46,138 nucleotides of DNA from a filamentous cyanobacterium CCP2. GTDB taxonomy: Bacteria > Cyanobacteriota > Cyanobacteriia > Elainellales > Elainellaceae. Numbering within the stretch: the first letter of the stretch is position 1; each line of letters begins with the position of its first letter. The notes under the pieces are model-generated. The model had not been told where the DNA came from, made no database searches, and was given only the letters and a program-made list of their open reading frames with translations. The position numbers and the translations under genes were made by a program. Location: the NCBI GenBank assembly GCA_003003615.1, contig PVWD01000015.1:1-46138 (forward strand), read 5' to 3'. Shown piece by piece: positions 1 to 46,138 of this stretch.

Positions 1-199
1 GCTTCTGGCGCAGGCAGGGGGCTTAATTGCTGAAGTGGGCGGGCAGCTTTCCCACGGGGCGATCGTGGCGCGAGAGTATGGCATTCCTGCGGTGATGGAT
101 ATTCACCAAGCAACCCAAAAATTGCGGGACGGGCAGCGCGTCAGAATTGATGGAGAGAAGGGGACGATCGAAGTTTTGTCGGCAGAGGGAAGTCTGTAA
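1..199 (+). CDS. PEP-utilising enzyme, C-terminal mobile (phosphohistidine) domain, 5'-truncated by the window
   Basis: Only the last 65 codons are in the window, ending at TAA 197-199. The fragment has the hallmark of the PEP-utilising mobile domain: GGQLSHGAIVAREYGIPAV, where the His in SHGA is the residue that carries phosphate in PEP synthase and pyruvate phosphate dikinase. It is followed by the usual short beta segment (RVRIDGEKGTIEVL). In the family this swivelling domain moves phosphate between the ATP-grasp domain and the PEP/pyruvate site. The upstream domains are missing, so PEP synthase, pyruvate phosphate dikinase and a stand-alone PEP-utilising protein cannot be separated. The stop codon lies inside a 15-bp tandem repeat. 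Confidence 0.85.
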   Translation, partial: LLAQAGGLIAEVGGQLSHGAIVAREYGIPAVMDIHQATQKLRDGQRVRIDGEKGTIEVLSAEGSL

Positions 200-237
200 A
201 AGTGTGATCTGTAAAAACGTGATCTGTGAAAGCGTGA
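193..237. repeat. Three tandem copies of a 15-bp unit
   Basis: Three adjacent units are visible: TCTGTAAAAGTGTGA, TCTGTAAAAACGTGA and TCTGTGAAAGCGTGA. The first unit contains the stop codon of the PEP-utilising enzyme gene, so the repeat grew across the gene's 3' end. It may be slippage-generated; no function can be assigned. Confidence 0.8.
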
Positions 238-262
238 TGGAGTAACGGTAAACAATCTTCCC

Positions 263-280
263 TTTACAAACCGTTAAAAC
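263..280 (+). promoter_or_regulatory. HLR1-like direct repeat (possible RpaB site)
   Basis: The stretch TTTACAAACCGTTAAAAC resembles the cyanobacterial HLR1 pattern, two KTTACA-WW halves separated by 2 bp, with the second half imperfect (GTTAAA instead of GTTACA). It lies about 105-120 bp upstream of the small gene starting at 383. This is a weak pattern match only, and could be chance in AT-rich intergenic DNA. Confidence 0.25.
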
Positions 281-382
281 ATTACGCTTCGTTGCAACCT
301 AAAATCTGAGTAAACCACAATATGTTACGTTCAATAGCGTTACTCAACATCTGTGTAGAGTTTTTAGAAGAGGGAGAACACC

Positions 383-583
383 TTGGTCGCTAACTTCCAG
401 CAGTCTTCAAATCCTGCCTTGCGTGAAGATTTCAGTGAATATGTTGCTCATCTTCAGCTTCATATGGCGTTACAAGCACGCAACCTAGTTCCGACATTAA
501 CGAAAACCGCAGACAGCCGCGAACAACTTCTACATCAAACCCAGGCTGACTTTGAAAAATTTGTCTCTCGCCAAGTGCTTTAA
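383..583 (+). CDS. Small hypothetical protein (66 aa)
   Basis: A 66-residue reading frame starting at TTG 383, seven bases after a good Shine-Dalgarno stretch (GGGAG in agagggagaacacc). No in-frame ATG gives a sensible start. The product is soluble and probably mostly helical (QAELHLQ-type composition, EQLLHQTQADFEKFVSRQVL at the end), with no signal peptide, membrane segment or cysteine. I recognise no family. Support for it being real is the RBS, coding-like codon use, an isolated upstream region and a strong rho-independent terminator about 55 bp after its stop. It looks like a monocistronic unit. Confidence 0.6.
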   Translation: MVANFQQSSNPALREDFSEYVAHLQLHMALQARNLVPTLTKTADSREQLLHQTQADFEKFVSRQVL

Positions 584-638
584 ATCAACGATAACCAGAT
601 AAAATCAAACTCATTCAAGCTTAATATCAACCTTGTGT

Positions 639-673
639 AGGTCAGGGCCTTGTCGCTCTGACCTTTTGCTTTT
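639..673 (+). terminator. Rho-independent terminator of the 383-583 gene
   Basis: AGGTCAG (639-645) pairs perfectly with CTGACCT (658-664). Three further pairs, including one G-U, extend the stem to about 10 bp around a 6-nt loop (cttgtc), followed directly by TTTTGCTTTT. The T-run is on the + strand only, so it serves the upstream small gene. The convergent VOC gene ends 34 bp further on. Confidence 0.85.
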
Positions 674-706
674 AACTGTTTGCCGTAGGCGCGAAATTTC
701 CCACCT

Positions 707-1072
707 CTACTTCCCAACACCAACAGGCACAGGTTCATATAAATACTCAAACCAGTTTCCCTCTGGATCGCGTCCATAAAAGGAAGCAGTCCCATCCCGA
801 TGTTCATGGATGTGAGTTAGGTGGACTCCTTCGGCTTTGAGGCGATCGTAGGCAGCATCCACTTCTGCGCGATCGTGGAAGATGAAGCCAAAGTGGGGCC
901 CAGCCTGTTCATAGTGAGGGCTAAGAAGGGCAAGCCCATCTTCTCCGGCTTTCAGGTAAGCCCAGTCTGGATCTTTCCAAACTAACTCCATGCCTAAATT
1001 CTGGTAAAAAGCAGTGGCGCGATCGAGATCTTGCACACAGATGGCAACGTGACCAATTCGTTTAAGGTTCAT
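707..1072 (-). CDS. VOC superfamily protein (glyoxalase/bleomycin resistance/dioxygenase fold)
   Basis: 121 residues, the normal size for a single vicinal-oxygen-chelate protein made of two beta-alpha-beta-beta-beta modules. The first module begins RIGHVAICVQDLDRATAFYQNLGM, typical of the family, with the metal-ligand His at residue 8. The second module ends FYGRDPEGNWFEYLYEP, the usual D-PEGN-x-(I/F)-E motif whose Glu is the last metal ligand. Such proteins are metal-dependent lyases, isomerases, dioxygenases or antibiotic-binding proteins. The sequence alone does not separate these; a lactoylglutathione lyase (gloA) assignment is possible but not secure. It is transcribed alone, convergent with the small gene upstream in the window. 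Confidence 0.85.
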   Translation of the reverse strand: MNLKRIGHVAICVQDLDRATAFYQNLGMELVWKDPDWAYLKAGEDGLALLSPHYEQAGPHFGFIFHDRAEVDAAYDRLKAEGVHLTHIHEHRDGTASFYGRDPEGNWFEYLYEPVPVGVGK

Positions 1073-1339
1073 AGCCTACAAAACACTACCAAAAATTACA
1101 AAACATTTCACTTTCCCCAGTTCCATTTTAAGGCAGCTATTTTGGGTGTAGCTATTCTTATGATTAAGAGTAAAAGTTAGAAGCTAGGAGTTGGACAATT
1201 CAAGTTTTTCAGTTAGAGTTCAGATTGAGGAGATGCTGTCATTCGCTGAGACCTGAGGCTGCCGATCCGAACCGTTTAACTGTCTAGCTTTTTTACTTGT
1301 AGCAGAGTTCTACTTTTAGTTTTTTCTTCTTTAACCAAA

Positions 1340-2068
1340 ATGCCCCTTTTCGATCTTTCCAACCTTCCGTACTGGATTCTTCTGGGCATGGGTGTTCTGC
1401 TATTCCTGTTTGTGATTGTCTCCGGTGGTGGAGATGATGACCTGGATGTGGATGCAGATGTAGACATGGATGCCGATCTGGATGTCGATGCAGATGTCGA
1501 TAGTCCAGTTGATCTCGATCTTGATGCAGACGCGGATGCCGATGCCTCTGACTTTAGTATGCTTCAAGCATTGGCCTGGCTGGGTTTTGGCAAAGCCCCC
1601 CTAATTTTGCTGCTCGCCACCGATTTGAGTCTCTGGGGTTTAGTGGGCTGGATGCTCAATGTGTCTGTGGGTGGGGTGTTGGCGGGGCTTTTGGGTGGAC
1701 TCATTGGCGGAGTCATTTTTGCTGGCTCATTTATCATTGCTTTGCTGCTGGGCGGACAAATTGCTAAACCGATCGGCAAAGTGTTTGCTTCCTTTGGGGA
1801 AGATGTCAGCGGCGATCGGCTGGTTGGCTGCATTGGAACAGTGAGTACCGTTCGGATTCCAACTACCACAGAAGGCAAAATTGGTCAGGTGGATGTGCTT
1901 GACCCTGCCCGTAACCTGGTGACTGTCAATGCGATACTGCCGGACTGGGCAACGATCATTCCGATTCGGGGCGACAAAGTTTTGGTGATTGAACGATCGC
2001 CCCAAGCTTATCTCGTCATTTGCAAAGACAGTTCCGATCAAGATAAATGGTTCTCTGCAAAACACTAG
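1340..2068 (+). CDS. YqiJ-like OB-fold membrane protein
   Basis: 242 residues. A TM helix at about residues 10-30 is followed by a strikingly acidic segment (about 33-70) built from Asp-Val-Asp-Ala repeats, then a hydrophobic, glycine-rich pair of TM helices (about 80-145) and a C-terminal soluble domain (about 150-235) with the strand pattern of an NfeD/YqiJ OB-fold (GCIGTVSTVRIPTTTEGKIG, GDKVLVIER). In other bacteria YqiJ/NfeD-type proteins are encoded next to flotillins and are thought to work with them in membrane microdomains. The neighbour 99 bp downstream is indeed a flotillin. The Asp repeat is unusual and could bind divalent cations (inference). Start ATG 1340 gives the TM helix directly after a 9-residue tail. 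Confidence 0.8.
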   Translation: MPLFDLSNLPYWILLGMGVLLFLFVIVSGGGDDDLDVDADVDMDADLDVDADVDSPVDLDLDADADADASDFSMLQALAWLGFGKAPLILLLATDLSLWGLVGWMLNVSVGGVLAGLLGGLIGGVIFAGSFIIALLLGGQIAKPIGKVFASFGEDVSGDRLVGCIGTVSTVRIPTTTEGKIGQVDVLDPARNLVTVNAILPDWATIIPIRGDKVLVIERSPQAYLVICKDSSDQDKWFSAKH

Positions 2069-2167
2069 CAGGGAAATTCACTATTTTGCAATTGGTACAT
2101 TTGACTGATAATATGCCGTTCGATCGGCTCTCTTAACTCATTTTCAACTTATTCCTAATCTATTCTT

Positions 2168-4108
2168 ATGCTGTTCTGGCTTACATTCATCCAATCGCTA
2201 CCAACCATCTCTATTTTTGAATCAGAAACTTCGGCACTATCCCATGACTCAGAAGAGTGGTCAATCACTCAAGCTCCTGTTCAGCAGGAGATTAGTCTGT
2301 TGGCTAATTCACCAACACCTGTGGTAGGGCAGTTGGGTGGATTGCTGGTTTTTCCCGGTGTGATTGCTGCTCTGATTCTGCTGTTGTTGATTAGTGTTTG
2401 GGCGTACACCCGCGTATACACCATTACGCCAAATAACGAAGCATTTGTTCGCACGGGCGGCGTGTTCGTCAAGCGTAAAACAGTTATCCTAAATGGTGGG
2501 TGTGTCGTTCTTCCTGGTTTTCATGAACTGACTCGTGTACCTCTCCGGGAAATTTCGATCGATGTGGAACGAACGGGAAAGCTGGCCGTTCGGACTCGCG
2601 ACTATTTGCGGGCAGATATGCGGGTGACGTTCTATGTGTGTATTAACGCTACGGAAGAGGATGTACTGACTGCGGCTGCTCGTTTGTCGCAAGGGAACCG
2701 AATCACGCCAGAGGACATTAAGAATGCCCTGGAAAAACGGGCCGATGATGCGATTCGAGCGGCGGCAAAAACCAAGAGTTTGGCAGAAATTGACTCTGAC
2801 AAATTGGGGTTTGCTCAGGAGGTGTTGAACCTGGTGCAGCAAGACCTGAACAAGGTGGGGTTAACCCTAAACAACATTGCCATCTCTGAAATTCAAGAAA
2901 GCGACACCTACGACACGAACAACTTCTTTGATGCTCAGGGGGTGCGGCTGCGGACAGAAACAATTCAGCGATCGATTCAGCAAAAACGCGAAGTGGAACT
3001 GACAACGCAGGTGGCGATCGAACAAAAAGAACTAGATGCCCGGAAGCGATCGTTGCAAATTCAACAGGAGCAGGAAGCGGCTCGTTTGGAGCAACAGCTT
3101 CAGGTAGAGGCTCTTAAAGCTCAGCGAGAACGGGAAATTCAGGAGGCAAAAGATCGGGAAGCGGCCTCAACCCAAAGAACTAAAATCTTGCAGCAAAAGC
3201 TGGTGGAGGAAGAGGAAATTCGTCGCAAGCTCAGTATTCAGGAAAGCCAAATTGAGGCAGACATTTCCCTGGAAGAGCGCAATAAACAGCTTAAAGTGGC
3301 AAAGACTGTACAAGAGCAAGAAGCCGAAGTGGCGGAGATCAATCGCCAAAAGACGATCGATTCTAACCGTCTGGAAGCACAGGTGCAGGTGGCTGAGTCT
3401 GAACAACTGGCGCGGCTGGCGCAGGAAAATGTGGTGATTGCCATTGCCAACAAGCGGAAGGAAAGCTTTGAGGCGGAAGCGCAGCGGGCTAAGGCAGAGG
3501 CCTCTGTAATGACGGCAACCGAAGTGGAAGTGGCGGAACGGCAAAGGCAGCTAGCAACGATCGCAGCGCAAAAAGCAGCAGAAGAAAAGCGGATTTCAGA
3601 ACAAAACGTTGTCGAAATTGATGTATTCCGGCGGCGGCGGCAGGCAGAAATTGCCAGACAGACAGCTGAACTGGAAGCAGAAGCGATTCGGACTTTGGCA
3701 GATGCAAACCGCGATCGGGCTTTAGCAGATGCAGAAGGGATGCTGGCTCAAATTGAGGCAAAAAACCAGCTAACCAATGCCCGTTTAGCAGCAGAAACCT
3801 TCATAACCGTTTGGCCTGAACTGGCTGAAAAACTGCCTGAACTGCTGCAATCCCTGGCCCCGCAACCTGGCATCATTGGGGATGCTCGAATTTATGCGTT
3901 CCCTGGTTCCAATGGCAATGGCAGCAATGGCAGCAATGGCAGCAATGGCAGTCAGGATGTGAGCAAAATTCTCCTCTCCACAAGCGGTTTATCAGTGATT
4001 AATACGCTGCTGGAAGAAGGAAAGCTGGGATCGCTCATTAACCAAGTGGGTCAGGCAATGCGACGGGAGAAAGGGGAAGATTCCAGTGGCAGTAGTGATT
4101 CAAAGTAA
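2168..4108 (+). CDS. Flotillin family protein (YqiK-like, SPFH domain)
   Basis: 646 residues. After an N-terminal tail there is one TM helix (about 58-80), then an SPFH/band-7 domain (about 85-270; GGVFVKRKTVILNGGCVVLP, RTRDYLRADMRVTFYV). A very long charged coiled coil (about 270-570) follows, rich in Ala/Glu/Gln/Arg as in flotillins (REREIQEAKDREAAS). The C-terminus has the flotillin-typical AETFITVWPELAEKLPELLQ, then a Gly/Ser/Asn linker encoded by a 9-bp tandem repeat (AATGGCAGC, about 3914-3950) and a final helix. Flotillins scaffold ordered membrane microdomains as oligomers. The YqiJ-like gene just upstream supports a two-gene unit. The length is at the upper end for the family, explained by the linker and tail. 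Confidence 0.9.
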   Translation: MLFWLTFIQSLPTISIFESETSALSHDSEEWSITQAPVQQEISLLANSPTPVVGQLGGLLVFPGVIAALILLLLISVWAYTRVYTITPNNEAFVRTGGVFVKRKTVILNGGCVVLPGFHELTRVPLREISIDVERTGKLAVRTRDYLRADMRVTFYVCINATEEDVLTAAARLSQGNRITPEDIKNALEKRADDAIRAAAKTKSLAEIDSDKLGFAQEVLNLVQQDLNKVGLTLNNIAISEIQESDTYDTNNFFDAQGVRLRTETIQRSIQQKREVELTTQVAIEQKELDARKRSLQIQQEQEAARLEQQLQVEALKAQREREIQEAKDREAASTQRTKILQQKLVEEEEIRRKLSIQESQIEADISLEERNKQLKVAKTVQEQEAEVAEINRQKTIDSNRLEAQVQVAESEQLARLAQENVVIAIANKRKESFEAEAQRAKAEASVMTATEVEVAERQRQLATIAAQKAAEEKRISEQNVVEIDVFRRRRQAEIARQTAELEAEAIRTLADANRDRALADAEGMLAQIEAKNQLTNARLAAETFITVWPELAEKLPELLQSLAPQPGIIGDARIYAFPGSNGNGSNGSNGSNGSQDVSKILLSTSGLSVINTLLEEGKLGSLINQVGQAMRREKGEDSSGSSDSK

Positions 4109-4127
4109 TTGAGTGCAGAATCCTTTC

Positions 4128-4256
4128 AAAGTCCCCCTTTTATAAAAGTTAAAAATTTAATCTGGAATGATTCCCGTCCTCGCCTGGGCAGGCAAGATGC
4201 CTACCCTACAAGTCAATTCCCGGATTATTTTCTTAACTTCCATTCAAGGGGGATTT
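4128..4256. repeat. MITE-like element with imperfect terminal inverted repeats and internal GCAGGC hairpin
   Basis: The left end starts AAAGTCCCCCTTTTAT and the right end is the imperfect reverse complement (ending AAGGGGGATTT). The inverted similarity continues inward through AGTTAAAAATTTAAT versus AAGTTAAGAAAATAAT, about 30 bp in all. The centre holds GGCAGGCAAGATGCCTACCCTAC, a version of the hairpin core also found near 16.7, 36.66, 41.07 and 45.0 kb. It is 129 bp long with no ORF, fitting a non-autonomous mobile repeat. It fills most of the space between the flotillin gene and the next gene. No clear target-site duplication was seen. Confidence 0.65.
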
Positions 4257-4330
4257 AGGAGAAGCATCACAGGTTAGCCAAGAACCGTAAGGACTTAAAG
4301 CACACCCTAGCCTGTTCACGGCCAATCTAC

Positions 4331-4849
4331 ATGAGCAACCTACTGCCAGTGGTAGACTTAAAACAAAATGAATCGCCACCAGACAGGGGAGTTTTGAAGC
4401 GTTTTATGGCTAGAGTGAAAGGATTTAGAATTTGGGGCGTTCTCATTGCCTGTGTTTTTTGGATCAGCAGTTGGGTAATGGCTCCTGCGGCGTGGGCATT
4501 GGCTCAGGTTAGTCTAACGGATCTTTCCTATGAAGAATGCCCGACCGAATTGGCAGAAGGGGCAATCACCTCTGGAGGAGCTAGCCGTCCGGCCAACTGC
4601 TTTATCATTACCGGAAACGCTGAGAATAAAACGGGTAAGCCCATCTACAATGCCGATATTTTTGGGCGCGTGTATGATGCCAACGACAATCCGGTGATGC
4701 AAAACCGGACTCGTCTAGGGTCGATCGACGAAGTTCCACCTGGGGTAAGCGACTTTGAGCTAAGAATTTCGGTTCCGGCAAATCAGCCTACTCCTTTGAA
4801 GTTGAAACAGTTCAAAGCATCTGGCTTTACCGGAACAGTGCGCCGCTAA
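4331..4849 (+). CDS. Exported FxLYD-like hypothetical protein
   Basis: 172 residues. A basic N-terminal tail precedes a hydrophobic segment (about residues 36-58, ending WVMAPAAWALAQV) that acts as a signal peptide or membrane anchor; ALA-Q would suit signal peptidase cleavage. The mature part looks like an all-beta domain, with a Cys pair (EECP, PANCF) and a segment GNAENKTGKPIYNADIFGRVYDANDNPV. This resembles FxLYD/immunoglobulin-like domains of exported proteins (ENKTGKPI-N--I---VYD). Family assignment is by eye only. It ends three bases before the ATG of the TPR-GT61 glycosyltransferase, so the two genes are almost certainly co-transcribed. That suggests a role at the cell envelope. Confidence 0.7.
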   Translation: MSNLLPVVDLKQNESPPDRGVLKRFMARVKGFRIWGVLIACVFWISSWVMAPAAWALAQVSLTDLSYEECPTELAEGAITSGGASRPANCFIITGNAENKTGKPIYNADIFGRVYDANDNPVMQNRTRLGSIDEVPPGVSDFELRISVPANQPTPLKLKQFKASGFTGTVRR

Positions 4850-4852
4850 CCC

Positions 4853-7372
4853 ATGACTGCTGATTCGATCGTCTTTTACTTTAGCCAAGCCCAGTATGAG
4901 CGAGTGGCTGCTGTTTGTGAGCAAGGTATTGCCATTGATCCTCGTTGCCTGACGAACTATTGGTATTTGGGGTTGGCTCGTCTTTTGCAGGGAGATGAAG
5001 CAGCGGCACAAGCTGCCTGGTTTGCTGCAACGACAGCGGCTGACCCAGAGGCGATCGAGGTAGGAATGGTGGATTTGGCGGGCATTCTTCAGGCAGAGGT
5101 CGATCGGCAGTTGCAGCAGGGTAGACCAGACTTAGCTGAATGCATTTGCTGGCAGTTGTTGGAAATCGATCCGACTCAGGTGAATTATTACATTCAACTC
5201 GGACAATCTGTTGCACTTCAAGCAAGGTTTGAAGAGGCGATCGAACATTGGCAAACAGCCCTTACGGTGCAGCCGGACTGCGCTATTGCCTACCAAAAAC
5301 AGGGGGAAGTTTTTCAAGCCCTGGAACAGTGGGATGCAGCCATTGCGGCTTACATGCAAGCGATCGAGCTTCAGCCCAATTGGGATGTTCATTATGCCTT
5401 GGGTGGATGTTTCGGACGACAACATCGGTGGCAGGAAGCATTCCTCCAGTTTGGGCGGGCAGTTCAACGGTATCCAGAATGGGCAGCAGCATCCGGCGAT
5501 CGGGGGTGGGCAAGCCTTCAGCAAGGAAACTGGCAAGCAGCCATTGCTGACTTTAAAGCGGCTTTGAGCGTGAAAACCCATTGGGCGGCCGATTACTGTA
5601 AATGGGTTGAAGGATTGCCTGAATCGATGCGATCGGATGGGGTTGTAAAAAATGCTCAGTTTCTGAATGCGCTATGCAACCAGCCAGAGTCACCAGCAAG
5701 CACGGCAGCGATTTACTTTGGGTTAGGACAATTTTTTGCTCAAAACCGAGACTGGCAACGGGCGATCGAATTCTATCAGCAAGCATTGCAGGAGCAGCCT
5801 AACTCACCAGAAATTCTTACGGCTTTGGGGAATGCCTTGGCATCATCTAATCCGCAAGCGGCGATCGAGGCTTATCAAGCTGCACTTTATTGTCATCCAG
5901 AAGCGGCAGAAGCGTGTTTGCGGCTGGGGCGGTTACTGGTTTTACCCGATCGCGATCGAGCCATCGCCCTGTTTCAAAAAGCCATACAGCTTCAGCCAAA
6001 CGGAGCAGATGCCTATGTTTTGTTGGGCTATGTTTTGGCAGAAATAGGTGAATTGGAAACTGCAATCAAAGGATTTCAGCAGGCCCTTTTACTCCAACCC
6101 AGTTTGTATAAAACGCTCCAGCCCGCTCTGGAATCCTTAATTCTGGCTGACCTTGTAGAGCCAGATGCACATCCGGGAGAAGCAGCAAACTCTCTGGTAT
6201 CTCGCCTTCTGGAACTGACCAATTCACCCACAGGCTTTTACGAAACTACTGAAACCTGGGCAACTCAAACTTCACAGCCTTATATTGCCCTCGATCCGCC
6301 CAGCCAAATTCAGCTTACCCTACCCAAAGGAATTCATCCGCTTAGGGAGCCACTACGCCAACACGAAGCCCATGTCAGTTATCGGTTTGGGCGGGAAATT
6401 CCGCTTCCTGGTACATTCGTTGCAACCATTCCAAACGGGCAGTTTTGGCTGAATGCGGAGCAAACCTCCAGTGCAATTCTCACGGCAGAGGATCAACTCT
6501 TGGGAGATTTATCCCCTGAATTTCCGCTTCTCAGTCCTGGACATCCCGATCGCCATCCCAGTTTCCATTCATTGCTCCGTGTTGAAAAACGTCCACCTAG
6601 ACAGTTTTTTGATGGAACGATCGCTGTGTTAGCAGGGCTGACCAACGATATGTATTTTCACTGGATGTTTGACGTGTTGCCCCGTATCAATTTGCTGCAA
6701 CGGGCTGGATTTAATCAACAGCAAATTGACGGTTTTATTGTTAGTCATAATTCATCTTTTCAACAGGAAACGTTGTCATTATTAGATATTCCCAATACTA
6801 AAATTTTGCATACAGCACAGCATTCTCACACTCAAGCTAGCCGTTTAATTGTGCCTTCCTATCCGGGTAGTCCAGCTTGGATGCCAAAGTGGGTTTGTCA
6901 TTGGCTCAGAGATGTTTTCTTGCAGGATATATCAACCTGCAACAGTGGCGATCGGCTCTACATTAGCCGACGATCGACTGCCAATCGAAGGGTCATAAAC
7001 GAACAAGCGTTGCTTGAGTTTTTAACTCCGTTTGGTTTTCAATGTGTCACTTTGGAAGGTCGATCGGTGAAGGAACAAGCTGCACTGCTGGCCAATGCAA
7101 ACGTTGTTATTTCGCCTCATGGTGGTGGGTTAACGAATACTGTATTTTGTCGTTCTGGTACTAAAATCATTGAACTCTTTTCACCCAACTATGTTTATCC
7201 TTGCTACTGGCTCGTTAGCAACTTGTTGGGCTTAGATTACTATTACTTGACTGGAAAAATACCCGCAGGAGCTTTTCTGCACTCGTGCCTTTATCCTGAT
7301 GTTCGATTAGAAGATATTTGGATCGATTTGAATGATCTGAAGGCAATTTTAACGCTGGCAAATGTTATTTAA
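4853..7372 (+). CDS. TPR-repeat protein fused to a GT61-family glycosyltransferase
   Basis: 839 residues in two parts. Residues about 1-425 are consecutive tetratricopeptide repeats (for example AIAAYMQAIELQPNWDVHYA, AIEFYQQALQEQPNSPEILT). After a linker comes a GT61 (DUF563) catalytic domain at about 525-825: MYFHWMFDVLPRINLL near 600, GDRLYISRRSTANRRV near 700, and the signature ISPHGGGLTNTVF followed by KIIELFSPNY near 750-775. GT61 enzymes transfer sugars such as xylose or GlcNAc from nucleotide sugars; the acceptor here is unknown. The TPR solenoid probably provides protein binding, as in O-GlcNAc transferase-type architectures (inference). There is no signal peptide, so it is likely cytosolic. 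It directly follows an exported FxLYD-like protein. Confidence 0.88.
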   Translation: MTADSIVFYFSQAQYERVAAVCEQGIAIDPRCLTNYWYLGLARLLQGDEAAAQAAWFAATTAADPEAIEVGMVDLAGILQAEVDRQLQQGRPDLAECICWQLLEIDPTQVNYYIQLGQSVALQARFEEAIEHWQTALTVQPDCAIAYQKQGEVFQALEQWDAAIAAYMQAIELQPNWDVHYALGGCFGRQHRWQEAFLQFGRAVQRYPEWAAASGDRGWASLQQGNWQAAIADFKAALSVKTHWAADYCKWVEGLPESMRSDGVVKNAQFLNALCNQPESPASTAAIYFGLGQFFAQNRDWQRAIEFYQQALQEQPNSPEILTALGNALASSNPQAAIEAYQAALYCHPEAAEACLRLGRLLVLPDRDRAIALFQKAIQLQPNGADAYVLLGYVLAEIGELETAIKGFQQALLLQPSLYKTLQPALESLILADLVEPDAHPGEAANSLVSRLLELTNSPTGFYETTETWATQTSQPYIALDPPSQIQLTLPKGIHPLREPLRQHEAHVSYRFGREIPLPGTFVATIPNGQFWLNAEQTSSAILTAEDQLLGDLSPEFPLLSPGHPDRHPSFHSLLRVEKRPPRQFFDGTIAVLAGLTNDMYFHWMFDVLPRINLLQRAGFNQQQIDGFIVSHNSSFQQETLSLLDIPNTKILHTAQHSHTQASRLIVPSYPGSPAWMPKWVCHWLRDVFLQDISTCNSGDRLYISRRSTANRRVINEQALLEFLTPFGFQCVTLEGRSVKEQAALLANANVVISPHGGGLTNTVFCRSGTKIIELFSPNYVYPCYWLVSNLLGLDYYYLTGKIPAGAFLHSCLYPDVRLEDIWIDLNDLKAILTLANVI

Positions 7373-7667
7373 CGAGTGGAGCAGAAAGAACCCTACATGT
7401 ATTTAATGTGACATAAACAGGAGCAAGACGGAACAATGCGCTTCTAAAGATAGATGTTCTGTTTGTTTCGTGTTATTTACACTGGGCAGTAGATCTAAGA
7501 ATGCACCTTTGTACATTTCTTACAGGTGATCAAAGTGATTTGCTTCGACTGTTGAAGTGGTGTGCCCTTTGGACTCGCTGCTTGATACAACCGTTGAATC
7601 GGAAGCAAATCACCCAAGCTTTGCCGCCAAATTCAATAGTGTCAAATCCAACTTCCTCCTTTGAATT

Positions 7668-8963
7668 ATGTCTCCTAACATCTTCAAATTTGCTACGCTA
7701 ACCGGATTTACAGCTTTTATGGTTCTTGTCAATAGCTTAGCTGCTCATGCAAGCACCGTACTTTCAATGGTTGAGGACACGTCTCATCATTCTGCTGTAA
7801 GTCTTACAGATGAACCAGAAATTTCCCAGAATCCGCTAGATGCGATCGAACCTAATCCGTTTGATCTTGCTCTTGAGGAACTGAATTGGTCGGACACGTG
7901 GGCCTACGAGTCGGAGTATGTTGCTGATGAGGCTGAGTATGTTGCTGAATCTGCTTCTGCTGTTAATGCCAACTCCGTAATCAATGCCAACGACACGAAT
8001 ACGACTTACGTTTCTAGGCATGATGTTGGGCAAGAGCTTGAACAGGATGTCAGCCCAGCAATTGAACAAGAACAGGTTGCTGAACAGGAACAGCCGATTG
8101 AACAAGAACAGGTTGCTGAACAGGAAATGATCCAAAATTCTGTGCAAGAGAGTGAACCTGATGGTTCTTTGATGACAACAGCACCTGACCCAATTCTTGC
8201 TCCTGAATCCGCTGCCTTTTTTACTGCCAATCCCTCAGATGAATTGTCTGAAATTTCACTTCAATCAACTCAATCTACTGAATCCAGTGATGAACGGATT
8301 GCTGTTGAGCCTAATCATGCTGAGCTTAATCATGCTGAGCTTAATCATGCTGCTGATGGCTCTGCTGAATCTTCTGTTGATGAAGTCTACAGCACCAATG
8401 CGATCGATTTAATGAATGAACCTGTATTGGCCCAGGTTCCAGATAGCTCAGCGATTGATACAGTTGAGACTCCGGCTGCGGTTCCTGATGCTCCAGAAGA
8501 AGCTGAAACCAACATTGCACAGGTGATTACTCCCGGTCAGCCCACCCGTTCCGGCCCAAGCTACATCGGTGCAGGCGGCAACATTGGTTTTGGCGGCAGT
8601 ACTGGAATTGGACGTGGTAACTTTGCTTTGTTCAGCAAATTGGGATTAACCAACAACTTTTCACTCCGTCCTGCTGCTTTCATTGGCGATCGAACCACCT
8701 TCCTGGTTCCTGTTACTTTAGACTTTCCCACAGGAGCATTAGTCGATGATGCAGTTCCCTTTAGCATTGCACCTTATGCGGGTGGCGGAATTGGCATCTC
8801 CACTGGAGATGACAGCCAGGTGCGTCCTGTAATTGTTGCAGGCGTTGATGCACCAGTGACAAACCAGCTCACTGCAACGGCAGGTGTGACAGTCGGCTTT
8901 TTCCGCAACACGGAAGTGGGTCTATTAATTGGGGTCGGCTATAACTTTGGCAATTTGTTTTAG
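7668..8963 (+). CDS. Secreted repeat-rich protein with C-terminal beta-barrel-like domain
   Basis: 431 residues. The N-terminal signal peptide (about 1-28) ends LAAHAS. A long acidic, disordered region (about 30-290) follows, rich in Glu/Gln/Ser/Ala. It has two internal DNA-level duplications: a 36-bp repeat (8061-8126, Glu-Gln rich, IEQEQVAEQE) and three 15-bp units (8307-8351, AELNH). The last about 145 residues have alternating hydrophobic/polar strands with many Gly and Asn (GPSYIGAGGNIGFGG, VGLLIGVGYNFGNLF) and a terminal Phe, as in outer-membrane beta-barrels. I know no named family. Probable role: outer-membrane or surface protein with a flexible tether. It is isolated; the next gene is convergent. 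Confidence 0.75.
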   Translation: MSPNIFKFATLTGFTAFMVLVNSLAAHASTVLSMVEDTSHHSAVSLTDEPEISQNPLDAIEPNPFDLALEELNWSDTWAYESEYVADEAEYVAESASAVNANSVINANDTNTTYVSRHDVGQELEQDVSPAIEQEQVAEQEQPIEQEQVAEQEMIQNSVQESEPDGSLMTTAPDPILAPESAAFFTANPSDELSEISLQSTQSTESSDERIAVEPNHAELNHAELNHAADGSAESSVDEVYSTNAIDLMNEPVLAQVPDSSAIDTVETPAAVPDAPEEAETNIAQVITPGQPTRSGPSYIGAGGNIGFGGSTGIGRGNFALFSKLGLTNNFSLRPAAFIGDRTTFLVPVTLDFPTGALVDDAVPFSIAPYAGGGIGISTGDDSQVRPVIVAGVDAPVTNQLTATAGVTVGFFRNTEVGLLIGVGYNFGNLF

Positions 8964-9269
8964 GGCAGATGGCTTCCTGGTCTAGCGTTTTTGCAAAAAA
9001 AACATTGAGCCGTCGGAGATTCAGTATCACAACCTGAATGCATGACAACCCAATGTGACTAGAGCGTGAGTCTGCGAACGATGACAATGATCTAAATAAA
9101 AAAGCTGTCGTGCATCTCCCCTATCCATCTGATTCGAGAATGAACCTCTTGAATCAAGTGTTTAAGTTCGATGCCGATCAGCTTCACCCTGTTTTCAGAT
9201 CTGTACTTAAGATGACATCCCCATGTGAGTTGATCATGAAACTTTTATGAGAAAACCCTCACAATTGGA
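8964..9269. other. Intergenic region between convergent genes
   Basis: About 306 bp separate the secreted repeat protein from the end of the response regulator. It contains the self-complementary TTTTTGCAAAAA (near 8991) followed by an A-run, possibly a weak bidirectional terminator. No convincing ORF, RNA gene or strong hairpin was seen. Confidence 0.5.
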
Positions 9270-9944
9270 TTAGCCAGACGATCGCAGCCTGTATCCCACT
9301 CCCCTCACGGTTTCTATCAGTTCATCGCCCAGCTTCTTCCGCAAATACCCAACATAAACATCGACAATATTGGAGCCTGGATCATAGTCATAGCCCCAAA
9401 CGTGGTTGAGCAGTTGTTCTCGGCTCATCACCTGCTCTGGATGGCGCAAAAAAGTTTCTGCCAGGGTAAACTCCCGTGCTGACAGTTCAACTAATCGATC
9501 GCCTGCATACACTCGTCGAGTTCGCAAATCTAAAGCAATATTGTTCGCCCGAAGCACCATCTCAGTTTGTCCGGTCGCCGTACCGCTCACCCGAAGTCTG
9601 GCTCTGACCCGCGCCAACAATTCATCAAAATGAAAAGGCTTGGTAACATAATCATCTGCCCCCAGTTCCAGCCCAGTCACTTTGTCCTGAACATCATCTC
9701 GCGCTGTCAGAATGATCACAGGGTGATGAAAACCTTGACCCCGCAGTTCTTCCAATACACTAAGTCCGTCCTTGCCAGGAAGTCCCAAATCCAAGATAAC
9801 GAGATCCCATTCATCTTCCAGGGCAAACTGAATCGCTGCTTGCCCGTCCCTGGCAACGGCAGTCATAAATCCGTTTGCTCGGAATCCCTTTTCCAGGAAC
9901 AGGGTAATGCGAGGTTCATCTTCAACAATGAGAATCCGATTCAT
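9270..9944 (-). CDS. OmpR/PhoB-family response regulator
   Basis: 224 residues, the standard size. The receiver domain (1-115) shows the acidic pair ED (9-10), phospho-acceptor Asp52 in VILDLGLPGKDG, the conserved Thr in ILTARDD and Lys in DDYVTKPF. The C-terminal winged helix (about 130-222) has VELSAREFTLAETFLRHP and the recognition/wing region GSNIVDVYVGYLRKKLG with a final TVRGVGYRL. It is a DNA-binding transcription factor phosphorylated by a partner kinase. Its ATG overlaps the kinase stop codon (ATGA), so the two genes are translationally coupled and clearly a pair. The signal and regulon are unknown. It resembles the RppA/ManR type of cyanobacterial regulators in overall form only. 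Confidence 0.93.
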   Translation of the reverse strand: MNRILIVEDEPRITLFLEKGFRANGFMTAVARDGQAAIQFALEDEWDLVILDLGLPGKDGLSVLEELRGQGFHHPVIILTARDDVQDKVTGLELGADDYVTKPFHFDELLARVRARLRVSGTATGQTEMVLRANNIALDLRTRRVYAGDRLVELSAREFTLAETFLRHPEQVMSREQLLNHVWGYDYDPGSNIVDVYVGYLRKKLGDELIETVRGVGYRLRSSG

Positions 9945-11392
9945 GTAAAGAGTCTCTTTTTGTAGGGTTCCAGAGGTAAAATGACCGTAAACGTGGAGCC
10001 GACTTCCACCTTGCTGATTAGTTCAACTCGTCCACCGTGGGCTTCAGTAATGGCTCGAACAATTGCCAATCCTAAACCAGCCCCCTCAGAGCGTCGATAG
10101 CTGTTGGCAGCACGGGCAAATCGTTCAAAAATGCGTTTTTGGTCTTCCGGGGCAATGCCTTCACCAGTATCACGCACCCAAAATCTGACCTCCTTGCGGG
10201 TGATAGCGTAGCCAAGTTCAATTAAATCAGTTGGCTTTGTATAGTGTGTGGCATTTTGAATTAAGTTTAGAATTGCTCCGGTGAGCCGTTGTCGATCGCC
10301 GACAATTCTTCCCTTCCCAAAGCTTTGGAGTAACCAGGTTCGATCGGCTAGGGTCTGCGCTTTCACAAACAAGTCTTCCATGAAAGCCGGAATATCGATC
10401 GTTTCTAAGTGCAAAAAGTCAGGGCGTTCTGCCTTCGCCAACAAAATCAAGTCATTGACCATGCGTCCCATGCGCTCCAGTTCATCCATCACCAAGTCGA
10501 GGGTTTCCTGTCGCTCTTGGGGGTCATCTCCTAACAGTTCCAAATGCCCCTGGATAATGGTGATGGGAGTCCGCAACTCGTGACCTGCATCGTTTACGAA
10601 GTCTCGCTGGCTGGTAAAGGCATTTTGAAGGCGATTCATCATAGCGTTGAATGCTTCTGCCAGTTCTGCCATTTCGCCCGTCCCTTCCATGTTGGGAAGT
10701 CGCCGTGTGAGGTCTGCTTCATTCACTGACCGTGCTGCTGCCACCAATTGTTTCATTGGAGCCAAAATTCGAGCCGTTGCAAACCATGCCAGCACAAACG
10801 AAATTACAATAATGCCGATCGCCACTCTTAGAAAGATGAATACACTATCTAGTGCTTCCTGACGTTCTCCCGCTGTGAGATGCGCCACTACCAATGTTCC
10901 TCGAATCCGATCGCGCACCATTAAGGGCTGTGCAATGTATAGAATATCACCAGTCGCAGGATCAGAGGTTCGCTGCCGTCCGGATACTTGATACCCAATG
11001 TTTAACCAACGATCGGACAGAGAAGAATTTGGTAAAAGGATTTCTGGAAGGGCGGCCGGATTGGATTTATAAACTTGCTCATCAACGATCGCAATCAAAT
11101 AGTTATCATCCTCAGGAACTTGCCCCTCTAAGTAACTATCCAAAAAGTCGTATAAATCTCCATCAGAAGCCTGATATTGCCTCTGATCCCAAACTTGATA
11201 AGCGTTACGAAACTCCTGCATTTCTTGACGCAGACCTGCTTGAACACGCCGATCGACGTTGGCAAAGAGCATGAATAGAAAGACAGGGATGGAGGCAAAC
11301 GTAACCGCAAGCATCAAGACGGTGTATAGCAACAAGATGCGTGTGCGTGTTTCTCCGAGAAACCAATGCCACCAAGGATACTTTAAAGCCAT
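9941..11392 (-). CDS. Membrane sensor histidine kinase with HAMP domain
   Basis: 483 residues. Two TM helices (about 17-43 and 187-207) bracket a periplasmic sensor region of about 140 residues with no recognised domain. A HAMP linker (about 205-260; RILAPMKQLVAAARSVNEADLTRR) leads to the HisKA dimerisation helix, phospho-acceptor His at about 271 in DAGHELRTPITIIQGHLELL. The HATPase domain has the N box (LTGAILNLIQNATHY), G1 (DTGEGIAPED), F box (IFERFARA) and G2 (GAGLGLAIV). It is an orthodox kinase transcribed first, with the OmpR-type regulator overlapping its end. An upstream 14-bp tandem repeat could be an autoregulatory site. Confidence 0.93.
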   Translation of the reverse strand: MALKYPWWHWFLGETRTRILLLYTVLMLAVTFASIPVFLFMLFANVDRRVQAGLRQEMQEFRNAYQVWDQRQYQASDGDLYDFLDSYLEGQVPEDDNYLIAIVDEQVYKSNPAALPEILLPNSSLSDRWLNIGYQVSGRQRTSDPATGDILYIAQPLMVRDRIRGTLVVAHLTAGERQEALDSVFIFLRVAIGIIVISFVLAWFATARILAPMKQLVAAARSVNEADLTRRLPNMEGTGEMAELAEAFNAMMNRLQNAFTSQRDFVNDAGHELRTPITIIQGHLELLGDDPQERQETLDLVMDELERMGRMVNDLILLAKAERPDFLHLETIDIPAFMEDLFVKAQTLADRTWLLQSFGKGRIVGDRQRLTGAILNLIQNATHYTKPTDLIELGYAITRKEVRFWVRDTGEGIAPEDQKRIFERFARAANSYRRSEGAGLGLAIVRAITEAHGGRVELISKVEVGSTFTVILPLEPYKKRLFT

Positions 11393-11548
11393 AGAACGAA
11401 GATTTGCTTTGCTTAAACCTGTTGATGCACAATGGATTCAGCAAATGAACTTGATTAAAAGCACCTTTAGGTTCACTGAAGGAAATCACAGATTTGGGAG
11501 GTTCCCTTCATTTGGATGGGTTTGTTTGGGAATGGGTTTGTTAACGAT

Positions 11549-11576
11549 TGATCTTAGCCTTGTGATCTTAGCCTTG
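11549..11576. promoter_or_regulatory. 14-bp tandem direct repeat upstream of the kinase/regulator operon
   Basis: TGATCTTAGCCTTG occurs twice, head to tail with no spacer, about 157 bp upstream of the histidine kinase start, in the divergent intergenic region 11393-11784. OmpR-family regulators usually bind direct repeats of 10-11 bp period. The 14-bp period is not canonical, so binding is a guess. The rest of the region shows no ORF I would defend. Confidence 0.35.
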
Positions 11577-11784
11577 TCGTTGATACAGGTCAAAGCACCA
11601 CCGCTGTTTCAACGAGGGTAATGCGGCAAAGCGTTTGTCTAAAATTTGCATCAAGCAAGCCTCCTAAACCGACCTCCACTTTAGTCCTAACATCTTATAC
11701 TGAGTTTCTGAGATCAATTTGGATGGGCCTTTGTCGGGGGCAGGGTGGCAAGGGTTACATCTTGCAAAAGTAAAGTGGAAATCG

Positions 11785-12888
11785 ATGCAGCGACAGTTGA
11801 GAAGACTGATTTTATTTACACTAACTCTGATGATGATTGGGTTAGTGCTGAACCGTCCTACATTAAGTTTCATTGGCTCGATCGCCACTCTAGTCATTAC
11901 GGGAGTCATCATCAGCCGTTCCCTTCATTCGGCTCTCACCAAACTTCTGTCTCCTCAGCAATGGCGGTTTTTGTTGGGCTGTGCGGGAATTGTCATCGCT
12001 TGCTATGGGTTAGCCTACTTGAGTCCACTGGATCAACCCATTTACAACTGGTTGCAAGCCCAAAACTGGGAACGAATTGCCATCCTCGGCAGCATTTTGG
12101 GCGCGACGGGGCAAATATTGATTGCAATTCTGGCGGTTTATGTGGGCTGGGAGCAATACATTGTTTCCAAAGCGTTAACGATTCAATCTAACACCATCAC
12201 CGAACAGCAAACGATCGACACTTACTTTGAGGGCATCGCCCAACTCATGCTGGATGAACATGGCTTGCTGGAAGATTTTCCAATGGAACGGGCCATTGCT
12301 GAAGGTCGAACGGCTGCCATTCTCACGAGCGTGAATGCAGAAGGCAAAGCCAAAATTTTACGGTTTTTGTCTCGCTCTGGGCTGGTTACGCCACTCAGGC
12401 GCGATCGACGGTTAGGCAAAGCCATCTTAGATGGGCACGGCGGATATGCTGAAGAACGCCAGAATGGGTTGCGTGTCATTGATTTGGGCGTAATACTGGC
12501 AGGAGCGGATCTTTCGGGTACAGACCTGCGACAAACTGATCTCAGTGATATCAATATGGTGAGAACCCGCTTTGATCAATGCAGCCTTGGGCAGGCAAAT
12601 CTATCCCGTACTATTCTCCGGGAAGCATCCTTTCGAGGGGCAGATTTGTTTGGGGTACGGCTGTTTTATGGCAGCCTGCAAAGGGCAACTCCCCGCAGTC
12701 GGGCAGATATTCCAAACTACAAGACGGGACAGTTCACAGGAGCCGTTGTGGAAGGGGCAGACTTTACAGATGTCCAGCGTCTTTCTGAAAGCCAAAGGCA
12801 TTACTGCTGTCAATGGGGCGGTGCAAAAACCCGAAGCACGATCCCTGGTGGTTGTGACGGCATTCCTAATCTGCTAGAGGGAGAATGA
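11785..12888 (+). CDS. Membrane-anchored pentapeptide-repeat protein
   Basis: Taken from ATG 11785 (367 residues). The frame is open upstream to TTG 11719, but the extra 22 residues lack hydrophobic or conserved character. Three or four TM segments occupy about residues 8-125 (LILFTLTLMMIGLVL, IATLVITGVII, FLLGCAGIVIACYGLAYL, ILIAILAVYVGW). A soluble part follows, and at about 235-320 come pentapeptide repeats of the A(D/N)LxX type (LAGADLSGTDLRQTDLSD, QANLSRTILREASFRGADLFGV) that form a right-handed beta-helix. Cyanobacterial proteins with this N-terminal membrane module plus pentapeptide repeats are common but functionally uncharacterised. It is divergent from the kinase operon; the MFS gene follows in the same direction after a heptamer-repeat tract. 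Confidence 0.8.
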   Translation: MQRQLRRLILFTLTLMMIGLVLNRPTLSFIGSIATLVITGVIISRSLHSALTKLLSPQQWRFLLGCAGIVIACYGLAYLSPLDQPIYNWLQAQNWERIAILGSILGATGQILIAILAVYVGWEQYIVSKALTIQSNTITEQQTIDTYFEGIAQLMLDEHGLLEDFPMERAIAEGRTAAILTSVNAEGKAKILRFLSRSGLVTPLRRDRRLGKAILDGHGGYAEERQNGLRVIDLGVILAGADLSGTDLRQTDLSDINMVRTRFDQCSLGQANLSRTILREASFRGADLFGVRLFYGSLQRATPRSRADIPNYKTGQFTGAVVEGADFTDVQRLSESQRHYCCQWGGAKTRSTIPGGCDGIPNLLEGE

Positions 12889-12967
12889 CAGTTCAGTAAA
12901 TTGCCCATACACTAAACACTTTGCGGGATAGGCTCTTTAAAACCTATCCTGCCTCTTTATTATTTTT

Positions 12968-13030
12968 CTCCCGACTCCCCATTCCCCATTCCCGACTCCC
13001 GACTCCCGACTCCCTATTCCTGACTCCCCC
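12968..13030. repeat. STRR-type heptanucleotide tandem repeat (C-rich strand)
   Basis: Degenerate head-to-tail heptamers of the CCCGACT / CCCCATT / CCCTATT type. The same family, in either orientation, recurs at 15010-15073, 36696-36719, 38414-38455 and 45969-46035. The tract immediately abuts the MFS start codon. Read in frame it adds 37 spurious-looking residues (Pro/Ser/Thr/Arg/Leu) to the ORF. Confidence 0.85.
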
Positions 13031-13031
13031 A

Positions 13032-14312
13032 ATGACACCTCTCCAATCCCTAAAAAACTGGCTTCCCAACCTCGATCGCCGCATTTGGATCTTGATGGCA
13101 GGTCGCTTGCTCTCGCAAATTGGCAACGGCTTTGTGCTATTTTATGCCCCGATCTTTTTTGTGAATCAGGTTGGGCTTTCTGCGGCAGCAGTTGGCTTTG
13201 GCATTGGTAGCCAATCGATTTCGGGTGTTTTAGGGCGAATTGTCGGTGGTTCAATGGCAGATTCGCCGCAATGGGGACGACGCAAGACCTTACTATTCTC
13301 AGCGGCCATTTCTGCCCTCGCAGATGTTTTCTTGTCCTTCAGCAACAATTTCTCAATTTTTCTGATTGGCAATCTGTGCATGGGGTTAGGCATTGGACTG
13401 TACTGGCCTGCCACTGAAGCCGTCGTTGCAGATCTGTCCAAACTCCATCAACGCAATGAGGCCTTTGCCCTTACCCGGTTAGCAGATACCGTAGGCATGG
13501 GAGCTGGCGTAATTTGGGGAGGCTGGCTCATTGCTGTCACTGGGGCTTATCGTGCGCTTTTTGTCATTGATGGCATTTCCTTCTTGGTGTTTTTTGGAGT
13601 TATTTGGCTGGCGATCGATGAAACTCTTGAAACCGTTGAAATTCTGGATTCAGAGCAGACACATCACCAAATGTTGAAAGGTTGGAAAACGGCACTGAGC
13701 GATCGTCCCCTGCTGATTTACTCAGTTGTCAATATTTTATTCACTACCTATCTTGCCTTCATCAACAGTGCATTGCCCCTTTACTTCAGCAATCACGTCC
13801 CCGTTCAAGCCAACGGTGAGGGGTTCTCATCTACCGTACTCAGTGTCCTTTTCTCCTGGTACATCATTCTCGCGGCCCTGTGCCAGCTACCTGTCGCTCG
13901 GTTTCTTAATCGGTTCAGGTATCCTCAAGCCCTAATTTTGTCTGCCGTGCTGTGGGCAGGTGGGTTTGCTCTCATTTGGCTCACAGGAACCGTTGCTAGG
14001 GGGCATCTGGCATGGGCAGCCCTCGGACTGGCAGTGATGGCTTTGGCAACGGTTGCCTATACCCCTGCGGCATCGGCTTTAGTGGCAGGGTTAGCTCCAG
14101 ATGCAATGCGGGGCGTTTATCTATCAATTAATTCGCTGTGCTGGGCAGGTGGATATTTCATTGGCCCGATTATCGGCGGTTGGGCGATGGATCAAGCCCC
14201 TCAAATTGCCAACGGCTTTTGGTTGGTCGCTGCTTTAAGCGTGATTAGCGCAATTCTCATCCTGCGTTACTTAGACCGACGCTTGCAGAAAACCAGACGA
14301 TTGATTCACTGA
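13032..14312 (+). CDS. MFS transporter
   Basis: 426 residues from ATG 13032. The frame extends 37 codons further upstream, but those codons are the STRR repeat tract, so I prefer the first Met after it (MTPLQSLKNWLP). About 12 hydrophobic segments are visible. Between TM2 and TM3 is the MFS motif-A-like GGSMADSPQWGRRKTLLFSA; TM4-5 contains GLGIGLYWPATEAVVADLS, and a charged loop splits the two halves at about residue 205. It is a single-polypeptide secondary transporter in the inner membrane, of the drug/sugar-exporter type. The substrate cannot be assigned. msrA follows 51 bp downstream on the same strand. Confidence 0.88.
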   Translation: MTPLQSLKNWLPNLDRRIWILMAGRLLSQIGNGFVLFYAPIFFVNQVGLSAAAVGFGIGSQSISGVLGRIVGGSMADSPQWGRRKTLLFSAAISALADVFLSFSNNFSIFLIGNLCMGLGIGLYWPATEAVVADLSKLHQRNEAFALTRLADTVGMGAGVIWGGWLIAVTGAYRALFVIDGISFLVFFGVIWLAIDETLETVEILDSEQTHHQMLKGWKTALSDRPLLIYSVVNILFTTYLAFINSALPLYFSNHVPVQANGEGFSSTVLSVLFSWYIILAALCQLPVARFLNRFRYPQALILSAVLWAGGFALIWLTGTVARGHLAWAALGLAVMALATVAYTPAASALVAGLAPDAMRGVYLSINSLCWAGGYFIGPIIGGWAMDQAPQIANGFWLVAALSVISAILILRYLDRRLQKTRRLIH

Positions 14313-14363
14313 TTTATCATAAAGATAGGTAAACCTGTAGATAAAGGCTTAGCGTTAAATCCT

Positions 14364-15005
14364 ATGGTGCTATTTGGTTTCGGCAAAAAACTATCCTTAC
14401 CCAGCCCTAGCGAAGCGTTACCGGGACGCGACACCCCCATGCCTGTGCCCGATCGTCACTTTGTAAACGGCAATCCCCTTACCCCTCCCTTTCCAGACAC
14501 AATGGAGCTTGCCCTATTTGGAATGGGCTGCTTTTGGGGGGCAGAGCGCAAATTCTGGCAGCTAGAAGGCGTATACAGCACATCCGTTGGTTATGCAGCA
14601 GGAATCACACCTAACCCAACCTACCGTGAAGTTTGCAGTGGCATGACTGGCCACAATGAAGTCGTGCGGGTTGTTTATGATCCCAATGTCATTAGCTACG
14701 AAACTCTACTGAAAGTATTCTGGGAAAACCACGACCCCACGCAAGGAATGCGTCAAGGCAACGATGCAGGCACCCAATACCGCTCCGGCATCTACACCTA
14801 CACTGAGGAGCAAAAAGCCCTGGCTGAAGCCTCCAAGTCCGCCTATCAAAATGCCCTAAAAACTGAAGGCTACCCCGAAATTACCACCGAAATTCTGGAT
14901 GCCCCAGAGTTCTACTATGCTGAAGACTACCACCAGCAATATTTGGCCAAAAATCCAGGTGGTTACTGTGGTTTAGGTGGAACGAAGGTTTGTTATCCTG
15001 GCTAG
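14364..15005 (+). CDS. msrA: Peptide methionine-(S)-S-oxide reductase
   Basis: 213 residues. It reduces methionine-S-sulfoxide in proteins, using thioredoxin to recycle. The catalytic motif [11 protein letters not shown] is present with Cys at residue 56, preceded by ELALFGM and followed by [11 protein letters not shown] and the substrate-binding [20 protein letters not shown]. The C-terminal [15 protein letters not shown] carries the resolving cysteines. The 45-residue N-terminal extension is common in cyanobacterial MsrA. The start ATG 14364 has no strong RBS. The gene follows the MFS gene by 51 bp, possibly in one transcript. Its role is oxidative-damage repair in a photosynthetic cell. 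Confidence 0.95.
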
Positions 15006-15009
15006 GTTT

Positions 15010-15073
15010 GGGGAGTAGGGAGTAGGGAGTAGGGAGTGGGGAGTAGGGAGTGGGGAGTAGGGAGTGGGGAGTG
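15010..15073. repeat. STRR-type heptanucleotide tandem repeat (G-rich strand)
   Basis: Consecutive GGGAGTA / GGGAGTG heptamers, the reverse-complement relative of the tract before the MFS gene. It starts immediately after the msrA stop codon. No ORF depends on it. Confidence 0.9.
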
Positions 15074-15095
15074 AAGAACCATAAACTCGTACTGC

Positions 15096-15749
15096 TTGCC
15101 GATCGCTTGGTTGATTGGAAAATTGGAGCGTTGGCAATTTGTGGGGGAAACCGCGATCGATTCCCCACCCTCCATTCAAAAGAGCTTGAGTATCCGCAGA
15201 CTCCAGGGTCAAAAATTGTTTTTCAGCTTTTTATCAGATCGTATCAATCAACACTGCCTACCCCAGGTCGTGTTAGCTGATAATCCAGATAAATTTCAGG
15301 AGCAACCACGAGTGAACGCAGCAGAGCAGGCGATCGGACTTGAAGTCACAACCAAAATTGCTGGCGTTGTCAGCCTTTTCAAAGCCCAGTTTCCTGACGC
15401 AAAAGCTGACCTTAAGCCTTGGGCAAATGATCCAGATACTTTAGAACTCGTCGATCCAGACTCGATCGACATTGGATTTCACCTGCCCGGTTGGAGTCGA
15501 TCCCTCCAAAGCCGCAGTGTCCTCGTCCAGATCCGGCTTTACAGTGATCCAATCGCCCATACTCGACGGGTAATTGGACTGGAAGCGGCTGGATTCACAA
15601 ACTTAGGGGAGCAATGGCGATTATCGACGATCGAAAATTGGCAATTTGTTGGAAATACGCAGCCCGCTGACGAGGTAAAAGAAAAGCTAAAACTCTTCTG
15701 CCGCCAGGTTTTTGAACTGTTTAACTCAGAGAGCGACAACGGAAGCTGA
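15096..15749 (+). CDS. Conserved-looking cyanobacterial hypothetical protein
   Basis: 217 residues if begun at TTG 15096; no good RBS decides the start. It is soluble, with no signal peptide or TM segment. The C-terminal half looks like a compact alpha/beta domain: DPDSIDIGFHLPGWSRSLQS, VLVQIRLYSDPIAHTRRVIG, LGEQWRLSTIENWQFVG. I recognise no named family. An oddity is that WQFVG occurs both near the N-terminus (about residue 13) and near the C-terminus (about 185), in similar DNA contexts (ttggcaatttgt). The N-terminal part could therefore be a partial duplication and the true start further in. It lies between an STRR tract and tRNA-Ser. Confidence 0.6.
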   Translation: MPIAWLIGKLERWQFVGETAIDSPPSIQKSLSIRRLQGQKLFFSFLSDRINQHCLPQVVLADNPDKFQEQPRVNAAEQAIGLEVTTKIAGVVSLFKAQFPDAKADLKPWANDPDTLELVDPDSIDIGFHLPGWSRSLQSRSVLVQIRLYSDPIAHTRRVIGLEAAGFTNLGEQWRLSTIENWQFVGNTQPADEVKEKLKLFCRQVFELFNSESDNGS

Positions 15750-15840
15750 ATCAACGATCGCCTACTCCAAACTCATTTTCTAGACTTGCGCCAATTTTTT
15801 TTACCAGACGGAGTAGAATAGCAAAGATACCCCATTGCCT

Positions 15841-15925
15841 GGAGAGGTGGCAGAGCGGTTGAATGCGCTTGACTCGAAATCAAGTTTGGGGCGACCCAAC
15901 GGGGGTTCGAATCCCCCCCTCTCCG
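15841..15925 (+). tRNA. tRNA-Ser (anticodon CGA)
   Basis: The cloverleaf folds by eye. Acceptor GGAGAGG (15841-15847) pairs with CCTCTCC, discriminator G 15925. The anticodon stem CTTGA/TCAAG encloses loop CTCGAAA, with anticodon CGA at 15875-15877, reading UCG. The long variable arm typical of class II tRNAs is present, and the T arm is GGGGGTTCGAATCCCCC. CCA is not encoded. A dispersed-repeat copy begins 16 bp downstream. Confidence 0.97.
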
Positions 15926-15940
15926 TTTAGTCTTTTCAAA

Positions 15941-15987
15941 CCCATCCGTTCATAGGAATCAGCAACTTCAAGCATCCTCATCTAACC
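15941..15987 (-). repeat. Partial copy of the 88-bp dispersed repeat, forming the Uma2 gene's 3' end
   Basis: The minus strand here (GATGAGGATGCTTGAAGTTG, continuing through ATGAACGGAT) matches the first half of the repeat copies at 39813-39898 (+) and 21148-21235 (-), with several substitutions. The last codons and stop of the Uma2-family gene lie inside it. Confidence 0.7.
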
Positions 15988-16585
15988 TATCTGTTGCCAT
16001 AATTTGGTTAGCAGTGATGGTCAGCGAGCCGAGTTCAGGAGATTGAATTGGTTCACTTTCCTGGAATCTGCCGACTTCAATGTAACCATTTCTCTCCAGT
16101 TGAAGGACAACAATCGCCCGCGTTTGTGGGTCAACCAGCCAATATTCTGAGATGCCCCGTGCCGCATACTGCTGCCGCTTTCGTTCGTAGTCTCGATCGC
16201 GATTACGGTCTCCGGGCGAGACAACTTTTACAACTAATTTAGGGGGAAGCGCATCAAAGGTAATCGTCAACCGCCTTTTCGTTTGCTCTAAATGTTCTGG
16301 TCTGAGTACAACTACATCAGGGAACCGATTAGCAGGATCACCCGGCTTCAAGACTGGCACTTGAACTTCGCAAGTATGAAGCCGAACTAAACGACGATGG
16401 ATGATTTGGATGAACAAATCACGAAGCGCAAGGGCAATCCAATCATTTAGCTCTGATTCGGGCGGCAATTCTCTTAACTCTCCATCAACTAACTCAAAAC
16501 GCTGATCAGAGCCGTTGTCAAAATTAAGATAATCTTCAAAGGTCAACCGTTGCGCTGAGGTCATCGTTACCCACCTCATAGGCAA
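15968..16585 (-). CDS. Uma2-family (DUF820) PD-(D/E)XK nuclease-fold protein, probable active-site change
   Basis: 205 residues, normal size. The Uma2 pattern is clear: TFEDYL..., FELVDGELRELPPES, Asp90 in NRFPDVVVLRPEH, then PPKLVVKVVSPGDRNRDRDY and the C-terminal QYAARGISEYWLVDPQTR. Members are restriction-endonuclease-like proteins, extremely abundant in cyanobacteria, of unknown biological role. The usual E in (V)VE-V-x-SP is Lys120 here (codon AAA; one change from GAA), so this copy is probably catalytically impaired. The last few residues (about DEDA) and stop are supplied by a dispersed repeat. It is not in an operon; tRNA-Ser lies just downstream on the other strand. Confidence 0.88.
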   Translation of the reverse strand: MPMRWVTMTSAQRLTFEDYLNFDNGSDQRFELVDGELRELPPESELNDWIALALRDLFIQIIHRRLVRLHTCEVQVPVLKPGDPANRFPDVVVLRPEHLEQTKRRLTITFDALPPKLVVKVVSPGDRNRDRDYERKRQQYAARGISEYWLVDPQTRAIVVLQLERNGYIEVGRFQESEPIQSPELGSLTITANQIMATDRLDEDA

Positions 16586-16660
16586 AAATTATAATTCCCA
16601 TTGTAGGTTATTTCTCTAATCGCTAAGCAGAGAGAGGGGTTAGCTCGAAATTCAATAGGT

Positions 16661-16764
16661 GCATCCCACTTTTGCATTTCCATGACAAATCTCTCACTGG
16701 CAGGCAAGATACCTGCGCTACGGAAATCGCTCCATTTGCATAAACATTTGCATCAATGGGATGC
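16661..16764. repeat. MITE-like element with GCATCCCA/TGGGATGC ends and the GCAGGC hairpin core
   Basis: Ends GCATCCCA (16661-16668) and TGGGATGC (16757-16764) are perfect inverted repeats, with TTGCA/TGCAA pairing further in. The centre is CTGGCAGGCAAGATACCTGC followed by GCTACGGAAATC. The central part is nearly identical to the segment inside the chlH-like gene (36661-36687) and, inverted, to 41059-41090. It fills the gap between the Uma2 gene and the HpsE-like genes. Confidence 0.6.
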
Positions 16765-16772
16765 TCTCAAGC

Positions 16773-17708
16773 TCAATCTCGCATTAATTGCTTCCTGAGA
16801 TAGTAAAAAGGGCTGATGACACTTCCCCAAAAGAAAGCAAATTCGCAAGCCAGATCAAGCTCTTTGTTAATCCGATTGCCGTATTTAATTAAATGCCAAA
16901 TCAAACGGCGAAGGCTGCCGCATAAGCTTTTTAATAGCAGAAATGGTTTTTGCCAGGGTTGTGCCAAAATAAGCCGAATTTCGCAGGTACATAAGCCATA
17001 AATTCGAGCGATTCGGACTAAGTAATCTTGCTCCATCCGCCATGCTGGAATAAGATGCTCAATTTGCATGGCCGGGTTATACCAAATCTCCCAACCCTGC
17101 CGATGTAAACGCAATGAAATCTCGTAATCATGTCCACCTCGATGGGCACGAGTGAACCGATCGGGCATACAGTCTAACCAGGCTTGCTTGCGAACAACTA
17201 GCCCGGCTCCGGGTGGTAATCTCAATCTTTCCGGTTCAAACAGTTTTGCTTCATTGGCGTATTTCCGAATCACTAAATACTTTTTTACCTTGTCAAATCC
17301 GCTGGGCGGTTCAATTTCATACTGACCTAAAATTTGCCCTCCATAGGAGCCAGCTTTAGGATGGGCTAAGCCAAACTGATGAGCAGACGCAACCCAATTC
17401 AATGCTGGAAGATTGTCATCATCCAAAAAACCGACAAACTTTCCCTTTGCTTCTTTAATGGCTCGTTGTCTGGCATAGGCCGATCCCTGTTCAGTTTCTA
17501 AACAATATTTCAGAGGGACATTAGGAAGCCAGCCCTTCTGAGTATCGTAAACAATCTGCGCTGTATTATCTGAACTATTATTATCAATAACAATTACTTC
17601 CCAGGCGATCGTTTCAGTTTGAATTTGTGCCTTTAAGTGTTCAAGTAAAAGGGGTAATGTTTTTGCTCCGTTGTAGGTTGGAATTGCAACCGTAAAATCA
17701 ATATTCAT
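16773..17708 (-). CDS. HpsE-like family 2 glycosyltransferase (copy 2)
   Basis: 311 residues. It has a GT-A fold of GT2 type: FTVAIPTYNGAKTLPLLLEHL, VIVIDNNSSDNTAQIV, then the DxD-like FLDDDNLPALNWV and the acceptor-side GHDYEISLRLHRQGWEIWYNPAM. It closely resembles HpsE, a glycosyltransferase of hormogonium polysaccharide synthesis in filamentous cyanobacteria. No TM segment is needed for catalysis, though the C-terminal 70 residues are basic and amphipathic and may sit on the membrane. The neighbour 12 bp upstream is a clear paralogue (same motifs, similar length), so this is a tandem duplication in one operon. The sugar donor is unknown. Confidence 0.85.
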   Translation of the reverse strand: MNIDFTVAIPTYNGAKTLPLLLEHLKAQIQTETIAWEVIVIDNNSSDNTAQIVYDTQKGWLPNVPLKYCLETEQGSAYARQRAIKEAKGKFVGFLDDDNLPALNWVASAHQFGLAHPKAGSYGGQILGQYEIEPPSGFDKVKKYLVIRKYANEAKLFEPERLRLPPGAGLVVRKQAWLDCMPDRFTRAHRGGHDYEISLRLHRQGWEIWYNPAMQIEHLIPAWRMEQDYLVRIARIYGLCTCEIRLILAQPWQKPFLLLKSLCGSLRRLIWHLIKYGNRINKELDLACEFAFFWGSVISPFYYLRKQLMRD

Positions 17709-17720
17709 AGATTGAATTTC

Positions 17721-18671
17721 CTACTTTGATTGATTAAAATAACCCATTTTCCAAAGATAAAATGGACTCCATAAGCTGCTCATGAATAATTCCATTTGGC
17801 AAGCTGCCACCAAATTTGTTTTGAACTGATGATGATATTTCAACCAATGCTCAATGATTTTTCGCAAATCATTCATCAAATACGCAAGCAACATCACCGA
17901 TCGTTGCCAGGGTTTGATTCCCGACATGCGAGTCACACAGCGACTTAACCCAATCCCTCGAAAGAATGGAATTAAATAGTCACGTTCCAATCGCCAAGCT
18001 GGAATTTTGTGTTTCACAACCATCGCAGGGTTATACCAAATCTCCCAGCCAGAGCGGGCAATATGCGCCAACACTTCCGTATCTTCCCCCGTTAACATAT
18101 TGCCATTTGCTCGTCCGCCCAAAATTGTATGGGATGGCACATGGGAGAGCCAAACCGATCGCCGTACCACCAACCCAGCGGAAGGAGGAAACACCCGCTT
18201 TGAGGAATTGTATTGCAAGGGTTTTGTTCCGCGTTCAGTAATTGCAAGAAATGGCAGAATTGGCTTTAATTCCGCCGCAGGTTCCACTTCAAATTCTCCT
18301 TGAATTCGACTGGCAATTGCCCCAGCTTTAGGATACTGCTGAGCAAACTGATAGGCCGATTCAACCCAATTCAAATCTGGAAGATTATCATCATCTAGAA
18401 AACCAACAAGCGCACTACCCGCCTCCTCGATCGCCCGTTTCCGAGCAAACCCAGCCCCCTGCCGAGTTTCCAAATAATACCGCAACGGACAAGGAAAATT
18501 TGCTTGAAACGCCTTAACAACCTCTGCTGTTCCATCCTGGCTGTTGTTATTAATTACCAACACTTCCCAGGACAGCGGAGCAGAAATAATTTGCGATCGT
18601 AACTGTTCCAGTACCTCTGGTAAACGATGTTCACCGTTATAGGTTGGAATCGCAACGGTGAAGTCAACCAT
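17721..18671 (-). CDS. hpsE: HpsE-like family 2 glycosyltransferase (copy 1)
   Basis: 316 residues, first gene of the tandem pair. Motifs: VDFTVAIPTYNGEHRLPEVL, VLVINNNSQDGTAEVV, FLDDDNLPDLNWVESAYQFA, SAGLVVRRSVWLSHVP and GEDTEVLAHIARSGWEIWYN, the catalytic Glu/Asp region of GT2 enzymes. This copy looks closest to the HpsE proteins of hormogonium polysaccharide biosynthesis, from recall of the family rather than alignment. The likely role is adding one sugar to a lipid-linked oligosaccharide for an extruded polysaccharide used in gliding. The rest of an hps cluster is not nearby. Confidence 0.85.
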   Translation of the reverse strand: MVDFTVAIPTYNGEHRLPEVLEQLRSQIISAPLSWEVLVINNNSQDGTAEVVKAFQANFPCPLRYYLETRQGAGFARKRAIEEAGSALVGFLDDDNLPDLNWVESAYQFAQQYPKAGAIASRIQGEFEVEPAAELKPILPFLAITERGTKPLQYNSSKRVFPPSAGLVVRRSVWLSHVPSHTILGGRANGNMLTGEDTEVLAHIARSGWEIWYNPAMVVKHKIPAWRLERDYLIPFFRGIGLSRCVTRMSGIKPWQRSVMLLAYLMNDLRKIIEHWLKYHHQFKTNLVAACQMELFMSSLWSPFYLWKMGYFNQSK

Positions 18672-19389
18672 AGTTCGCCTGTTTAATCATTGAACTGTTT
18701 TGTTTCTAACAGGCTCAGTGTTCCCTGGTTTTGAGGGTGGCTCTCATCCCGCAAAAAACAACTTAGATTGAAAAAGAAAATTTGAGGCGTGAAAATAAAA
18801 AATGGCACTCGCGGTGAGTACCAATTTCGTCAGATCATTGTAATGACGTAGCTGTTATGACTCGATCTGAAAACACAATAGGAGGTAAATCGGTTTTCGC
18901 TCTGTCAAGAAAGATACGAAATGCGATCGATTTATCTCGCTCTAATTCTTTTTTTAGCCTCGCTCAAACTTCCTTCGATCGCCAATTTATCACTTTAATT
19001 ATCAAATTGTTACAATTTCTCAGAACAATGCAGTTGTCAGATCGCCCCTCATGTGCATCGCTTGTCAGATTACACGTTGAACCCGATCACTCGCCACAGC
19101 CCTGGATGAGGAAAAATATTACAAAATATTGCGAATCACCTAAGAGTGTGAACTCAATGCCGGAAAATATTTGCGGAAGATGACTGAGTTTGGACTACTC
19201 AAGTTTCACCAGTGGACTCATTTGTACCATTGGGTCGCTTATAGTCAAGGTAGGCTGAACTGTCGGAGTTGGCTGAAAATGGCAATCAGTCCAGCACACC
19301 GCAGCTTACTGTCAAAAGCTAAGTCATTCAGTGGTGAACGCCAGTTTAATCATCTCTGGTTATATTTTGCTTTTCGGAGGAATCCATCA
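18672..19389 (+). promoter_or_regulatory. Long intergenic region carrying the apcA promoter and leader
   Basis: 718 bp without a defensible gene, between the divergent hpsE-like gene and apcA. The hpsE side has a small imperfect hairpin (GGCACTC / GAGTACC, about 18802-18820). The sequence around 19005-19030 (caaattgttacaatttctc) could hold a promoter. A strong ribosome-binding site GGAGG (19377-19381) lies nine bases before the apcA ATG. Phycobiliprotein operons usually have long, highly expressed leaders, which fits. The frame of apcA is open back to 19171, but I take that as chance. Confidence 0.45.
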
Positions 19390-19875
19390 ATGAGTGTTGT
19401 CACGAAGTCAATCGTGAATGCTGATGCTGAGGCTCGCTACTTGAGCCCTGGCGAATTGGATCAAATTCGTAGCTTCGTCACTTCAGGGGAGCGTCGTCTG
19501 CGGATTGCTCAAGTCTTGACCGATTCTCGCGAGCGGATTGTCAAGCAAGCTGGTGATCAGCTCTTCCAGAAGCGTCCTGATGTCGTTTCTCCTGGTGGTA
19601 ACGCTTACGGCGAGGAAATGACTGCAACTTGCCTGCGTGACCTCGACTACTATCTCCGTCTCATCACCTACGGTGTAGTCTCTGGTGATGTTACCCCCAT
19701 TGAAGAGATCGGTATCGTTGGTGTACGTGAGATGTACAAGTCTCTGGGTACTCCGATCGATGCTGTGGCAGAAGGTGTTCGCGCCATGAAGAACGTGGCA
19801 GTGTCGCTGATGTCTGGTGAAGATGCTGCTGAAGCAGGTTCTTACTTCGACTATGTCATCGGTGCAATGAGCTAA
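19390..19875 (+). CDS. apcA: Allophycocyanin alpha subunit
   Basis: 161 residues, exactly the family length, beginning [20 protein letters not shown]. It binds one phycocyanobilin through Cys81 in [17 protein letters not shown], and with ApcB forms trimers in the phycobilisome core that pass energy to photosystem II. The globin-like helices are intact ([32 protein letters not shown]). The start at 19390 is chosen over the open upstream frame because of the family N-terminus and the RBS GGAGG nine bases before it. It is first of apcABC; apcE is not present in the window. Confidence 0.98.
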
Positions 19876-19877
19876 TT

Positions 19878-19894
19878 GAGTGCTGAAGACCGAG
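19878..19894 (+). repeat. 17-bp direct repeat after apcA (copy 1)
   Basis: GAGTGCTGAAGACCGAG lies immediately after the apcA stop. An almost identical copy (one substitution) is found 12 bp after the apcB stop at 20500-20516. The placement after both genes suggests either a repeat family or shared post-transcriptional signals. Confidence 0.7.
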
Positions 19895-20002
19895 GGCTGA
19901 GGACGAAGTTGAGTTTTTGACTTGCTCCCCAGAACCAAGGATTCAGAATTTCTAAAACCTCCTAGCCTGGTAGACAACAACGAGATTTAAGGAAACGAAA
20001 TC

Positions 20003-20488
20003 ATGCAAGACGCAATTACCTCTGTTATTAACTCTGCTGACGTTCAGGGTAAGTACCTGGATGTTTCTGCTCTAGAAAAGCTCAAGAGCTATTTCTCCAG
20101 TGGCGAACTGCGCGTTCGGGCGGCAACCACTATCAGTGCCAATGCTTCTCAAATCGTTAAGGAAGCTGTTGCGAAGTCGTTGCTTTACTCGGACATCACT
20201 CGTCCTGGTGGAAACATGTACACCACCCGTCGCTATGCTGCTTGCATCCGCGACCTCGACTACTACCTCCGCTATGCAACCTATGCAATGCTGGCTGGTG
20301 ATCCTTCCATTCTGGATGAGCGCGTTCTCAACGGATTGAAGGAAACCTACAATTCCTTGGGTGTACCTATCTCTGCAACTGTTCAAGCAATTCAGGCAAT
20401 GAAAGAAGTGACTGCTAGCTTGGTTGGTGCAGATGCAGGCAAGGAAATGGGCGTTTACTTCGACTACATTTCCTCTGGCTTGAGCTAA
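20003..20488 (+). CDS. apcB: Allophycocyanin beta subunit
   Basis: 161 residues, full length, beginning [20 protein letters not shown]. Chromophore-binding Cys81 sits in [19 protein letters not shown], and Asn71 in RPGGNMYTT is the position methylated by CpcM in beta-type phycobiliproteins. It pairs with ApcA to form the (alpha-beta)3 trimers of the phycobilisome core. It starts 127 bp after apcA, preceded by aaggaaacgaaatcATG. The 272-bp space before apcC, with a repeat and possible hairpins, would suit differential transcript stability across the operon. Confidence 0.98.
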
Positions 20489-20499
20489 CCCAATGTACA

Positions 20500-20516
20500 G
20501 AGTGCTGAAGACTGAG
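20500..20516 (+). repeat. 17-bp direct repeat after apcB (copy 2)
   Basis: GAGTGCTGAAGACTGAG, matching the post-apcA copy at 16 of 17 positions and followed by further GAGTGCTGAG repeats (to about 20530). The remainder of the 20489-20760 gap contains no ORF of interest. Confidence 0.7.
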
Positions 20517-20760
20517 AACTGAGTGCTGAGTGAATCAGGACAGGTGTCTCAATCTCAAGGCTCACGATTTGCAGGTCTGGGAAGTCCAGAGTGAGTGTTA
20601 GATGGTTGGTGGCGGCTTTTAGAGTTAGCTATGACGATCTAGGATTGACTCTAGACTCCCAGACTTACAGTAAGTGGATCTGTGCGACGATTCATTCCAG
20701 ATTTAGTTAAATCTCAATTCAACAGAACTTTCTAGTCCATTACAGGAGGGCGATCGATCT

Positions 20761-20964
20761 ATGCGGATGTTTAAAGTCACAGCTTGCGTACCCAGCCAAA
20801 CTAGAATTCGCACTCAGCGAGAGCTTCAAAATACTTACTTTACTAAGCTGGTTCCCTACGAAAATTGGTTCAAGGAGCAGCAACGCATTCAGAAAATGGG
20901 TGGCACGATCGTTAAAGTTGAATTAGCGACGGGCAAGCCTGGTACAAATGCAGGTTTGAAGTAA
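20761..20964 (+). CDS. apcC: Phycobilisome core linker LC7.8
   Basis: 67 residues, the usual size. It is the small CpcD/ApcC-type linker that caps allophycocyanin trimers in the phycobilisome core: MRMFKVTACVPSQTRIRTQR at the start and FKEQQRIQKMGGTIVKVELA in the second half are highly characteristic. ATG 20761 follows an RBS (GGAGG about 13 bases upstream). It is the last gene of apcABC, followed by a large terminator hairpin. Confidence 0.97.
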   Translation: MRMFKVTACVPSQTRIRTQRELQNTYFTKLVPYENWFKEQQRIQKMGGTIVKVELATGKPGTNAGLK

Positions 20965-21029
20965 CGCAGCGTTGATATAAAGCAGCGTTAATCTACGTTC
21001 AGATCGACACATATACTCAGTTCATTGGT

Positions 21030-21120
21030 AGAGGTTTACGAAATTTAGATGTTGGTTTGGTGCGCTGTATTGGCATGGCACCTGATGGATATCTAAGTTT
21101 CATAAACCTCTTAGTTTTTT
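21030..21120 (+). terminator. Long-stem rho-independent terminator after apcC
   Basis: The left arm (21030-21050, AGAGGTTTACGAAATTTAGA then T) pairs with the right arm (21091-21111) over 21 positions, with one mismatch and one G-U pair. The 40-nt loop carries a second small hairpin (GGTGC/GCACC). TTAGTTTTTT ends at 21120. It sits 65 bp after the apcC stop. The stem is unusually long for a simple terminator. Confidence 0.8.
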
Positions 21121-21147
21121 AACTTTGGCAGCTTGCCAATTTTGATA

Positions 21148-21235
21148 GCAACAGACAGAATCGTTCGGACATTTGCCGCACCCCCAATCCTATCTGTTCA
21201 TGGGACTCAGCACCTTCAAGCGTCCTCATCTCACT
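21148..21235 (-). repeat. 88-bp dispersed repeat, copy B
   Basis: Its reverse complement aligns over its whole length, with about a dozen substitutions or small gaps, to 39813-39898. Shared blocks include GAGTCCCATGAAC, GCAAATGTC and AACGATTCTGTCT. It lies between the apcC terminator and ftsW and has no ORF. Confidence 0.8.
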
Positions 21236-21290
21236 CTTTCTAGGCTCAAAAGTAATCGTTACGTTTTGATCTTGTGCGAATCCGATCGAC

Positions 21291-22517
21291 TTGCGCTACT
21301 GTTATGAGGCAACTTTAGAATCCGATCGACTAGTGGCTGTCCATAACGTTCTCAAGTTTCTGAATCTTTCAACTCAAGATTGGGCCCTTGAAGCTCGTCT
21401 GCTGAACTGGATCACGTTTTTGTGGCTATTTGTTGGCTTGGCTGTTTTATTCTCAGCCTCCTATGCGATCGCAGAAGCCACCCTGGGAGACGGGCTTCAT
21501 TACTTTAAAATTCAGATTCTCTGGATCTGCTTGGGGCTGATTGGATTTAATCTGCTAGTTCATTCCCCACTTCGCTACATTGTGGGGTTAGCCAACTGGT
21601 TCACGCTGATTATTTTAGGGTTAGTTCTGATGACGCTGTTGCCCGGTTTGGGGACAACGGTGAATGGGGCAACTCGCTGGCTGGTAATTGGGCCGATCGG
21701 TATTCAACCTTCAGAATTAATCAAGCCCTTTTTGGTGCTGCAAAGTGCCCGCATTTTTGGACGTTGGGAAAATCTAACTTGGGCGACTCGCCTCACGTGG
21801 CTTGGCATTTTCGTTCTAACCCTTGTTGCAATCTTGTTCCAACCCAACCTGAGTACGGCGGCATTATGCGGTATGATGCTCTGGCTGATTGCTGTTGCGG
21901 CTGGGTTGCCTTTCTCTTACCTATTCATGTCTGCTGGAACTGGGCTGCTCGCTGCGATCGTCAGTGTCAGTATCAAAACCTATCAACGACGCAGGTTAAT
22001 TTCTTTTCTCAATCCGTGGGCTGACCCCAGGCAGGATGGCTACCAACTGATTCAAAGTTTGCTGGCGATCGGTTCTGGTGGATTTTGGGGCACGGGGTTT
22101 GGACTGTCTCAACAAAAATTGTTTTATTTACCCATCCAGTACACTGACTTTATCTTTGCGGTTTTTGCTGAAGAGTTTGGCTTTGTGGGCTGTTTTCTGC
22201 TGATGCTCCTGTTAGCAACTTATGGCACGATCGCACTTCGGGTCGCGATTAAAACAACAAATCGAGTTCACCAACTGATTGCGATCGGAGTCATGATTTT
22301 GATGGTCGGACAATCATTATTAAATATTGGAGTTGCCACTGGAGCTTTACCCACAACAGGTTTACCATTTCCACTATTCAGCTATGGCGGTAGTTCCATG
22401 ATTGCTAGCCTTGCTTCCGCCGGTTTGCTGATTCGAGTGGCACGGGAAAACTGTGGAGGTGAAATCCTAAAGCTGGGCAAAACTCAGTTCTCAGAAGGCG
22501 TACAAGAAACGCGCTAA
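21291..22517 (+). CDS. ftsW: FtsW/RodA/SpoVE-family peptidoglycan polymerase, FtsW-like
   Basis: 408 residues from TTG 21291; GTG 21333 (residue 15) is an equally good start and no RBS decides. About ten TM helices are visible. SEDS signatures include WLFVGLAVLFSASYAIA (TM1), GATRWLVIGPIGIQPSELIKPFLVL, the FLNPWADPRQDGYQLIQSLLAIGSGGFWGTGFG block and the late LPTTGLPFPLFSYGGSSMIA. SEDS proteins polymerise lipid II glycan chains in the inner membrane. The cyanobacterial form is usually called FtsW (septal), but RodA (elongation) is not excluded since no division cluster surrounds it. It appears monocistronic. Confidence 0.88.
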   Translation: MRYCYEATLESDRLVAVHNVLKFLNLSTQDWALEARLLNWITFLWLFVGLAVLFSASYAIAEATLGDGLHYFKIQILWICLGLIGFNLLVHSPLRYIVGLANWFTLIILGLVLMTLLPGLGTTVNGATRWLVIGPIGIQPSELIKPFLVLQSARIFGRWENLTWATRLTWLGIFVLTLVAILFQPNLSTAALCGMMLWLIAVAAGLPFSYLFMSAGTGLLAAIVSVSIKTYQRRRLISFLNPWADPRQDGYQLIQSLLAIGSGGFWGTGFGLSQQKLFYLPIQYTDFIFAVFAEEFGFVGCFLLMLLLATYGTIALRVAIKTTNRVHQLIAIGVMILMVGQSLLNIGVATGALPTTGLPFPLFSYGGSSMIASLASAGLLIRVARENCGGEILKLGKTQFSEGVQETR

Positions 22518-22568
22518 CACGGGCAACGTTAGGTGATATTCCATTCATTCTGGGATTCGTTCTCCACA

Positions 22569-23162
22569 TCATTCATCATGTTGTTGAATATGCTGAATGG
22601 CAACGCCGATCGCATCCAGCATCACTTCATAACTCTCATCAGTAGAGCGTTCTATTGTCATGAGTCCGGCTTGTTCTAAAGCGATGAAGCCTGTAATGGC
22701 TGAGTTCACTATTCGCATGGCATCCACTAGTTTTGTCTCGCTAAGCTCATAAGCTCTCAGCACACGCTTGAGAAAATGGAACACTTCCTGGATCAGGGGA
22801 GCGGTTTCGGGATCGTTAAGGCTGAGTCGAAATTGGATCATTACTCGATATCGTTCAGGATACGATCGAGCAAAATTGCGTGTTGCGTTGCCTCCAACAC
22901 GCAGTAAAGCTTGTGGTTCATGAACATCCTCAGTTTGTTCCCGGCACCATTCAATATAGTGTCGCCAAATGGTGAGAGCTACTGCTCGCTGCAAAGCTGC
23001 ATTTCCATCCAAATGTTTATAAATTGCAGGGGGTTTAATCCCCAATTCTCGCGCCACTCGATTGACCCCCAACCCTGCCTCACCCTCTTGATCTAGGCAG
23101 ACGATCGCAGCATTAATCACATCTTGCTGCGTCAAAGAATTCTCTTTCGTGGGACGACCCAT
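22569..23162 (-). CDS. TetR/AcrR-family transcriptional regulator
   Basis: 197 residues from ATG 23162 (MGRPTKENSLTQQDVINAA); the TTG three codons earlier is less likely. The N-terminal helix-turn-helix is clear: GVNRVARELGIKPPAIYKHLDGNAALQRAV. The C-terminal domain resembles the WHG type (ARSYPERYRVMIQF). TetR proteins are dimeric repressors released by a small ligand. It lies 44 bp downstream of the methyltransferase gene on the same strand. The divergent promoter of that unit holds a perfect palindrome (24048-24068) of the right size for a TetR operator, so autoregulation with the amidase and methyltransferase as targets is plausible. Confidence 0.9.
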   Translation of the reverse strand: MGRPTKENSLTQQDVINAAIVCLDQEGEAGLGVNRVARELGIKPPAIYKHLDGNAALQRAVALTIWRHYIEWCREQTEDVHEPQALLRVGGNATRNFARSYPERYRVMIQFRLSLNDPETAPLIQEVFHFLKRVLRAYELSETKLVDAMRIVNSAITGFIALEQAGLMTIERSTDESYEVMLDAIGVAIQHIQQHDE

Positions 23163-23206
23163 AAAACACAACTGAAATTTTGCGGTTTCGGTTTCATCCT
23201 AGCGAA

Positions 23207-24028
23207 CTACACAGGCTGAGCAATATGAAATGCAGAAAGATAAGAGAGTTGAATTGTGCTACCGTTTTTCTCGATCGCGTGGCGCAATTGCTCAAATAGT
23301 TGCTGTCTTTGCTGTAGCTCTAATTTGAGATAAGGAGAGTAAGTCGTCAGAAGCATCAAGTACTCATCTACTGAGTAAGTCACTTCAGATGCAATCTGCC
23401 CAGATATCAGGTTCTTAAATTTTCCTGAATCGATCGACATCTGTCCTAATTCCTGAAGAATTTCTTCTTGCATTGCTCTATCTTCATAACAACCCAAAGC
23501 GGGAGCAATGGCTTGATAAATTTCCGATAACTGCTGATAAACCTCATAACGGGGTTGAAGTTCTTTATTCCACAACAAAATCAGGTAGCCATCAGGATGC
23601 AATGCGTTTGCCGCTTTAGGATAACCAATATCTGGAGGTATCCAGTGAAAAGAACTGGCTGCCAACACAGCATCATATTTTCTGGTCTTTGGCTCCCATT
23701 CTTCAAACGAAAGATTTTGAATTTCAACGTGAGGATATGGAGCACAATTTTGTTGAGCAAGCTGATAAAAATCAGGATTGGGTTCTAGACAAGTCATTGA
23801 GCATCCTAAAGATGCGAAGGAATGGGTTGCGATCGCAGGGCCACATCCTATTTCTAGGAGGGTTGAGTTAGCGGAAAGTTGAGCAATTTCTACGACCTGC
23901 TGGATGAGTTCCTCAGGATAGCGAGGTCTAACTTGATGATAAGCCTCGGCTGCGGGTGAATACCAGCGTTTTCTCTGCTCCAGATCTTTGCCGTAACACT
24001 CAACTAGGCTTGCTTTTAAGTCTTTCAT
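23207..24028 (-). CDS. Class I SAM-dependent methyltransferase
   Basis: 273 residues. The Rossmann-fold motif I is LLEIGCGPAIATHSFASLG (about residue 57), followed by acidic motif II (CLEPNPDFYQLA), motif III/post-I (YDAVLAASSFHWIPPD) and HPDGYLILLWNKE. This is the UbiE/Trans-aconitate methyltransferase-like type (class I, Methyltransf_11), acting on small molecules. No substrate can be assigned. It is the first gene of a two-gene unit with tetR, divergent from the amidase across an 81-bp region with a palindrome. Confidence 0.88.
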   Translation of the reverse strand: MKDLKASLVECYGKDLEQRKRWYSPAAEAYHQVRPRYPEELIQQVVEIAQLSANSTLLEIGCGPAIATHSFASLGCSMTCLEPNPDFYQLAQQNCAPYPHVEIQNLSFEEWEPKTRKYDAVLAASSFHWIPPDIGYPKAANALHPDGYLILLWNKELQPRYEVYQQLSEIYQAIAPALGCYEDRAMQEEILQELGQMSIDSGKFKNLISGQIASEVTYSVDEYLMLLTTYSPYLKLELQQRQQLFEQLRHAIEKNGSTIQLSYLSAFHIAQPV

Positions 24029-24047
24029 GGATTGCTTGGCTTATAGC

Positions 24048-24068
24048 TTAGTTAACACTATTAACTAA
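24048..24068. promoter_or_regulatory. Perfect palindrome, probable TetR operator
   Basis: TTAGTTAA - CACTA - TTAACTAA: 8-bp arms in perfect inversion around a 5-bp centre, in the 81-bp divergent region between the methyltransferase-tetR unit and the amidase. A further half-site TTAACTTTAG occurs at about 24081. The size and symmetry match TetR-family operators, and the only regulator nearby is the TetR gene of the same unit. Confidence 0.7.
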
Positions 24069-24109
24069 AATAAATATAATTAACTTTAGCAGCTTCACCT
24101 CCGCTAATT

Positions 24110-25588
24110 ATGACGAACCTAATATTTGCCTCTGCCCGTCAGCTCGCACAAATGATTCGCGATCGTGAGGTTTCTGCCGTTGAAGTCCTCGACGCTTACT
24201 TGAGCCAAATTGCCCAACATAACCCCAAGCTAAACGCCATTTGCACCTTAGACGAAGCCAATGCCCGCACCAGAGCCAAACAAGCCGATGAAGCCCTTGC
24301 GATTGGGGAAAGCTGGGGGGCTTTGCACGGTGTCCCCATCACGATAAAAGACATTTTTGAAACAGCAGGACTCCGCACCACTGCGGGCTACATCCCCTTG
24401 AAAAACTACATTCCCCAGCAAGATGCCACAGTTGTAGCAAGACTTCGGGCCGCCGGAGCCGTGATTCTGGGCAAGACGAACATGGCGGAACTGGCGGCGG
24501 ATTATCAGAGTACCAATTCCCTGTTTCCGCGTGTGAATAACCCTTGGAATTTGGACTATACGGCTGGGGGCAGTTCTGGGGGAAGTGCGGCGGCTGTTGC
24601 TGCTGGGCTGTCACCTTTGGATTTGGGGAATGATATTGCGGGTTCTGTGCGTCAGCCTGCCCACTTTTGCGGTGTGTATGGGTTAAAGCCAACCGATCGC
24701 CGCATTTCCACCGCCGGACAAATTCCAGAAGTACCAGGAATGCCGCTTTCTATTCGGCACATGATGACGGTGGGTTGTTTTGCCCGATCGCTGGAAGACC
24801 TTCGGCTCTGCTTTTCCTTAATTGCTGGAGCAGATCAACGCCGACCAGACGTACCGCCTATTCCCCTAGATCAGCCAACTGGCAAGGCTTTACAAGAACT
24901 CAACATCGCCTGGACTGATCAATGGGATGAAGTGCCAGTGGCTGCCGAAATCCAATCGGCGATGCATCAAGTTGCCCATACCCTTACCGATGCAGGAGCC
25001 AAACTCGATCGTTGGATACCTCAAGGTTTTGACATTTCCACAATACTGAATCTATACACCAGGATGGCAGCATACGTCATCACTTACGCTCAACCCAAGG
25101 ATCGATACAACATTCGGCGCAGCCTAGAACTCCTCTTTCGCACTGCTACCCAAGGAGACAAACAGCTACGAAAATTGGGCAACTTCAGCAGATACTTACC
25201 AGAATTACTGAATCCCAGCCTCAAAGGATATTTTGAAACGCTAACAGAGCGCGATCGCTTCACTGCCCAAATGGATGAGTCCCTTGAACCTTGGGATGCG
25301 TGGCTGTGTCCGGTTGCAGCAACTCCTGCCTTTACCCATCGTCCCGCCTGGAGTGCGGTTGAAATTAATGGCAGAGCTTACCCTCATGGTGTGGCAAATG
25401 GAGCGTATACGATGCCGTTTAATCTCAGTGGGCATCCGGCTGTGGTAATTCCGATCGGACAGACGAAAAATGGATTACCGATCGGGCTACAAGTAGTGGG
25501 AAAACGCTGGCGGGAAATGGAGTTATTGGCGATTGCTCAGAAGATTGATCAGGTCGTTGGGGCCTTCCTGCTTCCGCCGTTACGGTAG
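24110..25588 (+). CDS. Amidase signature family enzyme
   Basis: 492 residues, typical. It hydrolyses amide bonds with the Ser-cisSer-Lys triad. Lys is in HGVPITIKDIFETAGLRTTAG (about residue 80). The glycine/serine signature is YTAGGSSGGSAAAVAAGLS, and the nucleophile is Ser in DIAGSVRQPAHFCGVYGLKP. The C-terminal INGRAYPHGVANGAY and SGHPAVVIPIGQTKNGLPIGLQVVG are as in general amidases. It is not GatA: there is no gatCB and the context is metabolic. The substrate is unknown; a xenobiotic or plant-type amide is possible. It is divergent from methyltransferase-tetR and shares the palindromic operator region. Confidence 0.92.
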   Translation: MTNLIFASARQLAQMIRDREVSAVEVLDAYLSQIAQHNPKLNAICTLDEANARTRAKQADEALAIGESWGALHGVPITIKDIFETAGLRTTAGYIPLKNYIPQQDATVVARLRAAGAVILGKTNMAELAADYQSTNSLFPRVNNPWNLDYTAGGSSGGSAAAVAAGLSPLDLGNDIAGSVRQPAHFCGVYGLKPTDRRISTAGQIPEVPGMPLSIRHMMTVGCFARSLEDLRLCFSLIAGADQRRPDVPPIPLDQPTGKALQELNIAWTDQWDEVPVAAEIQSAMHQVAHTLTDAGAKLDRWIPQGFDISTILNLYTRMAAYVITYAQPKDRYNIRRSLELLFRTATQGDKQLRKLGNFSRYLPELLNPSLKGYFETLTERDRFTAQMDESLEPWDAWLCPVAATPAFTHRPAWSAVEINGRAYPHGVANGAYTMPFNLSGHPAVVIPIGQTKNGLPIGLQVVGKRWREMELLAIAQKIDQVVGAFLLPPLR

Positions 25589-25638
25589 AAAGTAATTTTA
25601 TGGTGCGACTTAACGGTGAAAAGCTGCGATCGGGCTGA

Positions 25639-26056
25639 TTACAAGTTGCGTTCTAGCCAGGTCGTCAACTCCTCTGATTGCGTAAAATCCAGCGATGCTT
25701 CGCCCAAAGCTTCCAGTTGGTCAACGGAGAGCGATCGAATGCAGGACTCTACCTCCTGATCCAAGTTGCCAAATCGATGTTTCAGAAGGCGTAATACAAA
25801 CGCGATCTCCCGCTGTAGCCCTTGCTGTAGCCCTTGCTGTAGCCCTTGCTGTAACCCTTGCTGTAACCCTTGCTCCAGAATGTCTTGATAAATGACGGAT
25901 TCTTTCACAATCTCCTCCCGCAGGATTTGCTGAATTACTGCTTTTTCCAATACTAATCCTGCTAAAACCGCCATGTCCGATCGGTTCTTCCAATAACCAC
26001 TGAGCAAAGGCTTGACTGTAGCTTTCGGCTAGAAACCGGCAAACGTTGTCATACAT
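25639..26056 (-). pseudogene. Rpn-type (PD-(D/E)XK transposase-like) gene, internally deleted and frameshifted
   Basis: The first 26 codons from 26056 (MYDNVCRFLAESYSQAFAQW then LLEEPI) are the normal N-terminus of cyanobacterial Rpn/DUF4351-like proteins. The C-terminal 115 codons (AVLAGLVLEKAVIQQILREE, SVIYQDILEQG, five QGLQ repeats, then HRFGNLDQEVESCIRSLSVD and LGEASLDFTQSEELTTWLE) are the normal C-terminus but in another frame. The central nuclease region, about 150-200 residues, is absent. The junction lies around GAACCGATCGGACATGG, a CGATCG octamer site. The result cannot give a working nuclease; the downstream frame could still start internally. Confidence 0.75.
25813..25872. repeat. 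Five tandem 12-bp units inside the Rpn-type pseudogene
   Basis: CTGTAGCCCTTG three times, then CTGTAACCCTTG twice. On the minus strand they encode QGLQ repeats in the coiled linker typical of this family, whose members often have variable numbers of EGxx/QGxx repeats. Confidence 0.9.
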
Positions 26057-26087
26057 ACCCAGCTTTTACTGTCCGTCCATCATCAGC

Positions 26088-26891
26088 CTAAGCGACTGAA
26101 TTAAAAAAACTGGTTTGCGATCGGTCAAAGCCTGCTTCATCGGGATTTGTGGCGGCGCGGGAAAGGTCATCGGAGATTTGCCGACAGTATTGGTTGAAGG
26201 CGGGTGAGGTGCGGAAGTCGTCAGTGCGGGGGTAAGGTTCATCGATCGTCACTTCCGACACCACTCGACCCGGACGAGCTGCCATCACGACGACTCGGTT
26301 GGACAGGTAAACCGCCTCATAAATGTTGTGAGTAACAAACACCACTGTCCACTTCATCCGGTTCCACAACTCCAGCAAGTCACTGTTCAGTCTGCCCCGT
26401 GTCATTTCATCTAAGGCCCCAAACGGTTCATCCATCAGCAAAATTTCGGGATGCGTTACCAAAGCACGGGCGATCGACACCCGCATTTTCATGCCGCCGG
26501 ATAGCTCACGTGGATAACACTGTTCAGACCCTTTTAAGTCTACGAGTTCGATCGCCTCTGCCACTGCTGAGGATGCTGCCCGCTTGGTAATCCCTGACAG
26601 CTTCAGGGGAAGATAAATATTTTCCTGTACCGTTGCCCACGGCATCAGGGCTGCCTCCTGGAAAACAAATGCTAGTTTCCGCTGGCTATGCCCTTCTAAG
26701 GACAGATTGCCGGAGGTCATTTGCCCCAATCCAGCAATAATCCGCAATACCGTACTTTTCCCACAGCCAGACGGCCCCAGCAGGCTGACAAACTCTCCTT
26801 CTGCGATTGCCAAATTCAAGTCCTTGAGAGCAACTGTTCCGTTGGAGTAGACCTTGCTAACGTTACTGAGAGTAATCGCGGGAGAAGTCAT
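26088..26891 (-). CDS. ABC transporter ATP-binding protein (SsuB/TauB/NrtD type)
   Basis: 267 residues. Walker A is GPSGCGKSTVLRIIAGL, the Q-loop FVFQEAALMPWATV, signature LSGGMKMRVSIARAL, Walker B ILLMDEPFGALD and the H-loop FVTHNIYEAV. The C-terminus (VVVMAARPGRVVSEV) is characteristic of the nitrate/sulfonate/taurine/pyrimidine importer ATPases. It energises import together with a permease and a binding protein. The binding protein is encoded just upstream (27054-28163, same strand, 162 bp gap). No permease gene is present between or beside them. Confidence 0.93.
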   Translation of the reverse strand: MTSPAITLSNVSKVYSNGTVALKDLNLAIAEGEFVSLLGPSGCGKSTVLRIIAGLGQMTSGNLSLEGHSQRKLAFVFQEAALMPWATVQENIYLPLKLSGITKRAASSAVAEAIELVDLKGSEQCYPRELSGGMKMRVSIARALVTHPEILLMDEPFGALDEMTRGRLNSDLLELWNRMKWTVVFVTHNIYEAVYLSNRVVVMAARPGRVVSEVTIDEPYPRTDDFRTSPAFNQYCRQISDDLSRAATNPDEAGFDRSQTSFFNSVA

Positions 26892-27053
26892 AATATCTTC
26901 CTATAGCTGTGGGCGGTTGAAACAGGAGCAATGCGGCTGAAGAGTGTAAGGCAAGTCGCTATGTAGTAGATGTATTCAGCTAACTAGACAGGCAAAACCC
27001 CCATCCAAAGAGAATACTTGTATTCTTTCTACGCCGCACTCCTCGCTCCTCAC

Positions 27054-28163
27054 TCACACCTCATACGCATCCACCCCTTTATTTACAAACTCTAAAGTAT
27101 ATGCCTGGGTATAGTCTGTTTCTGGGTTAAAGACACCTTGTTCTGTCAGCGTTTCAAAGAAAGACCGCCAGCGATCGTCCGTCATTGCCCCAATGCCCAG
27201 GCTTTCTGCATCACCGGAGACAACAATGCCGTATTCCTTCATTTTTTCAATGCCGTAAGCAATTTGCTCATCGGTCATTTCAGGATTCGCTTGCTTGATG
27301 AGTTCATTGCCAGGGGTTGGATCGCCATCCAGATAGCTATACCACCCTTTGATAGAAGCATCCACAAATCGCTGTACCAGGTCTGGGTTTTGCTCTACCA
27401 GTTCGCGTCTACATTCGATCGTCGTGGAATAGGGATCATAGCCAAAGTCTGCCAGAAGAAAGACCACCGGCTCAAAGCCCCCCTCTTTTTGAATGGACAA
27501 GGGTTCAGAGCTTAAATACCCTTGTTGTGCTGATTCTTCGTCAGCCAGGAAGGGCCCAGAGTTGAAATTGTAGGTGCGCTTTTGGTCATCGGTGAAGCCA
27601 TACTTCGCTTGGAGAAAGGGCCAGTAGGTGACGTTTGCTGCCGATGAGATGAAAATTGGTTTGCCTGCCAAATCTTCCAAAGACTCTGCTTTGCCAGGAT
27701 GCGCCATTAGAATTTGTGGATCTTTCTGGAAGATGGAAGCAACTGTAACCTTGGGAATGCCTTCTTCGATCGCCTTAATGGCATCTGAACCATAGCCCAT
27801 AAAGAAATCTATGGCACCGCCCATGAGAAGTTGGGTTCCATTGACCTGCGGCCCACCCATTTCGATCGTCACATCCAAGCCATATTCTTCGTAAATTCCA
27901 GTTGCTACTGCCTGGTAAAAGCCACCATGTTCAGCTTGGGCATACCAGTTTGTGCCATAGGTGACAGAGATTAGTTCACCAGAAGTCGCAGTGGTCGTTT
28001 CGGTTGTATCAGCCGCATCAGCCGTAGTCGTTTCTGTGGTTGCTGTCCGATTGGGGGCACAAGCTGCAACGAAACCGCTTCCTGCCGCAAGCGCACCATA
28101 CTGAATCAGTTTACGACGGGTGACACCGTAAATTCCTCGTGGTGGATAGCGTAATGAACTCAT
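27054..28163 (-). CDS. ABC transporter substrate-binding lipoprotein (NMT1/THI5-SsuA-like)
   Basis: 369 residues. The N-terminus has a twin-arginine motif (TRRKLIQYG) and a lipobox ending AAC with Cys35, then a Thr-rich linker. This implies export by Tat and lipid anchoring at the periplasmic face of the inner membrane. The body is the NMT1/THI5 fold (TYGTNWYAQAEHGGFYQAVA, ATGIYEEYGLDVTIEMGG, GAIDFFMGYGSDAIKAIEEG), found in binding proteins for hydroxymethylpyrimidine, sulfonates and nitrate. The ligand is not readable. No TPP riboswitch is visible in the 155-bp leader. It pairs with the downstream ATPase. Confidence 0.92.
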   Translation of the reverse strand: MSSLRYPPRGIYGVTRRKLIQYGALAAGSGFVAACAPNRTATTETTTADAADTTETTTATSGELISVTYGTNWYAQAEHGGFYQAVATGIYEEYGLDVTIEMGGPQVNGTQLLMGGAIDFFMGYGSDAIKAIEEGIPKVTVASIFQKDPQILMAHPGKAESLEDLAGKPIFISSAANVTYWPFLQAKYGFTDDQKRTYNFNSGPFLADEESAQQGYLSSEPLSIQKEGGFEPVVFLLADFGYDPYSTTIECRRELVEQNPDLVQRFVDASIKGWYSYLDGDPTPGNELIKQANPEMTDEQIAYGIEKMKEYGIVVSGDAESLGIGAMTDDRWRSFFETLTEQGVFNPETDYTQAYTLEFVNKGVDAYEV

Positions 28164-28318
28164 TCCATGCTCCTTATGACACGCTGATCGTTTGTTTTTA
28201 TGGGTTACAGCTTCTCATCTACTGAAGCTACTAGAACCGAATACACCGAATTGTATGTTCAGATACGGCTTGGAGGAACTCGGTTTTTGAGCAAAAAGAA
28301 TTTTGATTGAAAAAAACA

Positions 28319-29287
28319 TCACTGCTTTCGGTGTGTCACCACCCATTCAATCACCTGCTGACCCAACCGGACATCATTCAGCCGATCGACCTCCCGAATT
28401 CCAGTGGGGCTGGTGACATTTACTTCCGTTAAGTACCCGCCAATCACATCAATTCCCACAAATACTAAGCCATCTTTTTGCAACGTGGGAGCTAACACCT
28501 CGCAAATTTGCCGATCGCGTTCTGTAATCTCTGCTGCTGCGATCCGTCCACCAACCGCCATGTTGCCTCGAAATTCGCTGCCCGTTGGAATGCGGTTCAC
28601 TGCGCCGATCGGTTCTCCATTCAGCAGAATTACCCGCTTATCACCGTCCTTTGCCTCCGGGAGAAACTCCTGCACCATAATCGGAACCTTGCCCTGAAAC
28701 GTGCTGATTTCGATCAGGGAATTAAAGTTTCGATCGCCCGGTTCAATCAATAAAATTCCCTCACCCCCCTTACCGCCCAAGGGTTTAATGACTGCTGCTC
28801 CTTGCTGATCGACAAACTTGCGAATGACCTGCTTATCTTGACTGACGATCGTTTTAGGAATCACTTCTGTAAACTGAAGGGCATACATTTTTTCATTGGC
28901 GTTCCGCAGCCCATGAGGCGAGTTTACGACTAGCGTTTTGGCGGGGTCAGTGTGATCCAGAATATAGGTGGCATACAGATAGGGAACGTTTACAGGTGGA
29001 TCGGTTCGCATAAACACTGCATCCATCTCGTCTAAACAGCAGAGATGCCGATCGCCCAATTGAAACCATTCCAGTTCTGCCGACCACAGCCCATCCACTA
29101 GCCGCACTGCTTTTAACTGCACCGCTTGCACCATCGCCCAGGCCTTTCCCTGGGCCACGCTCAGGGAGTGTGCTTCCGTTATCCAAACTTCATGCCCCAT
29201 CTCCTGAGCCGCTTCCATCAGTGCCACGCTCGTATCGTGACCCGGATCAAGCTTTTGAATCGGATCAATGATGAATGCAAACTTCAC
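28319..29287 (-). CDS. gshB: Glutathione synthetase
   Basis: 322 residues. It joins gamma-glutamylcysteine and glycine with ATP. It begins MKFAFIIDPIQKLDPGHDTS, as in bacterial GshB. The ATP-grasp core shows VIKPLGGKGGEGILLIEPGD, MVQEFLPEAKDGDKRVILLNGE and GAVNRIPTGSEFRGNMAVGG, and ends with the metal-binding DVIGGYLTEVNVTSPTGIRE. All expected ligands look intact. The glutaredoxin gene lies 150 bp upstream on the same strand, a neighbourhood widely kept in cyanobacteria, so the two probably form one glutathione unit. Confidence 0.97.
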   Translation of the reverse strand: MKFAFIIDPIQKLDPGHDTSVALMEAAQEMGHEVWITEAHSLSVAQGKAWAMVQAVQLKAVRLVDGLWSAELEWFQLGDRHLCCLDEMDAVFMRTDPPVNVPYLYATYILDHTDPAKTLVVNSPHGLRNANEKMYALQFTEVIPKTIVSQDKQVIRKFVDQQGAAVIKPLGGKGGEGILLIEPGDRNFNSLIEISTFQGKVPIMVQEFLPEAKDGDKRVILLNGEPIGAVNRIPTGSEFRGNMAVGGRIAAAEITERDRQICEVLAPTLQKDGLVFVGIDVIGGYLTEVNVTSPTGIREVDRLNDVRLGQQVIEWVVTHRKQ

Positions 29288-29437
29288 AGAAACTCCTTGT
29301 TGGGGCTAGGGAATACAAAGGGGGAGAAAGGGAGCGGGAGTGAGGATTCAGGGTTCTAATTGCCCTGTTTGCTTTTCAAACGTTTTTTAATCGCGATCGT
29401 GATAAAGCGATTCCCCTGCTACCGTCTTCATTGAGAG

Positions 29438-29701
29438 TTACTGGGCTTGAAGGAGGGGGTCTAGCTTGCCCCTAGAGTTGAGGGCGTAAAGATCATCGCA
29501 ACCGCCGATGTGTTGATTGTTGATAAAAATTTGGGGGAGGCTGCGCCGGCCGTTGGCTCGTTGAGACATTTTCGATCGCGCCGCTTCGTCTCCGTCAATG
29601 CAATACTCTGTGTAATCAACGCCTTTTTTGTCTAACAATGCCTTTGCCCGAATGCAGAAGGGGCACGTACTCCAGGTGTAGATTTCGACGTTTGCAGCCA
29701 T
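29438..29701 (-). CDS. grxC: Glutaredoxin 3-type dithiol glutaredoxin
   Basis: 87 residues, full length. Active site TCPFC with Cys13 and Cys16 (CPFC rather than CPYC), the cis-Pro region RRSLPQIFINNQHIGGCDDL and the glutathione-binding GGCDD. It reduces protein disulfides and glutathionylated proteins at the expense of glutathione. It is transcribed ahead of gshB, which makes glutathione. An RBS is not obvious. Confidence 0.96.
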   Translation of the reverse strand: MAANVEIYTWSTCPFCIRAKALLDKKGVDYTEYCIDGDEAARSKMSQRANGRRSLPQIFINNQHIGGCDDLYALNSRGKLDPLLQAQ

Positions 29702-29880
29702 GATAATTTCAGCAATCTTTATTCTTCATTAATCTTAATCGATTTGTCTTGCCAGGAGCGATCGTCTCGCAAAGGCAAACAGAACATAGTGCTGTATCAC
29801 AGTATCTCTGGTAATTCCCATTTGAGGCTTGCGTGAAAATCAAAGCCTGAGGCCTGCTCCAACCCCCCAAGCCCACCAAC

Positions 29881-30123
29881 CTACCGAGTTGGAATCGGAT
29901 TACGCTCGCGCTGCTTATTTTCAACCCACTCTGAAAGATGAATAATTTTGTTGGGTTGTGCAAGCCGCCAACCGGCCTGTTCAAGCTGTGCCGGACTTGC
30001 GGTAGTCACCATTTCGTAGCGGGGGCAATAAATCACCACCATACTTTTGTTACACATCGTCACGTAGCATGATCCCCAGTCCAAACCTTTACACTCTACC
30101 TGTTGCCCTTCTTGCCAATTCAT
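29881..30123 (-). CDS. Conserved-looking hypothetical protein (80 aa)
   Basis: Taken from ATG 30123 (MNWQEGQQVECKGLDWGSCY), giving 80 residues. The frame stays open upstream to 30246, but the extra residues look unrelated. It is a small soluble protein with Cys residues at ECKG, GSCY, TMCN and YCPRYE, tryptophan-rich, and a C-terminus (AGWRLAQPNKIIHLSEWVENKQ) of alpha/beta character. I recognise no domain; the style is that of cyanobacterial conserved hypotheticals. It lies upstream of grxC with a 180-bp gap and is divergent from ubiD. Confidence 0.6.
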   Translation of the reverse strand: MNWQEGQQVECKGLDWGSCYVTMCNKSMVVIYCPRYEMVTTASPAQLEQAGWRLAQPNKIIHLSEWVENKQRERNPIPTR

Positions 30124-30363
30124 GGAACTACCTTCCAACGCTCCTAAGTCCAACTGTAGATGCAACACCACAGCAAAACTTCCTACTTTTATGTCAACCA
30201 AGCGGGTGACTCTTTTTAAGCTTTCTGATCCAGTATTCCCACGCATTGAGGTAAGTATTTCATGAAGATACTTAAGAAAAGCCTAAACTTGCAGGTAAAT
30301 CAGCATCGCACAGAATGGAGTCTCGTCTCATAATGGAGAAGCAATGCTTTACATTCCTTCACT

Positions 30364-31869
30364 ATGGCGAGAGATTTACGGGGATTTTTGAATCTGTTAG
30401 AGCAACGCGGACAGTTGCATCGGGTCAGGGCTTTGGTCGATTCCGAATTGGAAATTGCAGAAATTTCTAATCGAATGCTGCAACAGGGTGGGCCAGCTTT
30501 GCTGTTTGAGAATGTGAAGGGGTCGCCCCATTCGATCGCCATTAATGTGATGGGAACCGTAGAGCGGATTTGCTGGGCGATGAACATGGAGCAGCCGCAG
30601 GAGTTGGAGGAATTAGGCAAAAAGTTGGCAATGCTTCAGCAGCCGAAACCACCGAAAAAAGTGGCGCAGGCGATCGACTTTGGCAAAGTCTTGTTTGATG
30701 TTTTGAAGGCAAAGCCCGGTCGGGATTTCTTTCCCCCTTGCCAACAGGTTGTCGTGGAGGGAGAAAATCTGGACTTGAACCAAGTTCCGATGATTCGCCC
30801 CTATGCAGGCGATGCCGGAAAGATTATTACCTTAGGGCTGGTCATTACCAAGGATTGCGAAACCGGAACGCCGAATGTGGGCGTGTATCGCTTGCAACTT
30901 CAGTCTAAAAACACGATGACGGTTCACTGGCTGTCGGTGCGGGGTGGGGCGCGGCATTTGCGGAAGGCGGCAGAGCAGGGCAAAAAGCTGGAAGTGGCGA
31001 TCGCCCTTGGGGTTGATCCGCTAATCATTATGGCGGCGGCAACTCCGATTCCCGTAGACCTATCAGAATGGCTGTTTGCGGGGCTGTATGGCGGCTCTGG
31101 GGTGAAGCTGGCGAAATGTAAGACGGTGGATCTGGAAGTGCCTGCCGACTCAGAATTTGTCCTAGAGGGGACGATTACTCCGGGTGAGGTGCTGCCCGAT
31201 GGGCCCTTTGGTGATCACATGGGCTACTACGGTGGCGTGGAGGATTCCCCCTTGGTGCGCTTTCACTGCATGACCCATCGTAAAGACCCCATTTATCTCA
31301 CCACCTTTAGCGGTCGTCCTCCCAAGGAAGAAGCCATGATGGCGATCGCCCTCAACCGCATTTACACGCCTATCCTGCGGCAGCAAGTGTCTGAAATTAC
31401 GGATTTCTTTTTGCCAATGGAAGCCCTCAGCTACAAGGCAGCAATTATTTCCATTGACAAAGCCTATCCAGGACAAGCAAGGCGAGCGGCCTTGGCATTT
31501 TGGAGTGCGTTGCCGCAGTTCACTTACACCAAGTTTGTGATTGTCGTAGACAAATCGATTAACATTCGCGATCCGCGTCAAGTGGTGTGGGCCATTACCT
31601 CAAAAGTTGACCCGGTGCGGGATGTGTTTATTCTGCCAGAAACGCCCTTTGACACCCTGGATTTTGCCAGCGAAAGGATTGGCTTAGGAGGACGCATGGG
31701 CATTGATGCCACTACGAAAATTCCACCCGAAACCGATCATCCCTGGGGAGAGCCTCTGGAGTCTGATCCGGATGTGGCGGCAATGGTCGATCGGCGTTGG
31801 GCGGAGTATGGTTTGGTGGATTTGAAACTGGGTGAGGTTGATCCGAATTTGTTCGGGTATGAGATGTGA
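30364..31869 (+). CDS. ubiD: UbiD family decarboxylase
   Basis: 501 residues, full length. It is a prenylated-FMN-dependent decarboxylase of the 3-octaprenyl-4-hydroxybenzoate carboxy-lyase family; in cyanobacteria the likely substrate is the plastoquinone precursor (inference from other species). Visible: MARDLRGFLNLLEQRGQLHR, PNVGVYRLQLQSKNTMTVHW, GGARHLRKAAEQGKKLEVAIALG with the prFMN-binding Arg, and the EGTITPGEVLPDGPFGDHMGYY segment. Then come the acidic VSEITDFFLPMEALSY and the C-terminal RIGLGGRMGIDATTK with DRRW. Start ATG 30364 lies 118 bp after the frame of the divergent small gene. It is apparently monocistronic. Confidence 0.92.
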   Translation: MARDLRGFLNLLEQRGQLHRVRALVDSELEIAEISNRMLQQGGPALLFENVKGSPHSIAINVMGTVERICWAMNMEQPQELEELGKKLAMLQQPKPPKKVAQAIDFGKVLFDVLKAKPGRDFFPPCQQVVVEGENLDLNQVPMIRPYAGDAGKIITLGLVITKDCETGTPNVGVYRLQLQSKNTMTVHWLSVRGGARHLRKAAEQGKKLEVAIALGVDPLIIMAAATPIPVDLSEWLFAGLYGGSGVKLAKCKTVDLEVPADSEFVLEGTITPGEVLPDGPFGDHMGYYGGVEDSPLVRFHCMTHRKDPIYLTTFSGRPPKEEAMMAIALNRIYTPILRQQVSEITDFFLPMEALSYKAAIISIDKAYPGQARRAALAFWSALPQFTYTKFVIVVDKSINIRDPRQVVWAITSKVDPVRDVFILPETPFDTLDFASERIGLGGRMGIDATTKIPPETDHPWGEPLESDPDVAAMVDRRWAEYGLVDLKLGEVDPNLFGYEM

Positions 31870-31959
31870 GGAGATTCTTTACACGTCTTTTATTGCAAAG
31901 ATTTAGCATCAATCAAAGCCCAAATTTTGCAGGGGCAACAATGTAGATGTAGATCATTC

Positions 31960-32826
31960 ATGCGACGGGATTCAATTTTCTACGCGCTATTTCAGCAATC
32001 TCCCTCTTTACTGTTTGAACTGGTGGAACACCCACCCCCCGATGCCCAACGCTATCAGTTCGATTCGGTTGCCGTCAAAGAACCCAAATTTGAAATCGAC
32101 GGAGTTTTTCTGCCCCCTGAGTCTGAAACTCCAGGAGTCGTGTATTTCTGTGAGGTGCAGTTTCAAAAGGATGAGCAGCTTTACGAACGGCTGTTTGGCG
32201 AGTCATTTCTGTACTTTTACCGCAACCGATCGCGTTTCAGCGATTGGCAGGCAGTCGTGATTTACCCCGATCGCGCCACAGAACAGAACACGACCCATCC
32301 TTACCGAGCTTTGTTAGCCAGTGAGCAGGTGCATCGGGTTTATCTAAACGAGTTAGGTGACATCCAGCAGTTGCCCTTGGGAGTTGCGCTGATGGCTCTC
32401 ACAACGGTGGATGAGGTAGAGGCTCCAGAAATTGCCAAGAGGCTGCTCGCTCGGTCACGGCAGGAAGCACAATCGCCGGGGGCAAGTCGCACCATAATGG
32501 AGATGATCACGACAATAATGGTCTACAAGTTCACAGCGTTGAGTCGGCAGGAGATTGAAGCGATGTTGGGGCTGAACCTGAAAGAAACACGAGTCTACCA
32601 GGAAGCGAAGGCAGAAGGGCGAGAGGAAGGGCGAGAGGAAGGACGAGAAGAAGGAGAACGATCGCTGTTGCTGCGTCTACTCATGCATCGGTTTCGGGTC
32701 TTGCCTGAAGGATTAGCGTCTCGAGTTGAGGCATTGTCTAAGCAGCAAGTAGAGGAATTGGCAGAAGCATTGTTGGAATTTCAGACGATCGCCGATCTAG
32801 AAGCCTGGTTCAATCAAGTAGGGTAA
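31960..32826 (+). CDS. Rpn family recombination-promoting nuclease/putative transposase (DUF2887 type)
   Basis: 288 residues from ATG 31960 (MRRDSIFYALFQQSPSLLFE); the 11 upstream codons are not family-like. The nuclease fold includes FEIDGVFLPPESETPGVVYFCEVQFQKDEQLYERLFGE, with the acidic IDGVF and EVQFQKD positions expected for PD-(D/E)XK catalysis. The rest is RFSDWQAVVIYPDR, then a helical tail with EGREEGREEGREEG repeats and MHRFRVLPEGLASRVEALS. In this family the variable EGRxEG repeat joins the nuclease to a DUF4351-like helix. The role may be DNA mobility or recombination. It is the intact counterpart of the degraded copy at 25.6 kb. Confidence 0.88.
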   Translation: MRRDSIFYALFQQSPSLLFELVEHPPPDAQRYQFDSVAVKEPKFEIDGVFLPPESETPGVVYFCEVQFQKDEQLYERLFGESFLYFYRNRSRFSDWQAVVIYPDRATEQNTTHPYRALLASEQVHRVYLNELGDIQQLPLGVALMALTTVDEVEAPEIAKRLLARSRQEAQSPGASRTIMEMITTIMVYKFTALSRQEIEAMLGLNLKETRVYQEAKAEGREEGREEGREEGERSLLLRLLMHRFRVLPEGLASRVEALSKQQVEELAEALLEFQTIADLEAWFNQVG

Positions 32827-32890
32827 ATCGATACCCGATCCAGCACAATAAAAATAGTGTCTCTTTACTACCAGCAGCCCCGTCTGACGA

Positions 32891-34798
32891 ATGAACCTGA
32901 CTTTTCTTCGAGGGCTGACCCAATCTGAGCCAGCTAAGTCTACATCATCCCGCTTAACCGACCTGCTCAATCGCCTCCAGCCTTCCCCCGAAACTCTGGT
33001 GCTGCTTCTGGCAGTCTTTATTGGTACCGGAGCAGGGGCTGGGGTAGTGCTGTTTCGTGCGTTGATCCAGTTCATGCATCGCCTGATGTTTGGTGAAGTC
33101 TCTAGCTTTTTGTCCATGTGGGGCCATTGGACGCTAGCCCTGATCCCGCTATTGGGTGGGCTGCTTATTGGTCTTCTGCGCTGGCGAATGCAGGATTTTG
33201 GGCCCGGACTGGCCACCTTGCTGGAAGTGGTGCAGGGGAACCGGGAGTTGGTCTTGCTGAATCCGATTACCAAAATGAGTGCTGCATCCATTTCTTTGGG
33301 AAGTGGGGCTTCTTTGGGGCCAGAAGGGCCGAGTGTGGAAATTGGAGCCTATTTTAGTTTGCTGCTGGGACAGGCACTTAAAGTGTCTCAAGAGCGGCAG
33401 CGTTTACTCCTCAGTGCAGGGGCGGCCGCTGGTTTGGCAGCCGGGTTTAATGCCCCGATCGCAGGCGTGTTTTTTGCCCTGGAAATTGTCATGGGGTCAA
33501 CGTTTGCTGCTTCAGCCGCCAGTGTGGTGCTGCTAGCCGCTGTAGTTGCCGCCTGGATTGCTCAAATTGGTTTAGGTTCTCAGCCTGCATTTGCTTTGCC
33601 TGCCTATGAAGTTCGGAGTGTATTTGAACTGCCGCTGTATGTTGGACTGGGGCTACTTGCCAGCATTGTTTCTTTAATTTATGTGCGATCGTTACAGTTC
33701 TCGCGACAGTGTTTTCAGGGCAAGATTTCTGGTTTAGAAGGGTTTGCCCAAATTCCACAGGCTTTGCATCCGGTGATCGGTGGGCTTTGCTTGGGATTAG
33801 TTGCATTAAAGCTGCCGCAGATTCTAGGAGTAGGATACGAAACGGTTGAATCTATTTTGCAAGATGTCCAGTTCCCGTTGCAAATGGTGATATCGCTGCT
33901 GATTATTAAGCTCATCATGACCGCCATCAGCTTTGGCAGTGGGTTCGTGGGTGGGGTATTTGCACCGGCCTTGTTTTTAGGAGCATCGCTTGGTTCGGCC
34001 TATGGCAAAGTGTTGGCAATCGCTCTGCCAGGAGTGCGAGAGTATATGGCCTCCTCTCCGGCTTATGCAATGGTGGGAATGGCGGCTGTTCTTGCCGGAA
34101 GTGTTCGCGCTCCCTTGACTGCGGTTTTACTATTGTTCGAGCTAACCCGCGATTATCGAATTGTTTTACCCCTGATGACAGCAGTTGGGTTGAGCATTTG
34201 GCTCGTTGAGTATTTGCATCCTCAGGTTGTCATTGACAATACACCTACCTTAGAACTGCCCACCACGCCCTCAGAACCTGCCATCCCTTCGTCTATTTTG
34301 GTTGCCGAAGCCATGCAGCCCGTGCCCCTACAGTTGCCTGGAGCGATGTCTTTAGGAGACGCAGTACAAGCGTTAATTAACCAGCGTTGTCACAGTGCCT
34401 TGGTTGTAGACGAAGATGATCAACTGATCGGTATTTTAACGTTGCGAGATACTTATCGTTGGATGGCGAAAATCAAGCCTGATGCTGATGTTCACACTGC
34501 AATGCAGCAGCCAATCCAGATACTTTGCACGACCGAGTTAGTATCTACCTATGAAGATGAATTCATCACAACAGCAATGGAGCATATGTCTGCTAGAGGA
34601 CTGAACCAACTTCCCGTTGTGAAACGCGATCGTCCGCAGCAGGTGGTTGGTTTATTAACTCAAGAGAGCATTGCTCTTGCCAGCAGCATTGCCAAAACGC
34701 GCGAAGCACTCCAGCTTCACCTAGAGGAAGCAGAGAGCGAAAGAAAAGCAGATAACGAAAGAAATACAGCCGAACCGGTTGCAGAGGCTAACTCTTAA
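32891..34798 (+). CDS. ClC-family chloride channel/transporter with CBS domains
   Basis: 635 residues. The ClC membrane domain (about 35-440) has the selectivity signatures GSGASLGPEGPSVEIGAYFS (with the gating Glu), GAAAGLAAGFNAPIAGVFFALE and GSGFVGGVFAPALFLGASLGS, which is motif III. The C-terminal cytosolic part (about 475-605) holds two CBS domains (DAVQALINQRCHSALVVDED, LIGILTLRDTYRWMAKI, HMSARGLNQLPVVKRD), usual in chloride transporters regulated by nucleotides. The protein resembles proton-coupled Cl-/H+ exchangers or channels in the plasma or thylakoid membrane. It is probably monocistronic, starting 64 bp after the Rpn gene. Confidence 0.92.
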   Translation: MNLTFLRGLTQSEPAKSTSSRLTDLLNRLQPSPETLVLLLAVFIGTGAGAGVVLFRALIQFMHRLMFGEVSSFLSMWGHWTLALIPLLGGLLIGLLRWRMQDFGPGLATLLEVVQGNRELVLLNPITKMSAASISLGSGASLGPEGPSVEIGAYFSLLLGQALKVSQERQRLLLSAGAAAGLAAGFNAPIAGVFFALEIVMGSTFAASAASVVLLAAVVAAWIAQIGLGSQPAFALPAYEVRSVFELPLYVGLGLLASIVSLIYVRSLQFSRQCFQGKISGLEGFAQIPQALHPVIGGLCLGLVALKLPQILGVGYETVESILQDVQFPLQMVISLLIIKLIMTAISFGSGFVGGVFAPALFLGASLGSAYGKVLAIALPGVREYMASSPAYAMVGMAAVLAGSVRAPLTAVLLLFELTRDYRIVLPLMTAVGLSIWLVEYLHPQVVIDNTPTLELPTTPSEPAIPSSILVAEAMQPVPLQLPGAMSLGDAVQALINQRCHSALVVDEDDQLIGILTLRDTYRWMAKIKPDADVHTAMQQPIQILCTTELVSTYEDEFITTAMEHMSARGLNQLPVVKRDRPQQVVGLLTQESIALASSIAKTREALQLHLEEAESERKADNERNTAEPVAEANS

Positions 34799-34810
34799 CT
34801 GATGAACTCT

Positions 34811-35110
34811 TCAGGGAATGAACGGAATGAAAAAGCGAAGTGTTCGACGAACGTATAGCAGATGAATAAGTGAGCGAACATCTTGTGACACATTGCTGTG
34901 AAGGTCAGGTTGTCGTTGCAACTCTTCCTCTAACTCTGCATACTCAGAAGCCGTGAGTGACTCACCGTTGATGGGCGATCGGGCTTCGGTAATTATTTCT
35001 GTCCGCAAAACCTCCTCTGGGACATCTTCCGGCGGCGGCAATGCACTGGCAGCGATCGGCAATGCTAGAAGGATGAGCTTGAGAGTAAACGAAACCGCAA
35101 AAGTCTTCAT
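34811..35110 (-). CDS. Small exported hypothetical protein
   Basis: 99 residues from ATG 35110; the frame is open for 25 more codons upstream but the Met here starts a clean signal peptide (MKTFAVSFTLKLILLALPIA, ending ASALPPP). The mature part is about 75 residues, acidic in its first half (PPPEDVPEEVLRTEIITEAR) and with a Leu/Arg-rich C-terminus (LIHLLYVRRTLRFFIPFIP). This PEEVLRTEIITEARSP pattern recurs in small exported cyanobacterial proteins from memory. I cannot name a function. It is convergent with the ClC gene. Confidence 0.7.
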   Translation of the reverse strand: MKTFAVSFTLKLILLALPIAASALPPPEDVPEEVLRTEIITEARSPINGESLTASEYAELEEELQRQPDLHSNVSQDVRSLIHLLYVRRTLRFFIPFIP

Positions 35111-35394
35111 CGTGTCATGAGGTGAGCGTTGATGAACCAAGCTTAGGTTACATAAAACGAAAACAGCCGATACACACAAACCCAACTACACAGGAAGAAG
35201 CCATCAGTGTGAACTCACGGAGCCACCCGGAGGGCATCTTACCTGTGAGCCGCTCACCGTCTCTAGCCTTGTATCAGCACAATATCCATCCTAGGTTGCC
35301 CAAGATGGCAGATCTGACAGGGTTCTCTAAGTTTTTGAACTAAAAGCTTGGCATCAACGCTCAAAATTCTTTAACCTGATTGCCTCAATTGCGA

Positions 35395-35556
35395 TTAAGG
35401 CGAAGGAGAACCAGCCGGAGCGTCAGCTGGGGATTCAGCCGGAGCATCAGCCGGGGCATCAGGAGTTGTCGTCGGAGATTCTCCACCTGCACAGGCAACT
35501 AGAGTAGTGGACAAGCCAAAAGCAATTAACAAACCAAGCACTAATTTCTTAGTCAT
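35395..35556 (-). CDS. Small lipoprotein, Pro/Ala/Asp-rich tail (53 aa)
   Basis: 53 residues from ATG 35556 with a good Shine-Dalgarno (AAGGGGAAAG just upstream on the minus strand). The sequence begins MTKKLVLGLLIAFGLSTTLV and continues ACAGG: a signal peptide with lipobox L-V-A-C at Cys22. It continues as a low-complexity tail of repeated Asp-Ala-Pro-Ala units (TPDAPADAPAESPADAPAGS). It would be a lipid-anchored periplasmic peptide of about 30 residues after processing. Many cyanobacteria have short lipoproteins with such tails; the function is unknown. The tail is encoded by imperfect 12-18-bp repeats (GGAGCATCAGC). Confidence 0.7.
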   Translation of the reverse strand: MTKKLVLGLLIAFGLSTTLVACAGGESPTTTPDAPADAPAESPADAPAGSPSP

Positions 35557-35941
35557 AACTTTCCCCTTCTGTAACTGTAATCAACACATAGAAACCCTGA
35601 AGATCGAAGACAAGCCAGCATTTACCAGCTAATCTAGCCTACTTACTGAGAAAAATGGTTGAAATGGAGATTTTCAAGAGATTTTGCCACTAGAAAACCG
35701 TGAACACAACCACCTACCAGCAAATATGGGCCATCCTCAAGGTGCTTTAGATATTTTTAGCAGATTTGATGATTATTTGGGTATCAGCACAAAGATAGGC
35801 TTACTCGATCTGTCTAGAGGAATATCTCAAACGTAATTCTGGCAATGCTAAACCCTTCTGCGCTGTGGTTTCTTCTAGCGATCGACTTTACAATTATTCA
35901 TAAGGAGCGTTATGGGCTGAGGTTTATTCTCAGGTTGGGGT
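35557..35941. other. Leader/intergenic region before the chlH-like gene
   Basis: 385 bp with no ORF I accept. Near its 3' end, AAGGAG (35903-35908) is well placed for ATG 35912, which reads ATG GGC TGA and stops. The chlH-like ATG 35942 is in the same frame but has no comparable RBS. This could be a leader minigene, or the chlH-like gene may be read through or restarted from this site. The 35700-35840 stretch has nothing recognisable. Confidence 0.4.
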
Positions 35942-38900
35942 ATGCCACGAGTTGTTTTAATTGCTGGATTTGAATCTTTCAATGCAGATCTTTACCGGCA
36001 GGCGGCTAAGCTTGCTGAGGAACAGTGTGCAAACCTGGAGATTCAGGTCTTCAGCGATCGGGATTTGGCATCTGAGCCGAAGGCAGTGGAAGCGGCTCTG
36101 CAAAACGCCCAGGTATTCTTTGGCAGCCTGCTCTTTGATTATGATCAGGTGCTATGGCTGCGAGAACGAGTCCAGCAGATTCCGATTCGTTTGGTGTTTG
36201 AGTCGGCATTAGAGCTAATGAGCCTGACTCAACTGGGCAAGTTTGCGATCGGCGATAAGCCCAAGGGAATGCCGAAACCTGTGCAGTTCATTCTCAGCAA
36301 ATTTGGTGGTTCTCAGCGTGAAGAAGACAAACTGGCAGGCTACCTCAGCTTCCTCAAAGTTGGGCCAAAACTGCTCAAATACATTCCCGTCGGCAAAGTC
36401 CAAGACCTCCGCAACTGGCTAATTATCTACGGCTACTGGAATGCAGGCGGCTCAGATAATGTTGCTGCGCTCTTCTGGTTCCTTGCCAAAACGTACTTAG
36501 GGCTTCAGGTGAATGAGATTCCTGAGCCGATCGAAACTCCCAACATGGGGTTGCTCCATCCGGATTACAAAGGCTATTTTGCCTCTCCAAGGCAGTATAT
36601 GGAGTGGTATTTGGAGCGAGAGATTGGAACCCAAAACGCACTCCTCCTTCCCCAACCCGCAGGCAAGATGCCTGCGCTACGGAAATCATCCCCTGTCCCA
36701 TTCCACTCCCCACTCCCCACGATCGCCATTTTGCTTTACCGGAAGCACGTCATTACCAAACAGCCCTACATCCTGCAATTGATTCGCCAATTTGAGCAGG
36801 CAGGGTTGATTCCGCTGCCAATTTTTATCAATGGGGTGGAAGGGCATGTGGCGGTGCGAGATTGGCTGACGACTGCCCATGAGCAAGCCCAGCGACAACA
36901 GGGAACGATCGAAACACCTTCCCTCTCGGCAGATGCGGTGCAAGTGGATGCGATCGTCTCTACGATTGGGTTTCCCTTGGTGGGTGGCCCAGCCGGTTCG
37001 ATGGAAGCTGGACGGCAGGTAGAGGTGGCAAAACGGATTCTGAGTGCCAAAAATGTGCCTTACTTTGTGGCAGCTCCCTTATTGATTCAAGATATTCATT
37101 CCTGGACGCGCCAGGGCATTGGGGGGCTGCAAAGTGTGGTGCTGTATGCCTTGCCAGAGTTGGATGGGGCGATCGATACGGTGCCGCTAGGCGGACTGGT
37201 GGGAGACAGAATTTACTTGATCCCCGAACGGGTGCAGCGATTGATTGGTCGAGTGAAAAGCTGGGTTGCTTTACGCCAAACTCCCCCTGCTGAGCGCAAA
37301 CTCGCCATTATTCTCTACGGTTTCCCGCCTGGCTATGGTGCAACCGGAACGGCGGCTCTGCTGAATGTGCCGAAATCTCTTGTCAAACTGTTGCAGGCTT
37401 TAAAGGTAGAGGGCTACACGATCGGCGATTTTCCAGAAGATGGAGAAGATTTAATTCGGCAGGTGCGCGAAGCCGATGAAGCGTATGTGCGGCAGATTCC
37501 AACAGAAACGAGTCTGGAGAAGGCAGCCGTTACTACGGTCACGGCAAAATCCCTGGAACGTTGGCTGGGGTATCTGTTGACAACTCGCATTGAAAACCAA
37601 TGGAGATCCTTAACGGAAACTGGTATTCGTACCTTGCCTGCCGATCGCCCGGAGGAGTCTCGCTATTTATTAGGCGGGGTACAGTTTGGCAATATCTGGA
37701 TCGGGGTACAGCCGCCTCTTGGTCTGGCGGGCGATCCGATGCGGCTCATGTTTGAGCGAGATTTGACCCCCCATCCTCAGTACGCTGCTTTCTATAAATG
37801 GCTGCAAAACGAGTTTCGGGCAAATGCGATCGTTCACTTTGGGATGCATGGCACAGTCGAGTGGCTGCCGGGTTCTCCCTTGGGCAACACAGGCTATTCC
37901 TGGTCAGATATTTTGCTCGGTGATATTCCTAATCTTTATCTCTATGCCGCGAATAATCCCTCTGAATCCATCCTGGCGAAGCGGCGAGGGTATGGCACTC
38001 TGATTTCCTACAATGTCCCTCCGTATGGCAGAGCGGGGCTTTACAAGGAGCTAGTGGCACTGCGGGATTTGATTTCAGAATATCGGGAAGATCCTGAGAA
38101 AAACTACGCCCTCAAGGAAGCGATTTGCAAGAAAATTCTGGATGCTGGGCTGGAAGCAGATTGTCCCTTCCGGGAAGCCCGCAGGTTGGGCATTGAATTC
38201 ACGCCAGAAAATATTCGACTCTTCAGCCAACACGCCTTCAACGATTACCTCGTCACCCTGTACGAATACCTGCAAGTTTTGGAAAACCGCCTTTTTTCCT
38301 CTGGGCTGCACGTTCTGGGTGAACCGCCGACCTCCGAAGAGCTGCACCGCTACCTCAACGCCTACTTTGGAGAAGATTTTTCCCCCAGTTGGCTGGATAC
38401 CCTCTCCCATGCCACTCCTGACTCCCGGCTCCCGACTCCCGACTCCCCCCTCCCCCTCGATCAGGCTCAACAGATTTGTACTTTGCTGAACCAAACCACC
38501 GACGAACTCACCAACCTTTTGCGCGGACTAAACGGTGAGTATATTCCCCCGGCTCCGGGTGGGGATCTGTTGCGGGACGGCATTGGAGTTTTACCGACAG
38601 GTCGGAATATCCATGCCCTTGACCCCTATCGGATGCCCTCTCCGGCTGCTTATGAGCGGGGACGAGAAATTGCTAGAAAAATCATCGCGCAGCATTTACA
38701 GGAACAGGGCAGCTATCCAGAAACGATCGCCGTGATGCTGTGGGGGTTGGATGCCATTAAGACGAAAGGTGAATCGTTGGGGATTTTGCTGGAACTCGTT
38801 GGTGCTGAACCGATCAAAGAAGGCACTGGACGAATTGTTCGCTATGGCTTAAAACCGCTTTCAGAACTTGATCATCCCCGCATTGATGTGTTAGGCAACT

Positions 38901-39772
38901 TATCAGGGATTTTCCGCGATAGCTTTGTCAACATTATTGAACTGCTGGATGATTTGTTTCAACGGGCAGCGACAGCAGATGAGCCAGAAGCCCAAAACTT
39001 TATCCGCAAACATGCGCTAGAACTTCAAGCACAAGGGATTGCAAATTCCTCAGCCCGGCTGTTTTCCAATCCTGCCGGAGATTTTGGTTCCCTGGTGAAC
39101 GATCGCGTGACGGATTCTAACTGGGAGTCGGGGGATGAACTGGGCGACACGTGGCAGGGCAGAAACACCTTTAGCTACGGCAGACAAGATAAGGGACAAG
39201 CTCGCCCAGAAGTTTTAAACACGCTGCTGAAAAGCACCGATCGGATTGTGCAGCAAATTGATTCGGTGGAGTATGGCTTAACCGATATTCAGGAATATTA
39301 TGCCAACACGGGAGGTTTAAAAAAAGCGGCAGAAATGCAGCGCGGCAAGAAAGTGACTGCCAATTTTGTTGAAAGTTTTTCCAATGACACGACCCCCCGC
39401 AAACTCGAAGATTTATTACGAATGGAGTACCGTACCAAACTGCTAAACCCGAAATGGGCAGATGCAATGGCAGAACAAGGCTCAGGTGGTGCGTATGAAA
39501 TCTCGCAGCGGATGACGGCTTTGATGGGTTGGGCAGGCACGGCAGACTTTAAGGAAAACTGGGTTTACGATCAGGCGGCAGACACCTATGCCCTGGATGC
39601 AGAGATGGCAGAGAAACTGCGTCAGGCAAATCCCGAAGCGTTTCGTAATATTGTCGGCAGAATGCTGGAGGCCCACGGTCGCGGATTTTGGAGTCCTGAT
39701 CAAGAAAAGTTAGAAAAACTGCGATCGCTCTATGAACAAACGGACGAAGAGCTAGAAGGGGTAACGGTTTAA
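35942..39772 (+). CDS. chlH: Magnesium chelatase subunit H-type protein (ChlH/BchH/CobN superfamily), with two repeat-derived inserts
   Basis: 1276 residues. It is the large tetrapyrrole-binding subunit that, with ChlI/ChlD ATPases, inserts Mg into protoporphyrin IX. The conserved core is present: IAILLYRKHVITKQPYI, LPIFINGVEGHVAVRDWL, QVDAIVSTIGFPLVGGPAGS, HFGMHGTVEWLPGSPLGNTG, ILLGDIPNLYLYAANNPSES and GAYEISQRMTALMGWAGTAD. The N-terminus (MPRVVLIAGFESFNADLYRQ) is of the second, BchH-like type many cyanobacteria carry in addition to the main ChlH, so it may be a paralogue; CobN is less likely. Two segments look alien: residues about 240-260 (hairpin repeat plus heptamers) and about 825-840 (STRR). 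Both keep the frame. It is monocistronic. Confidence 0.85.
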   Translation: MPRVVLIAGFESFNADLYRQAAKLAEEQCANLEIQVFSDRDLASEPKAVEAALQNAQVFFGSLLFDYDQVLWLRERVQQIPIRLVFESALELMSLTQLGKFAIGDKPKGMPKPVQFILSKFGGSQREEDKLAGYLSFLKVGPKLLKYIPVGKVQDLRNWLIIYGYWNAGGSDNVAALFWFLAKTYLGLQVNEIPEPIETPNMGLLHPDYKGYFASPRQYMEWYLEREIGTQNALLLPQPAGKMPALRKSSPVPFHSPLPTIAILLYRKHVITKQPYILQLIRQFEQAGLIPLPIFINGVEGHVAVRDWLTTAHEQAQRQQGTIETPSLSADAVQVDAIVSTIGFPLVGGPAGSMEAGRQVEVAKRILSAKNVPYFVAAPLLIQDIHSWTRQGIGGLQSVVLYALPELDGAIDTVPLGGLVGDRIYLIPERVQRLIGRVKSWVALRQTPPAERKLAIILYGFPPGYGATGTAALLNVPKSLVKLLQALKVEGYTIGDFPEDGEDLIRQVREADEAYVRQIPTETSLEKAAVTTVTAKSLERWLGYLLTTRIENQWRSLTETGIRTLPADRPEESRYLLGGVQFGNIWIGVQPPLGLAGDPMRLMFERDLTPHPQYAAFYKWLQNEFRANAIVHFGMHGTVEWLPGSPLGNTGYSWSDILLGDIPNLYLYAANNPSESILAKRRGYGTLISYNVPPYGRAGLYKELVALRDLISEYREDPEKNYALKEAICKKILDAGLEADCPFREARRLGIEFTPENIRLFSQHAFNDYLVTLYEYLQVLENRLFSSGLHVLGEPPTSEELHRYLNAYFGEDFSPSWLDTLSHATPDSRLPTPDSPLPLDQAQQICTLLNQTTDELTNLLRGLNGEYIPPAPGGDLLRDGIGVLPTGRNIHALDPYRMPSPAAYERGREIARKIIAQHLQEQGSYPETIAVMLWGLDAIKTKGESLGILLELVGAEPIKEGTGRIVRYGLKPLSELDHPRIDVLGNLSGIFRDSFVNIIELLDDLFQRAATADEPEAQNFIRKHALELQAQGIANSSARLFSNPAGDFGSLVNDRVTDSNWESGDELGDTWQGRNTFSYGRQDKGQARPEVLNTLLKSTDRIVQQIDSVEYGLTDIQEYYANTGGLKKAAEMQRGKKVTANFVESFSNDTTPRKLEDLLRMEYRTKLLNPKWADAMAEQGSGGAYEISQRMTALMGWAGTADFKENWVYDQAADTYALDAEMAEKLRQANPEAFRNIVGRMLEAHGRGFWSPDQEKLEKLRSLYEQTDEELEGVTV
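36658..36719. repeat. In-frame hairpin repeat plus heptamer tract inside the chlH-like gene
   Basis: CGCAGGCA-AGA-TGCCTGCG (36658-36676) is a perfect 8-bp stem, followed by GCTACGGAAATC as in the 16.7-kb element, then a short heptamer tract (CCATTCCACTCCCCACTCCC, 36699 on). It codes for about 21 residues in the chlH-like protein. Confidence 0.85.
38414..38455. repeat. In-frame STRR heptamer tract inside the chlH-like gene
   Basis: Heptamers ACTCCTG, ACTCCCG, GCTCCCG, ACTCCCG, ACTCCCC. The tract encodes TPDSRLPTPDSPLP at residues about 825-840, a Pro/Ser/Asp stretch foreign to the surrounding helical region. Confidence 0.85.
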
Positions 39773-39812
39773 GCGGAAGAATGAGGGAAGTTAAGAAAAT
39801 AGGGCAACGAAT

Positions 39813-39898
39813 AGTGAGATGAGGGCTTGAAGTTGTTGAGTCCCATGAACGGTTAGGGTTTGGGGTGTAGCAAATGTCTAAACGATTCTGTCTATTGC
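39813..39898 (+). repeat. 88-bp dispersed repeat, copy A
   Basis: Begins about 40 bp after the chlH-like stop and runs from AGTGAGATGAGGGCTTGAAG to GATTCTGTCTATTGC. It is the inverted partner of 21148-21235, and its first half matches 15941-15987. No ORF. Confidence 0.8.
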
Positions 39899-40131
39899 CC
39901 CGGAAATTTTCAACTTCGATGATTTAGACAAAATCTAAAATCAGATTCACCCCCTTCAGAGATTACCCGGATGACCAGTCTAAAAACTGGTTAACTGTTT
40001 CATAGCCTGATCTCAGTTGCTTCTCTACTCCATACCGAAATCGTCGTTGCCGTCCTTGTAGAGACTATAAAGAGGCAAACCGTCGCAGAGTCAAAGTTTT
40101 ATTTAAATTGGGCCTCGATTGATAGATCAGG
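39899..40131. other. Intergenic DNA upstream of the LuxR-type regulator
   Basis: Together with the preceding repeat this makes a 359-bp gene-free stretch. It contains a small hairpin ACCAG-tctaaaaa-CTGGT (about 39974-39991). No RNA gene or convincing promoter was recognised. Confidence 0.45.
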
Positions 40132-40863
40132 ATGCTCAGAGAAGGACACATAGCCAGCGGTTATTGTCCTGAAATTGCCATCATGAGTCGTGTAGAGTTC
40201 ATTCAAGCCCCCCCTATGATGAACACCGTAATGTATTCCTCTAACCAATGTATTGATCAAAATCACTTGTCTTGGTCTTCTTTTCAAGATCCTGATAAAA
40301 ACAACCGAAAACCGGGAGATCCGCCTGTTCTCTTGCAGGGAATTGTAGAAAGTTTAATTGACGGCATTATGATTCTTTCTGAACAGGGAGAAGTCATTTT
40401 TGCCAACAGCCATGCGAAGCGAATTTGTTACCAACTCACACAAAACTTATCACGACGAAATTCAGTCCCGCGACAAATTTGGCGGAGTTGTAAAGCTCTG
40501 ATCCAAGGTCGTGAAGAATTTCCAGAAGATGCGATCGTTATTGAAGATGAAATTAAAACGCAGGATTTGGCAGCCATTCGCCTGCGCGTTCGCTGGTTAA
40601 ATTTAGATAATGTAGAACATCCCTACTTATTAATTGCACTAGAAGATTTACAACAATCTGCTCATAACAGAGCGATCGCAGAAGCCCAAAAATATAGTTT
40701 GACGAAACGAGAAACGCAAGTTTGGCTGCTGCGTTGTGCGGGGTATACCCGTAAGGCGATCGCTGCTGAGCTATATATTAAGGAGGATACGGTGAAGAAG
40801 CATATTAAAAGCATCCGTGCAAAACGAAATGATGCAGAGTGGTTAGGCGAAAGTCTAATTTAG
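40132..40863 (+). CDS. PAS-LuxR type transcriptional regulator
   Basis: 243 residues from ATG 40132. Later ATGs at 40183 and 40216/40219 are possible starts and none has a strong RBS. A PAS-like domain (about residues 70-185; LLQGIVESLIDGIMILSEQG, GEVIFANSHAKRI) is followed by a LuxR/FixJ-type helix-turn-helix at the end (LTKRETQVWLLRCAGYTRKA and IAAELYIKEDTVKKHIKSIR). It would sense a small signal through the PAS domain and bind DNA directly; no receiver domain or kinase partner is present. This architecture is widespread in cyanobacteria. Targets are unknown; the neighbourhood suggests none. Confidence 0.85.
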   Translation: MLREGHIASGYCPEIAIMSRVEFIQAPPMMNTVMYSSNQCIDQNHLSWSSFQDPDKNNRKPGDPPVLLQGIVESLIDGIMILSEQGEVIFANSHAKRICYQLTQNLSRRNSVPRQIWRSCKALIQGREEFPEDAIVIEDEIKTQDLAAIRLRVRWLNLDNVEHPYLLIALEDLQQSAHNRAIAEAQKYSLTKRETQVWLLRCAGYTRKAIAAELYIKEDTVKKHIKSIRAKRNDAEWLGESLI

Positions 40864-40895
40864 GTTCCAATTTAAACGCGATTTATTAGTAGACA

Positions 40896-40984
40896 AGCGG
40901 ACTGTCCGACACAGTAAAATTCATAATTCTGCTTAAGAGGGTGTAACAAGGAACTGTAAACTTCACTGTGTCGGCTCAACCGCT
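40896..40984. repeat. 89-bp inverted-repeat element, two-step stem
   Basis: AGCGG-actgt-CCGACACAGT (40896-40915) and ACTGTGTCGG-ctcaa-CCGCT (40965-40984) are perfect complements in both blocks, 15 pairs separated by a symmetric 5x5 internal loop. The spacer is 49 bp. It begins 33 bp after the LuxR-type gene. It could be a terminator-like or regulatory RNA structure, or a small MITE. There is no T-run after it. Confidence 0.7.
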
Positions 40985-41020
40985 GATTCATCCGCGAATG
41001 AATGGCGGACTATGAAATGA

Positions 41021-41141
41021 AGTCCATTTATGCAAGTTAAGAAAATAATCAGATAATTCGTAGCGCAAGCATCTTACCTGCCAGTGAGACGCTGCCCGAT
41101 CGCAATGACCAAATTTAATTTTTAACTTTCATAAATGGACT
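41021..41141. repeat. MITE-like element with 12-bp perfect ends and inverted GCAGGC core
   Basis: AGTCCATTTATG (41021-41032) and CATAAATGGACT (41130-41141) are perfect inverted repeats, and the similarity continues inward (AAGTTAAGAAAATAAT against TTTAATTTTTAACTT). The inner arms match those of the 4128-4256 element. The centre (CGTAGCGCAAGCATCTTACC, TGCCAGTGAG) is the inverse of the core at 16693-16722. It is non-coding and fills most of the gap before the propeller gene. Confidence 0.7.
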
Positions 41142-41264
41142 CAATCCCTCTTCCAGGCTGATTGATCAGACTTTTTCAAGTCGCCTACAATTGATCTACG
41201 GGTGATTAGGTTTCTAAATTAATTGCCTCATTCCAATCAAAATTGATCTTCTTGCAAGGCAAAA

Positions 41265-42764
41265 CTACTGTACGGTTAGATTAATCAAGCTAACTGAACC
41301 GCCTTCTGGATTTGATACCACAACTTGATTTGTTTGCGGAATAAATTCAATTCCTTCTGGTTCAAATTCAGCTGCAATGTCTGCTCCAACCACATTCGGA
41401 TTCAAAATCACTGTGTCAATCAACTGAATGTTCCTTGGATCAGTAACATCATGAATCGTCATGGCATCCGATCGCTCGATCGCCACAAATGCCAATACTC
41501 GCCCATTCACTTCCCCAATGGAAACAACCTCCGGCTCAGGGCCCTTGCTACTACAACGCTGGGGCAACTGCAATGCCAAAATGCTGTCTTCGATCGTATC
41601 GCCACTGTCGCTGAGAAGTTCACCTGTTTGGGCATCAAACACGCTAACACTGCGGGTTCCATGTAAGCTCATGGGAATGCCGTTATAGCTTTGCTCGTTG
41701 ACCGCAGTCAGGTTGTCCTCATCCGCAGTTACAAAAAAGCTGAGGTCAGGAGAAAGGGCAATTCCATCAGGTTCTCGTGCTGCAGTGTATTCCTGGCGGA
41801 GAGACAAATCATAGCTACTAGAGCGACAATTGCCTTCCCCTACACTGTCTTCGAGCAGTCCAAATCCTGTCCGAATGCCAACGTCAAAATTTGTAACAGT
41901 AAATGCGCTAGCATCCAGCGGAGTTGGCAGGGGACTGGGAATTTCAATTCTGGCGACTGCATTATTTTCTTGCAGGGTTGCCACTAAAAATGAGTTGTCT
42001 GAAGCAATGCGGACGGTTTCTGGTTGAGGATCATTCGGGAAAAAAGGAATACCCTCTGGCGGTAATGGAATTTCGACTTGCGTCATATTTTCCAGTCCGT
42101 TTCTCAAATCAATGATGGAAACCGTACCCGGACGATTCTCAGGATTGGTTAAATCCTCTTCGTTTTCCTCATCTTCGTTAGCAACTGCTGCAAATTCTCC
42201 ATTCGGGGCAATGGCCACTGAATCGGGGCCGCGTCCCACTGTCACCTGCCCCAGCACATTCAGATCTGGAAGGGACAAGGCCACCACTTTCCCAGGCACT
42301 TCATCAAAGGTTTCTAGATTTGCCTCATCGTCGTCCTTCACTCCTACCAGGGCATAGGTATTGTCGGGGCTGACGGATACGCCTGTAATTTCGGCAGCAT
42401 TGGAACCTTCAGGAAAATATTCTTCGCTGAGCGTCCAGGTTTGAGCAACTGCAAGCTGATCTGCGGAAATGTTCACTACCGTAACCGTTTCACCTCCGGC
42501 AACAACTGCCAGACTGCCATCAGAGGCAACATCCAGCATTTCAGCCCCGCCTAAGTCGGGTAGCGTAAAGGCAACTTCAGCTTGAATCGTTGGAGGCTGC
42601 TGGGCTGAACTAAGCTGCCCCATCCCCAGGGTAAAACTTAAACTTAGCAGCGCGATCGTCCCCCAAAGAAGCGATCGCTGTCGAAAAAATCGGAACTGCT
42701 TCTGCCGCGATCGAGCTTTTTTGGGCTCAAATCTGGACAATACTTGGAAAATTGCTCTCATCAT
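41265..42764 (-). CDS. Exported beta-propeller protein (YncE/LVIVD-like)
   Basis: 499 residues. A basic N-terminus (KKARSRQKQFRFFRQR) leads into a hydrophobic signal segment (about 32-53, ending LSSAQQ). The rest is built of repeated four-strand blades with signatures such as VASDGSLAVVAGGETVTVVN, VSPDNTYALVGVKD, GRGPDSVAIAPNGEFAAVAN, PDGIALSPDLSFFVTADED and FIPQTNQVVVSNPEGGSVSL, consistent with a seven-bladed propeller. Acidic insertions (DEENEEDLTNPEN) could bind calcium. Exported propellers of this type are often surface or periplasmic proteins; the YVTN/YncE-like class is functionally unclear, so none is claimed. It is divergent from the TVP38-like gene. Confidence 0.85.
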   Translation of the reverse strand: MMRAIFQVLSRFEPKKARSRQKQFRFFRQRSLLWGTIALLSLSFTLGMGQLSSAQQPPTIQAEVAFTLPDLGGAEMLDVASDGSLAVVAGGETVTVVNISADQLAVAQTWTLSEEYFPEGSNAAEITGVSVSPDNTYALVGVKDDDEANLETFDEVPGKVVALSLPDLNVLGQVTVGRGPDSVAIAPNGEFAAVANEDEENEEDLTNPENRPGTVSIIDLRNGLENMTQVEIPLPPEGIPFFPNDPQPETVRIASDNSFLVATLQENNAVARIEIPSPLPTPLDASAFTVTNFDVGIRTGFGLLEDSVGEGNCRSSSYDLSLRQEYTAAREPDGIALSPDLSFFVTADEDNLTAVNEQSYNGIPMSLHGTRSVSVFDAQTGELLSDSGDTIEDSILALQLPQRCSSKGPEPEVVSIGEVNGRVLAFVAIERSDAMTIHDVTDPRNIQLIDTVILNPNVVGADIAAEFEPEGIEFIPQTNQVVVSNPEGGSVSLINLTVQ

Positions 42765-43002
42765 TACTCCTCACCATCGGATCAATACTGAACTGGATCA
42801 ATGCTTGGATTAACGCACAAAATTACCCTACCGTTTGCCTGATCCGCTTAGGTAAAGGAAAGACTAAGCTCACGTTAAGCTACCCTCCCAAAATTGTTAT
42901 CTTCAATGAAGCGAAGCAAGTCTGCTCTGGATTCGCTGCGCGATCGAATGTAGTCCTGAGTAGAGCCAGGGGCAGAGGGTTGCCTGCTCAAAGTGAGAAG
43001 CT

Positions 43003-43710
43003 GTGAAACATCCTAAACGACGCAAATTGAAGCAAAATGCCTGGTTTACCCGCCAGAATGGAATCGCTCTGGGCGTGATTGGTTTAAGCTTGGCAGCTTT
43101 TGGGTGGATGCAGCACGCTGAAATTAATATTTTTACGCCCGATGGGTTTGAGCGATCGATGGATGGCTTTGGGCTGATTGCGCCAGTGGTTTACATTGCG
43201 GTGCTGGTGGTGGCGGTGATTGTCAGTCAGGTGCCTCAATTGCCGTTGGCTTTAGCGGCTGGAGCCATGTGGGGAACAGTTCCGGCTGGAATTTACAGCA
43301 TTATTGGCGGCTTCCTGGGTGGCATGATTGCTTACTTCATTGGGCGATCGATCGGGCGTTCGGCCGTTAAAGCTTTCACAGGCAAAACCATTTACTTTTC
43401 CACCCATCGAGGCGAAATTTACATGGGCTGGCTCATTTTTCTGACCCGCCTGTTGCCCGTCTTTCCCTACGACCTGATCAGCTACGGAGCCGGAATTTCC
43501 GGTTTATCTCTGCGCGTCTATGCCCTTGCAACCCTGCTCGGCATGATTCCCTCAACCTTCCTCCTCACCTATATTGGGCACGCCTTCACCTTTAGTTTTG
43601 CCCAAACGATCGGCCTTGCTTTGTTTATTACCCTACTCATGATTGGACTGCCGTGGGGCATCCGTCGCTATAACTGGTTTGGTATGAGTCATGTGATTCG
43701 GATGGAGTAA
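43003..43710 (+). CDS. TVP38/TMEM64 (DedA-like) family membrane protein
   Basis: 235 residues from GTG 43003. An N-terminal basic tail precedes about five to six TM segments. The VTT/SNARE-associated domain shows the pattern QLPLALAAGAMWGTVPAGIY, then GGFLGGMIAYFIGRSIGRSA, and FLTRLLPVFPYDLISYGAGI with the conserved R-x-x-P-x-x-P(F)-x-x-x-(S/N)Y-x-x-G. The C-terminus is short and basic. Bacterial TVP38/DedA proteins are implicated in lipid flipping and membrane homeostasis. The GlsB/YeaQ gene is 78 bp downstream on the same strand and may be co-transcribed. Confidence 0.9.
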   Translation: MKHPKRRKLKQNAWFTRQNGIALGVIGLSLAAFGWMQHAEINIFTPDGFERSMDGFGLIAPVVYIAVLVVAVIVSQVPQLPLALAAGAMWGTVPAGIYSIIGGFLGGMIAYFIGRSIGRSAVKAFTGKTIYFSTHRGEIYMGWLIFLTRLLPVFPYDLISYGAGISGLSLRVYALATLLGMIPSTFLLTYIGHAFTFSFAQTIGLALFITLLMIGLPWGIRRYNWFGMSHVIRME

Positions 43711-43788
43711 AAAGACGATTTTCCAAGAAATGAGGCAAGATTAGAGCTATTAGTACGGCTTTGTTAAGTTCAATCATCCATACCTAAA

Positions 43789-44079
43789 ATGTCACTTATT
43801 GAACTGCTAATTTTGCTGGTCGTCGCAGCCATCTGCGGCGGAATTGGTCAAGCCTTAGTCGGATACACCGCAGGCGGTTGTTTAGTTTCAATTTTTGTGG
43901 GAATTGTAGGAGCTTACTTAGGCGTGTGGGTGGCGCGTCAGTTTGGCTTACCGATCTTCCTGCCGATCGCCGTTGGTGACACCACCTTTCCTTTGATCTG
44001 GTCAATCATTGGTTCAGCCATTTTCTCAGCCATTCTGGGATTAATTAACCGGGCACTCATTGGCGGACGACGCTATTAA
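43789..44079 (+). CDS. GlsB/YeaQ/YmgE-family stress response membrane protein
   Basis: 96 residues. It is almost entirely hydrophobic and Gly-rich with three TM helices: LIELLILLVVAAICGGIGQA, GGCLVSIFVGIVGAYLGVWV and LIWSIIGSAIFSAILGLINR. This is the transglycosylase-associated/GlsB family, small membrane proteins often induced by stress, mechanism unknown. Unlike the shortest members it carries a polar loop (PIAVGDTTFPL) before TM3. The start ATG 43789 is not preceded by a strong RBS. The gene follows the TVP38-like gene. Confidence 0.9.
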   Translation: MSLIELLILLVVAAICGGIGQALVGYTAGGCLVSIFVGIVGAYLGVWVARQFGLPIFLPIAVGDTTFPLIWSIIGSAIFSAILGLINRALIGGRRY

Positions 44080-44530
44080 CCTGAGCGTTGCCCAATCAAG
44101 GGATTAAAGACGACATCGTTCGTGGTAAAGGACATGATGGGACATGCCCCTGCAATGGGTGGGCAGCATCGCCAATTGCATCAGCCCTGTGGGTAAATCT
44201 TCCTGCTAAGTTTTGCTTAGCGATAGCGCATTGCATATCTTGATGATGAATAATGAACAACCATTACAGTACTTTTTTGCGTAGAACCCTTTGGTTTAGC
44301 AATGTAACGGATGGAGCAAGCTACATTCGCTAAATTGGGTTCACTCCAAACGCTTTGTACTGTTTTGACGGTTGGACTTTTGGGAGATGATTTTGGGCTG
44401 AAATTGGGAGATACTGGGTCTGTCTGAGGACTTGACCTGAGACAGTTAGTAAATCTCACGGTCTCGTCTCCGGGAGCCAATCCTGCAATGCTCCACCTGT
44501 CTACTTATCCCTTGAAGAGGAGATTTTTTT
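44080..44530. other. Intergenic region upstream of psaX
   Basis: About 450 bp. A minus-strand frame at 44217-44480 (87 codons from TTG) is open but has no RBS and no recognised domain, so I do not annotate it. A good RBS GAAGAGGAG precedes psaX. No terminator or RNA was identified. Confidence 0.4.
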
Positions 44531-44665
44531 ATGACCTCAAAACGCGACATCCCTCCCATGACCCCCTCTGGTTCCGCTCCTTACCCATTCCGCACCACCT
44601 GGGCTTTGGTGTTACTCGCCATTAACTTTGTGGTTGCCGCCTTTTATTTTGGCCTTCTTAAATAG
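44531..44665 (+). CDS. psaX: Photosystem I subunit PsaX
   Basis: 44 residues, below usual gene-finder cut-offs. The C-terminal part PFRTTWALVLLAINFVVAAF, ending YFGLLK, matches the single-helix PsaX subunit as known from Thermosynechococcus (YAFRTFWAVLLLAINFLVAA then YYFG). PsaX sits at the edge of photosystem I and contributes to binding one chlorophyll. The N-terminal extension (MTSKRDIPPMTPSGSAPY) is a few residues longer than the reference. ATG 44531 is preceded by AGAGGAG at nine bases. It appears alone, with no other psa genes nearby, as usual for this gene. Confidence 0.88.
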   Translation: MTSKRDIPPMTPSGSAPYPFRTTWALVLLAINFVVAAFYFGLLK

Positions 44666-44937
44666 CCAACTGAGTATTGATGAATAGGTTGTTGGTTGTC
44701 AGGGGTTGGGATGGCAACGGATGGAAGGATTAGGGCAGTAGAAAGAGGTGGCTGCAATCCATAGCGGATTAGCTGAGCCATACGGATTTTGTACTGACAA
44801 TTCCCTCAATTGCCATATTCATGAGCGTAAGCCAATATCACACAGAGCAACCGATCGCTCATGCTCGAAACCTGGCAACCAGCAGCCCTTGAGAAAACTT
44901 ACTTAGGATCGTAGGTTAAAAACTTGTGCCAACGTTT

Positions 44938-45046
44938 TGCTTAGTTGACTGGGCAGGCAAGATGCCCACCCCACAAGAATTTCAAGTTATTACTGCTTAG
45001 TTGAGAGCAGGTAAGATGCCCACCCCACAAGAATTTTAGGTGATTA
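44938..45046. repeat. Tandem duplication (56-bp period) of the GCAGGC-hairpin repeat
   Basis: Two head-to-tail units, each starting TGCTTAGTTGA and containing GCAGG(C/T)AAGATGCCCACC then CCACAAGAATTT. They share the AGGCAAGATGCC core of the dispersed repeat. The 430-bp stretch 44666-45095 holding this has no gene. Confidence 0.85.
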
Positions 45047-45095
45047 AATTTGCATTCCCTAGGGGATTCATTGATTCATTAAAGCGTTAAACCCG

Positions 45096-45962
45096 CTAAA
45101 ACGTTCCCCGAAAAATTCCTTGCGGGCGAATCAGCAATACCACCACCATCAGCAGTAACGCCACACCGAGCTTATATTCTGGCGAGATCCAATAGGTGGA
45201 AACCTCCTGAGCAATGCCGATCGCAAACGCACCGACGATCGCCCCATAGTGATTACCAATTCCGCCCAAAATCACCGCAGCAAACATCGGCAGGATTTGT
45301 AACCAACCCATCGCCGGACGCACCGCCGTAATCAGCCCATACATCCCACCGCCGATCGCCGTCAGCCCAGCCGCAATAATCCACGTCCACACCACCACCT
45401 GCTCTACATTAATTCCCGAAACGCGAGCCAAATCCACATTATCCGCCACCGCCCGCATGGCCTTACCCACCTTGGTGTATTGCAAAAGAGCATGTAAAGC
45501 AACAATTACCACCACCGCCAGCACAAACACCACAATCCGATTTTGCGGAATCCTTAACCCCCAAACGCTAAGAGCTGGAACCACGGGCAAATCGTATCGT
45601 TGATTTGCCGCACCCCAGATTAGAATAATCCCATTACGAAGGAACAAAGCCAGCCCGATCGAAATAATAATCAGCGTCGTTGCAGCCGCCCGTCGATCAC
45701 GCATCGGCTTCCAGATCAGCTTTTCCGTAATTAACGCCACCAGAATGGTAAAGACTGCTCCAATGGCGATCGAAAGCCAAATATTCATCCCCTGAAGATT
45801 CGCCACCAAAGCAAAATAAGCTCCAAGGGTCATCAAATCCCCATGCGCGAAATTCGCCAAACGCAGAATGCCATACGTCAGCGTCAAACCCACCGCAGCC
45901 AAAGCAATGATGCTACCAACAAAAACGCCATTGATCAGAAGTTGAACCAGTTGTTGATCCAT
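45096..45962 (-). CDS. Branched-chain/neutral amino acid ABC transporter permease (LivH type)
   Basis: 288 residues with about eight TM segments. Signatures are QLLINGVFVGSIIALAAVGL, TYGILRLANFAHGDLMTLGAYFAL near the N-terminus, GKAMRAVADNVDLARVSGIN (the cytosolic EAA-like loop that contacts the ATPase) and LGGIGNHYGAIVGAFAIGIAQE. It is one of the two permeases of the LivFGHMK importer; in cyanobacteria the corresponding system is NatABCDE, whose LivH-like member is NatD. The partners lie beyond the right edge or elsewhere. The ATG region is preceded by an STRR repeat, so its promoter lies beyond the repeat. Confidence 0.92.
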   Translation of the reverse strand: MDQQLVQLLINGVFVGSIIALAAVGLTLTYGILRLANFAHGDLMTLGAYFALVANLQGMNIWLSIAIGAVFTILVALITEKLIWKPMRDRRAAATTLIIISIGLALFLRNGIILIWGAANQRYDLPVVPALSVWGLRIPQNRIVVFVLAVVVIVALHALLQYTKVGKAMRAVADNVDLARVSGINVEQVVVWTWIIAAGLTAIGGGMYGLITAVRPAMGWLQILPMFAAVILGGIGNHYGAIVGAFAIGIAQEVSTYWISPEYKLGVALLLMVVVLLIRPQGIFRGTF

Positions 45963-45968
45963 TGAGGA

Positions 45969-46035
45969 GAGGAGTGGGGAGTAGGGAATAGGGAGTCGGG
46001 AGTAGGGAATAGAGAGTCGGGAGTGAGGAGTGAGG
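45969..46035. repeat. STRR-type heptanucleotide repeat upstream of the LivH-type gene
   Basis: GGGAGTA, GGGAATA, GGGAGTC and GAGTGAG heptamers in tandem, the same family as at 12968, 15010 and inside the chlH-like gene. A second short tandem (GGGAACA, about 46064-46080) follows. Confidence 0.88.
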
Positions 46036-46138
46036 TAGAGACGTGAAATTTACATCTGTCAAGGGAACAGGGAACAGGGACGCGAGAATAATGCATCTGC
46101 GTCTGCCATTTCAACCCACCCTTCCAGACCTAAAACCG

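Follow-up and report, generated by a model that had tools for sequence, protein, structure and literature searches.

Small dispersed repeats of cyanobacteria are said to have been described by Elhai et al. in 2008 (cited in PMC3116915), and the segment analysed here is, by description, of the same general kind as these and the STRR heptamers: small multicopy elements and C-rich heptamer arrays. The GTAG REPs, as set out in the main text of Di Nocera et al. 2013 (PMC3733652), are short palindromes with GTAG at one end and high copy number; the families GTAG-12, -15 and -16 are known from cyanobacteria, REPs lying in frame in ORFs are known as well, and in recB of two Xanthomonas species roughly the same position is occupied by different REPs. 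The same text describes the Rickettsia palindromic elements (RPEs), palindromes found in frame within genes for functional proteins, where they are tolerated. In-frame REPs and RPEs are hence already known.

The repeat core analysed here shares with the GTAG REPs the palindrome, the GTAG end, the high copy number and the in-frame intragenic position, and no case involving chlH or a chelatase is reported in the passages of PMC3733652 on which this comparison draws. Unlike the cases given there, a single loop of ChlH2 is filled phylum-wide by several unrelated families, with a paralogue that is never hit as control. With the RPEs the comparison concerns the mode, namely a tolerated in-frame palindrome: RPEs hit many different genes, whereas the present repeat, over the 95 copies sampled, lies in the interior of a single convincing gene. 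No report of chlH repeats was found in the open-access literature, and, within that literature, a phylum-wide recurrent landing site for several repeat families, accompanied by an invariant paralogue in the same genomes, appears to be new.

A repeat core in frame within chlH2

The window, by which we mean the whole 46,138-nt stretch of DNA that was analysed, exhibits the following features:

35942..39772, plus strand: chlH2, BchH-type magnesium chelatase H-subunit paralogue, 1276 aa (TIGR02025, PF02514, PF11965)
36634..36720, plus strand: whole repeat-derived insert, ~24 residues beyond the shortest orthologous loops in the orthologue alignment, boundaries inferred by length comparison
36659..36682, plus strand: REP core GCAGGCAAGATGCCTGCGCTACGG, exact, residues 240-247 (AGKMPALR), 242 genome copies at ≤3 mismatches
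36658..36676, no strand assigned: hairpin CGCAGGCA-AGA-TGCCTGCG, 8-bp stem and 3-nt loop
36677..36680, minus strand: GTAG tag (CTAC on the plus strand)
36703..36720, plus strand: STRR-type heptamers (CCACTCC)n, in frame (TRF period 7, 2.6 copies, 100% match)
38414..38454, plus strand: second heptamer insert PDSRLPTPDSPLP at site S3, residues ~825-838, in frame (TRF period 7, 4.9 copies)
16700..16723, plus strand: intergenic core copy, 1 mismatch, within a ~100-bp element at about 16660-16766 with ends GCATCCCA/TGGGATGC
41058..41081, minus strand: degenerate core copy, 3 mismatches

The protein encoded by the ORF 35942-39772 matched PF02514 and PF11965 and scored 1560 bits against TIGR02025 (BchH) in a profile search, the curated cut-off being 829. 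A canonical ChlH1 of 1331 aa with 35-40% identity to the window protein is encoded elsewhere in the source genome (G000:C420), and an additional, more distant H/CobN-like match lies on C349. Given this separate canonical ChlH, the window gene is, judged from sequence, the second H paralogue of BchH type that bears the name ChlH2 in PMC10156173; the term chlH-like used in the initial annotation therefore holds for the H subunit but not for canonical ChlH. The account of the ChlH2/BchH2 isoform in PMC10156173 is, in the parts that deal with it, given without mention of loop hypervariability or repeat content.

The core lies in phase with the ORF, which reads open through all 1276 aa with no frame break, as had been claimed from the sequence at the outset together with the likeness to the 16.7-kb intergenic repeat and the STRR heptamers behind the core, both of which are borne out by the coordinates above. 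The 24-nt core is open in 5 of the 6 frames, and a fold of -13.7 kcal/mol is predicted for 36655-36690. Upstream of the core, 36640-36657 is C-rich and heptamer-like too, whilst tandem degenerate 7-nt units with period 7, which characterise STRRs, are present at both 36703-36720 and 38414-38454; residues 815-838 around the latter form the most length-variable loop of the ChlH2 family. An insert of about 21 residues had been proposed: the insert itself stands, but its net size is ~24 residues (37 aa compared with 10-13 aa), at about 36634-36720. A search of Rfam with the repeat returned no family match, and an RNA family was rejected on this basis.

In terms of anatomy, the GTAG REPs are palindromes of 20-40 bp with stems of 6-9 bp in most families, and the core measures 24 nt with a stem of 8 bp; the unpaired GTAG (or degenerate GTRG/GTGG) at one end is found on the minus strand as CCGTAG-CGCAGGCA..., directly adjoining the stem as the definition in PMC3733652 has it. 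The CTAC positions are ≥97% conserved in 92 aligned copies, the selection pattern (≤3 mismatches) itself having included CTAC. REPs of this kind are also numerous and mainly extragenic, which is matched by the 242 copies and by the location of nearly all of the 95 sampled outside convincing gene interiors. Judged from these sequence traits, the core fits the description of a GTAG-tagged REP element given in PMC3733652.

Copies and larger elements in the source genome

Across the whole source genome (6.95 Mb, 528 contigs), the 21-mer GGCAAGATGCCTGCGCTACGG gave 144 + 98 matches at ≤3 mismatches, whilst the same pattern read backwards gave 0 + 0: the copy number of the core is thus far beyond chance. 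Among the 95 distinct copies sampled, only the one in chlH2 was judged to sit deep within a long, recognisable gene; the remainder are intergenic, occupy short open frames or are placed at the ends of ORFs.

Alignment of 92 copies revealed that the 24-nt core is common to at least three larger elements. The first class (~100 bp, ends GGGTGYATCCCA/TGGGATGCTCCC, 33 copies in the sampled loci) includes the 16.7-kb element of the window; its flanks share strings averaging 7.1 nt, compared with 3.4 nt for controls, and this is suggestive of target duplication. The second class has the ends ATGGAGGTTAA/TTAACTTCCAT and 8 copies, and the third is a doublet (7 copies) in which a second REP, TTGTGGGATGGGCATCTTGCCCGTCC, with 230 copies in the source genome, and the window core face each other, both tags pointing outwards. 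The copy in chlH2 consists of core and heptamers only. The core-bearing elements (16660-16766 and loci L001-L203 of the source genome, G000) form what looks like a modular MITE-like set, and apparent flank duplications of 7-9 nt accompany the ~100-bp element with inverted ends.

Three Y1/RAYT-type genes are present in the source genome, two of which are followed by the second REP (TTGTGGGGTGGGCATCTTGCCCGCCC or close kin). The hairpin core of this REP is the same as that of the window core and its flanks are different, so that the two are related, not identical; together they form 7 inverted doublets with the tags outside. By sequence, the tie between a Y1/RAYT transposase and the window core would therefore be an indirect one. 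At L065 and L067 (G000:C366 and C445), Y1/RAYT-type genes ending YPFLWQTSHLFP precede a REP with the same GGCATCTTGCC core and ~230 copies.

The ChlH2 loop across cyanobacteria

In 104 ChlH2 orthologues, 98 of them non-redundant, we compared the loop that leads from the conserved YLEWY helix to the ILLYRKH strand. It spans 10-78 residues with a median of 16.5 (37 aa in the window protein), and the shortest loops of 10-13 aa, taken from other genera, represent the uninserted state; loops of this length also occur in close relatives of repeat-bearing species. Taking a perfect stem of ≥9 bp or a strong tandem repeat as threshold, 35 of the 98 loops contain a strong hairpin or tandem repeat vs 0.5% of 1960 length-matched control windows from the same genes. 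The remaining 63 loops fall below both thresholds, and some of the differences among loops come from ordinary indels or slippage. The peptide AGKMPALR was found in no orthologue lacking the repeat.

The repeats belong to several families. Nostocales and one pleurocapsalean carry GTAGAGACG..CGTCTCTAC palindromes, and a Phormidium has an inverted pair, GTAGGACAGGCATCTTGCCTGTC..GACAGGCAAGATGCCTGTCCTAC; GTACAGACG palindromes, a CCCCTCTCC hairpin, heptamer arrays and longer tandems are found as well. Five loop-inserted families, including the window core, were confirmed as multicopy in their own host genomes. The GTAGAGAC palindromes are multicopy in 12/12 host genomes tested, with 6-481 sites per genome, each palindromic site being listed on both strands; 41 copies of the AGGCAAGATGCCTGTCCTAC-type repeat were found in the genome of L088, 14 matches to GGGCGTTTCG..CCCCTAC in that of L147 and 44 of the CCTCTCC hairpin in that of L110. 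For the GGCAAGATGCC type, a search of six other genomes gave many copies in those of L088 and L073, one each in those of L079 and L084 and none of the exact form in those of L096 and L070, so that the type is widespread but degenerate. The GTACAGAC palindromes, low-copy in their hosts with 2 and 6 sites, were excluded from the confirmed families.

Mapped on the ChlH2 tree (FastTree, loops left out), repeat presence/absence requires at least 22 changes and family class at least 33, these being parsimony minima that do not distinguish gain from loss. By these sequence comparisons, the window insert belongs to a pattern that recurs and is not an isolated event in the main enzyme. The early claim that ChlH proteins have no such insert holds for ChlH1 (see below) but fails for ChlH2, whose hypervariable loop has repeatedly received other repeats. 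The loop of L059 (G040), LTTKTRRHEGETK, derives from a repeat of the CACGAAGRCACG type, and the loops of L112, L141 and L145 (Acaryochloris group) share a RLPFLW(K/Q)A peptide, possibly an older fixed insert.

Three ChlH2 linkers and the ChlH1 control

The homologous loop of ChlH1 is exactly 17 residues long in 38/38 genomes, many of which are also in the ChlH2 set, and none of these 38 carries a repeat there. In ChlH2, the repeats concentrate at three length-variable linkers (numbered by window residues): repeat features occupy residues 224-258 in 35/98 cases, 513-531 in 15/97 and 813-840 in 6/93, so that 43/98 orthologues carry a repeat-like insert in at least one linker and 13 in two or more. 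The window protein has inserts at the first and third. Hairpins of ≥10 bp occur at 9.3 per 100 kb in ChlH2 ORFs vs 1.4 in 135 neighbouring ORFs. In four proteins (L074, L080, L083 and L131), the GTAGAGAC palindrome family is present in both the first (S1) and second (S2, 513-531) linkers, in different frames.

Probable origin and tolerance of the linker repeats

Very probably, a GTAG-type REP core and STRR heptamers came in frame into an interdomain linker of ChlH2 that is unconstrained in length, where they are predicted to be translated and are tolerated; the same outcome had been proposed initially, and it agrees with the 10-13 aa orthologous loops, the low model confidence and the purifying selection described below. 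Small REP/MITE elements and slippage-prone heptamers, abundant in cyanobacterial genomes, would arrive via RAYT- or IS-type transposition and replication slippage; copies in most coding sequence would break the protein and be lost by selection, whilst those in a linker may survive provided that they carry no stop and change the net length by a multiple of three. ChlH1 would hold its loop at fixed length, a constraint that ChlH2 appears to have lost: with little constraint on linker length or sequence, frame-keeping copies could persist and the linker could act as a neutral landing pad, refilled repeatedly by different repeats. Both the mobilisation route of each copy and the neutrality of the filling are what we infer.

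That many element families from many lineages occupy one linker could also reflect a target-site hotspot, in which some sequence or structural feature of this chlH2 region attracts the elements and insertion bias lies behind the recurrence. We regard this as unlikely: GTAG palindromes, CCTCTCC hairpins, heptamer arrays and longer tandems differ in mechanism, making a shared target improbable, two further linkers of different sequence are also filled, in some cases with the GTAGAGAC palindrome (at S2 in the four proteins named above), and the homologous ChlH1 site is never hit. Comparison nevertheless separates tolerance from target preference only in part. A related proposal, to which we likewise give a small chance, is that the ChlH2 linkers serve as a repeat-accepting module, either targeted by preference or kept up actively, in which repeat turnover retunes ChlH2 relative to ChlH1; were it true, retuning could proceed by stability, partner binding or mRNA structure, and mobile mini-elements would supply adaptive variation to the linkers of a core pigment enzyme.

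An AlphaFold2 model of residues 1-653, calculated from a 46-sequence alignment, reached a mean pLDDT of 69 (moderate confidence only) and matched ChlH (4zhj) and CobN overall. Locally it exhibits a helix at 216-235, pLDDT <50 at 235-253 and a strand from 260, with the insert sitting between the helix and the strand 260-266. A Rossmann-like domain begins at about residue 256, many of its structural matches starting at residues 255-259, and hence the insert is predicted to lie in an interdomain linker. A loop that adds function (partner docking, regulation of ChlH2 vs ChlH1, or an mRNA hairpin affecting translation) and is positively selected could account for the high linker occupancy across orthologues and for hairpins that are still foldable, but is quite improbable, as the inserted peptides are without evident common sequence, length or frame, close relatives of repeat-bearing species manage with 10-13 aa, no confident structure is modelled for the loop and no Rfam family was matched.

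Decay of chlH2 as a redundant pseudogene in the making, accepting anything anywhere, would be in keeping with the presence of ChlH1 in the same genome and with split or stop-containing matches in a few genomes. Most orthologues are, however, intact at about 1220-1320 aa, and the likewise intact window gene exhibits ~70-83% identity to them; dN was 0.13 and dS 2.5 against the nearest orthologue (dS is saturated against the others), and the sequence of the gene body points to strong purifying selection. With dN/dS far below 1 and the repeats mainly confined to three linkers instead of spread along the gene, we rejected the pseudogene reading as very improbable. The chlH2 matches that are split or carry an internal stop or frameshift (G042:C3, G030:C187, G007:C128) may represent real loss or assembly error. 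An assembly or annotation artefact, conceivable for a 528-contig draft, has a negligible chance, as in-frame repeats occur at the same site in many independent assemblies, including the nearly complete Calothrix parasitica NIES-267 and Scytonema sp. NIES-4073.

Insertion into a tolerant linker, if correct, makes the H subunits a natural experiment on the conditions in which mobile mini-repeats can turn into protein: with two paralogues exposed to the same repeats in the same cells, one loop never changes length and the other is overwritten repeatedly, so that tolerance or targeting becomes directly testable. The ChlH2 linkers would also be permissive sites at which to tag or engineer the H subunit, and they warn that hypervariable linkers of cyanobacterial proteins may be repeat fossils and not functional motifs.

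Further repeats in the window

Additional STRR heptamer arrays lie at 12968-13028, 15009-15072 and 45971-46035 of the window, the first of which overlaps the 5' end of ORF 12921-14312, and a 12-nt tandem repeat, GCTGTAGCCCTT, is found at 25812-25874 (5.2 copies, 98% match).
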